Source: Bacteroidota bacterium (GTDB taxonomy: Bacteria; Bacteroidota; Bacteroidia; AKYH767-A; 2013-40CM-41-45). Taken from it: a stretch of DNA of 64,000 nt. Positions 1-64,000 of the stretch are shown here, in pieces. Each line of letters starts with the position of its first letter. The first letter of the stretch is position 1. The stretch is from positions 62,001 through 126,000 of the forward strand of contig SHNE01000020.1 of assembly GCA_004295015.1 (NCBI GenBank). Direction: 5' to 3'. A program made the position numbers and the translations under genes. Under the pieces are notes generated by a model that worked only from the letters and a program-made list of their open reading frames with translations, did no database searches and was not told the DNA's origin.

Positions 1-3
1 ACC

Positions 4-2685
4 ATGAAAAAAATTCTTAAGTGGACAGGCATATCATTTCTTCTTCTCTTTATTCTGCTGCTTGCAGCTCCTTTTATTTTCAAAGATAAAATTGTCAGCA
101 AAGTAAAGGAAGAAGCAAACAAAAGCCTGAATGCCAAACTTGACTTTGGGAAATTCGATCTTTCTTTAATAAGAAGTTTCCCAAATTTCTCATTGAGCAT
201 CGAGAACCTGAGTATCATCAATCTTGAACCATTCTCAGGAGATACATTGATTTACTCAAAAAAGTTAAATCTCACGGTTGACTTGATGAGTGTAATTAAG
301 GGTGATGAAATAAGTATTCGTTCTGTGGAACTCATTGAGCCGGTAATGAATTTTCTTGTAAAAAAGGATGGGAGAACAAACTGGGATATTGCAAAATCAG
401 AACCGGGAGCAGAATCTGCTGCTTCGGAATCATCCTTTAAAGCTAAGCTAAAACGATATTCCGTGGAGAATGGAAGAATTATTTACCATGATGAGTCTTT
501 GGATTTTTATTTAGCTATGAATGGAGTTGATCACAGCGGCAAAGGCGATTTTACTCAGGATTTATTTGAGTTGAATACTCAAACTGAAGTGAAATCAACC
601 AACATGACGTATGAAAAAATACCATATATCAGCTCTGCGAAGGCAAGCATAGAAGCAAAGCTCAATATGGACATGAAAAATTTCAAATTCACATTCCTGG
701 AAAACAAGATTAATCTGAACGCCCTTGAACTCGGTTTGAATGGTTGGGTTGCCATGCCTGATACGAATATAGATATGGAGTTGGACTTCTCAGCTGCGAA
801 GTCAGATTTCAAGAATTTTATCTCTATGATCCCTACACTCTACAGCAAGGACTTTGAGAGTTTAAAATCTTCCGGAACTATGGCGCTTTCCGGATTTATC
901 AAAGGTCGTTATAATGCCTTATCAATGCCTGGTTTTGGACTGACATTAAAAATTGATAATGGAATGTTTCAATATCCTTCATTACCATCTTCCGTGAACA
1001 ATGTGTTTGTAGATCTGAATATACTTAACCCGGACGGTGTTCCTGATCATACGGTTATCGACCTTAAAAAAATGCACGTTGAAATGGCCGGAGCTCCATT
1101 TGATGCTAAACTATTACTAAAAACTCCTGTAAGTGATCCTGATCTGGATGCTTTTGTGAAAGGAACAATTGACTTGACTGCGGTGCAAAAATTTGTCCCC
1201 TTGGATGCGGGTACAAAATTAACGGGTATAATCACTGCTGACCTGAGTGCAAAAGGAAGGATGTCGGCTATTGAAAAACAAAACTTTGATCAGTTCAGTG
1301 CTTCCGGCGGGCTTGTTGTGAAAGGTCTTGAGTACTCTTCTTCTGAAATGAAATCTCCATTTTCCATGAGTATATTGGATTTAACATTTAATCCAAAAAA
1401 TGTTAACCTGAATGCATTTCAGGCCAAATCCGGTAAGAGCGATTTTAAGGCCACAGGAACAATGGAGAATTTTATAGCTTATGCGTTGAAAGGTGAGACT
1501 ATTAAAGGAAAGGTATCTCTCGAATCATCCAAGATCGATATGAATGACTGGATGTCGGACAGTCCTTCTTCTACTTCATCGACTGATACGGCAAGTATGA
1601 CTGTTCTTGACATTCCTGCCAATATCGAATTTATTTTTAACACATCAATAGGTACATTAATCTATGATGATATGAATATTTTTAATGTAAAAGGAAGTGT
1701 CCAGATAAAAGATAAAGAGATTATCATGCAAAATCTGACTATGCAGTTATTGGATGGAAGTATGAACATCACAGGTAAATACTCGAGTGCTAATTTAGAT
1801 AAACCACTGTTTGCATTGGACCTTGCAATTCGTGATTTTGATATTACCAAAACCGTGAACACATTACCTACAGTTGGGAAATTGGCCCCTCTTGCAAAAT
1901 CTTGTACAGGAAAATATTCTGTCGTCATGCAGGTGAATGGAGATCTCGATAAGACTATGAGTCCTGTGCTTAGTACACTAAACGGAGGAGGGAAATTAAA
2001 TACTTCAACAATCACCATCCAGAATTTTCCGGCATTCTCAAAAGTTGCGGATGTACTGAAAATGCCTTCCTGGAAATCATTGAACATTCCGACAGTCAAT
2101 CCTTCTTTTAAAATTGTCAATGGCCGTGTCTATGTAGATCCAACCGAACTTAAAATTAATGGAATGAAAGGAACGGTAGCCGGCAGTAATGGATTTGATC
2201 AGAGCATCGATTACACAATGGCTATGGAAATACCCAGAGCTATGTTTGGTGGTGCAGCAAATTCAGTCTTAAACAACCTCGTATCGCAAGCCAATTCAAA
2301 AGGGGCTAATGTGAGTTTAGGAGATGTGGTACCTGTGAATTTATTAATTGGAGGTACGGTTACAGATCCAAAAGTTTCTACGGATTTGGCAAAACAAGGT
2401 GCTAACGTAATGGCAGACCTGAAAGCTAAAGCCAAAGAAGAGTTCGACAAGAAAAAAGAAGAGCTGGAAGCTAAGGCAAGGGAAGAAGCCGATAGATTAA
2501 AATCAGAAGCGGCGTCTAAAATTGAAGCTGAAAAAGCAAAAGTATCTGCCGAAGCGGAAAGAATTAAAAAGGAAGCAGAGGCAAAAGCCAAAGCCAAAGC
2601 CGATAGTCTGAAGAAGGCTGCTGAAGAGGAGGCAAAAAAGCAAGCAAAGGATTTATTGAAGAAGAATAATCCTTTTAAAAAATAA
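4..2685 (+). CDS. AsmA-family inner-membrane/periplasmic protein
   Basis: 893 aa. An N-terminal membrane helix (about residues 8-27) is followed by an AsmA-type region: a short cytoplasmic start, then a periplasmic chain rich in beta strands with the family pattern in which sets of strands end in S-L-I-R-S-F-P-N-F and S-I-E-N-L-S. AsmA-clan proteins are bridge-like envelope proteins implicated in lipid transport and outer-membrane assembly. The C-terminus (residues about 803-893) is a highly charged Lys/Ala/Glu helix resembling TolA-type stalks and ends NNPFKK; this tail is not part of the AsmA fold. The ATG at position 4 directly precedes the membrane helix, so the gene looks complete although its promoter is outside the window. 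It is 23 bases from the PorE-like gene and probably co-transcribed with it. The family is clear; the exact substrate is unknown. Confidence 0.88.
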   Translation: MKKILKWTGISFLLLFILLLAAPFIFKDKIVSKVKEEANKSLNAKLDFGKFDLSLIRSFPNFSLSIENLSIINLEPFSGDTLIYSKKLNLTVDLMSVIKGDEISIRSVELIEPVMNFLVKKDGRTNWDIAKSEPGAESAASESSFKAKLKRYSVENGRIIYHDESLDFYLAMNGVDHSGKGDFTQDLFELNTQTEVKSTNMTYEKIPYISSAKASIEAKLNMDMKNFKFTFLENKINLNALELGLNGWVAMPDTNIDMELDFSAAKSDFKNFISMIPTLYSKDFESLKSSGTMALSGFIKGRYNALSMPGFGLTLKIDNGMFQYPSLPSSVNNVFVDLNILNPDGVPDHTVIDLKKMHVEMAGAPFDAKLLLKTPVSDPDLDAFVKGTIDLTAVQKFVPLDAGTKLTGIITADLSAKGRMSAIEKQNFDQFSASGGLVVKGLEYSSSEMKSPFSMSILDLTFNPKNVNLNAFQAKSGKSDFKATGTMENFIAYALKGETIKGKVSLESSKIDMNDWMSDSPSSTSSTDTASMTVLDIPANIEFIFNTSIGTLIYDDMNIFNVKGSVQIKDKEIIMQNLTMQLLDGSMNITGKYSSANLDKPLFALDLAIRDFDITKTVNTLPTVGKLAPLAKSCTGKYSVVMQVNGDLDKTMSPVLSTLNGGGKLNTSTITIQNFPAFSKVADVLKMPSWKSLNIPTVNPSFKIVNGRVYVDPTELKINGMKGTVAGSNGFDQSIDYTMAMEIPRAMFGGAANSVLNNLVSQANSKGANVSLGDVVPVNLLIGGTVTDPKVSTDLAKQGANVMADLKAKAKEEFDKKKEELEAKAREEADRLKSEAASKIEAEKAKVSAEAERIKKEAEAKAKAKADSLKKAAEEEAKKQAKDLLKKNNPFKK

Positions 2686-2708
2686 CACAGGTAAAATAAA
2701 GTTCAGGC

Positions 2709-4643
2709 GTGTCAGTTAATTCAAATTTTGTTCGGTTAATTCTTGTTTTTATTTGCGTGATTATTTCTGTGCAATCTTATGCTCAGGAAATTTCCTGTGA
2801 AAAATCATCAAACAAGAAAGCAATGAAATTATATGAGGATGCTGCCTCTTTATATAAATCCAGGAAATATGAAGAGGCACGTCAAACAATTTCCAAGGCA
2901 ATCGATGAAGATCCGGAATTTGCCCTGGCATATTATCTTCAGGGAACGATAGCACTTAAAAAGAAGGATGATAAAACTTTCGAGCAAAGTTTTTTAAAGG
3001 TACTGGAACTGTGCCCTGAACTTGATCCCGATGTGCACTTTCAACTTGGATGGTATAGCTTTGATACAAGAAAGTACAAGGAAGCGGAGAAATACCTTCA
3101 AAAGTTTTTAAGTTACGATAAGATCAATGAAGAACATGCCTTAAAAGCAGAATCGATGCTGATAAGATCCGGTTTGTATTCGAATCCTGTTCCATTTGAT
3201 CCGAAGCCGGTTCTCAATCTTTCAACCCGCGATCCGGAATACCTTCCATATATTTCTCCTGATAATGAACTGGCCTTTTTCACCAGACGCTTTGACATGA
3301 AGGATAAGAATATGCTCACACCTCAAAGTGTCGAAAAGTTTATGTTGGCCAGACAGCAGGCCGATGGAACTTACGATCAGGGCTCACCGATGGAGTATCC
3401 CTTTAATTTGGGCTCCAGTAACAATGAAGGAGGCGCCAGCATCACAATCGATAACAAGCATTTGTTTTTTACCGTTAATGAAAAAGGGAATTTCGATATT
3501 TGTTATTCTGATTTCAAGGATGGAAGGTGGGGGGAGATTAAAAACATGGGGCCGAATGTTAATGATCCTATGCAATGGGATTCACAACCTTCTATCTCCT
3601 CCGACGGAAACACTTTGTATTTTGCTTCTGCGCGTGACTCAGTTTCGGGAATTGATATTTACTATACTACAAAAGATGAAAGTGGTAATTGGAAAAAAGC
3701 AAGGAAACTTGGTCCGGAAATTAATTCGGATGCCAATGAAAAATCACCCTTCCTTCATAGCGATAGCAGAACTCTCTACTTTTCATCTGATGGTTTACCA
3801 GGTCTTGGTGGCTATGATATATTCATGTCCAAAATGGATGCAGGCGGTAAATGGGGCAAACCTGTAAACATCGGCTATCCTATAAATACAGAATCTGATG
3901 AAGTCGGATTTTTTGTAAGCACTGATGGTAAGACTGGCTATTTTGCTTCAAACAAATTAAACGGTGCTATGGGAGGATATGATATATATTCTTTCAACCT
4001 TCATCCTGATGTAAGACCTAATAAAGTGTATTTCCAGAAAGGTGATATCAATGGCAGATCAATTGAAGACACATTGAATACCACCATAGAAATTCGGGAT
4101 GCCGTTACCAAGAAAGTAACTAAAATTGACGTTGATTCCGTAAGTGGTGAGTTTGCATTTGTAGTCGACTTTAGTCATGATTTAATTTTATCTGTTAAGA
4201 AAGATGGATACGCTTTTGAATCGCAGTATATTTCTTCAAAAGATTCAGCCAACGAGAAACCTGTGAGCGAGGATATTAAACTGACAAAACTGGAGGTTGG
4301 AGGTCAGTATACAATCAATGATATTTTCTTTTCGACCAATTCTTATGAAATAAATGACACGATTAAATCTGTCTTAGCAGAATTTTCTGATTACCTCAAG
4401 ATGAGTCCTAAGCTCGACGTGGCAATTCATGGGCATACAGATAATGTAGGAAATCCAACAGATAATGCTCTCTTGTCGGAAAACCGAGCCCGCACTGTAT
4501 TCAATTTTTTAGTGGATCAGGGCATCAAAAAAGAGCGCTTAAGCTACAAAGGTTATGGAGAAACAAAGCCGATTGCTTCCAATTCTACCGAAGAAGGTAG
4601 GGCAAAGAACAGAAGAACAGTTTTTGTAGTCAATTCCAAATGA
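2709..4643 (+). CDS. TPR / PD40 propeller / OmpA-domain protein, PorE-like
   Basis: 644 aa with a GTG start followed by a signal peptide (cleavage near SYAQ-E). Order of domains: TPR repeats (about residues 38-150); a beta-propeller of PD40-type blades (about 180-440) with repeated S-x-D-G-x-T-L-Y-F and G-G-Y-D-I-Y/F motifs; a small carboxypeptidase-regulatory-like beta domain (about 445-520); and a C-terminal OmpA peptidoglycan-binding domain (about 530-644) with HGHTDNVG and ENRARTVFNFL. This four-part order is the architecture known for PorE, a peptidoglycan-anchored component of the type IX secretion system. Unlike PorE, no lipobox Cys is visible at the signal peptide end, and Bacteroidota carry several paralogues, so the T9SS role is inferred. 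The next gene encodes a T9SS substrate, which fits. Confidence 0.87.
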   Translation: MSVNSNFVRLILVFICVIISVQSYAQEISCEKSSNKKAMKLYEDAASLYKSRKYEEARQTISKAIDEDPEFALAYYLQGTIALKKKDDKTFEQSFLKVLELCPELDPDVHFQLGWYSFDTRKYKEAEKYLQKFLSYDKINEEHALKAESMLIRSGLYSNPVPFDPKPVLNLSTRDPEYLPYISPDNELAFFTRRFDMKDKNMLTPQSVEKFMLARQQADGTYDQGSPMEYPFNLGSSNNEGGASITIDNKHLFFTVNEKGNFDICYSDFKDGRWGEIKNMGPNVNDPMQWDSQPSISSDGNTLYFASARDSVSGIDIYYTTKDESGNWKKARKLGPEINSDANEKSPFLHSDSRTLYFSSDGLPGLGGYDIFMSKMDAGGKWGKPVNIGYPINTESDEVGFFVSTDGKTGYFASNKLNGAMGGYDIYSFNLHPDVRPNKVYFQKGDINGRSIEDTLNTTIEIRDAVTKKVTKIDVDSVSGEFAFVVDFSHDLILSVKKDGYAFESQYISSKDSANEKPVSEDIKLTKLEVGGQYTINDIFFSTNSYEINDTIKSVLAEFSDYLKMSPKLDVAIHGHTDNVGNPTDNALLSENRARTVFNFLVDQGIKKERLSYKGYGETKPIASNSTEEGRAKNRRTVFVVNSK

Positions 4644-4709
4644 CCGTATTTGCATGAATAATTGCAATTGAATTTTTACCTTGCTGTTCTATACCAATCA
4701 AGGAATCCG

Positions 4710-6380
4710 GTGCTCTCAAGGAAAATTTGCTTTCCCCATCTGCTTTTATTTGCTCTTCTTTTCGCTCTATCGATAGGAGCGAATGCTCAATGCAGTTCCC
4801 TGATTTCAACTTTTCCTTATACGGAAGACTTTGAGGCAGGCGCGGGTGGCTGGTTTTCGGGCGGACAAAATAACGACTGGGCCTTAGGCAATCCACAAAA
4901 ACCAACCATTAATTCTGCGGGCAGCGGATCAGTTTCATGGATTTCCGGTGGCTTAACCACTTCGTTTTATAACTATGGAGAAAGATCCTGGGTCCAAAGT
5001 CCGTGTTTTGATTTCAGCAACCTGAATTTTCCTGTACTGAGTTTTAAGATATTCTGGGAACTGGAGAATCAATATGATGGAGGAAATTTACAGTACTCTA
5101 CAAATGGAGGTAATAGTTGGCAAACATTGGGCAGTTCCAATGAACCTGATAATTGTGTTAACCAAAATTGGTATACTATCAGAAATGTTACTAATCTATC
5201 CAACTTTACTTCTCCTAATGCAGGCTGGTCAGGCACAATACAATCAAGTAATGGTTCTTGCAGAGGCGGAAATGGAATTGGTCAATGGAAGGACGCTGTG
5301 CACTGTGCGAATGTTTTGAGTGGCATGCCTTCAGTGATTTTTCGAATAACGATGGGCTCAGGCACCACTTGTAATGATTATGATGGACTTGCGTTTGACA
5401 ACTTTAGCATCTACGAAATGAGTCCTCTTCCAAATACAATTTCCTACACTTGTTTAGGTTTAAATCAGATTCAGTTTAATGATGACAATCCGGATTGCCA
5501 TGATTACTGGCTATGGAACTTTGGGGATACTTCTTCTGCTTCAAATACCGGCACTGATATGAGGCCTGTTCACAGCTTTCATTCGGCAGGAATATATACC
5601 ATCACCTTAGATGCAGGCAGTGTTTGCATTCCTTCTTCACAAGCAACAACAACTATTGAAATATTGACTGTCGATACAGAGGTAATTCCCGTAACATGTA
5701 ATGCAGGGTCAGACGGTGCCATAAATTTGTCAATTATCAATCCGCCTACAGGAATTTCTTATGAATGGAATACGATCCCGACTCAATTTACTCCTTCAAT
5801 TGATCTATTAAGGGCCGGAAATTATTCTGTGTTGATTTCAAGCCCGGGCACTTGCGCGCAGCAAATTGATGTACAGGTGGGATATGGTCCGGATGCTTTT
5901 CCATCAGTATCTCTTGGTGAGGATACAGTAATTTGTCCGGGTATTCCCTTAACAATTTCTGCCGGGAAGTACGCTTCTTATAGCTGGCAGGATGGATCTA
6001 CAGACTCTGCATTTGTAGCTTATGATGGAGGCCTCATAGCTGTTCTAATCAGTAATTCAATGGGCTGTGAAGCTACTGATACATTAAATGTTGAGGAAGA
6101 TTGCCTGGGTGATATTCTCTTCCCAAATGCTTTCAGTCCTAACGATGATGGAATGAATGATTACTTTCTGGGAACAGGAAATCTTGTTACTGATTTCGAG
6201 ATGAACATTTATAATCGTTGGGGTCAGTTAATTTTTTCTTCTGATCATTTAGCTCAAGGTTGGGATGGAAAGATAAATGGGACTCCTCAGGAAATTGGTA
6301 TTTATACTTACAAGACGAAGTACTCAATTCGCTCCGGTGAAATCAAAGAAAAGCTCGGGAAAATTTCTTTAATTCGTTAA
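4710..6380 (+). CDS. Secreted protein with PKD domain and gliding-type (type B) T9SS sorting domain
   Basis: The preferred start is GTG at 4710 (556 aa), placed just before a signal peptide ending GANAQ and preceded by AAGGA at about 4700; a TTG at 4662 in the same frame would add 16 residues with no signal-peptide character. After the signal comes a MAM/jelly-roll-like adhesive region (about residues 30-230), a PKD-type domain with WNFGD, a SprB-like repeat module (VTCNAGSDGAINL) and a C-terminal CHU_C/gliding-motility domain starting FPNAFSPNDDGMND and containing YNRWGQLIF and GIYTYK. This terminal domain directs export and surface anchoring through T9SS. The ligand or role at the cell surface cannot be read from sequence. 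It follows the PorE-like gene and is probably in the same transcription unit. Confidence 0.88.
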   Translation: MLSRKICFPHLLLFALLFALSIGANAQCSSLISTFPYTEDFEAGAGGWFSGGQNNDWALGNPQKPTINSAGSGSVSWISGGLTTSFYNYGERSWVQSPCFDFSNLNFPVLSFKIFWELENQYDGGNLQYSTNGGNSWQTLGSSNEPDNCVNQNWYTIRNVTNLSNFTSPNAGWSGTIQSSNGSCRGGNGIGQWKDAVHCANVLSGMPSVIFRITMGSGTTCNDYDGLAFDNFSIYEMSPLPNTISYTCLGLNQIQFNDDNPDCHDYWLWNFGDTSSASNTGTDMRPVHSFHSAGIYTITLDAGSVCIPSSQATTTIEILTVDTEVIPVTCNAGSDGAINLSIINPPTGISYEWNTIPTQFTPSIDLLRAGNYSVLISSPGTCAQQIDVQVGYGPDAFPSVSLGEDTVICPGIPLTISAGKYASYSWQDGSTDSAFVAYDGGLIAVLISNSMGCEATDTLNVEEDCLGDILFPNAFSPNDDGMNDYFLGTGNLVTDFEMNIYNRWGQLIFSSDHLAQGWDGKINGTPQEIGIYTYKTKYSIRSGEIKEKLGKISLIR

Positions 6381-6394
6381 AGCGGAAGATGGAC

Positions 6395-7372
6395 ATGAAA
6401 TTTTTAAAATACTTTTTATCCTGCTTTCTACTTTTTCTCGGCAGTTATTCGCATGCCGTGGAACCGGATACATCCCTAAATCAAACCGGTGATTCACTTT
6501 CAACTGATCAATCTCCAAAGCTTGGTTTTTTTCGCAATTCCCCTGAGCCTGACAAAACCAGGATTGGTATTCTGACCGGAACTGTTCTTGGATTATATCC
6601 GATCAGTATGTACTGGTTATACACACAATGGTATCGGGACTATCCTCAAAGTAGTTTTCACTTTTTCAATGATAATAATGAATGGGAAAAAATGGACAAG
6701 TATGGTCATTTGTGGGATGCATATTCCATTGCTAAACCACTGAGTCATTCATTTCGCTGGGCAGGGCTTGATAACAAGCGATCAACACTTTATGCGAGTG
6801 GAATTTCATTTCTTTACCAGACGACCGTAGAAGTTTTTGACGGGTTTTCTTCTGAATGGGGATTTTCCGGCGGAGATGTTGTGGCCAACACCCTTGGAGT
6901 TGCGACTTTCGCCTTACAACAATTAACCTGGGAAGAACAAAGAATTGTCTTGAAATATTCTTTCCATCAGACAAAATATGCCAAATACCGACCGGATCAA
7001 TTGGGTAGTTCTTTGCCAGAAAACATTCTTAAGGATTATAATGGACTAACCTATTGGTTAAATGTAAATCCACATTCATGGATGAATGAAGAAAGTCGCT
7101 TTCCAAAATGGCTAAGCATTGGTTTCGGTTTTGGTGCAGAAGGAATGACAGGAGGTACAGAAAATCCCAAACAAGTAGACGGTAAAGACATCCCGGCTTT
7201 TGAAAGGTATACTCAATACTATCTTAGTGTTGATCTCGATTTTTCGAGAGTTAAATTTAAGTCAGAATTCCTGAACTCATTTTTTAAGATAATCAACATC
7301 ATTCATTTGCCTGCGCCTGCCATTGAATTGAGTAAAGGGCGAAAACCTGCATGGCACTTACTTTACTTTTAA
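6395..7372 (+). CDS. DUF2279 family exported protein
   Basis: 325 aa from ATG 6395; a second ATG at 6389 is possible, but the GGAAG at 6383-6387 is only correctly spaced from 6395. A signal peptide ends near SYSHA. The core shows the DUF2279 (YfiM-related) signature: KMDKYGHLWDAYSIAK, SHSFRWAGLD, an aromatic helix region and EWGFSGGDVVANTLG. The family is predicted to be periplasmic or membrane-associated and has no proven biochemical function. The stop codon overlaps that of the convergent rhodanese gene by four bases. Family assignment is fairly secure, function unknown. Confidence 0.75.
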   Translation: MKFLKYFLSCFLLFLGSYSHAVEPDTSLNQTGDSLSTDQSPKLGFFRNSPEPDKTRIGILTGTVLGLYPISMYWLYTQWYRDYPQSSFHFFNDNNEWEKMDKYGHLWDAYSIAKPLSHSFRWAGLDNKRSTLYASGISFLYQTTVEVFDGFSSEWGFSGGDVVANTLGVATFALQQLTWEEQRIVLKYSFHQTKYAKYRPDQLGSSLPENILKDYNGLTYWLNVNPHSWMNEESRFPKWLSIGFGFGAEGMTGGTENPKQVDGKDIPAFERYTQYYLSVDLDFSRVKFKSEFLNSFFKIINIIHLPAPAIELSKGRKPAWHLLYF

Positions 7373-7686
7373 TAAGTTGCCATTCCGGTATCAATTTGCT
7401 TGGCATAAGCAAGAATTCCACCCTTTAAATTATACAGGTTGCTGAGACCGTGGCGCTTCTCAAGTTCAGCAATAACAACTCCGCTGCGGCCACCGGATTT
7501 ACAATGAATTATAACAGGTTTATCCCTTGAAATCTTTTCAACCGAATCAAAGATCGATCCCATTGGAATTAATTCTCCATTGAGATTACAAATTTCATAT
7601 TCAAATTCTTCACGGACGTCGATTAACTGGAAGTCCTCCTGATTATCTAATTTTGTTTTGAATTCTTCTACTGTTATTTCTTTCAT
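7369..7686 (-). CDS. Single-domain rhodanese-like sulfurtransferase
   Basis: 105 aa from the ATG at 7686, which gives the usual N-terminus MKEITVEEFK; an in-frame upstream start would add 12 residues with no homology pattern. It is one rhodanese domain with the active-site loop VIIHCKSGGRSG, so the catalytic Cys is present, and DVREEFEYE in the first half. Proteins of this size carry persulfide sulfur in the cytosol; the specific acceptor is not known. It is convergent with the DUF2279 gene, sharing stop-codon bases. Confidence 0.85.
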   Translation of the reverse strand: MKEITVEEFKTKLDNQEDFQLIDVREEFEYEICNLNGELIPMGSIFDSVEKISRDKPVIIHCKSGGRSGVVIAELEKRHGLSNLYNLKGGILAYAKQIDTGMATY

Positions 7687-7746
7687 AGTATTAGTTTGAT
7701 TTAATCCCTGTAAGATAATCATTTTGCTTCAACCGGAATAAGAAAT

Positions 7747-8028
7747 TCAGTTCTTTACAAATCGCTTGTTCCTCAATCGGTTTTCTGAATCAATACTTAG
7801 AAAATAGTTGCCCTTAGCGAGTGTGGAAACATTCAGTTCGCAATAATTTATTCCTGGATGCGCTTTATACTCCAAGATACACTTACCATTTATATCGTAG
7901 ATTTTGACGAGCTCTGTTCCGTTAAAATTATCATCAACCTGAATGAACAAAACATCAGAAATCAATTTTATGCTGATGTTTCCAGGTGAATTACTCTGTA
8001 CCTGATCTATTCCGACCTGGAAGCTGCA
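7747..8028 (-). pseudogene. T9SS type A sorting domain cut off by an in-frame stop
   Basis: The frame of the upstream minus-strand gene continues past its TAA (8029-8031) without shift for 93 more codons. The translation has the usual layout of a T9SS type A C-terminal domain: a linker, then strands ending in VKIYDINGK, a central ELNVSTLAKGNYFLSI and a terminal NKRFVKN. There is no convincing separate start; a TTG at 7965 would begin inside the domain. The simplest reading is that this is the native C-terminus of the gene at 8029-9312, separated by one nonsense substitution, a sequencing error, or a recent inactivating mutation. Confidence 0.72.
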
Positions 8029-9312
8029 TTATGTAACCCGGCCCAGAACATTGTTTTGAGTTGTAAATGTAATAGCACTGTCAAGGAGAGAGAATGCCGG
8101 GTTTAATGTGTAAGATGTGTTTGCCTCAGTTGCCGAATATCCGGAATTAAAACCACTAAGATTGGATGTCGCTGTACAACGGGTTCCATCGGCAAGGAGC
8201 CGGCAGTGGAACAGATTTAAATTTGTCGTTAATGTTGAAGGAGCCATACCGGTGATGATCAGACTTCCGGAAGGTTCATAGCTGATTGAACTTGGAATCT
8301 CTGTAAACCCGCTACTTCCCTGGCTCCATAAATAGTTTCCGGCGCTATCTAATTTAGCGATTTCAAAGCCGCCACCGGAAGGACTTCCAACAAATGAAAG
8401 CTCGTCAACCAAAGGATTGAAAGCAATATCATAAGATTGGACAAACGACATAAAGGTAGATAGATAGGCTATGCTCCAAACAATGGATCCGCTTGGGTCC
8501 AATTTCATGGCAAAGAACCGACTATCGTTTGCAGTTCCTCCCAGATATATTTTATCTGAAGCAGGAGAATAATATAATTTTGTTGCTGCGATTCCAACCG
8601 TGCTGATATAGTGTTGTGCTGAAATGTAATTTCCTGAATTATCTGTAATCAAAAGAATGATCTGGTCAAGCAGAGCCGATCCACCCGCGCCCGTACATGC
8701 TATAGCGATGTTTCCATTTGCCAATTGAACAGGACTGACAGAATGAAAGAATGGGCTAGGGCTAATAGCTGAGCTATATGATCTTGTCCAATTTGTATTG
8801 CCGGCATTATCTAAACATACCAACACTACACCGTCGTTTGTTGAAGAGCACAGGAGAAAATCTCCTGATGATAATTCCATAAGAACAGAACCCTGGTGAT
8901 ATGGAATTCCATCCATTGAAAAGGAACGACTGCTTAATACAGTCCTACTTGTATCTAAAATCATGAAAGTGTGAATCTGAGGATTGAAACTTGCGTCGTC
9001 TGATATCAAGGCTAATTTATTTGTTGTAGTATAAATCATAGTAACAATTCCTTCGTCTCGAGCCGATCCGATCGTTTTAGACCAATGCAAATTGCCGTCA
9101 ATGTCAGTCTTCACCAAAATAATATCAGTTCCAATGGCGCCAAAGCTAGTGGTGCTTCCTCCGGAGTAAATGTAGTTTCCGGGTGCAATGACGGAACTTT
9201 GTATGCTCATTCCATCAGGAGCCTCATAGGTAGAGGTAAAGGTTTTTTGAGCATAAATCATGTGCTGAAACATAATTCCGGTCAAAAAGAGAAGGGCAGA
9301 TTTGCGTTTCAT
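8029..9312 (-). CDS. Secreted beta-propeller-like protein (T9SS substrate lacking its sorting tail)
   Basis: 427 aa. A signal peptide ends near IYAQ, followed by repeated units of about 45-55 residues with the pattern D-I-I-L-V-K-T-D-x-D-G-N-x-x-W-S-K, typical of secreted propeller proteins common among T9SS cargo. The reading frame ends at TAA 8029-8031 after GRVT, but the same frame continues into a T9SS type A sorting domain (7747-8028). As sequenced, the product would reach the periplasm by its signal peptide but lack the signal for outer-membrane export. Either the gene is a pseudogene or the stop is a sequence error. No enzyme motif was seen. Confidence 0.75.
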   Translation of the reverse strand: MKRKSALLFLTGIMFQHMIYAQKTFTSTYEAPDGMSIQSSVIAPGNYIYSGGSTTSFGAIGTDIILVKTDIDGNLHWSKTIGSARDEGIVTMIYTTTNKLALISDDASFNPQIHTFMILDTSRTVLSSRSFSMDGIPYHQGSVLMELSSGDFLLCSSTNDGVVLVCLDNAGNTNWTRSYSSAISPSPFFHSVSPVQLANGNIAIACTGAGGSALLDQIILLITDNSGNYISAQHYISTVGIAATKLYYSPASDKIYLGGTANDSRFFAMKLDPSGSIVWSIAYLSTFMSFVQSYDIAFNPLVDELSFVGSPSGGGFEIAKLDSAGNYLWSQGSSGFTEIPSSISYEPSGSLIITGMAPSTLTTNLNLFHCRLLADGTRCTATSNLSGFNSGYSATEANTSYTLNPAFSLLDSAITFTTQNNVLGRVT

Positions 9313-9519
9313 GATCAGTAAATTTTAATGTTAAAAATATTAATACCGTATTTTTATCCTGATGAAGCATCAAAAAAAGGAAGAGCAGGATATAAATTCT
9401 AATTCCAAATTAAACAAAATTTCAATTGGCCGGTAATTCAACTGCTAAAAAAACAGAATTCAGAATTGTATTGATTTTTTGCAGAATATTTACCATTATT
9501 GATATATAAATTACATGGA

Positions 9520-10026
9520 ATGGTCGATACAAAAACATGGAGAGAAGGAGCTGATTTCCCCGAAATAGAAATAATTCACTATGCTCCCGCCTTAGCTTCC
9601 CTGTTTGAGTCAATTAATGTTGAGTGGTTAAATGAGTATTTCCACGTTACACCTCAAGATCTTGAAATCCTCCGGAATCCACAACGTATTATCAATTCGG
9701 GCGGTATTATTTTATTTGCCCGTGTTAATGAAAGTATTTTTGGAACTGCTGCATTAGTTAAAATAGATGTTGAAACTTTCGAGCTGATTAAAATGGGGGT
9801 GAGTTCTAAAATGAAAGGAATGGGAATTGGGAAGGCATTGTTACAAGCCATAATTAAGGAGGCAAAAAATCTGGGAGCGAAAAAAATTATTCTTGAAACT
9901 GCAAAGCCTCTTGTTGCAGCAATTTCACTTTATCAAAAAGAAGGCTTTGTTCAAACAAGCGGGGAGGAGACGCATCCTTTATTCGGAAGAACAACTTTCA
10001 AGATGGAAAAAGTATTAAGAGAATGA
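9520..10026 (+). CDS. GNAT family N-acetyltransferase
   Basis: 168 aa from ATG 9520; a TTG at 9499 in frame would add seven residues and cannot be excluded. The acetyl-CoA-binding motif A is visible as MKGMGIGKALLQAI (Q/R-x-x-G-x-G/A type), followed by the motif B stretch ETAKPLVAAISLYQKEGF, which places it in the GCN5-related acetyltransferases. The substrate is not evident. The N-terminal 60 residues are less conserved in look. It is convergent with uvrB, with no bases between the two stop codons. Confidence 0.83.
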   Translation: MVDTKTWREGADFPEIEIIHYAPALASLFESINVEWLNEYFHVTPQDLEILRNPQRIINSGGIILFARVNESIFGTAALVKIDVETFELIKMGVSSKMKGMGIGKALLQAIIKEAKNLGAKKIILETAKPLVAAISLYQKEGFVQTSGEETHPLFGRTTFKMEKVLRE

Positions 10027-12054
10027 TTAGCGGTTCTTTTTTTCAAGCAGTTTTTCCAAATCATACATTTCATCACGTAAACGTGCCGCTTCAATGAAAT
10101 TTAATTCTTTCGCAGCTTTTTCCATCGATCGCTTAGTTTGCGAAATCAGTTTTTTCAAATCTTCAGTCGCCATATACTGAACTACGGGGTCTGCAGCAAC
10201 ACTCAGATTATTTTGTTCAACATAGGCATGTTCCTCGAGAGTCCGTGAATCAGCCACTTTTGTCTGACCCATAATACTTTCTTTGGATTTATGAATCTGG
10301 GTAGGAGTGATGCCGTGTTTTTCATTATACAGCATCTGCTTTTCACGACGCCTGTTCGTTTCGTCTATAGTCTGCTGCATGCTTGCTGTAACCTTGTCAG
10401 CATAAAAAATAACACGACCATTGATGTTCCGGGCAGCCCTGCCCGCAGTTTGAGTCAGCGAACGATTGCTTCGTAAGAATCCTTCTTTATCAGCGTCTAA
10501 TACTGCTACCAATGAAACTTCAGGTAAGTCCAGGCCTTCTCTTAACAAGTTAATACCAATTAGTACATCAAAATTTCCTAAACGTAAATCGCGAAGTATT
10601 TCAACCCTTTCGAGTGTATCTACTTCCGAGTGAATATAACGGCAGTTGACATTCAGATTTGTCAGGTATTTTGTCAATTCCTCAGCCATTCTCTTAGTGA
10701 GTGTGGTTACCAGTACACGTTCGTTTGCCAAAACAGTTTTATTGATTTCCTCCAGCAAGTCATCAACCTGATTTATACTTGGTTTTACTTCAATAACAGG
10801 ATCAAGAAGCCCTGTAGGTCTTATCACCTGCTCAACCAGAATTCCTTCACTTGCCTGTAACTCATAATCTGCCGGTGTAGCACTTACATAGATGAGTTGT
10901 TTTTGGATTGATTCAAACTCCTCGAATTTCAATGGACGATTATCTAAAGCTGCCGGAAGCCTGAATCCGTATTCAACAAGGTTCAGTTTCCGGGAACGAT
11001 CTCCGGCATACATCGCTCTGATCTGTGGTATGGTAACATGGCTTTCATCGATTACCATTAAAAAATCTTCCGGAAAATAATCCATTAAACAGTAAGGTCT
11101 GTAGCCCGGTTCCCGACCATCAAAGTACCTGGAATAATTCTCAATCCCCGAACAATATCCTAACTCCCGTATCATTTCCAAATCATAAGTCACCCGATCT
11201 TCAAGGCGTTTCGCTTCCAAATGCATTCCGAGAGATTTCAGGTATTCAACTTGCTTAACCATATCCTCTCCAATTTGCCATACTGCGTCAAGTTGCTTTT
11301 CGGGACTGGTTACGAAAATGTTTGCAGGGTATATTGTTACGGCTTCATGCTTTTCAAGAGTTTTGGCCGAGACCGGATCAATCGATGTAATTTCTTCAAT
11401 CTCATCGCCAAAAAAATTAATACGGTATGCTACGTCACCATAAGCAATAAATATATCTACTGTCTCTCCTTTAACCCTAAATTTCCCTCTTGAAAAATCA
11501 ATATCTGAACGCGAATACAATGAGGTAACCAGTTTATGCAGAAAAGCATTTCTGCCAATCTTTTGTCCGGCTTTTACAAGTATGGTGTTACTTTTCAGAT
11601 CTGAAGGGTTGCCAATTCCATATATACAGGAAACAGAACTTACTACCAGCACATCCTGCTGCCCCGAAAGGAGTGAAGTGGTTGTACTGAGTCGAAGTTT
11701 TTCTATTTCATCATTTATTGCCAGATCCTTTTCTATGTATGTATTGGTAGTAGGAATAAAAGCTTCCGGTTGGTAATAATCATAATAGGACACAAAATAT
11801 TCCACCTTATTCTTTGGAAAAAACTGCTTGAATTCTCCGTACAATTGGGCCGCAAGCGTTTTGTTATGACTCAGAATCAGGGTAGGTTTTTGAATCTGCT
11901 CAATCACATTGGCAACCGTGAATGTTTTACCGGAACCGGTAACGCCCAGTAAAGTTTGTGCTCTGTCACCGCGTTGAAGTCCTTCTACCAATTGATGTAT
12001 GGCTTCAGGTTGATCTCCGGTAGGCTTAAATGGTGATACAATTTTAAAAGGCAT
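10027..12054 (-). CDS. uvrB: Excinuclease ABC subunit UvrB
   Basis: 675 aa, the normal length for UvrB. It carries the Walker A loop GVTGSGKTFT (about residue 38), the damage-probing beta-hairpin region YYDYYQPEAF, the DESH-type Walker B in VIDESHVTIPQI, helicase motifs V and VI (GINLLREGLDLPEV, QTAGRAARN) and a C-terminal UVR domain ending in ELNFIEAARLRDEMYDLEKL, which binds UvrA and UvrC. UvrB is the DNA-verifying helicase-like core of nucleotide excision repair. No uvrA or uvrC is nearby. All motifs are intact. Confidence 0.98.
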   Translation of the reverse strand: MPFKIVSPFKPTGDQPEAIHQLVEGLQRGDRAQTLLGVTGSGKTFTVANVIEQIQKPTLILSHNKTLAAQLYGEFKQFFPKNKVEYFVSYYDYYQPEAFIPTTNTYIEKDLAINDEIEKLRLSTTTSLLSGQQDVLVVSSVSCIYGIGNPSDLKSNTILVKAGQKIGRNAFLHKLVTSLYSRSDIDFSRGKFRVKGETVDIFIAYGDVAYRINFFGDEIEEITSIDPVSAKTLEKHEAVTIYPANIFVTSPEKQLDAVWQIGEDMVKQVEYLKSLGMHLEAKRLEDRVTYDLEMIRELGYCSGIENYSRYFDGREPGYRPYCLMDYFPEDFLMVIDESHVTIPQIRAMYAGDRSRKLNLVEYGFRLPAALDNRPLKFEEFESIQKQLIYVSATPADYELQASEGILVEQVIRPTGLLDPVIEVKPSINQVDDLLEEINKTVLANERVLVTTLTKRMAEELTKYLTNLNVNCRYIHSEVDTLERVEILRDLRLGNFDVLIGINLLREGLDLPEVSLVAVLDADKEGFLRSNRSLTQTAGRAARNINGRVIFYADKVTASMQQTIDETNRRREKQMLYNEKHGITPTQIHKSKESIMGQTKVADSRTLEEHAYVEQNNLSVAADPVVQYMATEDLKKLISQTKRSMEKAAKELNFIEAARLRDEMYDLEKLLEKKNR

Positions 12055-12118
12055 GTGAAGAAGAATGGGTTTTGAAAATTAATAAATATAATTCGACATC
12101 ACTAAAATGATATCCGGC

Positions 12119-12153
12119 AAAAAAAAAGCCAGACAGAATAAATCCGTCTGGCC
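12119..12153 (-). terminator. Rho-independent terminator after aroE
   Basis: On the minus strand a 10-bp stem with one mismatch (GCCAGAC/GTCTGGC core, 12129-12135 with 12147-12153) and a 5-base loop is followed directly by ten T residues (12119-12128). It lies 20 bases past the aroE stop and so ends the DedA-aroE transcript before uvrB. Confidence 0.87.
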
Positions 12154-12172
12154 TGTATATGTGAATTACCTT

Positions 12173-12931
12173 TTAAACATAAATTGGAGTATTCCAAATC
12201 TCCCAAGACTTCTCAGCCTGGAGGCGAAGCATTCTAAATCCGTTGTGGATAAATGCACCGGACTCTTTTGACTTCTCAAGGAAGCGGGTCTGAGCCGGAT
12301 TATAAGTCAAATCAAAACAGAGATTTTTATGAGTCAGGAATTCGTAAGGGATGTTTGGAAATGTATCAACATCTGGAAACATACCTAAAGGGGTTGTGTT
12401 AACAATGATCTGAAATGCTTTCATTGTATTTTGATTCAGATCGGCATAGGTATAATGAAAGCGAGAGTCCTCTCTGGTAACAAAGAAGTGTTCAATGTTT
12501 AATTTACGGAAAACATAGCTGATTGCTTTGGCCGAACCTCCTGTACCTAGAATTAATCCACGGCGGTGGTGGGGTCTAAGGATGGGTCTCAAGGCAAGTT
12601 CAAAGCCCCATGCATCTGTATTGAATCCATGCAGTTCAAATTTATTCTGATCCTGACGATGTACTCTGATGGTGTTGACCGCTCCGATCTTTTGGGAAAT
12701 GTCATCAAGATTATCCAGCAGTGGAATCACTTCCTGCTTAAAGGGTATAGTGACATTTAAACCGAGAAGATTTGGATTCTCGTGGACGATTTTTTTAAGA
12801 TCGTAAATATCTGTAGATTCGTAATTTTCGTACACACAATCTTCTCTTCCTTCTCGCATAAATTTTTCGGTAAAAAATTTCTTGGAGTAAGAATGTTCAA
12901 GTGGGTGACCGAATAAACCAAAATGTTTCAT
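12173..12931 (-). CDS. aroE: Shikimate dehydrogenase
   Basis: 252 aa, slightly short for AroE but with all landmarks: the shikimate-binding GHPLEHSYS at the N-terminus, NVTIPFKQEV with the catalytic Lys, GFNTDAWGFE with the catalytic Asp, and the NADP-binding LGTGGSAKAI. It reduces 3-dehydroshikimate to shikimate in aromatic amino acid synthesis in the cytosol. It lies 27 bases downstream of the DedA gene and is followed by a strong terminator, so the two form a small operon. Confidence 0.95.
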   Translation of the reverse strand: MKHFGLFGHPLEHSYSKKFFTEKFMREGREDCVYENYESTDIYDLKKIVHENPNLLGLNVTIPFKQEVIPLLDNLDDISQKIGAVNTIRVHRQDQNKFELHGFNTDAWGFELALRPILRPHHRRGLILGTGGSAKAISYVFRKLNIEHFFVTREDSRFHYTYADLNQNTMKAFQIIVNTTPLGMFPDVDTFPNIPYEFLTHKNLCFDLTYNPAQTRFLEKSKESGAFIHNGFRMLRLQAEKSWEIWNTPIYV

Positions 12932-12958
12932 ATCGCAGATGAATTTTTAGGGGTTTGA

Positions 12959-13606
12959 TTATTTCGCAGTATTATTTGATAGTTTGGCTCGCACAAAAGC
13001 GAAAACCATGGGTAATAAGGATAATATTATTATTGCTAAGACGACCAGGGAAAAATTATTCTTGACAATTGGTGTCAAACCAAAAGCATAACCTAAGAGA
13101 GTTATACCTCCGATCCATAATGTGTTTCCCAGCAGGCTATAAGCGACAAATCTTTTGTAAGTCATGCTACCAAGCCCGGCAACGAATGGCGCAAAGGTCC
13201 GAAGGATAGGCATGAATCTGGCTAATACTACAGTTTGCCCTCCATGCTTTTCATAGAACTGATGCGTTCTTTCTATGTATTCAGGTTTGATCAATTTTCG
13301 TTTCGATGCTAATATTTTATGTCCTATTAAATTTCCGATAGCATAGTTGGTATTATCACCGGCAAATGCTGCTACAAACAATATGACTATCAATAATCCG
13401 ATATTCAAAGACCCGGCAGCTGCAAGAGCGCCCGCTGCAAATAACAATGAATCTCCGGGTAGGAATGGTGTCACCACCAATCCAGTCTCACAAAAGATAA
13501 TCAGACCGAGAATAAGATAGGTCAGATTATGATACGTTAGTACCATTTCTTGTAAGTGTACGTCAATATGAAGGATGAAATCCAGTAATTGTTGAATGTA
13601 CTCCAT
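12959..13606 (-). CDS. DedA family (VTT domain) membrane protein
   Basis: 215 aa integral membrane protein with about five hydrophobic segments. It shows the DedA signature: ETGLVVTPFLPGDSLLF near the N-terminus, the GDNTNYAIG segment and FMPILRTFAPFVAGLGSM, containing the conserved Arg and Pro of the re-entrant loops. DedA/VTT proteins act as lipid scramblases or flippases; several recycle undecaprenyl phosphate or move phosphatidylethanolamine. The precise lipid here cannot be inferred. It is the first gene of a DedA-aroE pair. Confidence 0.92.
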   Translation of the reverse strand: MEYIQQLLDFILHIDVHLQEMVLTYHNLTYLILGLIIFCETGLVVTPFLPGDSLLFAAGALAAAGSLNIGLLIVILFVAAFAGDNTNYAIGNLIGHKILASKRKLIKPEYIERTHQFYEKHGGQTVVLARFMPILRTFAPFVAGLGSMTYKRFVAYSLLGNTLWIGGITLLGYAFGLTPIVKNNFSLVVLAIIILSLLPMVFAFVRAKLSNNTAK

Positions 13607-13672
13607 CTATTTAATTAGAAAATTCAAAAGAAATTTCAAGCATCTAAATCTTTTTCTCGCAGATTAATCCTA

Positions 13673-13680
13673 CAAATATA
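13673..13680 (-). promoter_or_regulatory. Possible -7 box (TATATTTG) for DedA-aroE
   Basis: On the minus strand the sequence TATATTTG matches the Bacteroidota -7 consensus TAnnTTTG, 67 bases upstream of the DedA start. A matching TTG -33 element at the expected distance was not seen, so support is partial. Confidence 0.35.
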
Positions 13681-13803
13681 CAAAACTGCAGGACTAATTG
13701 TTTAATAAAATGCATAAATTCTTTCATATCTCCTTGTTAATATTTCAAGGAGCTTAGTACATTTAACCTAAATTACTCTAAAGGGCAGTTTTTAATCGAA
13801 TAC

Positions 13804-13811
13804 TAAATTTG
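13804..13811 (+). promoter_or_regulatory. Possible -7 box (TAAATTTG) for DUF2027/Smr gene
   Basis: TAAATTTG fits TAnnTTTG and ends nine bases before the ATG at 13820. No clear -33 TTTG lies upstream. If real, the 5' leader would be only a few bases. Confidence 0.35.
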
Positions 13812-13819
13812 AGTACTAA

Positions 13820-14902
13820 ATGAAGTTTAAAGAGCAAGACAGGGTCCGATTTCTGAATGATGCCGTAGAAGGAAATGTGACTAAAATCATGCCCAATGGC
13901 CGGCTGGAGGTGACTGATGATGATGGATTTGCACATATTGTTGCTGATAGCAGCGTAGTGCGGATTGAATTCAGCATCGATAAAACGCAGGTGGAAGCAG
14001 AGGAATTTCTTTCTTCAGAACCAAAGCCCATCACAAATACAGGTGATCACGTCACAATTCGTACTACAAATAATCCATTGAGTATTATTTCTTCGATGGA
14101 AAATGACGAGACAATTTATGCCGCCATCCGATTGCACAATGAAATGGCTCTTCTAACCACCGATTTGGATTTGCTGATTGTAAATAATACTTCCTATTCT
14201 CTCAGTTTTACAGCTGCCAGGCAGTTTGGAAATCTGAGACATGGAATTGGGGCAGCAAGCATAGGTCCCCGGAATGAAAAATTTTTAGGGATTTTTTCCC
14301 AGGATGAATTACATCGATTCAATGGATTTGAATTTCAGTTCCTTTTCTATGGCGATCGTGAATACCGTCCACGAGCTCCGGTGACAAAGTACTTCTATAT
14401 TTCCTCCAATGATTTTTTACACCCTGATTATCAAACCCGCTTACAGGGCCGATCCGGGGAGATACTCCTGATGCCCTTATATCAACTTCATCAGGAGCCG
14501 GAACCGGATATCAGTAGCCTCATCGAAAAATATAAAATTTCGGAATTCGAAAGTGAGAAGCGTAAGATAGATTCAAGTTCAGGAAATAAAGGAAAAGGTT
14601 CGAAGGAAAAGTACGTCATCCTTTCAAGACAGAAAGTGGTTGACTTGCACATTGAGGAGCTTTTAAAAGACTCATCAGGAATGAGCAATGCGCAAATTAT
14701 ATCCTATCAGCTGAATCAGTTCATGTATGAAATGGATCAGGCCATCATTCATAAGTTACACAAAATTACCTTTATACATGGTGTTGGAGAAGGTATTCTT
14801 AAAAACGCAATCAAGGAGGAGCTGAAAAAGTATCCGGGAGTTAGATGGACTTCGGCGCCACCGGAAAAATTTGGTTACGGGGCAACAGAAATAGAGCTCT
14901 GA
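13820..14902 (+). CDS. DUF2027 domain protein with C-terminal Smr domain
   Basis: 360 aa. The N-terminus (residues 1-55) is a small KOW/SH3-like barrel (KFKEQDRVRFLNDAVEGNV), the middle (about 60-260) is the DUF2027 beta-rich region common in Bacteroidota, and the end (about 280-360) is an Smr domain with the DLH motif in KVVDLHIEELL and the HGxG motif in FIHGVGEGILK. Smr domains in MutS2 and related proteins act as nucleases or bind nucleic acids; no MutS ATPase part is present here. It is convergent with the VOC gene. The domain calls are good, the cellular role is unproven. Confidence 0.85.
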   Translation: MKFKEQDRVRFLNDAVEGNVTKIMPNGRLEVTDDDGFAHIVADSSVVRIEFSIDKTQVEAEEFLSSEPKPITNTGDHVTIRTTNNPLSIISSMENDETIYAAIRLHNEMALLTTDLDLLIVNNTSYSLSFTAARQFGNLRHGIGAASIGPRNEKFLGIFSQDELHRFNGFEFQFLFYGDREYRPRAPVTKYFYISSNDFLHPDYQTRLQGRSGEILLMPLYQLHQEPEPDISSLIEKYKISEFESEKRKIDSSSGNKGKGSKEKYVILSRQKVVDLHIEELLKDSSGMSNAQIISYQLNQFMYEMDQAIIHKLHKITFIHGVGEGILKNAIKEELKKYPGVRWTSAPPEKFGYGATEIEL

Positions 14903-14933
14903 GAAACCGGATTCAACTATACAAAAAGCAAGA

Positions 14934-15860
14934 CTATTTTTCGGATTCAGTGATTGCTTCCCACAACTCAACTTTTCTGCCATCAGGATCAAGAATCCAG
15001 GCAAACTTACCGTATGGATATACCTCAATTTCTCCAATTGTTTGGATTCCATTTTTTTGGAGCTGTCTATAGAGTGCCTCCAGATTTTTCACACGAAAAT
15101 TAATCATGAACTCAGAGTTAGACGGGTCAAAATAACTTGAACTGTCTTTGAAGAATGAAAATACTGTTAATCCGGCAGGTTTCCCCAGGTCATATTCTTT
15201 CCAATTAAAAATATGTGCATTTGATCCATCGTCGAAACTGATACCCAACATCTCCTTGTACCAGGACTTTTGTTGTGCCGGATTTTTGCACTTGATAAAA
15301 ACACCACCCAAACCGGTGATTTCCCCTTTCAAATCGGAATCAAGATGGAGATCTCCAAATCCGGCTTCTATTGGTTGCCATAGTTCAATTTTAATTCCTT
15401 CAGGATCTACAATCCAACCAAACTTGCCATATTCATGCTCTTCGGTTTTGTCAATCACATTCACATTTTTCTTTCGGAGATAATCAAGCGCGGCATCCAG
15501 ATTCCTTACCCTTAAATTAAGCATGATACTTCTTTCGGATGGAGAAAAGTAATCAGACTTGTCATTGAAGAAACAAAAATCCGTTCTGCAAACTTCGGCT
15601 GAATCATTTGCTTCACGCCACTTAAAACTAAAGTATAAATTAGCCCCAAAGCCGATTCCCAAATTCTGTTCATACCAGGCAGCCTGTTGTTTTGGATCTT
15701 TCGACTTCAAAAAAACGCCACCTAATCCTGTTATTTTCACCGGACTTTCTTGTGACAATTCATGTGTTTGTGCCATTGCTGCAGATGTTTGAAGGGATGC
15801 AAATAACAGAGCCAAGGAGATTTTTAAGTTGACAGGAAATTTGTTTCTGACATTTAGCAT
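14934..15860 (-). CDS. Exported protein with two tandem VOC (glyoxalase-like) domains
   Basis: 308 aa from ATG 15860, chosen because it opens a signal peptide (ending SAAMAQ) and leaves a 31-base gap after the decarboxylase stop; an upstream start at 15980 would overlap that gene by 89 bases. Two homologous VOC units follow, each beginning ITGLGGVF and ending YGKF-W-I-DP-G-K-ELW. The C-terminal Glu ligand position is kept in both copies (IELW, VELW), but the first His ligand of classical glyoxalase I is not evident. It is therefore a periplasmic or exported VOC protein of unknown substrate. The two copies point to an internal gene duplication. Confidence 0.82.
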   Translation of the reverse strand: MLNVRNKFPVNLKISLALLFASLQTSAAMAQTHELSQESPVKITGLGGVFLKSKDPKQQAAWYEQNLGIGFGANLYFSFKWREANDSAEVCRTDFCFFNDKSDYFSPSERSIMLNLRVRNLDAALDYLRKKNVNVIDKTEEHEYGKFGWIVDPEGIKIELWQPIEAGFGDLHLDSDLKGEITGLGGVFIKCKNPAQQKSWYKEMLGISFDDGSNAHIFNWKEYDLGKPAGLTVFSFFKDSSSYFDPSNSEFMINFRVKNLEALYRQLQKNGIQTIGEIEVYPYGKFAWILDPDGRKVELWEAITESEK

Positions 15861-15891
15861 TCTCGGGATATAATATCGGTAGAAATTGAGC

Positions 15892-17292
15892 TTAGTAACC
15901 CAGAATTTTAAGCATGCTTTTAGCACTTTGTTCTTTCGCAAATAGTTTAGTGACGACTTCTCCGTCTTCATTACGATCAATGATTACATGCTTTGGTGCC
16001 GGGATCAGGCAGTGTTGAATTCCGCCAAAGCCTCCCAGACTTTCCTGGTATGCACCTGTATGGAAAAATCCAATATAAAGTTGCTCTTTGGCCTCATCCA
16101 ACTTAGGCAGGTAAACCTGGTTTACATGTGATTCTGTATTGTAATAGTCATCACTATCGCAGGTCATCCCTCCGATATTTACCCGAAGCTGATCTTGATC
16201 CCAATTATTGATGGCCAGAAGGATGAACTTCTGTTTAATTCCCCACGTATCCGGCAGCGTGGTAATGAAAGAACTGTCAATCATGTACCATAATTCATTG
16301 TCATTCTGTTGCTTCTGGTCAATCACAGAATAGAGCGTGGCACCGCTTTCTGCCACCGTAAAGCTTCCGAATTCCGTAAATATATTAGGTTCCTGCACAC
16401 CTTGAGCCCTGCAAGTCGATTGTATTTGCTTAATGATTTGCTCAGCCATGTATTCATAATCATATTCAAACCCTAAAGTCTTTCTTATTGGCCATCCACC
16501 TCCGATATCGAGCGAGTCGAGTGTAGGGCAAATTTTCTTCAGTTCACAATAGACGTTTACACATTTATTAAGTTCACTCCAATAATAAGCCGTGTCTTTG
16601 ATTCCGGTATTTATGAAAAAATGCAGCATTTTAAGCTCAAAACGCTTGTTTTTCTTTAGGCTTCGAATGTAATAGTCCTTAATTTCATCATACCGTATTC
16701 CCAGACGTGATGTATAAAACTCAAAATTAGGCTCTTCTTCAGCGGCAATCCTGATCCCGACCTTCATTTTCTTACGCCCCTTTATTTTCTTTTCATAATT
16801 AGGTAACTCATTCATATTGTCGAGAATAGGAATGACATTCTCAAATCCGCTGTTCACCAGATCCGCTATATAATCTATGTATTGAGGACGTTTATAGCCA
16901 TTACAGATGATATAAATACCTTTGTCAATCTTCTTGTCGGCATAGAGCGACTTGATGAGGGGGATATCAAACGCTGAGGATGTTTCAAGGTGAACATCGT
17001 GGCGGAGAACCTCGTTTAAAACGAACGAAAAGTGGGAACTCTTCGTACAATAACAATAAGTATAGGTTCCCTTGTAGTCGGCCTTGGCGATGGCAACATT
17101 GAATATCCGCTTGGCTTTCTTAATTTGCGAAGCAATCTTCGGAAGGTAAGAAATCTTCAAAGGTGTACCATATTGTTTGATGATTTCCATCAAATCAATT
17201 CCGTTAAAGTGAAGCTGATTATCAATAACCTCGAATCCTTCTTGTGGAAAGTAGAAAGTTTGTTCGATCAGATCGCGGTAGGTGTTCTTCAT
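15892..17292 (-). CDS. speA: PLP-dependent (biosynthetic type) arginine decarboxylase
   Basis: 466 aa, alanine-racemase-fold (group IV) decarboxylase. The PLP-binding Lys is in YCYCTKSSHF (about residue 75), the glycine loop is LDIGGGWPIRKT, and a C-terminal beta domain carries GMTCDSDDYY, including the Cys-Asp of the active site, and FHTGAYQESLGGFGG. This Bacteroidota form is shorter than E. coli SpeA and is usually annotated as arginine decarboxylase. It makes agmatine. A divergent arginase/agmatinase-family gene across a 143-base gap supports a polyamine/arginine role. A related diaminopimelate or ornithine decarboxylase activity is less likely but not excluded by sequence alone. Confidence 0.85.
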   Translation of the reverse strand: MKNTYRDLIEQTFYFPQEGFEVIDNQLHFNGIDLMEIIKQYGTPLKISYLPKIASQIKKAKRIFNVAIAKADYKGTYTYCYCTKSSHFSFVLNEVLRHDVHLETSSAFDIPLIKSLYADKKIDKGIYIICNGYKRPQYIDYIADLVNSGFENVIPILDNMNELPNYEKKIKGRKKMKVGIRIAAEEEPNFEFYTSRLGIRYDEIKDYYIRSLKKNKRFELKMLHFFINTGIKDTAYYWSELNKCVNVYCELKKICPTLDSLDIGGGWPIRKTLGFEYDYEYMAEQIIKQIQSTCRAQGVQEPNIFTEFGSFTVAESGATLYSVIDQKQQNDNELWYMIDSSFITTLPDTWGIKQKFILLAINNWDQDQLRVNIGGMTCDSDDYYNTESHVNQVYLPKLDEAKEQLYIGFFHTGAYQESLGGFGGIQHCLIPAPKHVIIDRNEDGEVVTKLFAKEQSAKSMLKILGY

Positions 17293-17378
17293 AGTTTCGG
17301 TAGATGTAGATAATCCTCTCTCAGACTGAAATCTAAGTCACTCGGATTGTTTATTTGGTGCTAATGTAACTAACTTGG

Positions 17379-17394
17379 ATTTATAATCATAAAT
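17379..17394. promoter_or_regulatory. Palindrome between divergent arginine genes
   Basis: A perfect 6-bp inverted repeat, ATTTAT-AATC-ATAAAT, lies in the 143-base gap between the arginine decarboxylase and arginase-family genes. Its layout (half site, 4-base spacer, half site) resembles ArgR boxes but the bases do not match the classical TGAAT/ATTCA halves, so an operator role is only a suggestion. Confidence 0.25.
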
Positions 17395-17435
17395 AAAAAT
17401 ACACTAATTAAATTACCACATTATCATCATTTCAA

Positions 17436-18380
17436 ATGAAGAAGCTAAGAATTATTGAAGTAAAATCTGAGATCGGCGCGGGAACAAGAGGGGCGAGTAT
17501 GGGTCCTGATGCGATAAAAATTGCCGCACTGGACTATGGAAGTAACTTATTCAAAAAAGTAGATAAAGTTGAAGTCCCTGTCGAGAACCAGCTTTTATTT
17601 GAATCTCCGGGAAGTCCCTACGCAAAAAGAATTAAGGGAATGCTGAGTGTGCTGGAGAAAACCGCCAACCAGGTTAGGAACACTTTGAAGAACAATGAAT
17701 TTCCGATTGTACTTGCCGGTGACCATTCAACTGCCGCCGGAACCATTTCCGGGATCAAAATGGCATACCCGAAACAGAAGATCGGAGTCATATGGATTGA
17801 CGCTCATGCTGATCTTCATTCGCCCTGGACCACGCCTTCGGGTAACATGCATGGTATGCCACTTGCAGCTGCATTGGCAGAAGATAACATGACGAATAAA
17901 ATGAATAAGGTCGACAAAGACACGCAGGATCTTTGGAATAAGATTAAGAAAATAGGAAACATCGCACCAAAATTTGAATGGTCCGATTTGGTTTACATTG
18001 CTCTTAGAGACGTGGAGCCGGAAGAATCTTATCTCCTGAAAAAAAATAAAGTTAAAATTTTCAGCACCAATGATGTCAAAAGAAATGGTGTTGAAAAAAT
18101 TGCCCGGGATACCCTGGCTCATCTAAATCGTTGTCACCTGATTTATATTTCGTTTGATGTGGATTCCATGGATTCATCAATTTCTAAAGGAACGGGAACT
18201 CCGGTTCGTAATGGAATCACTGAAAAAGAAGCAGGCAGTTTGCTGGTTCGTCTTGTTCAAAATGAAAAAGTCTGTTGCTTTGAAATTGCAGAAGTGAATC
18301 CTACAATGGATAAAGAAAATCTAATGGCAGAAAACACATTTGAAATTCTTCAGCGTGTTGCCAACCAATTGACAAATTGA
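17436..18380 (+). CDS. Arginase/agmatinase (ureohydrolase) family enzyme
   Basis: 314 aa. The binuclear manganese ligands are all visible: AGDHS, WIDAHADLH and ISFDVDSMD. The segment SGNMHGMPLAAAL resembles the SGNxHG of arginases more than agmatinases, so arginine to ornithine plus urea is the better guess, while the divergent arginine decarboxylase would favour agmatine to putrescine plus urea. The usual D-P-S after the DVD motif is D-S-S here. It is the first gene of a plus-strand run with argS 25 bases later. Confidence 0.88.
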   Translation: MKKLRIIEVKSEIGAGTRGASMGPDAIKIAALDYGSNLFKKVDKVEVPVENQLLFESPGSPYAKRIKGMLSVLEKTANQVRNTLKNNEFPIVLAGDHSTAAGTISGIKMAYPKQKIGVIWIDAHADLHSPWTTPSGNMHGMPLAAALAEDNMTNKMNKVDKDTQDLWNKIKKIGNIAPKFEWSDLVYIALRDVEPEESYLLKKNKVKIFSTNDVKRNGVEKIARDTLAHLNRCHLIYISFDVDSMDSSISKGTGTPVRNGITEKEAGSLLVRLVQNEKVCCFEIAEVNPTMDKENLMAENTFEILQRVANQLTN

Positions 18381-18405
18381 TCTCCGGAATCTAGAACTTA
18401 TTGCT

Positions 18406-20211
18406 ATGCGTTTTGAAAAAGAAATCCGGATTCTAATCTCGGAAGCACTAAAATCATTGTACGATATTGAATACTCCTCAAGCGATATCCTCCTTCAGGA
18501 AACCAAGAAGGAATTTGTTGGGGATTTAACCTTGGTAGTTTTCCCATTTACCAAACAAAGTAAGAAATCCCCTGAGTTGACAGCAGAGGCTATCGGCAAA
18601 TTCTTAGTGGGTAAGCAATCTCTTATATCAGGTTTTAATGTCGTCAAAGGATTTTTAAATCTCGAAATTCAGGACAAACTTTGGTTCGACTATTTTAAGA
18701 AGGTGAGTAGTGACAGTTCCGAACTTTTCGATCCGGCTAAGGCATATTCTGACAAAGTGCGTTCCGGGAAATTGATGGTTGAGTACTCATCTCCAAATAC
18801 CAATAAACCTTTGCACCTTGGTCATGTAAGGAATAACCTCTTAGGATATTCTGTTTCACGGATACTAAGAGCAGCAGGGAATGAGGTGAGTATGGTAAAT
18901 TTAATTAATGATCGCGGCGTACATATTTGTAAGTCAATGCTGGCCTGGCAAAAATTCGGGAATGGTGAAACACCTCAGTCGGCAAAGATGAAAGGAGATC
19001 ACCTGGTTGGTAAATACTATGTTCTTTTCGATAAAAAGTATAAGGCTCAAATTGCATCCCTGTTGGAACGGGGCTTGTCGGAAGAGGAAGCAGATAAGCA
19101 GGCACCGCTACAGCATGAGGTTCAGGAAATGCTGAGAAAATGGGAAGCGGGTGATCCTGAAACTATCGAATTGTGGAAAAGAATGAACTCATGGGTATAT
19201 GCCGGCTTTGAAGAAACCTATAAAGCATTAGGAGTGGAATTCGACAAAATATACTATGAGTCAGAAACTTATCTGTTAGGGAAAGAGATTGCAGCTAAGA
19301 GCCTTGAGCAGGGCGTATTTTATAAAAAAGAAGATGGTTCCATCTGGATAGACTTAACAGATGTAGGCCTCGATAATAAGGTAGTTTTGCGAGCCGATGG
19401 AACTTCAGTTTATATCACTCAGGATATGGGTACTGCTCAGTTACGCTTTGATGAAAATCCCGGTCTTGAAAAATTAATTTATGTTGTAGGAAACGAGCAG
19501 GATTATCACTTCAAGGTATTAAAGGAGATTTTCAGGAAACTGGGAAGACCATGGGCTGATGGTCTGTATCATCTTTCCTATGGAATGGTTGATCTTCCGT
19601 CTGGGAAAATGAAATCCAGAGAAGGTACAGTTGTAGATGCAGATGAATTGATTGCTGAAATTGTTGAACAAGCCGAAATGACTACCAAAGCCATGGGCAA
19701 ACTTGATGATTATGACAGTGAAGAGGCCAGAAAATTGTACCACGATTTGGGAATGGGTGCCTTAAAATATTTTATATTAAAAGTTGACCCTAAAAAAAGA
19801 ATGCTGTTTAATCCGGCAGAAAGCATTGATCTGAATGGAAATACAGGACCCTTTATTCAGTATACACATGCCAGAATCAAATCAGTATTGAGTAAAGGCA
19901 AAAAGGTGTTGGGGGAGAATCCGGAGTTTCAAGATAGAAAGATGTCAACTGAAGAAAAAGCACTTATTAAATTAATCTATAATTATCCTGACACTTTACA
20001 GGCTGCTGCTGAAAACCTGAGTCCTGCTCTTATGGCAAACTACGCCTATGATGTGGCAAAATCCTTTAACCATTTCTACCATGATCATGTGATCGTTGAT
20101 GAGAACGAAAAAGAAACTTCTGCCTTTAGATTACGTCTAAGTGAGCTAACATCTGCAGTTATAAAACAGTCGATGAGTTTGCTGGGAATAGCTGTGCCGG
20201 AAAGAATGTAA
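18406..20211 (+). CDS. argS: Arginyl-tRNA synthetase
   Basis: 601 aa class I synthetase. It has an N-terminal additional domain (about residues 1-110), the HIGH signature as HLGHVRNN (about residue 137), the KMSK-like loop SGKMKSREG and a C-terminal DALR anticodon-binding domain (about 480-601) ending in the usual ...M. The length is normal for bacterial ArgRS. It charges tRNA-Arg in the cytosol. Its position right behind the arginase-family gene groups arginine use for translation and catabolism in one transcription unit; the next gene starts four bases after its stop. Confidence 0.97.
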   Translation: MRFEKEIRILISEALKSLYDIEYSSSDILLQETKKEFVGDLTLVVFPFTKQSKKSPELTAEAIGKFLVGKQSLISGFNVVKGFLNLEIQDKLWFDYFKKVSSDSSELFDPAKAYSDKVRSGKLMVEYSSPNTNKPLHLGHVRNNLLGYSVSRILRAAGNEVSMVNLINDRGVHICKSMLAWQKFGNGETPQSAKMKGDHLVGKYYVLFDKKYKAQIASLLERGLSEEEADKQAPLQHEVQEMLRKWEAGDPETIELWKRMNSWVYAGFEETYKALGVEFDKIYYESETYLLGKEIAAKSLEQGVFYKKEDGSIWIDLTDVGLDNKVVLRADGTSVYITQDMGTAQLRFDENPGLEKLIYVVGNEQDYHFKVLKEIFRKLGRPWADGLYHLSYGMVDLPSGKMKSREGTVVDADELIAEIVEQAEMTTKAMGKLDDYDSEEARKLYHDLGMGALKYFILKVDPKKRMLFNPAESIDLNGNTGPFIQYTHARIKSVLSKGKKVLGENPEFQDRKMSTEEKALIKLIYNYPDTLQAAAENLSPALMANYAYDVAKSFNHFYHDHVIVDENEKETSAFRLRLSELTSAVIKQSMSLLGIAVPERM

Positions 20212-20215
20212 CGAT

Positions 20216-20908
20216 ATGAAAAGATTTCCTGATATTTTACTGGTAGTAATCGGACTTGGAACAATCTTGTGTTGTTCGCTCTCAGCCACCGGCTTGTTTC
20301 GGAATTCAGCTAAGCAAACGAAGGTAAGTCCTCCGGTAATCCTCCCCGCATCGGAAATGCTCAGATCCGGTGATATTATTTTTCGCGACGGAAAAAGTTT
20401 TATTAGTCAGGCTTTCAAACAATTCAGAAGAAAAGATCAGCGATTTTCACATGCCGGAATCATTCATATTCAGAATGGTGATGTTTTTGTCTTTCATTGT
20501 ATTGGCGGTGAAGGCAGTTCTGATAATAGAATGCGTAAAGAAAAGCTATCGTCTTTCTGCTCTGGTAAAGAAGTGAATGAATATGCCATTTTTCGTCCAA
20601 GCCTCAACATTTCACAGATGCGTGCAATTGATTCCATTGCCTGTGGCTATTTTGACAGCGGACTGGAATTTGATACTAAATTTGACTTACATGATTCCCG
20701 GAAGATGTATTGTACAGAGTTAATTTACAATGTATTTAAGCTGGCTTTGCAAGATGAAAATTTTATACCTTTGACTGAGGTTGCCGGACTAAGCTATGTA
20801 GCATGCGATAATATATTTCTTCAGCCGGAATTAAAGGAGATTTATTCCTATTCATACCATCAACATCCACAAAAACAAAAAGCCATTCATGAAACTTCTT
20901 ACAACTAA
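20216..20908 (+). CDS. YiiX/YebB-like permuted papain (NlpC/P60-related) hydrolase
   Basis: 230 aa with an N-terminal hydrophobic signal or anchor. The body begins RSGDIIFRDG and contains RFSHAGII and MYCTELIYNVF, giving the His and Cys of the circularly permuted papain-like fold found in YiiX. Such proteins are predicted amidases or lipid-acting thiol hydrolases in the envelope; the substrate is unknown. The ATG lies four bases after the argS stop, and the last 20 bases overlap the following DUF4878 gene, so translation is likely coupled. Confidence 0.82.
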   Translation: MKRFPDILLVVIGLGTILCCSLSATGLFRNSAKQTKVSPPVILPASEMLRSGDIIFRDGKSFISQAFKQFRRKDQRFSHAGIIHIQNGDVFVFHCIGGEGSSDNRMRKEKLSSFCSGKEVNEYAIFRPSLNISQMRAIDSIACGYFDSGLEFDTKFDLHDSRKMYCTELIYNVFKLALQDENFIPLTEVAGLSYVACDNIFLQPELKEIYSYSYHQHPQKQKAIHETSYN

Positions 20909-21317
20909 ATCGCTCCTGATTTCATGTATCTTTCTTTTGTTCTCATGCACCGGAGGAGATTCCCCCAAAGCAGTTGCTGAGCAGTATTTGAAGGCAATTG
21001 GTCAATACGATTTTGATGGTGCCAAGAAGTATGGTACCGAAGATACCGGTAAACTGCTGGATGTGATGAGTGGTTTTGCAAAAATGGCTCCTGATTCCAC
21101 AAAGAATGAAGTGTCTTTTGTCATATTAGATGAAAAGATTGAAGGTGAAAAAGCAATTGTAATTTATAAGGAAGAGGGAAAAGAATCAGAAACTTCCTTG
21201 AATCTCCTGCGCATTGAGGGAAAGTGGAAAGTCAACATGACAAAAGAGTCGATGAACGACTCCGAAACCGGTACCATGGATATTGGCGCCACTCAAACTG
21301 ACACATTATCCAGGTAA
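20889..21317 (+). CDS. DUF4878-like lipoprotein
   Basis: 142 aa. A signal peptide ends in the lipobox LFSC, predicting an envelope lipoprotein. The rest fits the DUF4878/NTF2-like pattern: SPKAVAEQYLKAIGQYDFDGAKKY at the start and LLRIEGKWKVNM at the end. These small cone-shaped proteins are of unknown function. It starts inside the end of the YiiX-like gene and closes the argS operon; the convergent FAH-family gene begins seven bases away. Confidence 0.75.
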   Translation: MKLLTTKSLLISCIFLLFSCTGGDSPKAVAEQYLKAIGQYDFDGAKKYGTEDTGKLLDVMSGFAKMAPDSTKNEVSFVILDEKIEGEKAIVIYKEEGKESETSLNLLRIEGKWKVNMTKESMNDSETGTMDIGATQTDTLSR

Positions 21318-21324
21318 TCGAGAT

Positions 21325-21936
21325 TTATTTTATTTCCACACTCAGCTTTTTTTCTTCTTCTAAAAAGCAATCCAGAATGTCTCCAGGCTTTACCTGACCA
21401 ACTCCACTTGGAGTTCCTGTATAGATCAGGTCTCCCTTCTTCAGCGTAATGTACTTAGATACATGACTTATAATTTTCTCTATAGGAAAAATCATTAATG
21501 TACTGCTAGCAACCTGAGTAGATACTGAGTTTACATCTAAACGAAAGTTGATTTCTTTCGGATTTTTCAATGCACTTAAAGGAATAAATTCACCTACAGG
21601 TGAAGAGTTATCAAAGGCCTTCGCAGGCTCCCAGGGTAAACCTTTTTCTTTTTGGCCTTGTTGAACATCTCTCGCAGTGAAATCAAGGCCAACGCTAATC
21701 TGGTCAACATATCGCATGGCGAATTCTTCGGCAATATGTTTTCCTTCTTTGCAGACTTTGTACACCATTTCGATCTCATGATGTATGTCTTTGGAAAATT
21801 CAGGCAGATAGAAAGCCCGGCCTTTGGGTAGGAGACAGGTATCAGGTTTCAAAAAAAATACCGGCTCAGAGGGAACGTCGTTGTTCAGTTCACGGGCGTG
21901 CTCAACATAATTTCGGCCTATACAAATTATCTTCAT
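21325..21936 (-). CDS. Fumarylacetoacetate hydrolase (FAH) family protein
   Basis: 203 aa, a single FAH catalytic domain like FAHD1/YcgM. It has CIGRNYVEHARELN at the N-terminus, metal ligands in HHEIEMV and LDFTARD, and the family end IYTGTPSGVGQVKPGD. Members hydrolyse or decarboxylate acylpyruvates or oxaloacetate; the exact substrate is not determined by the sequence. It is the last gene of a tight minus-strand run with the exonuclease and the TPR/PD40 gene (gaps of 14 and 5 bases). Confidence 0.9.
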   Translation of the reverse strand: MKIICIGRNYVEHARELNNDVPSEPVFFLKPDTCLLPKGRAFYLPEFSKDIHHEIEMVYKVCKEGKHIAEEFAMRYVDQISVGLDFTARDVQQGQKEKGLPWEPAKAFDNSSPVGEFIPLSALKNPKEINFRLDVNSVSTQVASSTLMIFPIEKIISHVSKYITLKKGDLIYTGTPSGVGQVKPGDILDCFLEEEKKLSVEIK

Positions 21937-21950
21937 AAACCTCTTATATA

Positions 21951-22718
21951 TTATTTGTTGAAATCTTTTAGCCGTATTTGCGTGATTACATTCTTCGTGT
22001 TTGTTGCAAAATCACCTTTCATCATCCAATCATAATAAGAGGATTCCAATTTGAAGATGTCACGGACAGGTCTGCCTTTATGCTTGCCAAAATTAAAGAC
22101 TTCTTCGCCTTTATCATTGAATACAATTCTTCCGGCTAAATCGACATTCTTATTAATGGAGCTGAATTTAGACAGGAAGTCAACATCATTCTCCAACACA
22201 TCGTATTTCTCCACCTGTGCCAGAAGAACTTCATAAGTTGCAGTAGTATCAGCAGCAGCACTATGAGCATTCTCGAGACTTTTGGAGCAGTAAAATTTGT
22301 AGGCAGCACTGAGAGTTCTTTGCTCCAGCTTATGAAAAATATTCTGTACATCTATGAGTTTAACATTTGTGATGTCAAGCACTATTTCTACCCGGGTGAA
22401 CTCTTCAATTAATAATGGAATATCAAACTTATTCGAATTGTATCCTGCCAAATCTGCGTTAAGAATAAATGAATGAATGTCCTTTGCAACACTTGCGAAT
22501 TCGGGAGCGTCTTTTACGTCTTCATCATAAATTCCGTGTATCAATGATGATTCAACGGGGATAGGAATAGTGGGATTGAGTCGCATGCAGATTTCTTCCT
22601 TGCTTCCGTCAGGATGCAATTTCAATAAAGCTATTTCGACAATCCTGTCAGTTCCGATGTTCACGCCGGTTGTTTCCAAATCCAAAAAGACCAAAGGGCG
22701 TTTTAATTTTAATTGCAT
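21951..22718 (-). CDS. DEDDh 3'-5' exonuclease (DnaQ/epsilon-like)
   Basis: 255 aa. The exonuclease motifs are FLDLETTGVNIGTDRI (ExoI, D-x-E), AGYNSNKFDIPLL (ExoII) and ENAHSAAADTTATYEVL (ExoIII with the H and D of DEDDh). A C-terminal extension, FNFGKHKGRPVRDIF through YYDWMMKGDF, matches the short DUF3820-like tail often fused to such nucleases. Its role could be DNA proofreading or RNA/DNA trimming. It sits between a TPR/PD40 gene and an FAH gene; that grouping does not tell its job. Confidence 0.9.
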   Translation of the reverse strand: MQLKLKRPLVFLDLETTGVNIGTDRIVEIALLKLHPDGSKEEICMRLNPTIPIPVESSLIHGIYDEDVKDAPEFASVAKDIHSFILNADLAGYNSNKFDIPLLIEEFTRVEIVLDITNVKLIDVQNIFHKLEQRTLSAAYKFYCSKSLENAHSAAADTTATYEVLLAQVEKYDVLENDVDFLSKFSSINKNVDLAGRIVFNDKGEEVFNFGKHKGRPVRDIFKLESSYYDWMMKGDFATNTKNVITQIRLKDFNK

Positions 22719-22723
22719 AATTT

Positions 22724-24337
22724 TTATTTTGATGACTTAACAGTTATTTCATGATGAACCTCGACCGGCGGAAATACATTTTCAATAGTGATTTCAATTG
22801 TTGTCGTAACAAAATTTGTTCCTTCAACAAGCAAGGAATACTTTCCGGGTACTGCATTCAGAACAAAATAACTTCCGGAAGATGCCGGTTTATAATCAAG
22901 TATCTGATGATTTTCCAGGTTTTCAAGACTAACCTTACTGAGATTAATGCGGGTACCGGTTTCTGATACAACATTTCCGGTGATAACAGTTTTGAATGAA
23001 TGATCAAGTGTATCTTTGAATTCCACTTTCCAAATATCCAGGTTACCGAGGCCATCTTTCATGCTTGCTGAAATTAGTGCATATCGCCCATCTCCGGTAA
23101 ATGAGATTGTATGGTTATCGTCGGCAGTATTAATTGGAAAACCGACGTTCGTAGGTTCAAGCCAATTTCCACTCAGTGGATCCTTTTTTGATCTGAACAA
23201 ATCATAATCGCCCATACTGTTATGTCCTTTGGAAGCAAAGTAAAGGGTGTTTCCGTCAAGACTGAGGTATGGGAAATCGTCATCCTCCTTTGTGTTAATC
23301 TCCGGTCCGAGATTCTGAATAGAACTCCAATGACCATCGGGATCTTTCTTAGCCATCCAAATATCAATTCCTCCGATGCCATCTTTCATTGAACTCGAAA
23401 AGTAAAGCGTTGAACCGTCAAGTGAGACGCATGCGGCACCTTCATATGTTTTACCATTTACAGAAGTTGGAAACATGGATGGTTTTATCCAGGACTTTCC
23501 TTTAAGTGTTGTATATCCCAGATCTGCATAAAATTCAAAATTGTCAAAATAAAGAATTGCCATATCACCGGCATGACTCAAGCTCACTAATTCTTCATCC
23601 CATTCACCATTGACAAGACCGCCAAAGCTTTTGGCTTTAGACCAGATAGTATCTTTCCATTGTGAACCATAGATATCTGCCGTGTATATACCAAGGTCAT
23701 CAATAAAACCACCAATATTTCCCTTTCGTCTCGAAGTAAATGCAATGTATTTCCCGTCTGCGGTGATGTATGGATTGTATTCATCATAACTCGTGTTGAT
23801 GAATTTTCCCATATTCTCAAAGCTCACGTTCAATGGATTCCTGCAAATTTCTTTTCCATTATCGCACATTTCCATCAACCTGTTCACCGAGGGAAGATCC
23901 TTTATAGGCTTACCATTTTTATTTTTATAATCCATGAATGAATTTATCGCCAGATCCCATTGAAGGTTATGCATATAGGCCATCCCGAGATAATAGTCAA
24001 TGTCCTTCTTTGCATCAGTCGATTTAGCATTCACTAACAAATAGGAAAGTGCCGCAGATTTGTCAAAGCTGGTCATTAGAAGACATACACCCAATTTATA
24101 ATTGAAATCCGGATTCTCCCTGTTCGTTTTAATTAACTCCTGATACCCTGTAAGTGCACCTTTGAAATCACCGGTTGCAAAAAGAGTTGCTGCATCCTTC
24201 TTAACGAGTTTCGCTTCATCAGTTGTTAATACCCTTGCCGGTTTAGCCTTTTGAGCGCTTGTTGAGAAAGGACAAAAAGTGAGTAGAAAAGCTGAAATAT
24301 AAATCGGAACGAATCCGTGTTTGAATCTCCTGATCAT
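22724..24337 (-). CDS. TPR / PD40 propeller protein without OmpA domain
   Basis: 537 aa with a signal peptide (ending near STSAQ). TPR-like helices (about residues 40-150) are followed by PD40 propeller blades (about 165-440) with GKYIAFTSRRKGN and GSTLYFSSS motifs, and a carboxypeptidase-regulatory-like beta domain at the end (about 445-530, VITGNVVSETG). This is the same architecture as the gene at 2709-4643 minus the OmpA domain, so it is a paralogue that lacks a visible peptidoglycan anchor. A role in the cell envelope, perhaps with T9SS, is inferred. It begins the operon with the exonuclease and FAH genes. Confidence 0.82.
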   Translation of the reverse strand: MIRRFKHGFVPIYISAFLLTFCPFSTSAQKAKPARVLTTDEAKLVKKDAATLFATGDFKGALTGYQELIKTNRENPDFNYKLGVCLLMTSFDKSAALSYLLVNAKSTDAKKDIDYYLGMAYMHNLQWDLAINSFMDYKNKNGKPIKDLPSVNRLMEMCDNGKEICRNPLNVSFENMGKFINTSYDEYNPYITADGKYIAFTSRRKGNIGGFIDDLGIYTADIYGSQWKDTIWSKAKSFGGLVNGEWDEELVSLSHAGDMAILYFDNFEFYADLGYTTLKGKSWIKPSMFPTSVNGKTYEGAACVSLDGSTLYFSSSMKDGIGGIDIWMAKKDPDGHWSSIQNLGPEINTKEDDDFPYLSLDGNTLYFASKGHNSMGDYDLFRSKKDPLSGNWLEPTNVGFPINTADDNHTISFTGDGRYALISASMKDGLGNLDIWKVEFKDTLDHSFKTVITGNVVSETGTRINLSKVSLENLENHQILDYKPASSGSYFVLNAVPGKYSLLVEGTNFVTTTIEITIENVFPPVEVHHEITVKSSK

Positions 24338-24451
24338 TTTTGCTGATAGAAATTAAAAATAAAAGGAGTGGAAAATGCAAGGGGCGAAGTATGCAATTCC
24401 ATTTGTTCCATCCATTTATTTGAAAATACTTATATCGATTCCGGATTAAGC

Positions 24452-25759
24452 TTAAATTGTTCTTGAGCTGTCAAAGTCTTCGAGGTAGTCTGAAATTCTT
24501 TTAAGGAAACTTCCTCCCAAAGAACCGTCAACAACGCGATGATCATAGGAAAGAGATAAAAACATCATTTGACGGATTCCCAATGTATCACCTTCCGGTG
24601 TTTCGATTACGGCAGGTCTTTTTCGAATGGCGCCAACAGCTAAAATGGCAACCTGTGGTTGGTTAATAATGGGAGTTCCCATAACATTGCCGAACGTACC
24701 GACGTTGGTGAGCGTGAAAGTGCCATCCTGAATTTCTTCAGGCTTTAATTTATTGGCCCTTGCTCTGTTTGCCAAATCATTCACAGCCTTCGTTAAGCCG
24801 AGTAAATTCAGGTGATCAGCATTTTTAATCACCGGTACAATTAAATTTCCGCTTGGCAAAGCAGCAGCCATTCCAATATTAATGTAGTTCTTCTTTATGA
24901 TGTTCGTACCATCGAGGCTTATATTGACCATCGGGAAATCCCTGATCGCCTTGCAGACGGCTTCGATAAAGATAGGGGTATAGGTAATTTTCTCTCCTGT
25001 TTTTTTGAGGAAGGAATCTTTGATGTTCTCACGCCATTTTACAATATTAGTAACATCGGCCTCCACATAGGAGGTTACATGAGCAGAAGTACGCTTCGAC
25101 ATTACCATGTGTTCGGAAATGAGTTTGCGCATTCTATCCATCTCAATGATTTCTGTAGCTCCATTCATAGAAGAGGAACCTACAACCTGAGGAGCAGGAT
25201 TTGAAGAAGGCATAGAAGCAGAGCCTGCAGGAGCGCTTGTTGTGGGTTCGGACTTTTGTCTGCTTTCAAGATGATGTAACAAATCTTGCTTGGTGACTCT
25301 GTTATTGGCACCGGAACCTGCGATCATATCCAATTCCTGTATACTAAGACCTTCATGCTTGGCAATGTTCTTTACCAGCGGAGAGTAAAACCTGCCGGGA
25401 GAGGATTTAACAGGTTCAGCTAGTTGAGTCAAGACAGGCTTTGCTATTTCAGTTTTAGCAATCGAAGATCCAACATTAGTATCTGGCGCTTTTTCTACGG
25501 CCGGGCTTGAGCTGTTCTCCACCTTATCAGAGCTCAGCACGGCGATGATTTCACCAACTTTAACAACTTGTCCTTCTTCAAATAATCGCTTAGTGAGGAT
25601 TCCGGCAGATGGAGAAGGAACCTCAGAATCAACTTTATCAGTAGCAATTTCTAAAACTGCTTCGTCAGCTTCAATGTAATCACCTTCTTTCTTTAGCCAT
25701 TTTAAAATGGTTGCTTCAGCAACACTTTCGCCCATTTTAGGCATGATCAGGTTGATCAT
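24452..25759 (-). CDS. Dihydrolipoamide acyltransferase (2-oxoacid dehydrogenase E2)
   Basis: 435 aa. One lipoyl domain (residues 1-76) with the lipoylated Lys in EIATDKVDSEV, a Pro/Ala/Ser linker, the peripheral subunit-binding domain (about 120-160, YSPLVKNIAKHEG) and a catalytic domain (about 205-435) ending in the active-site SYDHRVVDG. It is the transacylase core of a pyruvate, 2-oxoglutarate or branched-chain dehydrogenase; the LIMPKMGES start and single lipoyl domain favour the branched-chain or general type. No E1 or E3 gene is adjacent. Confidence 0.92.
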   Translation of the reverse strand: MINLIMPKMGESVAEATILKWLKKEGDYIEADEAVLEIATDKVDSEVPSPSAGILTKRLFEEGQVVKVGEIIAVLSSDKVENSSSPAVEKAPDTNVGSSIAKTEIAKPVLTQLAEPVKSSPGRFYSPLVKNIAKHEGLSIQELDMIAGSGANNRVTKQDLLHHLESRQKSEPTTSAPAGSASMPSSNPAPQVVGSSSMNGATEIIEMDRMRKLISEHMVMSKRTSAHVTSYVEADVTNIVKWRENIKDSFLKKTGEKITYTPIFIEAVCKAIRDFPMVNISLDGTNIIKKNYINIGMAAALPSGNLIVPVIKNADHLNLLGLTKAVNDLANRARANKLKPEEIQDGTFTLTNVGTFGNVMGTPIINQPQVAILAVGAIRKRPAVIETPEGDTLGIRQMMFLSLSYDHRVVDGSLGGSFLKRISDYLEDFDSSRTI

Positions 25760-25842
25760 AGTTTGAATTAATTTTCTTGGTTGTATAAAACTATCGGGAC
25801 AAAAGATGCATTGCCTCCCGACAAATTTACAAATTTATGCGG

Positions 25843-27828
25843 TTATCCTTGCCTAATTGATCCCAAATTTCTCCACGATTTTCGAATCAGATCAAGATCC
25901 TTATAAACATTGTAATCTTTTGCATACAAAGAGTTTAACCTCCCGATCGTTTCCTGATCCAATTCTTGTCGAAGTCCATCTGCCGGTGAAATTACGCCCT
26001 GACGTATTTGCGGCAGGTTAGCTGTAGAATTTTCATTAGGGGCATATCCAACCCAAGACCGTTTACCGAGAAGTGTATTCACGATATTGGATAAGAGACC
26101 GGTCGGATTTCGCACCAAAAAAAGGAGCATGGGAGAGAGTGCCAACAAGAAAAATGAAAGTAAAATGTCGAACAAGCGCTTGTTCCTTTTATTCACCGGT
26201 CTTAATATGCTGTTGATATCAATCACGTACAATTCACCCGGATTATCTACTGAACTTGATCCGATAATAAATAAACTTTCAGGTGGCGCAATTTTATATT
26301 CAATATGCCTTGATGTTTGCATTGACATCCCATTCATTATCTGAATAGAACTAACGTCTTTACCACAAAATATTATTTCATCGATTGAATAAACCTCGAC
26401 GATGTCTTTTAAGTTCTCTTCTGAACCAAGAAAGTATTTCGAAAAATCCACCACTGCATGTTGTCCACCATTATTCCCGGAGCTTAAAGGTTTCACAAAG
26501 CCAATGAAATTATGAGAAGTATCAGAGATTTTCAGAAGCGATAATACCCTTGAACCTTCTTCTTCATTTGCAACAATTAATAGTCGTTTTTTTGCTTCAC
26601 CTGCCAGCGCAAAGTGCTTAGGAAAAAAAGCGCCTGCCAGAAACCGAATGGAGGTGGCAACAATGCTTGCCCACACGGCACCAAAAATAATTAATGCCCT
26701 TGAAAATCTGTACTCTTCAGGCAGGAGAGCATAAACAACAAGGATTATCAATGTTCCCGAAAGAATTCCCCGGATCACCTTTCGCAACTGTACCGGCCGA
26801 TCATATCCACCGCTGAAAAACATGGAAATAATCCACAATAAAATATACGCCGGAACGGTAAGCAACATGTATTGAGAAGGGTATTGAATTGCCATATTCT
26901 CACTCCAATACTCCTTAAGAAAATAAAAACCAACATAGATCAGCAAGAAATCCACTGTGGGTAGAAACATCTTCTTTATAAACTGAGAAATGACGGCTAA
27001 ACCTGCACGTATATAAATCGCAATTCGGATAAGTATGGAGAAAGTAGAAGCGTGTCCCGGACTGAAGTGCTTCTTTGCAAAAATGATCATCGCATTATAA
27101 AAGACAAAGACATAATTAATGCTGCTTTTCTTTGTTGACTCACCTTTGTAATGAATAATTCTGGTATCCGGAAAATAATAATTCTGATAGCCTCCCCTCG
27201 TAATCCTGTACGAAAGATCTATGTCTTCACCATACATGAAAAAGTCTTCATCAAGCAGACCTATTTTATCAAGAGCTGATTTTCGAAGGAGCATGAAGGC
27301 ACCTGCAAGTACATCTACTTCAGAAATTTTATTTTCATCGAGGAAACCTAAATGATACCGTCCGAACACTTTTGATTTTGGGAATATTGATGATAGTCCT
27401 GACATTTTATAAAAGGCAACCCAAGGTGTAGGCAATCCTCTTTTCGATTCAGGTAAAAATTTTCCACGACCGTCAATCATTTTCACCCCCAGGGCACCTG
27501 CTTTCGGATTTTCGTCCATAAAAGCAATCACTTTTCGAAAAGTATCTTCTTCAACAACAGTATCAGGATTGAGAAGCAAGACATATTCTCCTGTTGATTC
27601 CCTGATAGCCTGATTATTTGCCTTTGCAAAGCCTGTATTTATGCTGTTCGCAATAAGACGAACTTCCGGGAATTTTTGCCGAACCATCTGGTTGGAACCA
27701 TCTACCGAATTATTGTCCACCACAAAAATCTCAGTCTTCAATCCCACACAAGCCTTCTGGACTGAATGAAGGCATTGCTCAAGGAAATACTTGACATTAT
27801 AATTTACTATGATGATGGATAGCTTCAA
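25843..27828 (-). CDS. GT2 glycosyltransferase fused to a degenerate sugar-transferase module
   Basis: 661 aa. Residues 1-270 are a family 2 glycosyltransferase: start MKLSIIIVNYNVKYF, VVDNNSVDGS, the NPDT nucleotide/metal site and GEDIDLSYRITRGG. Residues about 270-420 hold several membrane helices, and about 425-530 a nucleotide-binding-like region (RLLIVANEEEGSRVLSLL). The end (546-661) begins NKRLFDILLSFFLLALSP like the membrane hairpin of WbaP/PglC-type phosphoglycosyl transferases and keeps a KRSWVGY/QIRQGV echo of their last motif. However, the intervening segment that carries the catalytic Asp-Glu and the KFRTM motif is missing. It probably adds sugars to an envelope glycan, with the tail a pseudo-enzyme. 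Confidence 0.82.
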   Translation of the reverse strand: MKLSIIIVNYNVKYFLEQCLHSVQKACVGLKTEIFVVDNNSVDGSNQMVRQKFPEVRLIANSINTGFAKANNQAIRESTGEYVLLLNPDTVVEEDTFRKVIAFMDENPKAGALGVKMIDGRGKFLPESKRGLPTPWVAFYKMSGLSSIFPKSKVFGRYHLGFLDENKISEVDVLAGAFMLLRKSALDKIGLLDEDFFMYGEDIDLSYRITRGGYQNYYFPDTRIIHYKGESTKKSSINYVFVFYNAMIIFAKKHFSPGHASTFSILIRIAIYIRAGLAVISQFIKKMFLPTVDFLLIYVGFYFLKEYWSENMAIQYPSQYMLLTVPAYILLWIISMFFSGGYDRPVQLRKVIRGILSGTLIILVVYALLPEEYRFSRALIIFGAVWASIVATSIRFLAGAFFPKHFALAGEAKKRLLIVANEEEGSRVLSLLKISDTSHNFIGFVKPLSSGNNGGQHAVVDFSKYFLGSEENLKDIVEVYSIDEIIFCGKDVSSIQIMNGMSMQTSRHIEYKIAPPESLFIIGSSSVDNPGELYVIDINSILRPVNKRNKRLFDILLSFFLLALSPMLLFLVRNPTGLLSNIVNTLLGKRSWVGYAPNENSTANLPQIRQGVISPADGLRQELDQETIGRLNSLYAKDYNVYKDLDLIRKSWRNLGSIRQG

Positions 27829-27892
27829 GCCCGGAATGTGTTTTGAGGTAAATAGTTAGTGCAAAAGAAGGGTGCTAAGGTTTAAATTTCTA

Positions 27893-28522
27893 TTAGCGTG
27901 ATATGCTTATGTCATAAGGAACCCTGTTAAGAATAGAACGTCCGAGGGTTACCTCATCGGCATATTCCAGTTCATCTCCCACTGAGACTCCTCTGGCTAT
28001 TGCAGAAAATTTCAGCTCCGATTTTTGCAATTGCTGTATTCGTTTGAAGATATAAAATGATGTAGTTTCACCTTCCATAGTGGCACTCAAGGCAAGAATC
28101 ACCTCTTTGGTTTCCGGAAATTGTAATCTTTCCAATAATGAATCAATGCTCAGATCTCCCGGACCAACACCTTCCATTGGTGAAATGATTCCCCCCAAAA
28201 CATGGTATCGTCCAGAATACTGCTGTGTGTTTTCAATAGCAATCACATCACGAATATCTTCCACGACATAGATCTGCGTGGCATCCCGATTCGGGTTAGA
28301 GCAAATCTGACATATTTCTTTATCACTGATGTTATGACACTGTTTACAATACAACACTTCTTCCCGGAGCCTTAACAATAAATTAGCAAGTCTTTTCGAA
28401 TCTTCAGATGGTGATTTTAACAAATGAAGAGCAAGGCGCAGGGCAGAGCGTTTGCCAATACCGGGCAGTTTGGCAAATTCCCCTATAGTTTCTTCTAAAA
28501 TTCTTGACGGAAAACTACTCAA
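27893..28522 (-). CDS. recR: Recombination mediator RecR
   Basis: 209 aa when started at the TTG at 28522, which gives MSSFPSRILEETIGEF, the usual RecR N-terminus; an in-frame TTG at 28546 would add eight untypical residues. Features are the helix-hairpin-helix LPGIGKRSALRLALHLL, a Cys4 zinc finger in YCKQCHNISDKEICQIC, and a Toprim domain with VVEDIRDVIAIE. RecR works with RecO (and RecF) to load RecA at gaps. It is divergent from the symporter gene with an 86-base gap. Confidence 0.93.
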   Translation of the reverse strand: MSSFPSRILEETIGEFAKLPGIGKRSALRLALHLLKSPSEDSKRLANLLLRLREEVLYCKQCHNISDKEICQICSNPNRDATQIYVVEDIRDVIAIENTQQYSGRYHVLGGIISPMEGVGPGDLSIDSLLERLQFPETKEVILALSATMEGETTSFYIFKRIQQLQKSELKFSAIARGVSVGDELEYADEVTLGRSILNRVPYDISISR

Positions 28523-28608
28523 GTTAATATGTTGATAAATCAGCAACGGGTTTGTTCCTGACAGACAGCGAAATTAGTTACTTCGAAGCGTATACACAAG
28601 CCTTCTAT

Positions 28609-30063
28609 ATGTCTCCTTCACTGATTATGGCCTGTGTGGCCGCTTATTCCATTTTGTTGTTCGTTGTAGTCTGGTATACCAGCAGGAACGCGGATAATGA
28701 GTCCTTTTTCATTGGAAATAAATCTTCCAAATGGTATATCGTAGCCTATGGAATGATTGGTGCATCATTATCAGGTGTTACCTTCATGTCTGTACCCGGA
28801 TGGGTAGGAACCACACAGTTTTCCTATATGATGGTAGTCTTTGGCTACTTTTTTGGTTATGCGGTAATAGCCATGATTTTGCTTCCATTGTATTACAGGA
28901 TGAACCTGACATCCATTTATACTTATCTGGATGAGCGCTTTGGAACCCGAAGTTACAAAACAGGGGCATTTTATTTTATTCTTTCAAGAACCATAGGAGC
29001 GGCATTCAGACTATATATTGTCGTAAACGTATTGCAAACTTTTGTCCTGGATGCCTGGGGAGTTCCATTTTGGCTTACGGTTGCATGTTTCATAGGACTC
29101 ATCCTTTTGTATACATACAAAGGTGGAGTAAAAACCATTGTGTGGACTGACACACTGCAAACTACATTCATGTTGTTTGCAGTAGTACTTTCTGTTTTTA
29201 TGATTGCCCGGGAGTTGAACTTTTCGTTCGGCAATATTTTGACAGAGGTATTTGACGGAAAATATTCACGACTGGTAAATACCGAATGGCAGGAACGATC
29301 TTTTTGGTTGAAACAGTTTTTGGGCGGAATGTTTATTGCTATTGCTATGACCGGTTTGGACCAGGAAATGATGCAAAAGAACATTAGTGTGAGTAATGTA
29401 AAAGATTCTCAAAAAAACATGTTCAGTTTCAGTATCGTACTTGTCTTTATCAATTTTGTTTTTCTTGCTTTGGGAGTGTTGCTTTATCTTTTTGCAGAAG
29501 CGAAAGGAATCTCATTTCATGGTCGTACAACAGATGATCTTTTCCCTGAAATCGCATTAAATTACCTGGGAAGTTTCTCGGCTGTATTCTTTATTATAGG
29601 ATTAATATCCGCTGCATATCCAAGTGCTGATGGGGCTTTGACTGCATTGACATCTTCATTCTGTATAGATTTTTTAAACATTAAGAAGAAAAATTGGCCG
29701 GAAGTAAAGCAAAGAAATGTTCGGTATGCTGTGCATATATCATTTGCCTTTGTGCTTCTCGCTGTCATTGTCATATTCAGAATGATTAATGATGATGCCG
29801 TAATTAATAAACTCTTCACCGTTGCGGGCTATACTTATGGACCCTTGTTGGGCTTGTATGCGTTTGGCCTGATTTCCAAAACTCAGGTTAAAGACAAATG
29901 GGTGCCTTTGATTTGCCTTCTTTCTCCTTTACTTTGCTACTATATTAACGATCACTCGGTAGCCTGGATGAATGGCTATAAGTTTGGATTTGAGCTTCTT
30001 ATTTTAAATGGGATGCTGACGTATTTTGGTCTGTATCTTATCAGAAAACCCAAAGCTCTTTGA
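28609..30063 (+). CDS. Sodium:solute symporter family (SSS) transporter
   Basis: 484 aa from ATG 28609, which gives the typical start MSPSLIMACVAAYSILLF; an in-frame TTG at 28552 would add 19 residues that lack the family pattern. About 13 hydrophobic segments are present, with the SSS landmarks RNADNESFFIGNKSS, GASLSGVTFMSVPGW, YKGGVKTIVWTDTLQ and the central GLDQEMMQKNIS. SSS proteins couple sodium to uptake of sugars, amino acids or vitamins; the substrate is not identifiable here. Confidence 0.9.
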   Translation: MSPSLIMACVAAYSILLFVVVWYTSRNADNESFFIGNKSSKWYIVAYGMIGASLSGVTFMSVPGWVGTTQFSYMMVVFGYFFGYAVIAMILLPLYYRMNLTSIYTYLDERFGTRSYKTGAFYFILSRTIGAAFRLYIVVNVLQTFVLDAWGVPFWLTVACFIGLILLYTYKGGVKTIVWTDTLQTTFMLFAVVLSVFMIARELNFSFGNILTEVFDGKYSRLVNTEWQERSFWLKQFLGGMFIAIAMTGLDQEMMQKNISVSNVKDSQKNMFSFSIVLVFINFVFLALGVLLYLFAEAKGISFHGRTTDDLFPEIALNYLGSFSAVFFIIGLISAAYPSADGALTALTSSFCIDFLNIKKKNWPEVKQRNVRYAVHISFAFVLLAVIVIFRMINDDAVINKLFTVAGYTYGPLLGLYAFGLISKTQVKDKWVPLICLLSPLLCYYINDHSVAWMNGYKFGFELLILNGMLTYFGLYLIRKPKAL

Positions 30064-30158
30064 TTTTCCATGAATAACAGAACGGTAATTCTTTGTTCTG
30101 TCAATGAAAAACAAGGCACTTGTTGAAAAAAAATGTGTTTTTTGAAGTGTAATTCACA

Positions 30159-30186
30159 TTTGATGAGATTGCTTTGATTACTTTTG
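30159..30186 (+). promoter_or_regulatory. Bacteroidota-type promoter for the LysM/RlpA-like gene
   Basis: TTTG (30159-30162), 16 bases, then TACTTTTG (30179-30186), matching TTTG / TAnnTTTG. It would start transcription around 30191-30193, so translation from ATG 30191 would be almost leaderless, while ATG 30206 has AGGA at 30196-30199 six bases upstream. Together these favour 30206. Confidence 0.6.
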
Positions 30187-30205
30187 CATTATGGCAGGAA
30201 AAAAA

Positions 30206-31240
30206 ATGATCTTAAAGGGGATCATCATAGGATTTTATTTTTTCACTTCAATGGAGGCTTCCGCTTTGGAAGTAGCAGATTCAATTGGAGTAGAAACAGT
30301 TTCCGGAGCACAATTTATCCGGCATAAAGTTGTATCCGGTGAAGGCTGGTATTCTATAGCAAGGAAATATGGCGTAAGTTATTCTGAAGTAAGGATGGCA
30401 AACAAAAATAGCGGTGACAATTTGAGCATTGGACAAATTGTGTTGATTCCCGCTAAAGCGAAAATAAATGATCCTCGTTTTCAGAAAAATTTTACAGACG
30501 AAAAAACAAAAGATGCAATAACACCGAAGAATGAAAGCGTATCTGAAAAAAGACCACCTTCGGCCAAATCAGTTATACATAAGGTAAAATCAGGGGAGAC
30601 TTTGTTTAGTATTTCCAATCAACATTCCATCACTGTTGATCAAATTAAAAAATGGAATGGACTCTCAGATAATGTTATAGAACTTGGTCAGGAATTAATC
30701 GTTGGCATTGATAACACGTTGACTAATAAAGTGAATCCTCAAAGCGAGAAAGCACCTGAAAAAGAACGTCAAATGGAGAAGATCGCTGTTGTCAAGCCAG
30801 AGCCGGAAGTAAAAAAAGCGGAAGTGGCAGTTGAAAATTCTGAATCATCAGAAAAGAAGGAATCTACCGTTTTGATTAAAACTGTTGCTCCTGATAAAAA
30901 GAAGGCTGAAGAAAAGAAAGAGGAAAAAAAGTACTCTTTCGCCAATGGAAGACAAGAAGTGAAGGAGGAAGGTATCGCATCATGGATAGAGGATGATGAA
31001 CTTAATTCCAATAAATATTATGCCCTTCATCGGACTGCTCCAATTGGTACGATAATCAAAGTGACTAATAAAAGTAATAACGAATCGGTTTTTGTAAAGG
31101 TTGTTGGTATCTTATCTCCTAATTCCGATAATGAAGGTTTGATTATTAAAATTTCAAAAGCTAGTGCCGACCGATTACGTGTTTCTGAAAAAACATTTGA
31201 GTCCGATCTTGTTTATGGTCTTTCCTCCAACTCCAAATAG
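30206..31240 (+). CDS. Exported protein with two LysM domains and an RlpA-like barrel
   Basis: 344 aa from ATG 30206 (AGGA six bases upstream); ATG 30191 adds five residues. A signal peptide ends near ASA. LysM domains are at about residues 35-82 (HKVVSGEGWYSIARKYGVS) and 122-166 (HKVKSGETLFSISNQHSIT), followed by a long Lys/Glu linker and a C-terminal double-psi beta-barrel similar to RlpA (GIASWIEDDELNSNKYYALH, PIGTIIKVTNKSNNESVFV). The NDRGP stretch that carries the catalytic Asp in RlpA is replaced by VGILSP. It likely binds peptidoglycan and may lack lytic activity. Confidence 0.85.
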   Translation: MILKGIIIGFYFFTSMEASALEVADSIGVETVSGAQFIRHKVVSGEGWYSIARKYGVSYSEVRMANKNSGDNLSIGQIVLIPAKAKINDPRFQKNFTDEKTKDAITPKNESVSEKRPPSAKSVIHKVKSGETLFSISNQHSITVDQIKKWNGLSDNVIELGQELIVGIDNTLTNKVNPQSEKAPEKERQMEKIAVVKPEPEVKKAEVAVENSESSEKKESTVLIKTVAPDKKKAEEKKEEKKYSFANGRQEVKEEGIASWIEDDELNSNKYYALHRTAPIGTIIKVTNKSNNESVFVKVVGILSPNSDNEGLIIKISKASADRLRVSEKTFESDLVYGLSSNSK

Positions 31241-31250
31241 AGGAAGCTAA

Positions 31251-32048
31251 TTATTCGTCCTTGAACTTGCTTTTTACAAGCTCCAGCATTTCATTGGCCA
31301 CACCGGCATTGCTGGCGATGATTTCAGCTCCAAAAATATAGTCATCCCCACCCTCGAAATCGGTAACAATTCCACCTGCTTCCATTACAATGATTGCGCC
31401 ACCTGCAACATCCCAGGCATTCAGGCCATTTTCATAAAAAGATTCGAAACGACCACAGGCAACATATGCCAGATCAGCCGCTGCAGATCCCAGCCTTCTT
31501 AATCCATGTGTGTGTCTCATACAATGATCAAAAACCTGCATGTATGGTTTCATGCGATCATAATTGTGATAGGGAAAACCTGTGGCTAACAAGGAGTCGC
31601 TTAAATGATTGACTTTCGAAACAGAAATTTTTTGATTGTTGAGAAAGGCACCACCATTCCGCCAGGCATAAAAACATTCATTTCTTGTTAACTCATGAAC
31701 TACTCCAAGAAGGAGTTTGTCGTCTTCAAGTAAGGCTATACTGATGCAATAGCATGGCAATCCATGAATAAAATTTGTAGTTCCATCAAGTGGATCAATT
31801 ATCCAGGTGTATTTCTCCCGCTTTTCTCCTAATGTTTTCTCTTCAGTAATGAATCCTGATCCGGGAAGAATTTCTCTGAGACCAACAACAAGCTGCATCT
31901 CTGCTTCTTTATCGACATAGGAGACCAGGTCATTGTGGCCTTTTTTTTCAATGTCTCCGGTCTTGAACCGGCCGGCCTCATGCTGAATAAACCCAGCAAC
32001 TTTTCCGGTGAGTTTTGTAACGTTCAGACAAATGCGTTGATGATCCAA
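31251..32048 (-). CDS. Inositol monophosphatase family protein (SuhB/CysQ type)
   Basis: 265 aa with a TTG start, two bases after the lgt stop. The lithium-sensitive phosphatase motifs are intact: EEKTLG, IIDPLDGTTNFIHG and NAWDVAGGAIIV, which supply the metal-binding Glu and Asp residues. The family hydrolyses inositol-1-phosphate, related sugar phosphates or PAP, so the true substrate is open. It is the downstream partner of lgt and convergent with the LysM gene ten bases away. Confidence 0.92.
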   Translation of the reverse strand: MDHQRICLNVTKLTGKVAGFIQHEAGRFKTGDIEKKGHNDLVSYVDKEAEMQLVVGLREILPGSGFITEEKTLGEKREKYTWIIDPLDGTTNFIHGLPCYCISIALLEDDKLLLGVVHELTRNECFYAWRNGGAFLNNQKISVSKVNHLSDSLLATGFPYHNYDRMKPYMQVFDHCMRHTHGLRRLGSAAADLAYVACGRFESFYENGLNAWDVAGGAIIVMEAGGIVTDFEGGDDYIFGAEIIASNAGVANEMLELVKSKFKDE

Positions 32049-32050
32049 GA

Positions 32051-33226
32051 TTATTTTTTTAAAAAATTAAGTTGTTTAATCCTGGCATCTCTACGCAGAT
32101 AAATTATCCCAATCAAACCAATAGTAAAAAGAAGTGTCGAGATCAGTTGAGCCTGAGTAAATGCAAAATCGCCAATATGGTATTTTGAATTTACGCGAAT
32201 ACTTTCTATCAAAAATCTTTCAATGCCATTAAGTATCAGGTACAGGGAAAATAGTATACCCGGAATGATAGTCTTCTTTCGTACAGCCCACAATACAAAA
32301 AATAAAAGTATACATGCAACACTCTCATATAAAGGGGTAGGGAAAACAGCTTCAGCGAGCTGATAGCAGTATCTGCCCTCACAGCCGGGGATGGGAACTC
32401 CTTCACTGATGACATTGTGCGGATAGTTGAAACTCCAGGCCCAATCCGGCAGGAAACTTAACCAATCAGGTTTCGCTGCATTGTTTACTATACCCCAATC
32501 ACCATCACCGGAAAGTTGACAACCAATTCTTCCTGTACCATAACTCAACATGAGTGCAGGTGCTGCTGTATCACACATATTGAGTGCTGAAATCCCGATA
32601 CTTCTTGCATACCAAATCGTGGTGATTGAACCAATGATCAAGCCTCCATACATTGTAAGTCCACTGCCACTAAAAAATAATCCTATCGGATCGGCCATGA
32701 AGTCACCCCAATATTCAAATATGTGAAATATTTTTGCACCCAATAAACCTCCAACAGCTGCTGCCATGGTAAGTTCGGGTACGGCTTGATAAGGATGAAC
32801 AGTCTCCTCAACAATCTTCGGACTTTGAAGTTCCGCCTTTTGTTTCTCACGGTATTTCAGAAATACAAAGATGGCTCCGAAAAGCAAACCTGCCCATAAG
32901 GAACCTTTCGTAGAGAGGATAAATGCCGGTGGGTCTGCAAAAAATTGTTCACTATTTAAGAAAATATAAATAAGCTTAAACCCAATTATAAATCCAAATA
33001 ATCCATTCCATGCCAATTCAGAAAATGAAGCTTTTTTGCCGACAAGAATTTTTCGTGTAAATGGCTTTACCAAACCAAGCTTTTCTTTACGCTTCAGTTC
33101 GAGTTTCATTATCCAGGCTCCAAGTAAAAAGCTAAGAGCCACCATGGTCCCGAACATAGGCGGAAAGGATACCTTGAAACTTGTTCCAAGAAGATCGTTA
33201 AATAAGTCAGACAGACCAGGGTACAT
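32051..33226 (-). CDS. lgt: Prolipoprotein diacylglyceryl transferase
   Basis: 391 aa, about 100 residues longer than E. coli Lgt. It has multiple membrane segments and the signature GTGRIGCQLSGDGDWG, with the key Arg and Gly residues, plus GLTMYGGLIIGS, where E. coli has HGG. The extra length comes mainly from an N-terminal pair of helices and the long loop near YREKQKAELQ. Lgt transfers diacylglycerol from phosphatidylglycerol to the lipobox Cys of prolipoproteins, several of which are encoded in this window. Confidence 0.93.
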   Translation of the reverse strand: MYPGLSDLFNDLLGTSFKVSFPPMFGTMVALSFLLGAWIMKLELKRKEKLGLVKPFTRKILVGKKASFSELAWNGLFGFIIGFKLIYIFLNSEQFFADPPAFILSTKGSLWAGLLFGAIFVFLKYREKQKAELQSPKIVEETVHPYQAVPELTMAAAVGGLLGAKIFHIFEYWGDFMADPIGLFFSGSGLTMYGGLIIGSITTIWYARSIGISALNMCDTAAPALMLSYGTGRIGCQLSGDGDWGIVNNAAKPDWLSFLPDWAWSFNYPHNVISEGVPIPGCEGRYCYQLAEAVFPTPLYESVACILLFFVLWAVRKKTIIPGILFSLYLILNGIERFLIESIRVNSKYHIGDFAFTQAQLISTLLFTIGLIGIIYLRRDARIKQLNFLKK

Positions 33227-33302
33227 GTATAAAAATTCTTAGGATGATTTGGTTAGATTGGCGATATAGATGCAGGGGTACAGATAAAAAAGAAAAACAA
33301 AA

Positions 33303-34646
33303 TCATTGAACCAAATTTCGTTCTTCAACGAATTCTGATTCAACTGCAAGCTCATCATTGCTTAATTTCAATAATGAAACATAATGAAGACTGTTTATCA
33401 GAGAGGAATCATATGGAATACTCACTTTAACATAATTCCTTGTAAAACCATGCATACGACTGCTTTTATGATCAGCTTCGATTAACACCTCATGGTTCTT
33501 TCCTAGCTGGCTAGTATAAAATTTTCTGAGTTTTTTCTCAGATAGAATCCTGAGCATCTTGTTTCGTTCTTTGCGAATGTGTAACGGAACTATATGATTC
33601 ATCAGCACAGCATCAGTATTCTCCCGCTCAGAGTAGGTAAATACATGCAAGTAAGAAATCTCCAGGCTGTTGAGGTAGTTATATGTCTCAAGAAAATCTT
33701 CTTCCGATTCTCCGGGAAAACCCACAATCACATCTGCACCAATACAAGAATCCGGAATTAATTTTTTAATCTGACTAATTCGATCAGAATAAAGATCGCG
33801 ATTGTATCGCCGACGCATTAGTCCGAGAATTTTATTCGATCCTGATTGAAGAGGAATATGAAAATGTGGAACAAATCTCTTTGAGGCAGCAACGAAATCG
33901 ATAATATCATTCGTGAGAAGATTCGGTTCTATCGAAGAAATCCTAAACCGTTCAATTCCTTCCACCTCATCCAAAGATTTGATTAAAGTCAGAAAATCGG
34001 TATCCTTAATTGTATTCTTTGCACCTTGTTTTGTCCCAAAATCACCAATATTTACTCCGGTCAGAACAATTTCTTTTATGCCACGGCCTGAAATTTCACG
34101 GGCATTACTCACAACATTTGAAAGTGAATCACTGCGACTTTTACCTCGTGCAAGGGGAATGGTGCAATAGCTGCAGGTGTAATCACATCCATCCTGAACT
34201 TTAAGAAATGTACGCGTTCTGTCACCCATTGAATATGAACTGACAAAAAAATCAGCATCCTCTACTGAACATGAATGGATTTCTGTATTATTCTTTTTCT
34301 TAAAATCCGTCAGGTAATCAACAATATTGAATTTTTCTGTGGCACCTAAGACAAGGTCAACGCCGGGCATTTCTGCGATCTCTTCAGGTTTTAATTGAGC
34401 ATAGCAACCTATAACAGCGATAAAGGAATTCGGGTTAGCCTGCAAGGCTTTACGAACTACTGATCTGCATTCCTTATTTGCATTCTCGGTAACAGAACAG
34501 GTATTAATTATAACAACATCAGCACCATCATCCATGTTGCTTTTTCGGAAACCGGCAGCCATTAATGTTCTGCCAATGGTAGAAGTTTCTGCAAAATTTA
34601 ATTTGCATCCTAGAGTAAAAAAGGAAACGGTGGGCTGGATTTGCAT
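33303..34646 (-). CDS. mtaB: tRNA (t6A37) C2-methylthiotransferase MtaB
   Basis: 447 aa from ATG 34646, giving MQIQPTVSFFTLGCKLNFAE, the usual start of MtaB; an upstream ATG at 34700 would add 18 residues and lie above the promoter. It contains the UPF0004 domain with three Cys (GCKLN, NTCSVTENA, GCYAQ), the radical-SAM motif CDYTCSYCTIPLARG and a C-terminal TRAM-like region. It adds a methylthio group to t6A37 of tRNA. The t6A itself is made by the TsaD complex, whose gene is also in the window. Confidence 0.94.
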   Translation of the reverse strand: MQIQPTVSFFTLGCKLNFAETSTIGRTLMAAGFRKSNMDDGADVVIINTCSVTENANKECRSVVRKALQANPNSFIAVIGCYAQLKPEEIAEMPGVDLVLGATEKFNIVDYLTDFKKKNNTEIHSCSVEDADFFVSSYSMGDRTRTFLKVQDGCDYTCSYCTIPLARGKSRSDSLSNVVSNAREISGRGIKEIVLTGVNIGDFGTKQGAKNTIKDTDFLTLIKSLDEVEGIERFRISSIEPNLLTNDIIDFVAASKRFVPHFHIPLQSGSNKILGLMRRRYNRDLYSDRISQIKKLIPDSCIGADVIVGFPGESEEDFLETYNYLNSLEISYLHVFTYSERENTDAVLMNHIVPLHIRKERNKMLRILSEKKLRKFYTSQLGKNHEVLIEADHKSSRMHGFTRNYVKVSIPYDSSLINSLHYVSLLKLSNDELAVESEFVEERNLVQ

Positions 34647-34655
34647 TTGGATGCA

Positions 34656-34685
34656 CAAAGTTAAGAAAGCAAGCCATATGAGCAA
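34656..34685 (-). promoter_or_regulatory. Bacteroidota-type promoter for mtaB
   Basis: On the minus strand, TTG (34685-34683), a 19-base spacer, then TAACTTTG (34663-34656) match the TTG/TAnnTTTG consensus. The -7 box ends nine bases before the ATG at 34646, so the leader is very short, and this rules out the in-frame ATG at 34700. Confidence 0.62.
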
Positions 34686-34897
34686 TTTGTACCTTTTCAA
34701 TTAGATTGCATTCTTATTATATATAACTGAATATCAATGTCTTTAAAGCGTTTCTAAGACTTAAACAAATCGGTTTTTTGCGGAATGTAAAATTTCAATG
34801 ACTAAAGCCTGATCCGTATACACAGAGCTTATAAGGTTATTAGAGTGTGACGTTAATAATTTAAGCCATTTCTTAGAAGATCAATAGTCATTGCTAA

Positions 34898-34905
34898 TAG
34901 CTTTG
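34898..34905 (+). promoter_or_regulatory. Possible -7 box (TAGCTTTG) at the binding-protein gene
   Basis: TAGCTTTG matches TAnnTTTG and ends four bases before ATG 34910, which would imply a leaderless message. No TTTG -33 element is at the right distance, so this is tentative. Confidence 0.35.
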
Positions 34906-34909
34906 TAAA

Positions 34910-36568
34910 ATGCGTTTAGTCTGCTTATTAATTTCTTGTCACATTCTCATGTACTCTTGCAGCCCAAGAGAAAATCAGAATAGCGATAAAACCGTTTTCA
35001 GGTATAATGAAGCTGCCGGAATTTCATCTTTAGATCCGGCATTTGCTAAAGACCAGGCAAGTATTTGGCCTTGCACACAGCTGTTTAATGGTCTTGTACA
35101 GCTTGACAGCTCGTTGAAGGTGGTGCCATCCATTGCACATTCTTGGGAGATTCTTGAGCAAGGCAAAGTCTATATTTTTCATTTAAAATCAGATGTCTAT
35201 TTCCATGATGATGATCTTTTTGAAAAATACACTAAATCAAATGCCTCAAAAACCCGAAAAGTTGTCGCCGATGATTTCGTTTACAGTTTAAACCGTCTGG
35301 TTGATCCTCAAGTAGCCAGTCCGGGTGCTTGGGTAGTGAATGCCGTTGAAACAGATGCTCTTGGTAAATTAAGCGGCGTCATGGCATTAAATGATTCGAC
35401 TCTTAGAATTCAGCTCAAGCATTCCTTTCCTGCCTTTCTTTCACTTTTATCTATGCCTTACTGTTCTGTGCTACCTAAAGAAATAGTAGATCATTATGGC
35501 GCAGATTTTCGAAAGCATCCATGTGGTACCGGGCCTTTTAAATTTTCCATGTGGAAAGAGGGACTGAGTTTGGTATTTCTTAAAAATGAAAATTATTTTG
35601 AGAAGCTGGGGAATAAACAGTTGCCCTTTCTTGATGCAGTACAAATTTCATTTATTAACGATAAACAAAGTGCATTCATCGAATTTCTGAAAGGCAATCT
35701 GGATTTTATTTCCGGACTGGATGCGAGCTATAAGGATGAATTACTCACGAGAGATGGAAAATTGCAGGAACGTCACAAGGATCGTTTTCAGTTGCAAACC
35801 TTGCCTTACCTGAACACTGAATATTTGGGTGTACTGATGCAATTTTCAAATTCTAACGAAGCGCTGCAGCCTTTGAAGGAGAAAAAAATCAGACAAGCTT
35901 TAAGTCTTGGTTTTGATAAATCAAAAATGATCAGCTTCCTCAGAAATAACATGGGCACGCCGGGAATTTATGGATTTGTTCCTCCGGGAATGCCCTATTT
36001 TGATACAGATCCAGTTCATGGTTACAATTTTGATCGAAAGAAAGCGACTGAACTTTTAATTGAAGCAGGCTTTCCAAATGCGAAAGGGATTCCTGAAATC
36101 ATACTGAGCACAACATCGACCTATTTGGATCTTTGCGAGTTCATCAAAAGTGAATGGGAGTCTTTGGGTTTTAAAATAAAAATCGATGTGAATCAGGCTG
36201 CCATTCATCGTAAAATGGTTGCCGAACAAAAATTAAGTTTTTTCAGAGGGTCATGGATAGCCGATTATCCGGATGCCGAGAATTACCTCAGTTTATTTTA
36301 CTCGAAAAATTTTGCTCCTGCAGGTCCAAATTATACTCATTATAGCAATCCTGAATTTGATAAGCTTTATGAACTCTCATCTCAGGAAACGAATGATTCA
36401 ATTCGTGCAAGCTATTACAAGAATATGGATCAAATGTTGACTGATGATGCAGTGGTAATTGTTTTATACTATGATAAAGTATTAAGACTAAGCCAGAATA
36501 GTATTCGGGGACTGAACAACAATGCGATGAATCTTTTGGTGTTAAAAACTGTTCAAAAGGAACAGTAA
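34910..36568 (+). CDS. Extracellular solute-binding lipoprotein, family 5 (peptide/nickel type)
   Basis: 552 aa. A very short signal peptide ends in the lipobox LMYSC (Cys at residue 17). The family 5 pattern follows: GISSLDPAFAKDQASIWPC, LFNGLVQLD, the KVVADDFVYSLNRLVDP region, GTGPFKF and, near the end, PDAENYLSLFYSKNFAP. Such proteins bind oligopeptides or other ligands in the periplasm for ABC uptake. No permease or ATPase gene is adjacent, so its transporter must be elsewhere or it works alone. Confidence 0.9.
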   Translation: MRLVCLLISCHILMYSCSPRENQNSDKTVFRYNEAAGISSLDPAFAKDQASIWPCTQLFNGLVQLDSSLKVVPSIAHSWEILEQGKVYIFHLKSDVYFHDDDLFEKYTKSNASKTRKVVADDFVYSLNRLVDPQVASPGAWVVNAVETDALGKLSGVMALNDSTLRIQLKHSFPAFLSLLSMPYCSVLPKEIVDHYGADFRKHPCGTGPFKFSMWKEGLSLVFLKNENYFEKLGNKQLPFLDAVQISFINDKQSAFIEFLKGNLDFISGLDASYKDELLTRDGKLQERHKDRFQLQTLPYLNTEYLGVLMQFSNSNEALQPLKEKKIRQALSLGFDKSKMISFLRNNMGTPGIYGFVPPGMPYFDTDPVHGYNFDRKKATELLIEAGFPNAKGIPEIILSTTSTYLDLCEFIKSEWESLGFKIKIDVNQAAIHRKMVAEQKLSFFRGSWIADYPDAENYLSLFYSKNFAPAGPNYTHYSNPEFDKLYELSSQETNDSIRASYYKNMDQMLTDDAVVIVLYYDKVLRLSQNSIRGLNNNAMNLLVLKTVQKEQ

Positions 36569-36577
36569 ATCAGTTCA

Positions 36578-37702
36578 TCAAGGTACTTGTACTACACAAC
36601 TAATCGCATAGTGATCCGATAAGTCTGCTTTATGGGTTTGAAAATTCCGTGACTTGAGTCGCTTGTCGTGGAATATATAATCTATTCTAAAGCTAGGAAA
36701 GGGTCCTGCATAAGTTGTTCCGAACCCACTGCCACTTTCTTTGAAAGCATCTTTCAGGTCATCGGCGAGTATGCTGTAGGCAAAGGAAGAAGGGGTGTCA
36801 TTAAAATCACCGCAGAGTAAGACAGGATAGGGACTTGAATGAATGGTGTCGTGTAAAACATTCACTTGATTTGCCCTTTTTACATAGGCTCGTTTCAGTC
36901 GGCGAAGAATTTTCATTCCACCTTCAAATTCATCTTGCTTTACTTCATCATTTCCAAGATTCTCTATGAATTTATAATCTTCCCATTTGAATCGAACGCT
37001 TTCAAGATGGGTATTGAACACACGAATTGTATCTTTTCCTTTAACAATATCAGTGTAGATGAAAATATTTCCGCCTCGTTCCTGAAAATGTACCGACTGT
37101 TTATTAATGATAGGATATTTACTGTACGTTGCAATTCCCCAATGGTCTGTCTTACGTAAGCTTAAGGTATACTCAATATGTGAATATGCCTTCAATAATT
37201 TTCTAAGTGTGTCTTCATTTCTATAACCGGGATCTTTTCTGTCCGATGAATAAAACTCCTGAAAACAAACTACATCCGGAGACTCCTTTTTCAGGAATTC
37301 AAAAATCATATTTCTCGTTTCTGTATTATGAAACCAATTATAGAGGTTGAAGAGTCTGACATTGAATGACATTACCTTAATGCTTTTGCTATCGGCTGAT
37401 TCTGTTTCTTGTTTACTGTTGCCAAAATGCAACCTGAACATACCCGGAATTCTTGTGAGACCGACTAATACCAATACTAAAATGATAAATCCCTTTTTAT
37501 TTCTTAATAGTGCCCAATAAATTAAAAACAAAGAATTAACGAGCAGTAAGGGGCCAAATGCAAGGCCGAATAATGCAAGCCACCAAATAGAGGAAGGGCT
37601 TACATAGGCTGCAAGCAGTGAAAATAATAGTCCCAGCATTGCGACGATACTGAAAAACCACATCACTTTATTTATCCAGGAAGATTTATGCGCTTTACTC
37701 AT
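36578..37702 (-). CDS. Endonuclease/exonuclease/phosphatase family membrane protein
   Basis: 374 aa from ATG 37702; an in-frame TTG at 37708 is two codons upstream. Three hydrophobic segments (about residues 12-95) precede an EEP catalytic domain with KVMSFNVRLFN, CFQEFYSSD, CGDFNDTPS and SDHYAISC, which provide the metal and catalytic Asn, Glu, Asp and His. The family includes nucleases and phosphodiesterases acting on phospholipids; with its membrane anchor an envelope phosphodiesterase is plausible. It is the last gene of the mutL-rhomboid-rhomboid cluster. Confidence 0.9.
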   Translation of the reverse strand: MSKAHKSSWINKVMWFFSIVAMLGLLFSLLAAYVSPSSIWWLALFGLAFGPLLLVNSLFLIYWALLRNKKGFIILVLVLVGLTRIPGMFRLHFGNSKQETESADSKSIKVMSFNVRLFNLYNWFHNTETRNMIFEFLKKESPDVVCFQEFYSSDRKDPGYRNEDTLRKLLKAYSHIEYTLSLRKTDHWGIATYSKYPIINKQSVHFQERGGNIFIYTDIVKGKDTIRVFNTHLESVRFKWEDYKFIENLGNDEVKQDEFEGGMKILRRLKRAYVKRANQVNVLHDTIHSSPYPVLLCGDFNDTPSSFAYSILADDLKDAFKESGSGFGTTYAGPFPSFRIDYIFHDKRLKSRNFQTHKADLSDHYAISCVVQVP

Positions 37703-37747
37703 ATACAATAATACATACTTTGGTAAAAAGGATAAGTAAGTTGCTAA

Positions 37748-38635
37748 TTAATTATCCTTGCTTGCCTGAAACAAATAATCTTTCTCCTCCTGAGTAAGGC
37801 TACCATATCCGGACTTGGATATTTTATCCAATATCTGATCGAGTCCCTCTTGTCGGCTTTTTTTAGTCATGTTAAATTCGGCATCAGACATTGATTTCCC
37901 TGATCGGTGAACCTTCATTCTTGGTTTCTTGCCAGTTGAAAAATAATCAAGGAATTGATTAAACCACGAAGCAATATCTTTCCCGAGTCTCAATTGTCGA
38001 ATATAAATGAAACCATACATCGCTCCACCGAGATGAGCCAGATGTCCACCGGCATTGCTTCCTCCGATGCTTATTAAATCTGAAATCACAATAATCACTG
38101 CTATCCATTTTAATTTTACCTCGCCAATGAGTAACAGTCTGATCGGATAATCAGGAAGCAATGTGGCGGAAGCAATGGTGATTGCAAGAACACTGGCAGA
38201 TGCGCCCAATGCAAATGAATTGGAGAGATTACTTGAAAATAAAGGGAATAAATTATATGCAACTATATAAAACACTGCACCCCTGATCCCACCAAGAATA
38301 TAAGTGCTGATAAGTTTTTTAGAACCTAAATACTGCTGATAAATGGTTCCCATCCAGTAAAGCAACAGCATATTAAAAAAAAGGTGAAAAAATTCCCAAT
38401 GATAAAACATATAAGTAATCAGTGTCCATGGCCTGGCAAGCAACTGAGAAAGGCTGGCAGGTACGGCGAGCCAATAAGAAATTGAAGAAAAATTAATGCC
38501 ATTTGCCATGAAAAGAGTAGCAAATACTGCAATCAATCGGGCTATAAGAAATAATCCTATATTAATGATTAGTAATCGCTGAACTGAATCAGCAATTTTA
38601 AATCCGGAACGAAAAGAATTTGAAAATTCAGACAT
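37748..38635 (-). CDS. Rhomboid intramembrane serine protease (first copy)
   Basis: 295 aa polytopic protein. The catalytic Ser is in the GASAS motif (LGASASVLAITIA), the catalytic His in GGHLAHLGGAMYG, and the HLFFNMLLLYWMG loop is typical of rhomboids. A hydrophilic C-terminal tail of about 60 residues, including SDAEFNMTKKSR, is typical of the Bacteroidota version. It cleaves transmembrane segments of unknown substrates. It is 78 bases downstream of a second rhomboid gene. Confidence 0.92.
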   Translation of the reverse strand: MSEFSNSFRSGFKIADSVQRLLIINIGLFLIARLIAVFATLFMANGINFSSISYWLAVPASLSQLLARPWTLITYMFYHWEFFHLFFNMLLLYWMGTIYQQYLGSKKLISTYILGGIRGAVFYIVAYNLFPLFSSNLSNSFALGASASVLAITIASATLLPDYPIRLLLIGEVKLKWIAVIIVISDLISIGGSNAGGHLAHLGGAMYGFIYIRQLRLGKDIASWFNQFLDYFSTGKKPRMKVHRSGKSMSDAEFNMTKKSRQEGLDQILDKISKSGYGSLTQEEKDYLFQASKDN

Positions 38636-38713
38636 CTTATTTATTTGTCATTTCACTTACAATTTTGCAGCACAATTTTCATCTGCAATAAACAATGAAC
38701 CTGATTAATGGGA

Positions 38714-39571
38714 TTAAAAATTCATTGTTCTTTTGTTCTTGTTTTTCCAATAGAGAATTAGAATGATTCCGGTCACCAGTCCACCTAAATGGGCAAAGTG
38801 AGCAATGTTATCTCCCGGAACATTTGCGATGCCGGAAAAAAGTTCCAGCGCTCCGTATAAAATTACAAAGTATTTTGCTTTGATTGGAATGGCAAAATAA
38901 AGGTAGATAATGCTATTGGGAAATGTCATTCCATAAGCAAGCAGCAATCCAAACACCGCTCCTGAAGCACCAACAACCACCGGCGCATTTAAGACATCTA
39001 CACGCAATTGTTTCATGTAGTCAACGCTTAATTGCAGAGCTTCAGAAGAATTCATTCCCTGCAGGCTGTTAAACTCCCTGGTGAACGCATTATAATGATC
39101 AATCATATCGGTCGAAGAGAAGTTCTTGAATGCATCAGAACTAAGCAAAGTATGCAGCCCTTCAATGCTCGGATTTGAAAGATAAGTATCGAAATAAGCC
39201 AGAGTAGGCTGGATTTCAAAATACACAATTCCGTAGTGAGCAACTGCTGCTCCAAATCCTGTAATAAGGTAGAAAGTAAGAAAGCGTTTTGGACCCCAGA
39301 CATTTTCAATAGCAGCTCCAAACATCCAAACGGCAAACATGTTGAATAAAATATGCATAAAACTTCCATGCATAAACATGTATGTCACCAACTGGTAAAC
39401 ACGAAATTTCTCTGACTCAAAATAGTGCAAGCCGAGTATGTCATTTAGATCTATACCGCGAGCACTCAGAACCACTGTAGCCAGGTACATGATTCCATTA
39501 ATAATCAGCAGGTTTTTTACGACTTCAGGAAGGACTTTGAAACTTCTAGGCCTGTATTGCTCGTAGTTCAT
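38714..39571 (-). CDS. Rhomboid intramembrane serine protease (second copy)
   Basis: 285 aa. The catalytic Ser is in VGASGAVFG, the catalytic His in HFAHLGGLVTG, and FMHILFNMFAVWMFG forms the second-helix motif. Compared with the neighbour it has a longer loop (about residues 120-175, FEIQPTLAYFDTYL onward) before the Ser helix. The two rhomboids are clearly diverged and probably not a recent duplication. Substrates are unknown. Confidence 0.92.
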   Translation of the reverse strand: MNYEQYRPRSFKVLPEVVKNLLIINGIMYLATVVLSARGIDLNDILGLHYFESEKFRVYQLVTYMFMHGSFMHILFNMFAVWMFGAAIENVWGPKRFLTFYLITGFGAAVAHYGIVYFEIQPTLAYFDTYLSNPSIEGLHTLLSSDAFKNFSSTDMIDHYNAFTREFNSLQGMNSSEALQLSVDYMKQLRVDVLNAPVVVGASGAVFGLLLAYGMTFPNSIIYLYFAIPIKAKYFVILYGALELFSGIANVPGDNIAHFAHLGGLVTGIILILYWKNKNKRTMNF

Positions 39572-39649
39572 TTGTTCTAATTGAATATATGTTTGATCTT
39601 ATCCGCTTGTAATTTCCGGATGCTACAAGGCATGAAGTTGCTAATTATT

Positions 39650-41470
39650 TTAAAGGAATCGATCTCTGATTTCTTCGGTTTTCAACAAAGTCATACACGG
39701 TTTTCCGTGGATTCCATGTCCGGGCTTATCACAAGCAAGGAGATCATCAAGAAGAGATTTCATCTGTGCAGTAGACAGCTCTTGTCCGGATTTAATAGAA
39801 ACACTTTTTGCCATAGAAGCAGCAAGTATCTCTCTTTTGTTTTTCAGGGATGGGCTTTCCCCATTTTTATATTTATCAAGAATACTTTCCAAGGTGCTTT
39901 TTTCGGTTCCTTTTAACACTTCGGGTGGTGAACCATGCAACACGAAAGAATTGCCTCCAAACTCACGGATGTCGAAGCCAAGGCTGCGGATCTCATCAAC
40001 TAATTCCTGCAGCAAGGCCACATCAGAAGCGGAAAAATCGAGGGTTTCAGGAAAGAGATCTTGCTGACTATAGGAGGAGTCAGTTTGAAGCCGATTGATA
40101 TACTTTTCAAATAATATACGTTGATGAGCAGCCTGCTGATCAACACAAAGCAAGCCACCACTGATAGTACATATAATAAATTCATTGTTGAGCTGAAAGA
40201 ATGTTCCATGTTCCTCCGGGATCTTCTCAACAGAAGTTTTTAATTCAAATTCAGGGGCCACCTGAATAACCGGTTTTACATTTTGTTGCGAGATGTCGGC
40301 AGATTGGATAGAAGTGTACAACTTCTCCCAACCGGCATTTGCAATAGTTTTGTTAAAATCAGAACGGAATGGGTTGTAATTTGTGTTTACGGTAACCGTT
40401 GGTTGAGCCGGTGTTTGAGAGCGCATAGAGTGAGGTAATTCGAATGAATTTTCCTTTTCAAAGTCAAGTGCCGGTGCAATACTGTACTGACCTAAAGATC
40501 GTTTAACAGCTGCTCTGACGATCGCATAAACTGAGCGCTCGTCCTCAAATTTTATTTCGGTTTTGGTAGGATGAATATTCACGTCAATACGAGAAGGATC
40601 GATATCGATAAATAACCAATAACTTGGATAGCTGTCTCTGGGAAGAAGCTCTTCAAAGGCATTTGTCACGGCATGGTTCAAATACCCGTCTCTTATGAAA
40701 CGTCTGTTGACAAAGAAAAATTGCTCGCCGCGGCTTTTCTTCGAGAATGCCGGTTTACCAATGAAACCCGAAATGGAAAGGAGGGAAGTCTCTTCTGTGA
40801 CAGGTACCAAACGCTCGTTATAATGGCTTCCATAGACACTCACAATTCTTTGTCGATGGTTAGCTAATGGCAATTGAAATATTTCAATCCCGTTTTGATG
40901 CAACGACATCGCAACCTCCGGATGTGCCAGGGCAACACGTTCAAATTCCTCGATAATATGCCTTGCTTCAACGTTATTTGACTTCAGAAAATTTCTTCGG
41001 GCAGGAACATTGAAAAATAAGTTTCGGATGCTGATGGAAGTTCCCGGTGAGGTGGCAACTGAAGTCTGACCGGTAATTTCAGCTCCTTCAATTTGAATAC
41101 AAGTACCCAACTCATCGTCATGTCTTTTGGTTTTCAACTCAACCTGTGCAATGGATGCTATTGAGGCCAATGCTTCACCTCTAAATCCTTTGGTACGTAT
41201 CGAAAATAAATCGTCGGCATTTTGAATCTTAGACGTAGCGTGTCTGGAGAAGCATAACCTTGCATCTGTGGGACTCATCCCGGATCCATTATCAACTATT
41301 TGAATCAAAGTGCGCCCTGAATCCTTGATAAACAATTCAATATGACTACTGCCGGCATCGACGGCATTCTCCAATAGTTCTTTTACAGCAGATGATGGTC
41401 GCTGGATGACTTCACCTGCAGCAATTTGATTTGCAACTGAATCCGGAAGAAGTCGAATGATGTCAGACAT
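39650..41470 (-). CDS. mutL: DNA mismatch repair protein MutL
   Basis: 606 aa from ATG 41470 (MSDIIRLLPDSVANQIAAGE); an in-frame start at 41506 would add 12 atypical residues. The GHKL ATPase motifs are present: ELLENAVDAGSSHIEL, DNGSGM and TKGFRGEALASI. The C-terminal dimerization domain lacks a clean endonuclease site: the DQHA(x)2E(x)4E motif reads DQQAAHQRILFE at about residue 444, and the CPHGRP motif reads GIHGKP near residue 586. MutL links MutS to strand cutting; no mutS or mutH is in the window. Confidence 0.96.
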   Translation of the reverse strand: MSDIIRLLPDSVANQIAAGEVIQRPSSAVKELLENAVDAGSSHIELFIKDSGRTLIQIVDNGSGMSPTDARLCFSRHATSKIQNADDLFSIRTKGFRGEALASIASIAQVELKTKRHDDELGTCIQIEGAEITGQTSVATSPGTSISIRNLFFNVPARRNFLKSNNVEARHIIEEFERVALAHPEVAMSLHQNGIEIFQLPLANHRQRIVSVYGSHYNERLVPVTEETSLLSISGFIGKPAFSKKSRGEQFFFVNRRFIRDGYLNHAVTNAFEELLPRDSYPSYWLFIDIDPSRIDVNIHPTKTEIKFEDERSVYAIVRAAVKRSLGQYSIAPALDFEKENSFELPHSMRSQTPAQPTVTVNTNYNPFRSDFNKTIANAGWEKLYTSIQSADISQQNVKPVIQVAPEFELKTSVEKIPEEHGTFFQLNNEFIICTISGGLLCVDQQAAHQRILFEKYINRLQTDSSYSQQDLFPETLDFSASDVALLQELVDEIRSLGFDIREFGGNSFVLHGSPPEVLKGTEKSTLESILDKYKNGESPSLKNKREILAASMAKSVSIKSGQELSTAQMKSLLDDLLACDKPGHGIHGKPCMTLLKTEEIRDRFL

Positions 41471-41743
41471 TTTGAGAAATTCTAATGGTCGTAAAGATAA
41501 GCACAAACAATGAAAAGGCCCTTAATCAATTGGTATGCTTTTATATTCTGAATTTGAATCATTTAAACTGTTCAATCCAATTCTTTAGAGCTTTCATTTG
41601 CCAATTGAACGGCTTGCCGACTGTTATGCAATCTTTATGTAAAGCTTAAGATATAGAGTTTATCTGAAAATATGGGTTTCAATTACCATTATTTACTCCA
41701 TTTTCTTTATCTTGTAAAACATATAATGCTGATTAAAATAGTT

Positions 41744-42106
41744 ATGGATAAAAAATTTAACAAGGCAGAGGCGGGATATCATATGTTGCAATTACTGTCT
41801 GCAGTTGACGGACATTTTGGTCCAAAAGAAGATTTGGTAATTACGAATTATCTGGTGGAAAATTATCCTTTTCGTGTGGAGATGGACGGTGCGATGGAAG
41901 CATTGAGCCGACTAAAGCCGGAAGATTATATTCTGCATTTTCAAAAATGCATGAATGATTTTTTTCAAGACTCAGAAGAGAATGAAAGAACCCGCTTCTT
42001 AAAATTTGCCGTTGATCTGGTGAAAGCCGATGACAAAATCACCGAGGATGAGAATATATTTCTTAAAACCCTGTTTGACACATGGGATAGTGCACACATG
42101 GAATAA
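41744..42106 (+). CDS. TerB-like small helical protein
   Basis: 120 aa from ATG 41744, which begins MDKKFNKAEAGYHMLQLL; an in-frame ATG at 41672 would add 24 hydrophobic residues of doubtful value. It is all-helical with acidic segments AVDGHFGPKED and VKADDKITEDEN in the two halves, the pattern of TerB/DjlA-like domains that bind metal. The function in Bacteroidota is unknown. Its stop lies two bases from the convergent msrA stop. Confidence 0.68.
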   Translation: MDKKFNKAEAGYHMLQLLSAVDGHFGPKEDLVITNYLVENYPFRVEMDGAMEALSRLKPEDYILHFQKCMNDFFQDSEENERTRFLKFAVDLVKADDKITEDENIFLKTLFDTWDSAHME

Positions 42107-42108
42107 TT

Positions 42109-42762
42109 TTATTTTTTTAATTTATCTTTAAATACCTTTTTAAATTTTTCCACCTTAGGCGCAACAACGAATTGGCAGTAAGGCTGACTTCCATTTTCAT
42201 TAAAATAATTTTGATGGTCTTCTTCAGCTTTATAAAAAGTTGTGAATGGAGAAATTTCAGTCACCACCGGTGAATCGAAAGCTTTAGAATCATTCAGCTT
42301 TCGTTTGTAAGATTCAGCCAGCTGCTGTTGATGTTCCGAATGATAAAAGATCACAGATCGGTACTGAGTACCTATATCATTTCCCTGTCTGTTCAACTGA
42401 GTCGGGTCATGGGAGAGCCAGAATGCTTCAAGCAGCTCTTCATAATCCAGCTTGGAAGAATCATATACCACCTGTACTACCTCAGCATGACCCGTTCTCC
42501 CGCTACAAACTTCTTTGTAGGACGGATTCTTAATCGTACCTCCGGAATAACCGGATTCAACCTTTATGACACCGTTTAAAAGTTCAAACTGTGCTTCTGT
42601 GCACCAAAAACAACCGCCACCAAATGTTGCAGTATCTGTACCGGATTCTATTATAGTATTTTCCGTAGTCATATTTATTTCTTTATTATTTTTATTTTGA
42701 GCACAGCCACTTAACGAAAAACTGAGCAGTAAAATTATATGAATCAAATTTGGCTTAAACAT
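42109..42762 (-). CDS. msrA: Peptide-methionine (S)-S-oxide reductase, lipoprotein form
   Basis: 217 aa. A signal peptide with the lipobox LSGC predicts an envelope lipoprotein rather than a cytosolic enzyme. The MsrA catalytic Cys is in GGCFWCTEAQFE, followed by ESGYSGG, YKEVCSGRTGHAEVV and WLSHDPTQLNRQGNDIGTQY. It reduces methionine-S-sulfoxide in proteins, here probably repairing periplasmic proteins. No fused MsrB domain is present. Confidence 0.95.
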   Translation of the reverse strand: MFKPNLIHIILLLSFSLSGCAQNKNNKEINMTTENTIIESGTDTATFGGGCFWCTEAQFELLNGVIKVESGYSGGTIKNPSYKEVCSGRTGHAEVVQVVYDSSKLDYEELLEAFWLSHDPTQLNRQGNDIGTQYRSVIFYHSEHQQQLAESYKRKLNDSKAFDSPVVTEISPFTTFYKAEEDHQNYFNENGSQPYCQFVVAPKVEKFKKVFKDKLKK

Positions 42763-42891
42763 GTTTATGCGGGTTAAATTAACCTTTGAAGGCGGTGTTT
42801 AAACAATCAGAAATTGATATTGTTTTAGGGCAAATTTAACCATGGAACATATCCTCAATTCATTCGGTCGGTCTTCTCGACAAATTCGATG

Positions 42892-43404
42892 TTAAAGTTT
42901 TTCCAGGGCTGAACCATATCCTTTAGCCCGGCGCCAGGCTGCAAGCTGGCCAAGATGCATGGAAGAATGTTCGATACACATAAATAATAACAAATCAAGC
43001 AAGGTTGGAAAATGCGAGCCAAAGCGCCATGTAACTTTTTTCGAGAATTCTGCCTCTTGCAAAGAATCGATGAGGGAAATAAGTTTCTTTGTCATAATTT
43101 GTAATTCCTGCATAATCACCTCTGAGCCCGGATATTTTGAAAGTTCTAAAGAAGGTAATGTCGGATCACCGAGTCCCTTGCGCCTGAATAACTGATCCCA
43201 CTCCTCAGAAAGTTCATAAGGATGTCCCAGGTATTTTATTGTTAAACCAAGTGCAGAAACCAAATGCCCGAGAGTAAAGCCTGCATGATTTTCCAATCCT
43301 TTACCTGCATCTTCAAAAAGAACTGACTCAGGGATATCGCGAATTAACTCAGCGGCATATTCCAGATTAAATTCCAATGATTTTGCTAATGCGGCTTTTA
43401 TCAT
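42892..43404 (-). CDS. DinB family protein
   Basis: 170 aa four-helix-bundle protein. The metal-binding histidines of the DinB/YfiT fold are visible in FTLGHLVSAL and EHSSMHLGQLAAWRR. The family includes thiol-S-transferases of various low-molecular-weight thiols as well as proteins with no known activity. Nothing nearby reveals its substrate. Confidence 0.82.
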   Translation of the reverse strand: MIKAALAKSLEFNLEYAAELIRDIPESVLFEDAGKGLENHAGFTLGHLVSALGLTIKYLGHPYELSEEWDQLFRRKGLGDPTLPSLELSKYPGSEVIMQELQIMTKKLISLIDSLQEAEFSKKVTWRFGSHFPTLLDLLLFMCIEHSSMHLGQLAAWRRAKGYGSALEKL

Positions 43405-43434
43405 CTAATAAATAATTTCAATAATTTAAACAGT

Positions 43435-43770
43435 TCACTCCGGCATATTCTCAAGAGCGATTCCTATTGTTCCATACAAACCAACTAATTCTCCCGATCC
43501 TTCATTAAATAATTCGGCCTTCCTTGCGAGACCAAATAAATCCGTGTCAACATCATAAATCAGAAGGAAGCCATTTTCTTCCTTTTCCGGTTCAAGATCA
43601 GCAACAACCCAGAAATCTTCGTACTCCATTGTTTCCGGGACAAAAAAATTACCTTCAAAAGGCTCAATGATCAAGTCTTCAATTTGTTCAGACCAACCCA
43701 TTGGCCAATCAAAGGAGTCTCGCTCTGCCAATTCGCTTTCAATCAGTTTTGAAATTTGCTTTGCTTCCAT
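43435..43770 (-). CDS. Hypothetical acidic protein
   Basis: 111 aa from ATG 43770 (MEAKQISKLIE); an in-frame start at 43815 would add 15 residues. It is strongly acidic, with a Trp-containing stretch DSFDWPMGWSEQIED and many Glu/Asp. No signal peptide, membrane segment or known motif is recognised. It lies 30 bases downstream of the DinB gene and may share its transcript. Confidence 0.65.
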   Translation of the reverse strand: MEAKQISKLIESELAERDSFDWPMGWSEQIEDLIIEPFEGNFFVPETMEYEDFWVVADLEPEKEENGFLLIYDVDTDLFGLARKAELFNEGSGELVGLYGTIGIALENMPE

Positions 43771-43928
43771 ACTAATTTTATTCCTTATTTTAAAGCCACA
43801 AGAATTGTATAACAATGCGCCTTGCGCTAATGAAGTATCGAAGATAGGAAGAAGTTATAAATGGAATGAGCTTGCTGAACAGGAATCTTTCATGTGAGCT
43901 TAAGCTCAGGAAAAACGGCCCCTAAATA

Positions 43929-44363
43929 TCAGTTTTTATAAATGCTGAAATTTCCTTCAGCGAGAACTACATCTTTATTGTCGCCGGATGTAATAACAAT
44001 TTTATAATCACCTGAATCAAAAAAATTCACTGCTGTAAGTGCATACGTAGACGTTTTTTTCAGGTCGAGCATTCGTTCATCAACCCATTCATTTTTTCCT
44101 GAGCTTAATTTATAGGCTGTGAAAAGCAATCTGTATGCATCCGGAAGAGTTTCAGAAGGAGTGACGTCTGCGTAAAACAAAACTTGCGTCCCCTTATCTT
44201 CAATCATTTCAAACTGATCTTTTGCCGGAGCCGGTTTTGGTTTTCCATAACCAAATTTACTCGATGCAGCGAGATTGTCTGTGATAGTCAATTTAGCAAC
44301 GGTTTGAGCTTGACTCTGTCCACAAACGAATAGCAGCATTACTATTAATAAAAATCGAATCAT
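43929..44363 (-). CDS. Hypothetical exported protein
   Basis: 144 aa. An N-terminal signal peptide ends QSQAQ and is followed by a small beta-rich domain with no motif I recognise. The middle contains DQFEMIEDKGTQVLFYADV and the end DSGDYKIVITSGDNKDV, resembling an immunoglobulin-like or copper-chaperone-like sandwich, but this is only an impression. It lies between the methyltransferase and the acidic protein. Confidence 0.68.
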   Translation of the reverse strand: MIRFLLIVMLLFVCGQSQAQTVAKLTITDNLAASSKFGYGKPKPAPAKDQFEMIEDKGTQVLFYADVTPSETLPDAYRLLFTAYKLSSGKNEWVDERMLDLKKTSTYALTAVNFFDSGDYKIVITSGDNKDVVLAEGNFSIYKN

Positions 44364-44403
44364 AAAGGCCTATGCTTATATAATTATATCAATAATACAA
44401 AAT

Positions 44404-45036
44404 TTAAAGAGATGAAGCAAGCGTGAAAACCGCGTCCAATCGCAGTTTCCGGCCATCCGGACCTGATATTTCTTCCGGAAACGAATTGCTGTAGACTGAG
44501 CCAAATCCGGATTTCCTGAGTATGAGCTCCAGGTCCTCCGCTTCATACAGCGAAAACCCATAGCGTGAAAAAGGCAATTCCATCATACCTGACTTCGTCC
44601 TGTAAGCAAGGATAAGGTTAGCTGATGGCTTTAATACCCGTTTAATTTCTTCGAGATAAAGCTCAATTGGGTCCCAAAAATAAACGGTGTTAATTCCAAT
44701 GATGTAGTCAAACGCAGAAGACTCAAAATTCATCTTTCGGCAATTCCCTTGTGTAATTTCAATTTTACCTGAACGCAATAAAGTTTCGTTTAGCTTCTTT
44801 GATGCATCAACCATCTCCTCTGACAGGTCAATGGAAGTGTATCTCAAATTTTGTCCACATGAAAGCACAGTTCCGATGAATGCACCATTGGCAGGGCCTA
44901 TTTCAAGAATGGAGGAGCCGGGTGCAGGAGAAAATATTTTAGAAAACTCTTTATATAAGTTTTCATTTGCCTTTTGCATAAATTCACTAACAAGCACTGC
45001 ATTTTCTCCGTGAGGCTTACGGAGCTGAGCAGCCAT
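44404..45036 (-). CDS. Class I SAM-dependent methyltransferase
   Basis: 210 aa from ATG 45036 (MAAQLRKPHGENAVLVSEFM), the usual start for this subfamily; an in-frame ATG at 45069 would overlap the nhaA end by 23 bases. The SAM-binding motif I is ILEIGPANGAFIG, with TSIDLSEEMV (motif post-I) and DYIIGINTVYFW (motif II). The methyl acceptor is unknown. It follows nhaA directly in the same direction. Confidence 0.85.
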   Translation of the reverse strand: MAAQLRKPHGENAVLVSEFMQKANENLYKEFSKIFSPAPGSSILEIGPANGAFIGTVLSCGQNLRYTSIDLSEEMVDASKKLNETLLRSGKIEITQGNCRKMNFESSAFDYIIGINTVYFWDPIELYLEEIKRVLKPSANLILAYRTKSGMMELPFSRYGFSLYEAEDLELILRKSGFGSVYSNSFPEEISGPDGRKLRLDAVFTLASSL

Positions 45037-45046
45037 TTCTCTTTCA

Positions 45047-46240
45047 TCAAGTGGTTGCATTGGTAGCACATTTTAGCAGGAAAAAACCGATGATCCCGGC
45101 AACCAGTGATGAACTTAATATGGCAAGCTTCGCATTATAAATATGATCAGGGCTATCAAAAGCCAACATCCCTATAAATATTGACATGGTGAAACCAATA
45201 CCGGCTATAAAACCCACCCCTAATAATTGCTTTAGGTTAGTGCCATGTGGCAGACGACTTACTTTTGTGTATAGTGCTATAAGAATGAAAGAAAATATTC
45301 CGATTGGTTTTCCCAAAATCAAACCAAAAGCAATACCGAGGCTTTCACTCGTTTGTAGAGTTTCAATAAATCCACTTCCCAAAACAATTGCCGTATTAGC
45401 AAGAGCGAAAAGTGGCATGATAAGAAAATTCACCGGAGTATGTAAAGCATGTTCCAGGCTAAGCAATGGACTTTTTTTCTCAAAGCCACGGAGTGGGAGG
45501 GTTAATGCCAGCAGTACACCGGCAATTGTAGCATGGATTCCGCTCTTGTAGACGAAATACCATAAGACCACTCCAACCAACAAGTAAAGGGTGATATATT
45601 TAACCCTGAAACGGTTTAGGATGATCAAAATTACCAGGGGCACAGCTGCGAGCATTAAGTAGTAAGTTGATATTGACTTAGTGTAAAAAAGTGCAATGAC
45701 TAAAACTGCACCTAAATCATCAACGACTGCCAAAGCAGTCAACAAAATTTTAAGCGAAACCGGGACTCTGTTACCTAATAAAGAAAGTATACCTATGGCA
45801 AATGCAATATCCGTAGCCATTGGGATTCCCCAACCTGATTGTGTTTCAGTTCCTGCATTAAACAACATGTAAATTCCCGCAGGTACCAACATTCCACCCA
45901 ATGCAGCAGCGAGCGGAAGAGTGGCTCGTTTCAAAGAAGATAGTTCCCCTTCCAAAAGCTCGCGTTTAATTTCAAGACCGACCAGAAGAAAAAAGACAGC
46001 CATCAGAGCGTCATTTATAAAATGACCCAGGCCCATTTGAATTTGAAAATCTGAGATAATCAAACTAATTTCTTTATGCCAAAAGTGCACATAAGAATCT
46101 GAGTAAACAGAATTAGCTAGAAGCAAAGAAGTAGCAGTACATAAAATCAGCAAAATACCGACCGCACGTTGATTCTGAATAAACTCTGTAAAAGCTTCTG
46201 TAAATAATGTCCCTGTTCTTAAAATTCTTTTTCTTACCAT
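45047..46240 (-). CDS. nhaA: Na+/H+ antiporter NhaA
   Basis: 397 aa with about 12 membrane segments. The ion-binding Asp pair is in LTALAVVDDLGAVLVIALF, GWGIPMATDIAFAIG precedes it, and GLEIKRELLEGEL is in the N-terminal half. It exports sodium in exchange for protons for pH and salt homeostasis. It lies between the RND efflux set and a methyltransferase gene. Confidence 0.97.
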   Translation of the reverse strand: MVRKRILRTGTLFTEAFTEFIQNQRAVGILLILCTATSLLLANSVYSDSYVHFWHKEISLIISDFQIQMGLGHFINDALMAVFFLLVGLEIKRELLEGELSSLKRATLPLAAALGGMLVPAGIYMLFNAGTETQSGWGIPMATDIAFAIGILSLLGNRVPVSLKILLTALAVVDDLGAVLVIALFYTKSISTYYLMLAAVPLVILIILNRFRVKYITLYLLVGVVLWYFVYKSGIHATIAGVLLALTLPLRGFEKKSPLLSLEHALHTPVNFLIMPLFALANTAIVLGSGFIETLQTSESLGIAFGLILGKPIGIFSFILIALYTKVSRLPHGTNLKQLLGVGFIAGIGFTMSIFIGMLAFDSPDHIYNAKLAILSSSLVAGIIGFFLLKCATNATT

Positions 46241-46317
46241 AAAATCAATTCAAACAATAAACTCTATGCAAGATCCTAAAAAAAAATGAATCTGAAGAAT
46301 TGCAATTAAAATTCATG

Positions 46318-47652
46318 TTATTGAATAAGAAGCCCACTGAGTCTCATTAAATTGCTTTCTGACAGCTTTGCTTCGAATCTCGCATCCACCAAGCGAGTCA
46401 TCGCCTCTTCATAGCTTCGTTGCACTTCTTTCAGTTCAATTATGCCACTTAGTCCGCTTCTGAATCTTTCCTGAGATATAATCAGTATTTCCCTGGCAGA
46501 TAAAATATTTTCTTCTTCCAGTTTCAGAATAGCAAGTTGATCCTTATACTCTTGAAAGGCTTTAATAATATCTGCATCAATAGCTAATTCTGCCTGCTCT
46601 AATTCAAGTCGTGCATTGAGGACATCAAGGCGCGCTGCTTTTACATTTTTGGATATTCTGAATCCATTAAAAAGAGGTAAGCCGGCCGTAATACCATAAC
46701 TAAAGCCCTGATTTTTATTTGTCCTGATAAAGCCTGCTTCGTTTTCTGCATTCGAAAAATTGTAGCTACCATTTAATTGTATTCTTGGCCAACGATCTGC
46801 GATCGATTCTTTTAGTGCTAAATTTGAAATGAGTAATTGCTTTCTGTAGTAAGAACGAAAGTGATTTGACTCTTTCGATTTATTTTTTATTTCCTCAATG
46901 GATCCACTAAAAACTAATTTAATGGAGTCTTCAACCACGAAATTTGTCTCCAGTGATCTTGCCATTAATTTGTTCAGGTCAATACTCAGGGATTTGATGA
47001 GAGAAATTTGCGTCATCTCAGCTGAAAGTCGTGAATTTAAATCTGTTTTTGCGTGCAAGACATCAAGTTTGGATCCTGATCCATTGGATAACCGTCTCTC
47101 CGCAATGCTAACTCTTTCTCTTCCCAGTTGGATTTCTTCTTTAATACTTTTTAATAATTGCTGCTCTCGTGCTATTTCAAAATATGCTCTGATTACTTCA
47201 AGATATACATCTTCCATTTGAATCTTCAGAGAAATTGCTGATTGGGTCGACAATTCATTAAGACGTCTTTTAGTGCTGAACATTTTTGTACCGTCAAAAA
47301 TGGTCCAGCCAAGTGATAGACTGGCATTCAAATTCTCAGATCGAGCATTATTTCTATCCACCTGATCTCCATTTGAATATTTTTGGTTTGTGGAATTATT
47401 GGCCCGGTTATAAGCAGCATCAACGTTGATATCAGGCAACATTCCTGCTTCACCTGCGTGGTTATAAAGTTCTTGTTTACTTAAATCATTGCCGGCAATT
47501 CTGATGTCAAAATTATTCTCCAAAGCGATTGTTATTGCCTGCTCAAAAGTCAACACCGTATCCTGTCCATTTGCATTGTTACCCAATAAAAAAAGACAAA
47601 AGGAAAACGAACAAACAATCTTAGTAAAAGGAAATAATCGCATTATAGTCAT
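46318..47652 (-). CDS. TolC-family outer-membrane efflux protein
   Basis: 444 aa. A signal peptide ends NANGQ, then two homologous halves of long helices alternate with beta segments, typical of TolC: LTFEQAITIALENNFDIRIA in the first half and LPLFNGFRISKNVKAARLD in the second. An alternative ATG three codons downstream (47643) is possible. It forms the outer-membrane duct of the RND system encoded upstream, 22 bases away. Confidence 0.93.
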   Translation of the reverse strand: MTIMRLFPFTKIVCSFSFCLFLLGNNANGQDTVLTFEQAITIALENNFDIRIAGNDLSKQELYNHAGEAGMLPDINVDAAYNRANNSTNQKYSNGDQVDRNNARSENLNASLSLGWTIFDGTKMFSTKRRLNELSTQSAISLKIQMEDVYLEVIRAYFEIAREQQLLKSIKEEIQLGRERVSIAERRLSNGSGSKLDVLHAKTDLNSRLSAEMTQISLIKSLSIDLNKLMARSLETNFVVEDSIKLVFSGSIEEIKNKSKESNHFRSYYRKQLLISNLALKESIADRWPRIQLNGSYNFSNAENEAGFIRTNKNQGFSYGITAGLPLFNGFRISKNVKAARLDVLNARLELEQAELAIDADIIKAFQEYKDQLAILKLEEENILSAREILIISQERFRSGLSGIIELKEVQRSYEEAMTRLVDARFEAKLSESNLMRLSGLLIQ

Positions 47653-47674
47653 CTTGATAAATTTCTAAAACAGA

Positions 47675-50600
47675 TTAGGACTCTGTACCCAAACCTGATT
47701 TCTTTCTCGAAATAAACGTATACATAGCCGGAATCACATAGAGCGTAAGCACCAATGAAAATGCAAGGCCGCCAACAACTGCAATCCCCATAGGCATCCG
47801 GCTTTGTGCACCATTACCCAGGCCAATTGCAATTGGTAATGCACCAAGGATGGTAGCAAAACTTGTCATCAGTATTGGACGTAATCGTAAGGTGGCTGCT
47901 TCTATTACCGCTTCGTTTATACTCTTTCCCGCTAACTTTTGCTTATTGGCAAATTCAACAATCAAAATTCCATTTTTTGTCACCAAACCGATAAGCATGA
48001 TCATACCAATCTGACTAAATATATTCAGTGTCTGATTAAACATCCAGAGTGTGAAAACTGCTCCGCCCAAAGCCAATGGAACAGTAAGCATAATAATAAT
48101 GGGGTCAATAAAACTCTCAAACTGAGCAGCAAGAATTAGATATATTAATATCAAAGCAAGGATGAATGCGAATAATATATTGGAACTGCTTTCAGCAAAA
48201 TCCCTGGAAGGTCCTGTGAGATCAGTATTAAATGTCGGATCCAACACGGAAGCAGAAATTTTATTCATAGCGTCAATGCCATCACCGATGGTTTTACCCT
48301 GAGCAAGACCTGCAGAAATGGTGGCGGACTTATATCTATCGTGGTGATAAAGCTGTGGAGGATTACTCTCTTCAGACAGAGATACTACATTATCCACTTG
48401 AATAAGTTGGCCATCCTGATTACGAACGTATAGTGATTTTAAATCAAGTGGCTCATCCCTGTTCTTTCTATCAACCTGCACCATCACCTGATACTGTTTA
48501 CCATTCATGTTGAAATACGAAATTCTGCTGCCGCTATATGCCAACCGGAGTGTTTGTGCAATATCATTTACAGACACCCCAACAGCACGTGCACGATCTC
48601 TGTCAATATTGACGAATAATTCGGGTTTATTAAATTTCAAATTAACATCTACACCTTGAAAGGTGGGGTCTTTATATGCTGCATCAAGAAAATCAGGAAG
48701 CTTTTCTTTAATTTTATCAAAGGTTGCATTTTGTATAACATATTGCACTGGCAATCCACCTCTGGCAACACCACCCACACTTATCGTTTGTTCTTGAATA
48801 ACGAATGCTTTTCCTTCCGGAAATGTTCTCAATTGTTTTGAAAGGTAATCAGCAATTTCCTGTTGCGAACGATCTCTGTCTTTAGCCTCCAGAAGGGATA
48901 ATCTGGAAAAACCTGAATTGACCGCACCTGAACCGGCAAAAGAAGGTGCCGTCACCGTTAACACCACTCTTTTTTCGGGGAGGGAATCAGTCACCATTTG
49001 ACTGATCTTATCCATGTAATCATCCATATATTCATAGGAAGTTCCTTCAGGTGCACTCACTGCCAGCCTGACCCAGTTTCTATCTTCCAGAGGAGCAAGT
49101 TCACTCTGGAGCAGTGCGCCAAAGCCAAATATCATAGCGACAGGAACAAGGATTAAAACAATCGCCCATTTTCTTCTCTTCATGAAATTACTGAGTGACT
49201 TTTGGTATCTGTCGTTCAAACTTTGGAAGAAGGGTTCCGTTTTAATATAAAATTTTGAATGGCCTTTATCTTTTCGTGCAAGTAATACATTCAGCACTGG
49301 TGTTAAGGTAAGGGACACAAAAGCAGAAATAAGTATTGCTCCGGCCATAACGATGCCGAACTCCCGGAACAATCTTCCTACAAATCCTTCCAGAAAAATT
49401 ATGGGAAGGAATACAACAGCCAGCGTGATAGAGGTTGATACCACTGCGAAAAATATTTCATTTGAACCTTCTCTGGCTGCATCCATAGGACGCATGCCGG
49501 ATTCAAGTTTCTTGTAAATATTTTCCGTTACAACAATTCCATCATCCACAACAAGGCCGGTTGCTAATACAATGGCAAGCAGGGTGAGAATGTTAATGGA
49601 GAAACCGGCAAGGTACATAATGAAGAATGCACCAATCAATGAAACCGGTATGTCGATCAGTGGTCTTAAGGCAATTAACCAGTCTCTGAAAAACAGAAAA
49701 ATAATCAGCACTACAAGAATAAAAGCGATTAATAATGTTTCAGCTACTTCCCAGATCGACTGCCTGATGAATAGTGTTTTATCTAAGGCAATATTGAGTG
49801 TAAAATCTTTAGGCAGATCAATTTTCAGCTGCTCATACCGTTTGTAAAACTCATCGGCTATTTCAATATAGTTTGATCCGGGTTGAGGTACAATGGCCAT
49901 ACCGATCATTGGTGTGCCACTTTCTTTTAATATAGTTTCCTCATTTTCGGTACCAAGAGCGGCGTATCCAACATCCTTTAATCTGATATTTTGTGTTCCG
50001 GTGGAGGCAATTATCAGATCATTAAATTCAGCTTCAGAACTCATCCTTCCCATCGTTTTCACGGTCAGCTCCGTTGTATTACCTGCCAATTTTCCTGCAG
50101 GTAATTCTATGTTTTCTCTGTTGATGGCGTTTTCAACATCTAAGGCAATAAGATTGTAAGCACTCAGTTTCTGTGGGTCAAGCCAAATGCGCATGGCATA
50201 TTTTTTTTCCCCCCAAATTTGTACCGTACTTACACCCGGTATCGTTTGCAATCGCTCAAGAATAATATTGGATGCGTAATCACTTACTTCGAGCTGACTC
50301 CGTGAATTACTTACTACCGTCATTGATATTACAGCATCGCTATTCGCATCAGCTTTAGTAACAACAGGTGGAGCATCAATATCCTGAGGCAATTGTCGCA
50401 ACACCTGAGAAACCTTATCTCTCACATCATTTGCTGAAGCCTCTAAATCTGTTTCGAGTCCAAATTCAACGGTGATAACACTGGATCCCTGATTGCTTGC
50501 AGATGAAATCGAACGTATTCCTGCAATTCCATTTATTGCCTTCTCAATAGGTTCCGTTATTTGTGATTCGATAATTTCAGCATTTGCTCCCGTATAATTG

Positions 50601-50746
50601 GTTCGTACTGTTATAACAGGTGGATCCAGGGAAGGATATTCGCGAACTCCCAAAGAATCAAATCCGATCAGCCCAAAAAGCAAGATGATGATTGACATCA
50701 CCATCGCAAAGACGGGGCGTTTCAGACTGATGGAAGAGAGACTCAT
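47675..50746 (-). CDS. RND efflux pump (AcrB/HAE1 type)
   Basis: 1023 aa. Two sets of six membrane helices frame two large periplasmic loops. The N-terminus reads MSLSSISLKRPVFAMVMSI, the TM4 proton-relay Asp pair is in TGLVVDDGIVVTENI, and the end has QIGMIMLIGLVTKNGILIVEFAN and LRLRPILMTSFATILGALP. HAE1 pumps export drugs, detergents or bile-like compounds by proton motive force. It is the middle gene of an adaptor-pump-TolC set. Confidence 0.95.
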   Translation of the reverse strand: MSLSSISLKRPVFAMVMSIIILLFGLIGFDSLGVREYPSLDPPVITVRTNYTGANAEIIESQITEPIEKAINGIAGIRSISSASNQGSSVITVEFGLETDLEASANDVRDKVSQVLRQLPQDIDAPPVVTKADANSDAVISMTVVSNSRSQLEVSDYASNIILERLQTIPGVSTVQIWGEKKYAMRIWLDPQKLSAYNLIALDVENAINRENIELPAGKLAGNTTELTVKTMGRMSSEAEFNDLIIASTGTQNIRLKDVGYAALGTENEETILKESGTPMIGMAIVPQPGSNYIEIADEFYKRYEQLKIDLPKDFTLNIALDKTLFIRQSIWEVAETLLIAFILVVLIIFLFFRDWLIALRPLIDIPVSLIGAFFIMYLAGFSINILTLLAIVLATGLVVDDGIVVTENIYKKLESGMRPMDAAREGSNEIFFAVVSTSITLAVVFLPIIFLEGFVGRLFREFGIVMAGAILISAFVSLTLTPVLNVLLARKDKGHSKFYIKTEPFFQSLNDRYQKSLSNFMKRRKWAIVLILVPVAMIFGFGALLQSELAPLEDRNWVRLAVSAPEGTSYEYMDDYMDKISQMVTDSLPEKRVVLTVTAPSFAGSGAVNSGFSRLSLLEAKDRDRSQQEIADYLSKQLRTFPEGKAFVIQEQTISVGGVARGGLPVQYVIQNATFDKIKEKLPDFLDAAYKDPTFQGVDVNLKFNKPELFVNIDRDRARAVGVSVNDIAQTLRLAYSGSRISYFNMNGKQYQVMVQVDRKNRDEPLDLKSLYVRNQDGQLIQVDNVVSLSEESNPPQLYHHDRYKSATISAGLAQGKTIGDGIDAMNKISASVLDPTFNTDLTGPSRDFAESSSNILFAFILALILIYLILAAQFESFIDPIIIMLTVPLALGGAVFTLWMFNQTLNIFSQIGMIMLIGLVTKNGILIVEFANKQKLAGKSINEAVIEAATLRLRPILMTSFATILGALPIAIGLGNGAQSRMPMGIAVVGGLAFSLVLTLYVIPAMYTFISRKKSGLGTES

Positions 50747-50766
50747 AGTACTTAATTAAATGAAAA

Positions 50767-51825
50767 TTAATTAATGATTACTGATACCGGCATATCAGGT
50801 CTTAATTGCATGATACCGTTTGTAAGAATTGTGTCGCCATCGTTCAGGCCGGAAATAATTTGAACGGTACTATCATTTCTGATCCCAATCTCAACTTTAC
50901 GGGATTGTGCCTTACCTTGATTTTGAACAAATAATTTATAGCCTTTTAATTCGGGAATAATAGCTTGAGAAGGGATCATCAGTGCAGAATCAATGGCTGC
51001 TAAAGGAACTTCTACATTTGCAAAAGCCCCCGGTGTTAATATTCCCTCGGGATTCGGACACAAGGCACGAATTAAAACAGAATGCGTTAGAGGATCTATT
51101 TTAGGTTCCATCGCGTAAATTTTCGCTTCGTAACTTTTGGTAAGAGAGGAAAGGGAAAATCTTACGGTCTGATTTAGCCTCAGCAAAGATTTATATTTCT
51201 CAGGAACCGAGAACTCCAGTTTTACCGGATTGATATCCTGGATGGAAACTATTTTAGTGTTTAAGGGGAGAATGGATCCTTCATTGATCATTTCAAGTCC
51301 TACAATACCGGAAAAGGGAGCTCGTATTTCTGTTTTTGAAATCTGAACTTTAATGAAGGCGATATCTGCTTCGATCCCTTGCAGTGTATTAATGGCCTCA
51401 TCATATTCTTGCTGACTGATTCCTTGAATTTTAAGAAGGTCAGCTGATCTTCTTTCTTTGGTTTTTGCCAATTGCAATTCTACCTGCAGTTTGTTCAGTT
51501 GTGCCTGAAGGTCCTCGTCAAAAATTTTAGCGAGAAGTTCTCCTTGATTTACACTTGATCCTTCATCAAAATATATTTTTACGAGCCGTCCGGCAATCTC
51601 ATTTTTTATTTCTACCTCTTTGTTTGAAAGCAATGCTCCGGTAACATGTATTGATTCTGAAACGCTTGATGCTTTTACAATGTATCCGTTCACGGACATT
51701 TTTCCGGAACCTGCGGTTTTGCCTACTGATGAACTCCCTTTATCAGGTGAATTACATTTGTTCAGGTAAATTACTATAATGATAAATAGGATAGAGAGGA
51801 TGAGAAGGATTCTTCCGGGCTTCAT
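50767..51825 (-). CDS. RND efflux periplasmic adaptor (MFP family)
   Basis: 352 aa with an N-terminal membrane anchor (about residues 5-22). A barrel-sandwich (lipoyl-like) half is at IKNEIAGRLVKIYFDEGSSV, a helical hairpin in the middle, the second barrel-sandwich half at IRAPFSGIVGLEMINEG, and a beta-barrel follows. The C-terminal membrane-proximal domain contains VEIGIRNDSTVQIISGLNDGD. It links the pump to the TolC partner. The operon order adaptor, pump, TolC is standard. Confidence 0.93.
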   Translation of the reverse strand: MKPGRILLILSILFIIIVIYLNKCNSPDKGSSSVGKTAGSGKMSVNGYIVKASSVSESIHVTGALLSNKEVEIKNEIAGRLVKIYFDEGSSVNQGELLAKIFDEDLQAQLNKLQVELQLAKTKERRSADLLKIQGISQQEYDEAINTLQGIEADIAFIKVQISKTEIRAPFSGIVGLEMINEGSILPLNTKIVSIQDINPVKLEFSVPEKYKSLLRLNQTVRFSLSSLTKSYEAKIYAMEPKIDPLTHSVLIRALCPNPEGILTPGAFANVEVPLAAIDSALMIPSQAIIPELKGYKLFVQNQGKAQSRKVEIGIRNDSTVQIISGLNDGDTILTNGIMQLRPDMPVSVIIN

Positions 51826-51896
51826 GATAAAAAATAAGGTGACGACCAGAACTGCTCATGCAGTTAGAGACGAATTTCGTTTGATATTCCGTAAAA

Positions 51897-52982
51897 TTAA
51901 TCCTGCCAGTCTGCAATGAAAAGATTTGTGGCATGGCTTCCGCCATTGTTACGGTTGCTCGAAAATACAATTTTCTTTCCATCAGGAGAAAAGACAGGAA
52001 AAGCAGCAAAAGCCTTGTCGAAGGTAATTTGCTCAAGGTCACCGCCTTCTAAATTACACATCCATAGATTAAAGTTAAATCCTCTGGAAACATGGTTACT
52101 GGAAAAAATGATTTTGCTTCCATCAGGAGTAAAGAAAGGTGCCCAATTGGCTCCCCCTAAATTGGTAACTTTCTTCAGATCAGACCCGTCAACATTACAA
52201 GTATAGATTTCCATGTTGGTCGGCATTACCAGATCCTGCTTGAGGAGATCTTTGTATTCTTTTATCGCTTCCTCAGTCTTTGGTCTGGATGCACGGAAAA
52301 CCAGTTTCTTGCCATCCGGTGAAAAGAACGCACCACCATCATATCCAAGTTCATGCGTGATTTGCTTCACATCATTTCCATAGGCATCCATAGTATATAA
52401 CTCAAGGTCACCACTTCTTGTTGAAGTGAACACAATGTGCTTACCATCCGGACTAACAGTTGCCTCAGCATCATATCCATCTTCAGTAGTCAGCTGTCGC
52501 ACAATTTTTCCGTTCAGATCAGCTACAACTATATCAAAGGAAGGATAGAGCGGCCAAACATATTTATGATCCGGTCTGGGTGCAGGCTTAGGTGGGCATT
52601 TTTCACTACCCATATGTGTTGTGGCATATAAAATCAATGAATCGCCTCCTAAAAAATAGGAGCAGGTTGTTCGGCCCTTTCCGGTACTCACCATTACAGG
52701 AGCAAAGGAATCTATAGGGGAATAATAAATCTGATCACATTCAACATTCCATTCAGGGTTGGTAGCTTGAAATACCAACATCCGGCTGTCAAAACTATAA
52801 TAAGCTTCTGCATTATCGCCTCCGAAAGTTAATTGGCGAATATTCTTAAAATGCTTCTCCTCTTTAAAATGTATGGTTGTATCTGAAGTTCCTTGTTGGG
52901 CCTCCGAACTTTTTGTTGGAAGTGTTACAACCAGAGCGACAATAACTGTTAAACCGAGGGCTGAAATGATAATCTTCTTCAT
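51897..52982 (-). CDS. TolB-like PD40 beta-propeller exported protein
   Basis: 361 aa from ATG 52982 (MKKIIISALGLTVIV), which opens a signal peptide; an in-frame start at 53030 would add 16 residues. Six or so PD40 blades show the D-G-K-x-I-V-F-x-S-x-R motif (SPDGKHIVFTSTRSGD, TPDGSKIIFSSNHVS, SPDGKKIVFSSNRNN). There is no N-terminal TolB box domain and no enzyme motif. It lies 71 bases upstream of the adaptor and may be part of that transcript. Confidence 0.84.
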   Translation of the reverse strand: MKKIIISALGLTVIVALVVTLPTKSSEAQQGTSDTTIHFKEEKHFKNIRQLTFGGDNAEAYYSFDSRMLVFQATNPEWNVECDQIYYSPIDSFAPVMVSTGKGRTTCSYFLGGDSLILYATTHMGSEKCPPKPAPRPDHKYVWPLYPSFDIVVADLNGKIVRQLTTEDGYDAEATVSPDGKHIVFTSTRSGDLELYTMDAYGNDVKQITHELGYDGGAFFSPDGKKLVFRASRPKTEEAIKEYKDLLKQDLVMPTNMEIYTCNVDGSDLKKVTNLGGANWAPFFTPDGSKIIFSSNHVSRGFNFNLWMCNLEGGDLEQITFDKAFAAFPVFSPDGKKIVFSSNRNNGGSHATNLFIADWQD

Positions 52983-53174
52983 AATAGAGCTTTGGGCGAA
53001 TAAAATAAGAATTGATTTCCTGATTGTCACAATAAAGCAAGAAGAAATGAAGCTTATTTCATCGAATTAGGTTAATTAATTCTTAATTCCGTTATGATTA
53101 TATTCGGGTCTTATCTGAATTAATAAATTTAGCAACTTAAATGATGTATTATTGCTTCTCAATCTAACAATCCA

Positions 53175-55241
53175 ATGAATCAATCTAAGATCAAGTTCTG
53201 CTTAATGCAAATGACCTGCATCACTTTAGTTTTAAGTGCATGCACGCAAATTTCAAATAAAAAATCCGCCGATATAAAACAAGATGACTTTTTATGGCAA
53301 TGGATTGACAGTACCCGTAATCCGGGAGATGATTTTTTTGCTTTTGCCACCGGCAATTGGATGAAAAGCAATCCCATTCCGGAAAGTGAAAAGCGCTGGG
53401 GAATTGCAAATCTCGTGATCAATGACAATTACGATAAGCTTTTAAATTTATGTGAAGAATCTGCAAAAAATACTAATGCCGCCCACGGTAGCAATACACA
53501 GAAGATAGGTGACTTCTGGGCCATGGGAATGGATTCATTAAAAATTGAACAGGATGGAATAAAGCCGCTTGCTCCGATGCTCAGCAGCATTGAAGCGATA
53601 AAAGATAAACAAGGCGTTCTGAATGCCATTGCTGATATGCAAAAGATTTGCTCCGATCCCTTATTTTATATCGCGATTTATCAGGACGAAATGAACAGCA
53701 ATAAGTTTGCCGTCCATCTCTATCAGGGAGGAATCGGCTTACCGGATCGCGACTACTATTTCAATAATGACAGCAGAACGATAAATATCAGGAACGAATA
53801 CGATAAGCATCTTGTGAAAATGTTTATGCTTTTAGGTTATGCAGAGAAAGATTCCAGAAAACATGCCGCAACAGTTTTTTCTATAGAAAAGAGTCTTGCT
53901 TCTGCATCAAGGAAGCTCGAAGAACTGCGCGATCCTTATGCAAATTATACTAAAATGTCGACCCGGGAATTTGCAGCTTCTGTACCTGAATTAAATTGGA
54001 ACGACATGATGACCCGCTTGGATTTGCAGGGTCTGGATTCGATTATTATTGCACAGCCTGAATTTTATCAACAAGTAAATAAGAGTTTAAAGACAATTTC
54101 TATTGACGATTGGAAGACTTATTTGAGATGGAATCTGTTGAATAATTATGCAAGTGAGTTAAGCACTGCATTTGACTCACAAAATTTTGAGTTTTTCGGA
54201 AAAGTTTTATCAGGTGTCACAGAGCAAAGACCTCGCTGGAAAAGGATTCTGGATTCTCAGGAAAATTATCTGGGTGATGCTTTAGGCCAGTTGTACGTTG
54301 AGAAATATGTTTCACCTACAATGCGCGAACGTTATGATGGATTGGTTCAAAACATGCTTGACACTTACAAGGACAGAATTCAAGGTTTGAAATGGATGAG
54401 TGATCAAACAAAGGAGAAAGCACTTTACAAGCTTTCGAAGATCAGCAGGAAAGTTTGTTATCCGGATAAATGGAAAGATTATTCCTCACTAAGTATAGGA
54501 AGAGAATCATTTGCAGAAAATGTGATGAATTGCAAACGTTGGCAATATGCCTACTACATTAAAAAATTGCACGAGCCGGTCGATCGAACTGAATGGGAAA
54601 TGACTCCTCAAACCTATAATGCATATTACAATCCTTCGAATAATGAGATTGTATTACCTGCTGCCATCTTCCTCATCCCGGGCTTAGCAGATTCTCTTGC
54701 TGACGATGCGATCATTTATGGATATGCTGCAGCTTCTACAATAGGTCATGAACTGACACATGGTTTTGATGATCAGGGAAGACAATTTGATGCTGATGGA
54801 AATTTAAAAAACTGGTGGACGACGGAAGATTCTGTCATGTTCTCTCAGCAAGCATCCTTACTGATCAATCAGTTCAATAATTATATTGTTCTGGACAGTA
54901 TGCATGTGAATGGAGAGGCTACGCTGGGTGAAAATATCGCAGACTTAGGTGGTGTTGTGATTGGTTTTGAAGCATTCAAAAAAACCAAACAATATAGAGA
55001 AGGAAAGAAAATTGACGGCCTCACTCCAACGCAGAGATATTTTCTTGGCTATTCAATGGGATGGCTTGGTCATTCCCGTGATGCCTCTCTTGCTATGCAA
55101 GTAATGACAAATGTTCATGCACCTAATTTTCTACGGGTAAATGGCCCCTTTGCCAACATTCCTGAATTCTATGAAGCATTCGGAATAAAAGAAGGAGATG
55201 CAATGTGGCGACCGGACAGTCTGCGTGTAAATATCTGGTAG
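53175..55241 (+). CDS. M13 family (neprilysin-like) zinc metalloprotease lipoprotein
   Basis: 688 aa. A signal peptide with the lipobox LSAC precedes the M13 N-terminal helical domain (FFAFATGNWMKSNPIPE). The zinc site is the HExxH helix IGHELTHGFDDQGRQF, with the third ligand Glu in GENIADLGG, about 60 residues downstream, and NAYYNPSNNEIVLPAAI just before. M13 peptidases cleave short peptides outside the cytoplasm. The family end, normally C-x-x-W, reads RVNIW. The enzyme looks intact. Confidence 0.95.
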   Translation: MNQSKIKFCLMQMTCITLVLSACTQISNKKSADIKQDDFLWQWIDSTRNPGDDFFAFATGNWMKSNPIPESEKRWGIANLVINDNYDKLLNLCEESAKNTNAAHGSNTQKIGDFWAMGMDSLKIEQDGIKPLAPMLSSIEAIKDKQGVLNAIADMQKICSDPLFYIAIYQDEMNSNKFAVHLYQGGIGLPDRDYYFNNDSRTINIRNEYDKHLVKMFMLLGYAEKDSRKHAATVFSIEKSLASASRKLEELRDPYANYTKMSTREFAASVPELNWNDMMTRLDLQGLDSIIIAQPEFYQQVNKSLKTISIDDWKTYLRWNLLNNYASELSTAFDSQNFEFFGKVLSGVTEQRPRWKRILDSQENYLGDALGQLYVEKYVSPTMRERYDGLVQNMLDTYKDRIQGLKWMSDQTKEKALYKLSKISRKVCYPDKWKDYSSLSIGRESFAENVMNCKRWQYAYYIKKLHEPVDRTEWEMTPQTYNAYYNPSNNEIVLPAAIFLIPGLADSLADDAIIYGYAAASTIGHELTHGFDDQGRQFDADGNLKNWWTTEDSVMFSQQASLLINQFNNYIVLDSMHVNGEATLGENIADLGGVVIGFEAFKKTKQYREGKKIDGLTPTQRYFLGYSMGWLGHSRDASLAMQVMTNVHAPNFLRVNGPFANIPEFYEAFGIKEGDAMWRPDSLRVNIW

Positions 55242-55331
55242 ATTTTAACTGAGATCGAGGCTTAGATTTTTCTTAATTAGACAGGTGTTTTTTGACAAAT
55301 CGTACATCTTTGTATGATCAATGTCATAATT

Positions 55332-55351
55332 AAAATGACTATTGTCATTTT
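55332..55351. promoter_or_regulatory. Inverted repeat upstream of the fasciclin gene
   Basis: AAAATGAC-TATT-GTCATTTT is a perfect 8-bp inverted repeat about 50 bases before the fasciclin ATG. Another GTCAT at 55323-55327 pairs with the ATGAC arm, so three GTCAT/ATGAC units alternate. It may be an operator or a hairpin in the leader; no promoter element is clear here. Confidence 0.4.
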
Positions 55352-55403
55352 CAGGTTTTGTTCAAGGAATTAATTTCGGGAATTGAATACTCACTAAAAT
55401 TCC

Positions 55404-55964
55404 ATGATAATGAAAACCAAGAACCTAATCCCTTTCATGTTTGCACTTCTCAGCTTGACTTTTGTTGCTTGCTCAAACAGTTCGACTGAAAATGCAGATG
55501 AACAAAATACCGAAACCGGCACGGAAGCTTCCGGTGGGCAATCAACAGTTGAGGATGATGTGTCTCAACCCAACGTAGTAAAAATTGCTATTGGTTCAAA
55601 GGACCATACAACATTAGTAAAAGCGGTTGTTGCTGCTGAATTAGTTGATGCTTTATCGAACAACGGACCATTCACAGTTTTCGCACCTACAGATGCTGCA
55701 TTTGCTGCACTGCCTGAAGGTGTATTGAATGATCTGATGAAAAAAGAGAAAAAGGGCGACCTGGAAAATGTATTATACAATCATGTGATAGTAGGTTCAT
55801 ACAAGGCAGAAGATTTTAAAGATGGCCAGGAGATAACCTTGTTTGGCGGAAAGAAAGTGCTGATGAGTGTGAAAGACGGAAAGGTAATGGTTAATGATGC
55901 AACTATTGTCGCTACAGTTCCTGCAAGTAACGGCTATGTGTTAGTCGTAGACAAAGTTTTATAG
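55404..55964 (+). CDS. Fasciclin (FAS1) domain lipoprotein
   Basis: 186 aa; ATG 55410 two codons later is an equal start. A signal peptide ends in the lipobox VACS with Cys at about residue 23, followed by a Glu/Thr/Ser-rich linker and one FAS1 domain (about 55-186) with LVDALSNNGPFTVFAPTDAAF, LENVLYNHVIVGSY and NGYVLVVDKVL. FAS1 domains act in adhesion or matrix binding; the partner is unknown. It is the only gene in its transcript and is followed by a terminator. Confidence 0.92.
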   Translation: MIMKTKNLIPFMFALLSLTFVACSNSSTENADEQNTETGTEASGGQSTVEDDVSQPNVVKIAIGSKDHTTLVKAVVAAELVDALSNNGPFTVFAPTDAAFAALPEGVLNDLMKKEKKGDLENVLYNHVIVGSYKAEDFKDGQEITLFGGKKVLMSVKDGKVMVNDATIVATVPASNGYVLVVDKVL

Positions 55965-56002
55965 GAGAATTATTATAATTGATTGGTTTGTGAATATGTT
56001 GA

Positions 56003-56030
56003 AAAAGCCTCACCTGATGGTGGGGCTTTT
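56003..56030 (+). terminator. Rho-independent terminator after the fasciclin gene
   Basis: A 12-bp stem with one T-G wobble (AAAAGCCTCACC with GGTGGGGCTTTT) and a 4-base TGAT loop ends in four T residues, 38 bases after the fasciclin stop. The A-rich 5' arm lets it act on the minus strand too, for the convergent lipoprotein gene that ends 25 bases away. Confidence 0.82.
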
Positions 56031-56054
56031 CAATGAACTAATTTAAAGAAATTT

Positions 56055-56762
56055 TCAAAAAGCAATAACTTTGATGGAGTAGGAGCGATCAGAATTTTGA
56101 TTAGAAGAAATAGTATCCATAACTCGAAGTTCATAGTTCCCTCCATGAGTAAGTATACCTTTCCAGCTTTTTACTGCAACTGATGTCAATTGAATATCTT
56201 TCTCATAAAAACGAAATACGATATTTGCATTTTCTGATGTAAGAATAATGTTTATCTCCTTCGCTCCCGGAATTTCTAAATCATAAATTTTTATCTCATC
56301 AGGCTGTAGACTTCCCATAAAACCTTGTAGTACTGTCCCTTCCGGATTAATTCCAAAGGGCACCTTTCTGTATACTTCCGTACCTGCTGCTGAACTTAAC
56401 ACCATCCTGTCGACTGTCAACGAATCGATTTTGAACATTGAAATTTCAGCATCCCTGCTATAAAACTGAAATGATGTGTTAAGCGAATCCCTGCCTATTA
56501 AATTCCACTGGCCTGAATACTCACTGGCAACAAGTCTGACTGTACCATCAGGCTGAAAATAATACCCATCATTGTTAAGCATGTTGCCTTCAGACAGGCT
56601 CCACAAACCAAAAATGTAACTTCTGATAATCTCGGTCGTGTCTGTGATCGAATCCTTTGATTCATTAGCATTCTGATTCCCGGGTTCAGTACAAGAATAT
56701 TCAACAGTGAGAAAACAGGTAAACAGGATAATACTCTTTAATACATGAATTTTATTCCTCAT
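56055..56762 (-). CDS. Lipocalin-like lipoprotein
   Basis: 235 aa. A signal peptide ends VEYSC, predicting a lipoprotein. Residues about 45-130 resemble the small lipocalin-like domains of Bacteroidota (IFGLWSLSEGNMLNNDGYYFQPDGTV split across positions 50-75; SGQWNLIGRDSLNTSFQF later). The C-terminal half is a beta-rich region of unknown kind. It lies 17 bases downstream of tsaD in the same direction and is probably co-transcribed. Function unknown. Confidence 0.7.
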   Translation of the reverse strand: MRNKIHVLKSIILFTCFLTVEYSCTEPGNQNANESKDSITDTTEIIRSYIFGLWSLSEGNMLNNDGYYFQPDGTVRLVASEYSGQWNLIGRDSLNTSFQFYSRDAEISMFKIDSLTVDRMVLSSAAGTEVYRKVPFGINPEGTVLQGFMGSLQPDEIKIYDLEIPGAKEINIILTSENANIVFRFYEKDIQLTSVAVKSWKGILTHGGNYELRVMDTISSNQNSDRSYSIKVIAF

Positions 56763-56779
56763 ATCTTTTCCAATAAATT

Positions 56780-57814
56780 TTAAAATGGCATGCGTGCTTT
56801 CGGACTAATATCCAGAGCGGATTTATGGCCTGCCATATAATGGAAATAGCCTGCCATGGCAATCATGGCTGCGTTGTCAGTGCAATAAGCAAATGGAGGA
56901 ATAAAGACTCTCCATGCTTCTCTTTCCCCAAGCTCATTCAAGGAAGTTCTCAGGTAGGAGTTGGCACTGACACCACCCGCAATTGCAATATCCGAAATAC
57001 CTGTCTGCGAAGCTGCAAGTTTGAGTTTATCAAGAAGAATGTGAACAATAGAGTGCTGGATTGAAGCACAAATATCATCCATATTGGATGATATAAAATC
57101 AGCATCCTTTGCTACTTCCTTCTGAATGAAATAAAGAAAGGCGGTCTTCAATCCACTAAAGCTAAAATCAAGGCCGGGAACCTGTGGCTTTGGAAATGAA
57201 AATCTATTAGGATTACCTTTTTTGGCATAACGATCAATCAATGGCCCTCCCGGATAAGGAAGTCCTACTATTTTTGCAGCCTTATCAAAAGCTTCTCCGG
57301 CGGCATCATCTTGAGTTTCACCAATGATAGTCATGTCGAGATAACTATCAACCCGAATAATCTGAGTATGACCACCGGAAACCGTCATACATAAAAATGG
57401 AAATGAAGGCTCTTTATCCAAACCCATTTTCTCAGACTTAATGAAATGAGCAAGGACATGGCCTTGCATATGGTTTATACCTATTAATGGTATATCCAAT
57501 CCGAATGCCATGGCCTTGGCAAAGGAAACACCTACATGCAAGGCACCCATTAAGCCGGGACCAATTGTCACAGAAACCGCATGGAGTTCGTTTTTGGTTA
57601 TATTTGCAACACGTAATGCTTCATCCACAACTAAAACAATTTTTTGTTGGTGTGCCCTGGAAGCCAATTCCGGCACCACACCACCAAAAAAACGATGAAT
57701 TAAATCCTGATTTGCAATGATATTAGACAATTCCGTCTTGTCTCGTAGAACAGAGGCAGAAGTCTCATCGCAAGAGGATTCAATTCCAAGAATATAAACT
57801 GGTGAATCAGACAC
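56780..57814 (-). CDS. tsaD: tRNA t6A37 threonylcarbamoyltransferase subunit TsaD
   Basis: 344 aa with a GTG start. ASKHA ATPase family: GIESSCDETSASV at the N-terminus, the metal-binding His pair in NHMQGHVLAHF, FLCMTVSGGHTQI and DFSFSGLKTAFLYF, and AIAGGVSANSYLR near the end. TsaD, with TsaB and TsaE, makes t6A on tRNAs reading ANN codons. It is divergent from tamB, an arrangement I recall as common in Bacteroidota. Confidence 0.96.
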   Translation of the reverse strand: MSDSPVYILGIESSCDETSASVLRDKTELSNIIANQDLIHRFFGGVVPELASRAHQQKIVLVVDEALRVANITKNELHAVSVTIGPGLMGALHVGVSFAKAMAFGLDIPLIGINHMQGHVLAHFIKSEKMGLDKEPSFPFLCMTVSGGHTQIIRVDSYLDMTIIGETQDDAAGEAFDKAAKIVGLPYPGGPLIDRYAKKGNPNRFSFPKPQVPGLDFSFSGLKTAFLYFIQKEVAKDADFISSNMDDICASIQHSIVHILLDKLKLAASQTGISDIAIAGGVSANSYLRTSLNELGEREAWRVFIPPFAYCTDNAAMIAMAGYFHYMAGHKSALDISPKARMPF

Positions 57815-57824
57815 GGTATGATAG

Positions 57825-57983
57825 TTGCATTATAATAATCTTTCTCCTGATTTTCTAATCCCCAAAAGTATCAAAAAAATTAAAAGACTTGTTTTATGGA
57901 CTTCAGGGATAGTTATACTAATCCTTTGCAGTTTTTTTTTTTTTTTTTAGTTTTCCTTTTTCCAGACCTGGCTTGCTGGTCAT
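57825..57983 (+). pseudogene. Severed N-terminal membrane anchor of TamB
   Basis: In the frame of the TamB gene the sequence 57825-57947 reads through a basic start (KKIKRLVLW) and a hydrophobic helix (GIVILILCSFFFFF) that is the expected TamB anchor, then meets TAG at 57948-57950, created where a run of 17 T (57932-57948) ends. The same frame continues FSFFQTWLAGHLTKYLSKEL, the usual TamB juncture. The only in-frame initiator is TTG 57825. The amber stop disconnects the anchor from the body. Confidence 0.65.
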
Positions 57984-60900
57984 TTGACTAAGTATCTTTC
58001 GAAGGAACTTCAAACAAAAATTCAAATTGAAAAAGTTCAGATTAATTTTCTTTCCGGATTCACGCTCGATGGGGTCTATTTAGAAGATCAACATGAAGAC
58101 ACCCTGCTATTTGCTAAGTCGATTGGATTTACAGTACGCGACATAAGTACCTCAGAACGGAAATTACTGGTTAAAAGAATTAGCTTGTCTCAGGCAAGTT
58201 TCCACCTGAATCAATATGCAGGTGAGGAGCACGACAACCTATATTTTCTTCTCGACTACTTCACAGGTAGCGATTCAACTGTAGATTCCACTTCAAAGGC
58301 ATGGGATGTACGATTTGAAAAAATTGACCTTGACAATGTTGCTTTCAAACATTGGGTTGAAGGAGATACTCTCTCGCCGGTTGGGATAAATTTCACAGAC
58401 ATTTCAATTGATAAAATCTATGGCTCCTTTGAAAAATTGCGTTTTGAAGGGGACTCCTTATTTGTAGACATTAACAGGCTATCATTCCGGGAGAAAAGTG
58501 GTTTTAAGGTAAATGAATTTAGAGCAAGAGCCAAGATTGCCTCTAATGAAATGCGTTTTACAGACTTACACATCAAATCTCCTCAGACTGAAATAAACGG
58601 GAACCTGACATTTGAGTATGACAGCTTTGCCGATTTCACTTGGTTCACAAGACTAATTCAATGGAAAGCTGATTTTGTAAACACGAATGTATCCTTTGAA
58701 GACATTGCCTACTTCGCTCCCGATCTGTGGGGAATAAAAAATGTTCTCGCATTATCCGGAAATTTTAAAGGCAGCGTGCACAAGTTCAAAGGAAAAAATG
58801 TTGATCTCCGCTGGGGAGAAAAATCTTATTTCAAAGGGAACGTCGGAATGTATGGCTTACCAAATTTCGCAGAAACCTTTATGGATGTTCAGGCAGATGA
58901 GTTGAGCACCACTAAAAAGGACGTGGAAGTTTTTCCATTATATCCATTTACTGAAGGCAAAACTTTAAAACTCCCTGATAATATGGCTACGCTGGGGGAG
59001 GTTAAATTCAAAGGGAAATTTACCGGGTTCTATAGTGACTTTGTTGCCTATGGAAATATAAGCACTGCCCTGGGGTATATTTCATCCGATCTGAATCTGA
59101 AACATGATGCCAAAACATCAAACTATTTCTATCAGGGTCATCTTTCTGCAACCAATTTCAATGTCGGAAAATTAATTTCTAAAAATGATCTGGGCTTAGT
59201 GAGCTTCAATGCTCAAGTGAAAGGAAGTGGTCTGCGTATCGATAACATTGATGCACGAATGACAGGGACTGTACAGGCACTTGGATTTAAAAACTATACT
59301 TATCGGAATATAAAAGTCGATGGGGAGTTGTCAAAAAAACTTTTCAATGGAGCATTAACTATCCATGAAAGAAACCTGGATCTCGATTTTCAAGGTGCTA
59401 TTGATTTCAGGGATTCACTACCCCTGTTCAATTTTACTGCAATGATTGACAATGCTAACCTGGATTCTCTGCATCTCATTGAACTTCCAAATGAAAATAT
59501 ATTAAAAACTTCGGTAACCAGCTCTCTCAGAGGAAACCGGCTGGATAATCTGGAAGGTTCAGTTGAAATTTCGAATACCTTTCTTCGCAATGGAAAGCGC
59601 ATGTACAGAATTAACAATGTATTACTGACAGCAAGGAAAGAATCCACCTCACTTAAAAGTCTGAAGTTAAATTCAGATTTTATGGATGCCAGTATTAATG
59701 GTCAGTTTGAACTTGCAAGTCTCATGGATGCATTCAAGGAAATATTGCCCCGGTATCTTCCTTCCGTGGTACTTCCTCTCAAAAAAAATCCTGGTAATCA
59801 AAATTTTAGTTTCGACATCCATCTGAGAAATACCAATCTTATCACTGAAATTTTTCTTCCATCTTGGACTATTGACCCAATGACTTTTTTAACCGGAAAA
59901 GTAAATACGGTTGATCAGTCATTCAACATGTTCTTACAGTCACCTAGCATACGATATAACTCTCTGGTTTTTCATTCGGTTGATTTAAAAGTAAATGCAA
60001 ACAACAGTGAAATGTCAATGTTGGCTCATCTAAGCCAGTTTAATTTCAGTGAGAAATCCTACATCCCAAATGTAGAACTGATTTCGTCAGCTAAAGGAAA
60101 TGTGATCAAGGCAGATCTTCATTTGGCCGATGCAGACAGCTTTCCAAACAGGGCGCATTTGAAAGCAGGTGTCGAATTTTTTTCCGCTACCAGATTTGAT
60201 CTTAAATTCGATACATCATCAATCGTCCTGAAAAATAAATTGTGGAATATCAATTCATCAAACATTGTAGCATTTGATAGCAGCAGCATCCGCTTTAGCA
60301 GTTTAAGTTTTAGTAGTGAAAACGAATCTGTAGATGTAGATGGAATTATTGGCACCTCAATTGAAGAGAATTTAAGGCTTAAGTTTAGCAATTTTAACCT
60401 CAACAATTTAGATCCACTGCTACAACTTGGAAACAGCCGGGTTGGTGGTCGTATCAACGGAGACCTGATTTTGAATGAAGCCAGGACAAATCTCAAGGCA
60501 GAAACTGATTTGATGATTTCAAACCTGGTCCTAAACGATGACACCTTGGGAAATGCTAAAATTGTTTCCAGGTTTAATGGAGAACAAAAAATTGTGGTTG
60601 CTAATATTGAAATAACAAAAGGAACTGCAAAAATAATAGACATCAAAGGAAATTATTATGCTGCTAAGGAAGAGGACAATCTGGATTTCGACATTCATAT
60701 CTCAAACCTCTATCTTAGAACAATTGAAAGATACATTGATGAAATACTTTCTGAGGTTCGTGGAAAGGTTTCAGCCGACTTAAAACTCACTGGTACTATG
60801 AAGGAACCCGTATTTGAAGGATCGGTAGATTTTGCCAGAGCCACTTGTATTGTAAATTACCTGAACACAAAATATAGTTTCACAAATACGGTAAAAGTAA

Positions 60901-62291
60901 GTAAGAACGTTTTTGATCTCTCCGGAGTAACGATAATAGATAAAGATAATAACGAAGCGAAAGTCAAAGGAAAAATCACACATAATTTCTTTGATCAGTT
61001 TGCTTTTGATGTTGAGGTATATCCTAAGAATTTTCAAATGCTTAATACAAGTTATGCTCAAAATTCACTTTACTACGGAAATGCAGTTGTGAGTGGCTAT
61101 GCTCATTTTTACGGACCCTTGAACCAGATTGCGATGGATATTAATCTTTCACCCGGCAAAGGAACCTTAATAAATATTCCACTCAGTAATTCCGCAGAAG
61201 TTACCCAGAGTGATTTTATAACTTTTGTGGATCATACAAAGAATTACGAGTATGATGAGAAACCGCGTTCTCTGGTGACAAATTCAGGAATAAGTTTGAA
61301 TATGAATCTTGACATGAACCCGAGCGCAACCATTAATCTGATATTCGACGAGAAGATTGGTGACGTGATTTCAGGTACCGGTGATGGAAGTATCCGACTT
61401 GATATTAATACCAATGGTGAGTTCAGCATGTACGGAACCTATACAATTTCCAGAGGTGAGTATCTTTTCACTTTGCAAAACCTGATTAACAAGAAATTTA
61501 TAGTCGACTCAGGAAGTAAAATAACCTGGGCAGGAGACCCATACGAGGCGAATGTTGACCTGTCGGCTGTTTATGTATTATATACATCCTCACTCTATAA
61601 TCTTGTTCAGGATTCAACCTATAAGCGACGTTTACCGGTTGAATGCCGGCTTCTCTTGACGAATAAGCTTTTGAACCCTACCATTAATTATGAAATTAGT
61701 GTCAGAGGTCTTGATCCGACCGGGGAGAGTATAGTTAAGAGCATACTCAATTCTGAGCAGGAGGTCAGCAAGCAAATGTTTAGTTTATTATTATTGAATC
61801 AATTTTCTCCTCCATCCAGTCAGACAGCTTCATCATCCCGAATCGATGCCGGAGCCGGAGCCGGAGCAAGTGCCTCTGAGTTGTTAAGTAACCAGGTTAG
61901 CAATTGGCTTGGAAGACTCAGCAAAGATGTAAATATTGGAATCAATTACAGATCAAGGGACAACTACAGCAATGAGGAAATTCAGTTACTCTTCGCAAAG
62001 TCGTTATTTAATGATCGATTACTCGTTGAAGGTAATGTGGGTTATACAAGCAATCAAACTCAAAACACAAACGATCTGGTAGGTGATTTCTATGCTGAAT
62101 ATAAGGTCAGTGAAGATGGCCGCTTTCGATTAAAAGGATTTAACAGATCCAACGCAGATAACATTTTAAATTATTCTGCTCCATATACACAAGGTTTTGG
62201 TATTTTCTTCCGTCAGGAATTTAATGACATTCCTGATTTACTAAGGAGACTTAAACTGCTGGATCGAGAAAAAAATAAAAACTTGCAATAA
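57984..62291 (+). CDS. tamB: TamB/DUF490 family translocation and assembly module (anchor missing)
   Basis: 1435 aa from the first in-frame initiator (TTG 57984) after the amber codon. The body is a long repetitive beta-taco with YLSKELQTKIQIEKVQI at the start and the C-terminal DUF490 domain with ISRGEYLFTLQNLINKKF, YEISVRGLDPTGESIV, SLLLLNQFSPPSSQ and YKVSEDGRFRLKGFNRSN. TamB spans the periplasm with a BamA-like partner and is tied to outer-membrane protein insertion and lipid traffic. Without the upstream TM helix (57825-57947) it could not anchor to the inner membrane, so either the stop is an error, it is suppressed, or the gene is disrupted. A short GCCGGA repeat at about 61850 encodes an Ala-Gly stretch. 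Confidence 0.85.
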   Translation: MTKYLSKELQTKIQIEKVQINFLSGFTLDGVYLEDQHEDTLLFAKSIGFTVRDISTSERKLLVKRISLSQASFHLNQYAGEEHDNLYFLLDYFTGSDSTVDSTSKAWDVRFEKIDLDNVAFKHWVEGDTLSPVGINFTDISIDKIYGSFEKLRFEGDSLFVDINRLSFREKSGFKVNEFRARAKIASNEMRFTDLHIKSPQTEINGNLTFEYDSFADFTWFTRLIQWKADFVNTNVSFEDIAYFAPDLWGIKNVLALSGNFKGSVHKFKGKNVDLRWGEKSYFKGNVGMYGLPNFAETFMDVQADELSTTKKDVEVFPLYPFTEGKTLKLPDNMATLGEVKFKGKFTGFYSDFVAYGNISTALGYISSDLNLKHDAKTSNYFYQGHLSATNFNVGKLISKNDLGLVSFNAQVKGSGLRIDNIDARMTGTVQALGFKNYTYRNIKVDGELSKKLFNGALTIHERNLDLDFQGAIDFRDSLPLFNFTAMIDNANLDSLHLIELPNENILKTSVTSSLRGNRLDNLEGSVEISNTFLRNGKRMYRINNVLLTARKESTSLKSLKLNSDFMDASINGQFELASLMDAFKEILPRYLPSVVLPLKKNPGNQNFSFDIHLRNTNLITEIFLPSWTIDPMTFLTGKVNTVDQSFNMFLQSPSIRYNSLVFHSVDLKVNANNSEMSMLAHLSQFNFSEKSYIPNVELISSAKGNVIKADLHLADADSFPNRAHLKAGVEFFSATRFDLKFDTSSIVLKNKLWNINSSNIVAFDSSSIRFSSLSFSSENESVDVDGIIGTSIEENLRLKFSNFNLNNLDPLLQLGNSRVGGRINGDLILNEARTNLKAETDLMISNLVLNDDTLGNAKIVSRFNGEQKIVVANIEITKGTAKIIDIKGNYYAAKEEDNLDFDIHISNLYLRTIERYIDEILSEVRGKVSADLKLTGTMKEPVFEGSVDFARATCIVNYLNTKYSFTNTVKVSKNVFDLSGVTIIDKDNNEAKVKGKITHNFFDQFAFDVEVYPKNFQMLNTSYAQNSLYYGNAVVSGYAHFYGPLNQIAMDINLSPGKGTLINIPLSNSAEVTQSDFITFVDHTKNYEYDEKPRSLVTNSGISLNMNLDMNPSATINLIFDEKIGDVISGTGDGSIRLDINTNGEFSMYGTYTISRGEYLFTLQNLINKKFIVDSGSKITWAGDPYEANVDLSAVYVLYTSSLYNLVQDSTYKRRLPVECRLLLTNKLLNPTINYEISVRGLDPTGESIVKSILNSEQEVSKQMFSLLLLNQFSPPSSQTASSSRIDAGAGAGASASELLSNQVSNWLGRLSKDVNIGINYRSRDNYSNEEIQLLFAKSLFNDRLLVEGNVGYTSNQTQNTNDLVGDFYAEYKVSEDGRFRLKGFNRSNADNILNYSAPYTQGFGIFFRQEFNDIPDLLRRLKLLDREKNKNLQ

Positions 62292-62332
62292 TTATTTGAG
62301 TGTATATAAATTCATGTCCGGCTTAAAATAAA

Positions 62333-62364
62333 AAAACCGAACCTTACGGGGTTCGGTTTTCTTT
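62333..62364 (+). terminator. Rho-independent terminator after tamB
   Basis: An 11-bp perfect stem, AAAACCGAACC (62333-62343) with GGTTCGGTTTT (62350-62360), closes a TTACGG loop and is followed by CTTT. It lies 42 bases past the tamB stop. Confidence 0.85.
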
Positions 62365-62396
62365 GATCAACCTGTTAGGTTGTCATTTGTGTTCAA

Positions 62397-62441
62397 CCAT
62401 ACGTGTTTCAGTTTTGTTTGTGTTTGTTATACAATGATACA
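62397..62441 (+). repeat. Intergenic repeat unit, copy A
   Basis: Begins CCATACG (62397-62403) and ends ACAATGATACA (62431-62441), with a T/G-rich filler. The same two motifs recur in copy B at 62622-62659. A 10-codon ORF (ATG 62434 to TAA 62466) begins in the end motif. Confidence 0.55.
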
Positions 62442-62556
62442 ACGTGCAGCTTGCTGTGGTAAATAACTTTTCAGAGAATCTTACAGTTTATTATTTTTCT
62501 TACCACCGTACCCGGGAACACATTCTCAAGCATAAACCAAAAGGTCTGAAATAAAC

Positions 62557-62614
62557 AAACGCTGCCGAGCCTTACGGGGCTGTGCAGCGTTTGAGAGTAA
62601 CCTTACGGGGTTAC
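62557..62614 (+). repeat. Pair of hairpins with TTACGG loops
   Basis: The first hairpin pairs AAACGCTGC (62557-62565) with GCAGCGTTT (62584-62592) around an inner AGCC/GGCT stem and a TTACGG loop; the second pairs GTAACC (62597-62602) with GGTTAC (62609-62614) around the same TTACGG loop. The loop and its CC/GG closing pairs are identical to those of the terminator at 62333-62360. The first could terminate transcription weakly (TTTG); the second has no T tail. Confidence 0.65.
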
Positions 62615-62621
62615 CGGTAAA

Positions 62622-62659
62622 CCATACGCTTTTGTCTAGGTTTATATTACAATGATACA
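62622..62659 (+). repeat. Intergenic repeat unit, copy B
   Basis: Begins CCATACG (62622-62628) and ends ACAATGATACA (62649-62659), seven bases shorter between the two motifs than copy A. In both copies the unit follows a TTACGG-loop hairpin. Confidence 0.55.
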
Positions 62660-62849
62660 GCATGTTTGAACCACATAGTATTCACAAACGGCTATAAACT
62701 CACAGCTGTAAGTTTTCTCAATTATTGAAGGAAGGAGTCCGGGTTAACGATGTTTTTTGCTCAGAAAAGCACAATATTCGAGTATTACTTAAATTTCAAT
62801 TGACAGATTTTAAACTTTCCTGTTCAATTTGCTTCAAAAAATTGAAATA

Positions 62850-62877
62850 TTGGTTAGCCGGAACTTTGTTAACTTTG
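62850..62877 (+). promoter_or_regulatory. Bacteroidota-type promoter for ribBA
   Basis: TTG (62850-62852), a 17-base spacer, and TAACTTTG (62870-62877) match the TTG/TAnnTTTG consensus and lie 20 bases before the ribBA ATG. Confidence 0.68.
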
Positions 62878-62897
62878 CAAAGTTTCAAATTCCAAAT

Positions 62898-64000
62898 ATG
62901 TTCAAGCTTAATACAATTGAAGAAGCCCTCTCTGACCTGCAAGAAGGCAAAGTAATTATTGTTGTGGATGATGCCAACAGAGAGAATGAAGGGGATTTCA
63001 TCGTCCCGGCTGAAATGGCAAGTCCTGAAGTAATAAATTTTATGGCTACACATGGAAGGGGTTTAATATGTGTTGCCTTGACAGAAGATAGATGTCAGGA
63101 GTTGGATCTTAATCTGATGGTCCAGAAGAATACGTCAAGCCACGAAACACAATTCACTGTTTCTGTTGACTTGCTTGGTTTTGGAACGAGTACCGGAATT
63201 TCAGCGAGTGATAGATCTAAAACCGTGCGGGCATTGATTGATCCATCCACAAAGAAAGAGCATCTAGGTAGGCCGGGGCATATTTTTCCTCTCATAGCTA
63301 AAAAAGGCGGAGTTCTAAGGCGGACAGGGCATACAGAAGCAACTGTCGACCTGAGCAGACTGGCCGGTTTCAAACCAGCCGGTGCTTTGGTTGAAATTAT
63401 GAACGAAGATGGAACCATGGCCAGGTTACCGGACTTGATTAAAATTGCCGAAAAATTCAAACTGAAAATTATTAGTATTGAAGATCTGATCGCTTATCGG
63501 TTAAAGAAGGAAAGTCTCATCGAAAAAGAGGTGAGCGTTAAACTTCCAACTGTTTGGGGTGATTTTGACTTGCATGCATATAAACAAATTACCACAGGAC
63601 AAGAGCATCTCGCTCTGGTTAAGGGAACATGGAAAAGTGATGAAGCCGTTCTGGTAAGAGTACATTCTTCCTGCCTGACAGGTGACATTTTTGGATCGTG
63701 CAGGTGTGATTGTGGACCACAATTACATTCATCTATGGAGATGATTGAGAAAGCAGGAAAAGGTGTGATAGTTTACATGAATCAAGAAGGAAGAGGTATT
63801 GGTTTGCTGAACAAACTTAAGGCATACAAACTTCAGGAGAATGGACTTGATACAGTAGAAGCAAATATTGAGCTTGGCTTTGAAAGCGATGAACGAGATT
63901 ATGGAGTCGGAGCACAGATATTGCGCGATTTGGGAGTGTCAAAGATGAAACTGATGACAAACAATCCGAAGAAAAGAGCCGGTTTAATTGGCTACGGACT
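62898..64000 (+). CDS. ribBA: Bifunctional RibBA (DHBP synthase / GTP cyclohydrolase II), 3' end outside the window
   Basis: ATG 62898 opens a frame of 367 codons that reaches the window end without a stop. The first half is 3,4-dihydroxy-2-butanone-4-phosphate synthase: [37 protein letters not shown] and [16 protein letters not shown]. The second half (from about residue 210) is GTP cyclohydrolase II with the three zinc Cys in [16 protein letters not shown] and the NQEGRGIGL loop. Together they make the two precursors of riboflavin. The acidic loop has DDANREN where DDEDREN is usual. The promoter is at 62850-62877. Confidence 0.95.

Follow-up and report, generated by a model that had tools for sequence, protein, structure and literature searches.

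The tamB-ribBA gap and its hairpins

The window (the whole stretch of 64,000 nucleotides that was analysed) ends in two plus-strand genes, tamB (57984..62291, from a putative start codon; Pfam PF04357, E 6e-55) and ribBA (62898..64000, cut by the window end; Pfam PF00926 and PF00925). The gap between them contains CCTTACGGGG three times, with loops at 62344-62349, 62572-62577 and 62603-62608, exactly where a preliminary description of this DNA had placed them. The stems of the three hairpins measure 11 bp, 4 bp (with 10 bp more below an internal loop, where 9 had been counted) and 6 bp. The CCATACG and ACAATGATACA elements reported after each group of hairpins are also present. This arrangement had been taken for two copies of one module, a view that is strongly supported by the alignment across the hairpins of relatives and by covariation; the repeat unit consists of one long and one short hairpin and is found twice in the gap. 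The three hairpins first noticed are thus present, but the total is four. The one that was overlooked, the short hairpin of copy 1 (CAACC-TGTTA-GGTTG on the plus strand), escaped attention because its tip had changed to TGTTA, with loss of the CCGUAA loop, while its stem remained intact. The first hairpin had been described as the tamB terminator and it does carry a T-run on the plus strand, but it is also flanked by a longer one on the minus strand, so that it should be regarded as a two-way terminator. No FMN riboswitch was found by the Rfam scan upstream of ribBA (62800-62898); for ribBA itself, TAACTTTG at 62870 is the probable promoter box.

Genome-wide, CTTACGGG occurs 43 times and the reverse of this word, used as a control, 72 times. 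The sites that form hairpins are restricted to three intergenic loci: locus A in the tamB-ribBA gap, locus B (C12:99715-99776) downstream of a DUF6580 gene, and locus C (C20, ~47950-48000), where two hairpins lie directly past the terminator of a putative smc gene. The latter two loci came out of the genome search for further copies that the preliminary description had recommended. Nearly all the remaining sites are inside ORFs and have stems of 3 bp or less. A search of the genome with a covariance model of the single hairpin returned the three loci and one weak match, and the set of hairpins at these loci exceeds the chance expectation in a genome-wide comparison. The elements resemble REP/BIME sequences in being intergenic hairpins that are often near gene 3' ends, but they differ from them in their few loci, conserved positions and fixed tip on variable stems. 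The earlier suggestion of a mobile or REP-like repeat was rejected because there are only three loci in the genome and their positions are syntenic between genera.

Conservation of the tip and the stems

Comparison of locus A in 10 genomes showed that both sides had changed in 10 of 20 pairs, with a covariation score of 0.38 against 0.15, and the observed covariation was reached by none of 500 shuffles; RNAalifold, unaided, gave the same structure. The long stem appears as CGCTGC/GCAGCG, CGCCGC/GCGGCG, AAGCCGC/GCGGCTT or AAGGAG/CTCCTT, always paired and always around the same loop. The covariance check that had been proposed therefore found covariation in related genomes. When 52 diverse Bacteroidota hairpins were aligned, the covariation score was 0.81 against 0.22 after shuffling, there were 138 double-change cells against 50, and all seven pairs showed double changes. 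Even the closing pair varies, from CG to AU or UA, and the hexaloop stays: CCGUAA is invariant across these 52 hairpins, which were selected by this loop. Among the hexaloop hairpins of arrays, in clusters that were likewise selected by this loop, 146 of about 164 carry it and 7 have TTACAG, a variant with a single change. Altogether, covarying stems and an invariant hexaloop strongly support the original idea of a structured RNA or binding loop in which the tip, rather than the stem, is kept. The minor loop variants seen in the arrays L131, L177, L085 and L096 are TTACAG, which reads CTGTAA in the orientation of the RNA, and TTATGG; each differs from TTACGG by a transition at its CG step.

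Arrays of 2 to ~14 hairpins with the same loop and differing stems are present elsewhere in Bacteroidota, among others in Adhaeribacter, in a Chitinophagaceae isolate and in Chitinophagales MAGs; the strict triple pattern was found in 3 of 395 genomes across the phylum. Outside Bacteroidota, the triple pattern appeared among the matches listed without varied-stem arrays, in sequences that resemble coding or simple repeats. The linkers of the arrays are T-rich on the TTACGG strand, that is, A-rich in the proposed RNA, and most of the hairpins are not followed by U-runs. Arrays are frequently located close to the 3' ends of genes, in both orientations, and an all-against-all BLAST of their neighbours found no common partner gene. 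The Adhaeribacter arrays (L110 569-661 and 4997-5113; L149 1439-1642) adjoin related genes for uncharacterised proteins of 90-98 aa. In one genus of the sister family f4 an array lies between a DUF4476 gene and korA (G030, G033 and G036), and in sister genomes (L315, L316 and L317) it is replaced by a single CCGTAA-loop terminator with a U-run upstream of korA.

Family f4 also has hairpins beside ribBA. Fourteen f4 genomes were examined, and in 13 of them (G020 being the exception) the region upstream of this gene contains 2-5 hairpins whose loops read C(C/T)GUAA; every one of these lies on the strand that diverges from ribBA, and the opposite strand has none. The f4 RNA is larger, ~300-400 nt when measured from the first to the last conserved element, folds strongly (z ~ -5 to -8) and contains a module, UUAGGUUGAU-GUCAG-stem-CCGUAA-stem-CUGAC, repeated 1-3 times in most genomes. 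The inner stem of this module covaries strongly, and a model built on the module matches most f4 genomes, with nearly all the strong matches at one locus per genome. TGTAAG/CTTACA half-sites were detected upstream of the f4 RNA in 11 of 12 cases, against 1.7 in shuffled sequences. In the genomes examined from f3, from f5 and from further families of the class, no hairpins of this type were found beside ribBA.

The transcribed strand and a gene model

The preliminary description read the plus strand without questioning this choice; its hairpins are real, but judging from the promoter box, the dyad and the T-runs, the gene belongs on the minus strand. The working strand is thus probably the opposite one, with CCGUAA as the loop. 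In family f1 the signals follow a fixed minus-strand order, namely a dyad CTTAC-N4-GTAAG, ~50 nt, a TANNWTTG box, the hairpins P3, P2 and P1, and a T-run after the end hairpin, and according to this order ACAATGATACA corresponds to the promoter box and CCATACG to part of P3. Of the 18 family clusters, 9 have the dyad at positions -104 to -120 relative to the first loop (0.22 in shuffles), and none has it downstream. Six of the 10 genomes with locus A have the TANNWTTG box at a comparable position, and in flavobacteria the -7 box for sigma-A reads TAnnTTTG (PMC9723704). A promoter box was searched for on the TTACGG strand and none was enriched there, nor was a TANNWTTG-type box enriched over all arrays. 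Folding is about equally strong for both strands, and G-U and A-C mispairs are in ratios of 28:22 on the TTACGG strand and of 5:6 and 4:2 on the CCGTAA strand, so that the assignment of the strand rests on the signals, the position and the sister family. The plus strand was dropped as the RNA because it is opposed by the f1 dyad, the -7-like box and the T-runs, together with the divergent-strand hairpins at the ribBA gene of the sister family. In families other than f1 and f4 the choice of strand is less certain, as U-runs are on the TTACGG strand in some arrays, and the orientation of arrays to the neighbouring genes varies.

According to these signals, the gap probably holds two tandem minus-strand sRNA genes of ~100 nt each, divergent from ribBA and convergent with tamB. 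The predicted gene of copy 2 (62546..62645, with its start inferred from the -7-like box) would give an RNA that folds into three hairpins (z -4.4). These are P3 (62618..62644, TAAACC...GGTTTA), the element in which CCATACG had been noticed; P2 (62597..62614, GTAACC-CCGTAA-GGTTAC); and P1 (62556..62593), the putative terminator, with a 10-bp stem, an internal loop, a 4-bp stem and the CCGUAA loop, followed on the minus strand by a T-rich run (62546-62555). Both P2 and P1 covary in the 10 genomes. The -7-like box TATCATTG, which is ACAATGATACA read on the other strand, is at 62650..62657, and ~50 nt before it there is a dyad of the CTTAC-N4-GTAAG type, CTTAC-AGCT-GTGAG (62697..62714), which is a likely transcription-factor site. 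The predicted gene of copy 1 (62324..62428) has its -7-like box TATCATTG at 62432..62439 and a half-site TGTAAG upstream of it (62480..62485), and it ends in P1 (62335..62358) with a T7ATTTT run; this P1 has the CCGUAA loop and doubles as the tamB terminator on the plus strand. As P2 of copy 1 (62368..62382) has kept its stem and lost its tip, copy 1 retains one CCGUAA tip out of two.

A dyad of the TTACANNTGTAA type was also found at G000:C8:106786 (L263) and in L265, L269 and L270, which makes four genomes of the family, and there it sits between a gene for an exported-looking protein of 175-195 aa and a 429-aa HTH-like gene. With the dyad also present there, the sRNA genes could be part of a small regulon. 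The regulator was sought through the genome-wide dyad sites and none was identified.

A possible decoy RNA and its alternatives

No Rfam 15 family was above the gathering threshold, which supports the initial impression that this is no known riboswitch or ncRNA family, and the literature searched has no mention of a CCGUAA loop or of this locus. The RNA family appears to be undescribed; the kind of RNA is already known. Several systems have features in common with it. The ANTAR RNA is a two-hairpin antiterminator whose hexanucleotide loops keep A1 and G4, and decoy versions of it exist. The paired hairpins and hexanucleotide loops are shared, but the loop CCGUAA (UUACGG on the other strand) does not follow the A1/G4 rule and the RNA is not the leader of a regulated operon, so we rejected this candidate. 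The guanidine-II (mini-ykkC) riboswitch consists of two short hairpins with ACGG in the loop, and ACGG is contained in the plus-strand loop described here; it was rejected because its Rfam model gave no match (E up to 5), the RNA is not the leader of a guanidine gene, and the loop has six bases and occurs in long arrays. FopS and GibS of Bacteroides are, in turn, a multicopy Bacteroidota sRNA family associated with an RNA-binding protein, RbpB. However, the regions bound by RbpB are mainly single-stranded, and FopS is composed of one single-stranded 5' part and a terminator (PMC11697453).

The closest likeness is to CsrB, CsrC, RsmY and RsmZ, with a row of hairpins that have one fixed loop and differing stems, a variable number of hairpins (here 2 to ~14), more than one gene per genome, and TGTAAG/CTTACA half-sites before the gene. 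The loop here is CCGUAA instead of GGA, and CsrA (PF02599) is absent from the 41 relatives searched, whereas the E. coli, B. subtilis and T. maritima controls were matched; for these two reasons we rejected the Csr system proper. The UvrY site is TGTAAG-N6-CTTACA (PMC4682653) and the half-sites of UvrY/GacA-type sites are enriched here, but in the arrangements CTTAC-N4-GTAAG or TGTAAG-N6-TGTAAG, and having the same half-site as UvrY may be due to chance.

Hairpins, covariation, loop invariance, the position by ribBA, the upstream sites and the T-runs were all obtained by sequence comparison. Starting from them, we infer a chain that runs from activation by a regulator, promoter activity, transcription and transcript ends to the existence of a binding protein and its titration. 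Binding of a transcription factor to a site of the TTACA-NN-TGTAA type would probably activate a sigma-A-like promoter, giving a ~100-nt RNA of hairpins in which the stems are free and the tip C-CCGUAA-G is fixed, and the last hairpin with its U-run would terminate transcription. This RNA would titrate one protein that reads the CCGUAA loop, as CsrB or RsmZ titrates CsrA. Because only the tip and the pairing are kept, and relatives multiply the hairpins to ~14, a platform for multi-site binding is the most likely function, and the locus could well encode an undescribed regulatory RNA that acts as a CsrB/RsmZ-like decoy (sponge) for such a putative RNA-binding protein. The covariance-model search of the genome found no hairpins of this kind dispersed among mRNAs as targets, so the mRNA sites of any protein reading this loop would not have the same hairpin form and would be single-stranded or weaker.

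Other explanations have to be considered. The RNA could bind a large complex or a ligand without any titration, as a 6S-like or riboswitch-like RNA or an RNA machine would do. The length of the f4 RNA (~300-400 nt), its strong folding (z ~ -5 to -8) and its additional conserved UUAGGUUGAU-GUCAG...CUGAC element, repeated 1-3 times in most genomes, are in favour of this, but a free number of hairpins (2 to ~14) suits a decoy with repeated sites better than a fixed architecture, and transcription away from ribBA means that the RNA is no leader of this gene; we therefore find this explanation doubtful. We also consider it unlikely that the CCGUAA loops are antisense seeds pairing with UUACGG in target mRNAs, where many loops would provide avidity or many targets. 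A fixed loop on free stems is also expected of a loop seed, dispersed hairpins that could be protein sites are absent from the genome, and the genomic CTTACGGG sites are mostly within ORFs. Nevertheless, these sites are not enriched (43 versus 72 for the reversed word), no clustering of them by start codons was noticed in an informal look, six bases make a short seed, and the bias extends to the closing and adjacent pairs, which is more like a protein site.

An element acting at the DNA level (a cruciform or single-strand hairpin, REP-like or a protein anchor) would not require any RNA role. It would be in agreement with the about equal numbers of G-U and A-C mispairs, with arrays that are often near gene 3' ends in both orientations, and with a promoter box that is not enriched over all arrays. 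The three loci of the genome with their synteny between genera, and the fixed order of promoter box, dyad and terminator in f1, make it improbable, as do linkers that are strongly T-skewed on the TTACGG strand, which a strand-neutral DNA element does not need. Finally, the hairpins could be nothing more than strong terminators of the usual kind, arranged in tandem and sharing a favoured loop, since U-runs end several of them and sister genomes have a single CCGTAA hairpin with a U-run before korA where others have the array by the DUF4476 gene. However, the genome shows no enrichment of the word and its other CTTACGGG sites form no hairpins, most hairpins of the arrays are devoid of U-runs, and rows of up to ~14 hairpins that all keep one invariant loop exceed what termination needs, so this is the explanation that we consider very improbable.

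If the RNA is a decoy, as we favour, Bacteroidota would have to possess an RNA-binding protein that reads hairpins and has so far gone unrecognised, together with a regulatory layer of global reach. It is possible, as a more tentative proposal, that CsrA-less Bacteroidota have independently evolved a global Csr-like system, in which a TGTAAG-binding regulator would switch on CCGUAA-array decoys of a putative protein. This could be relevant because the relatives searched have no CsrA and few regulatory RNA systems are understood in Bacteroidota, and the fixed loop would be a ready bait for finding the protein.
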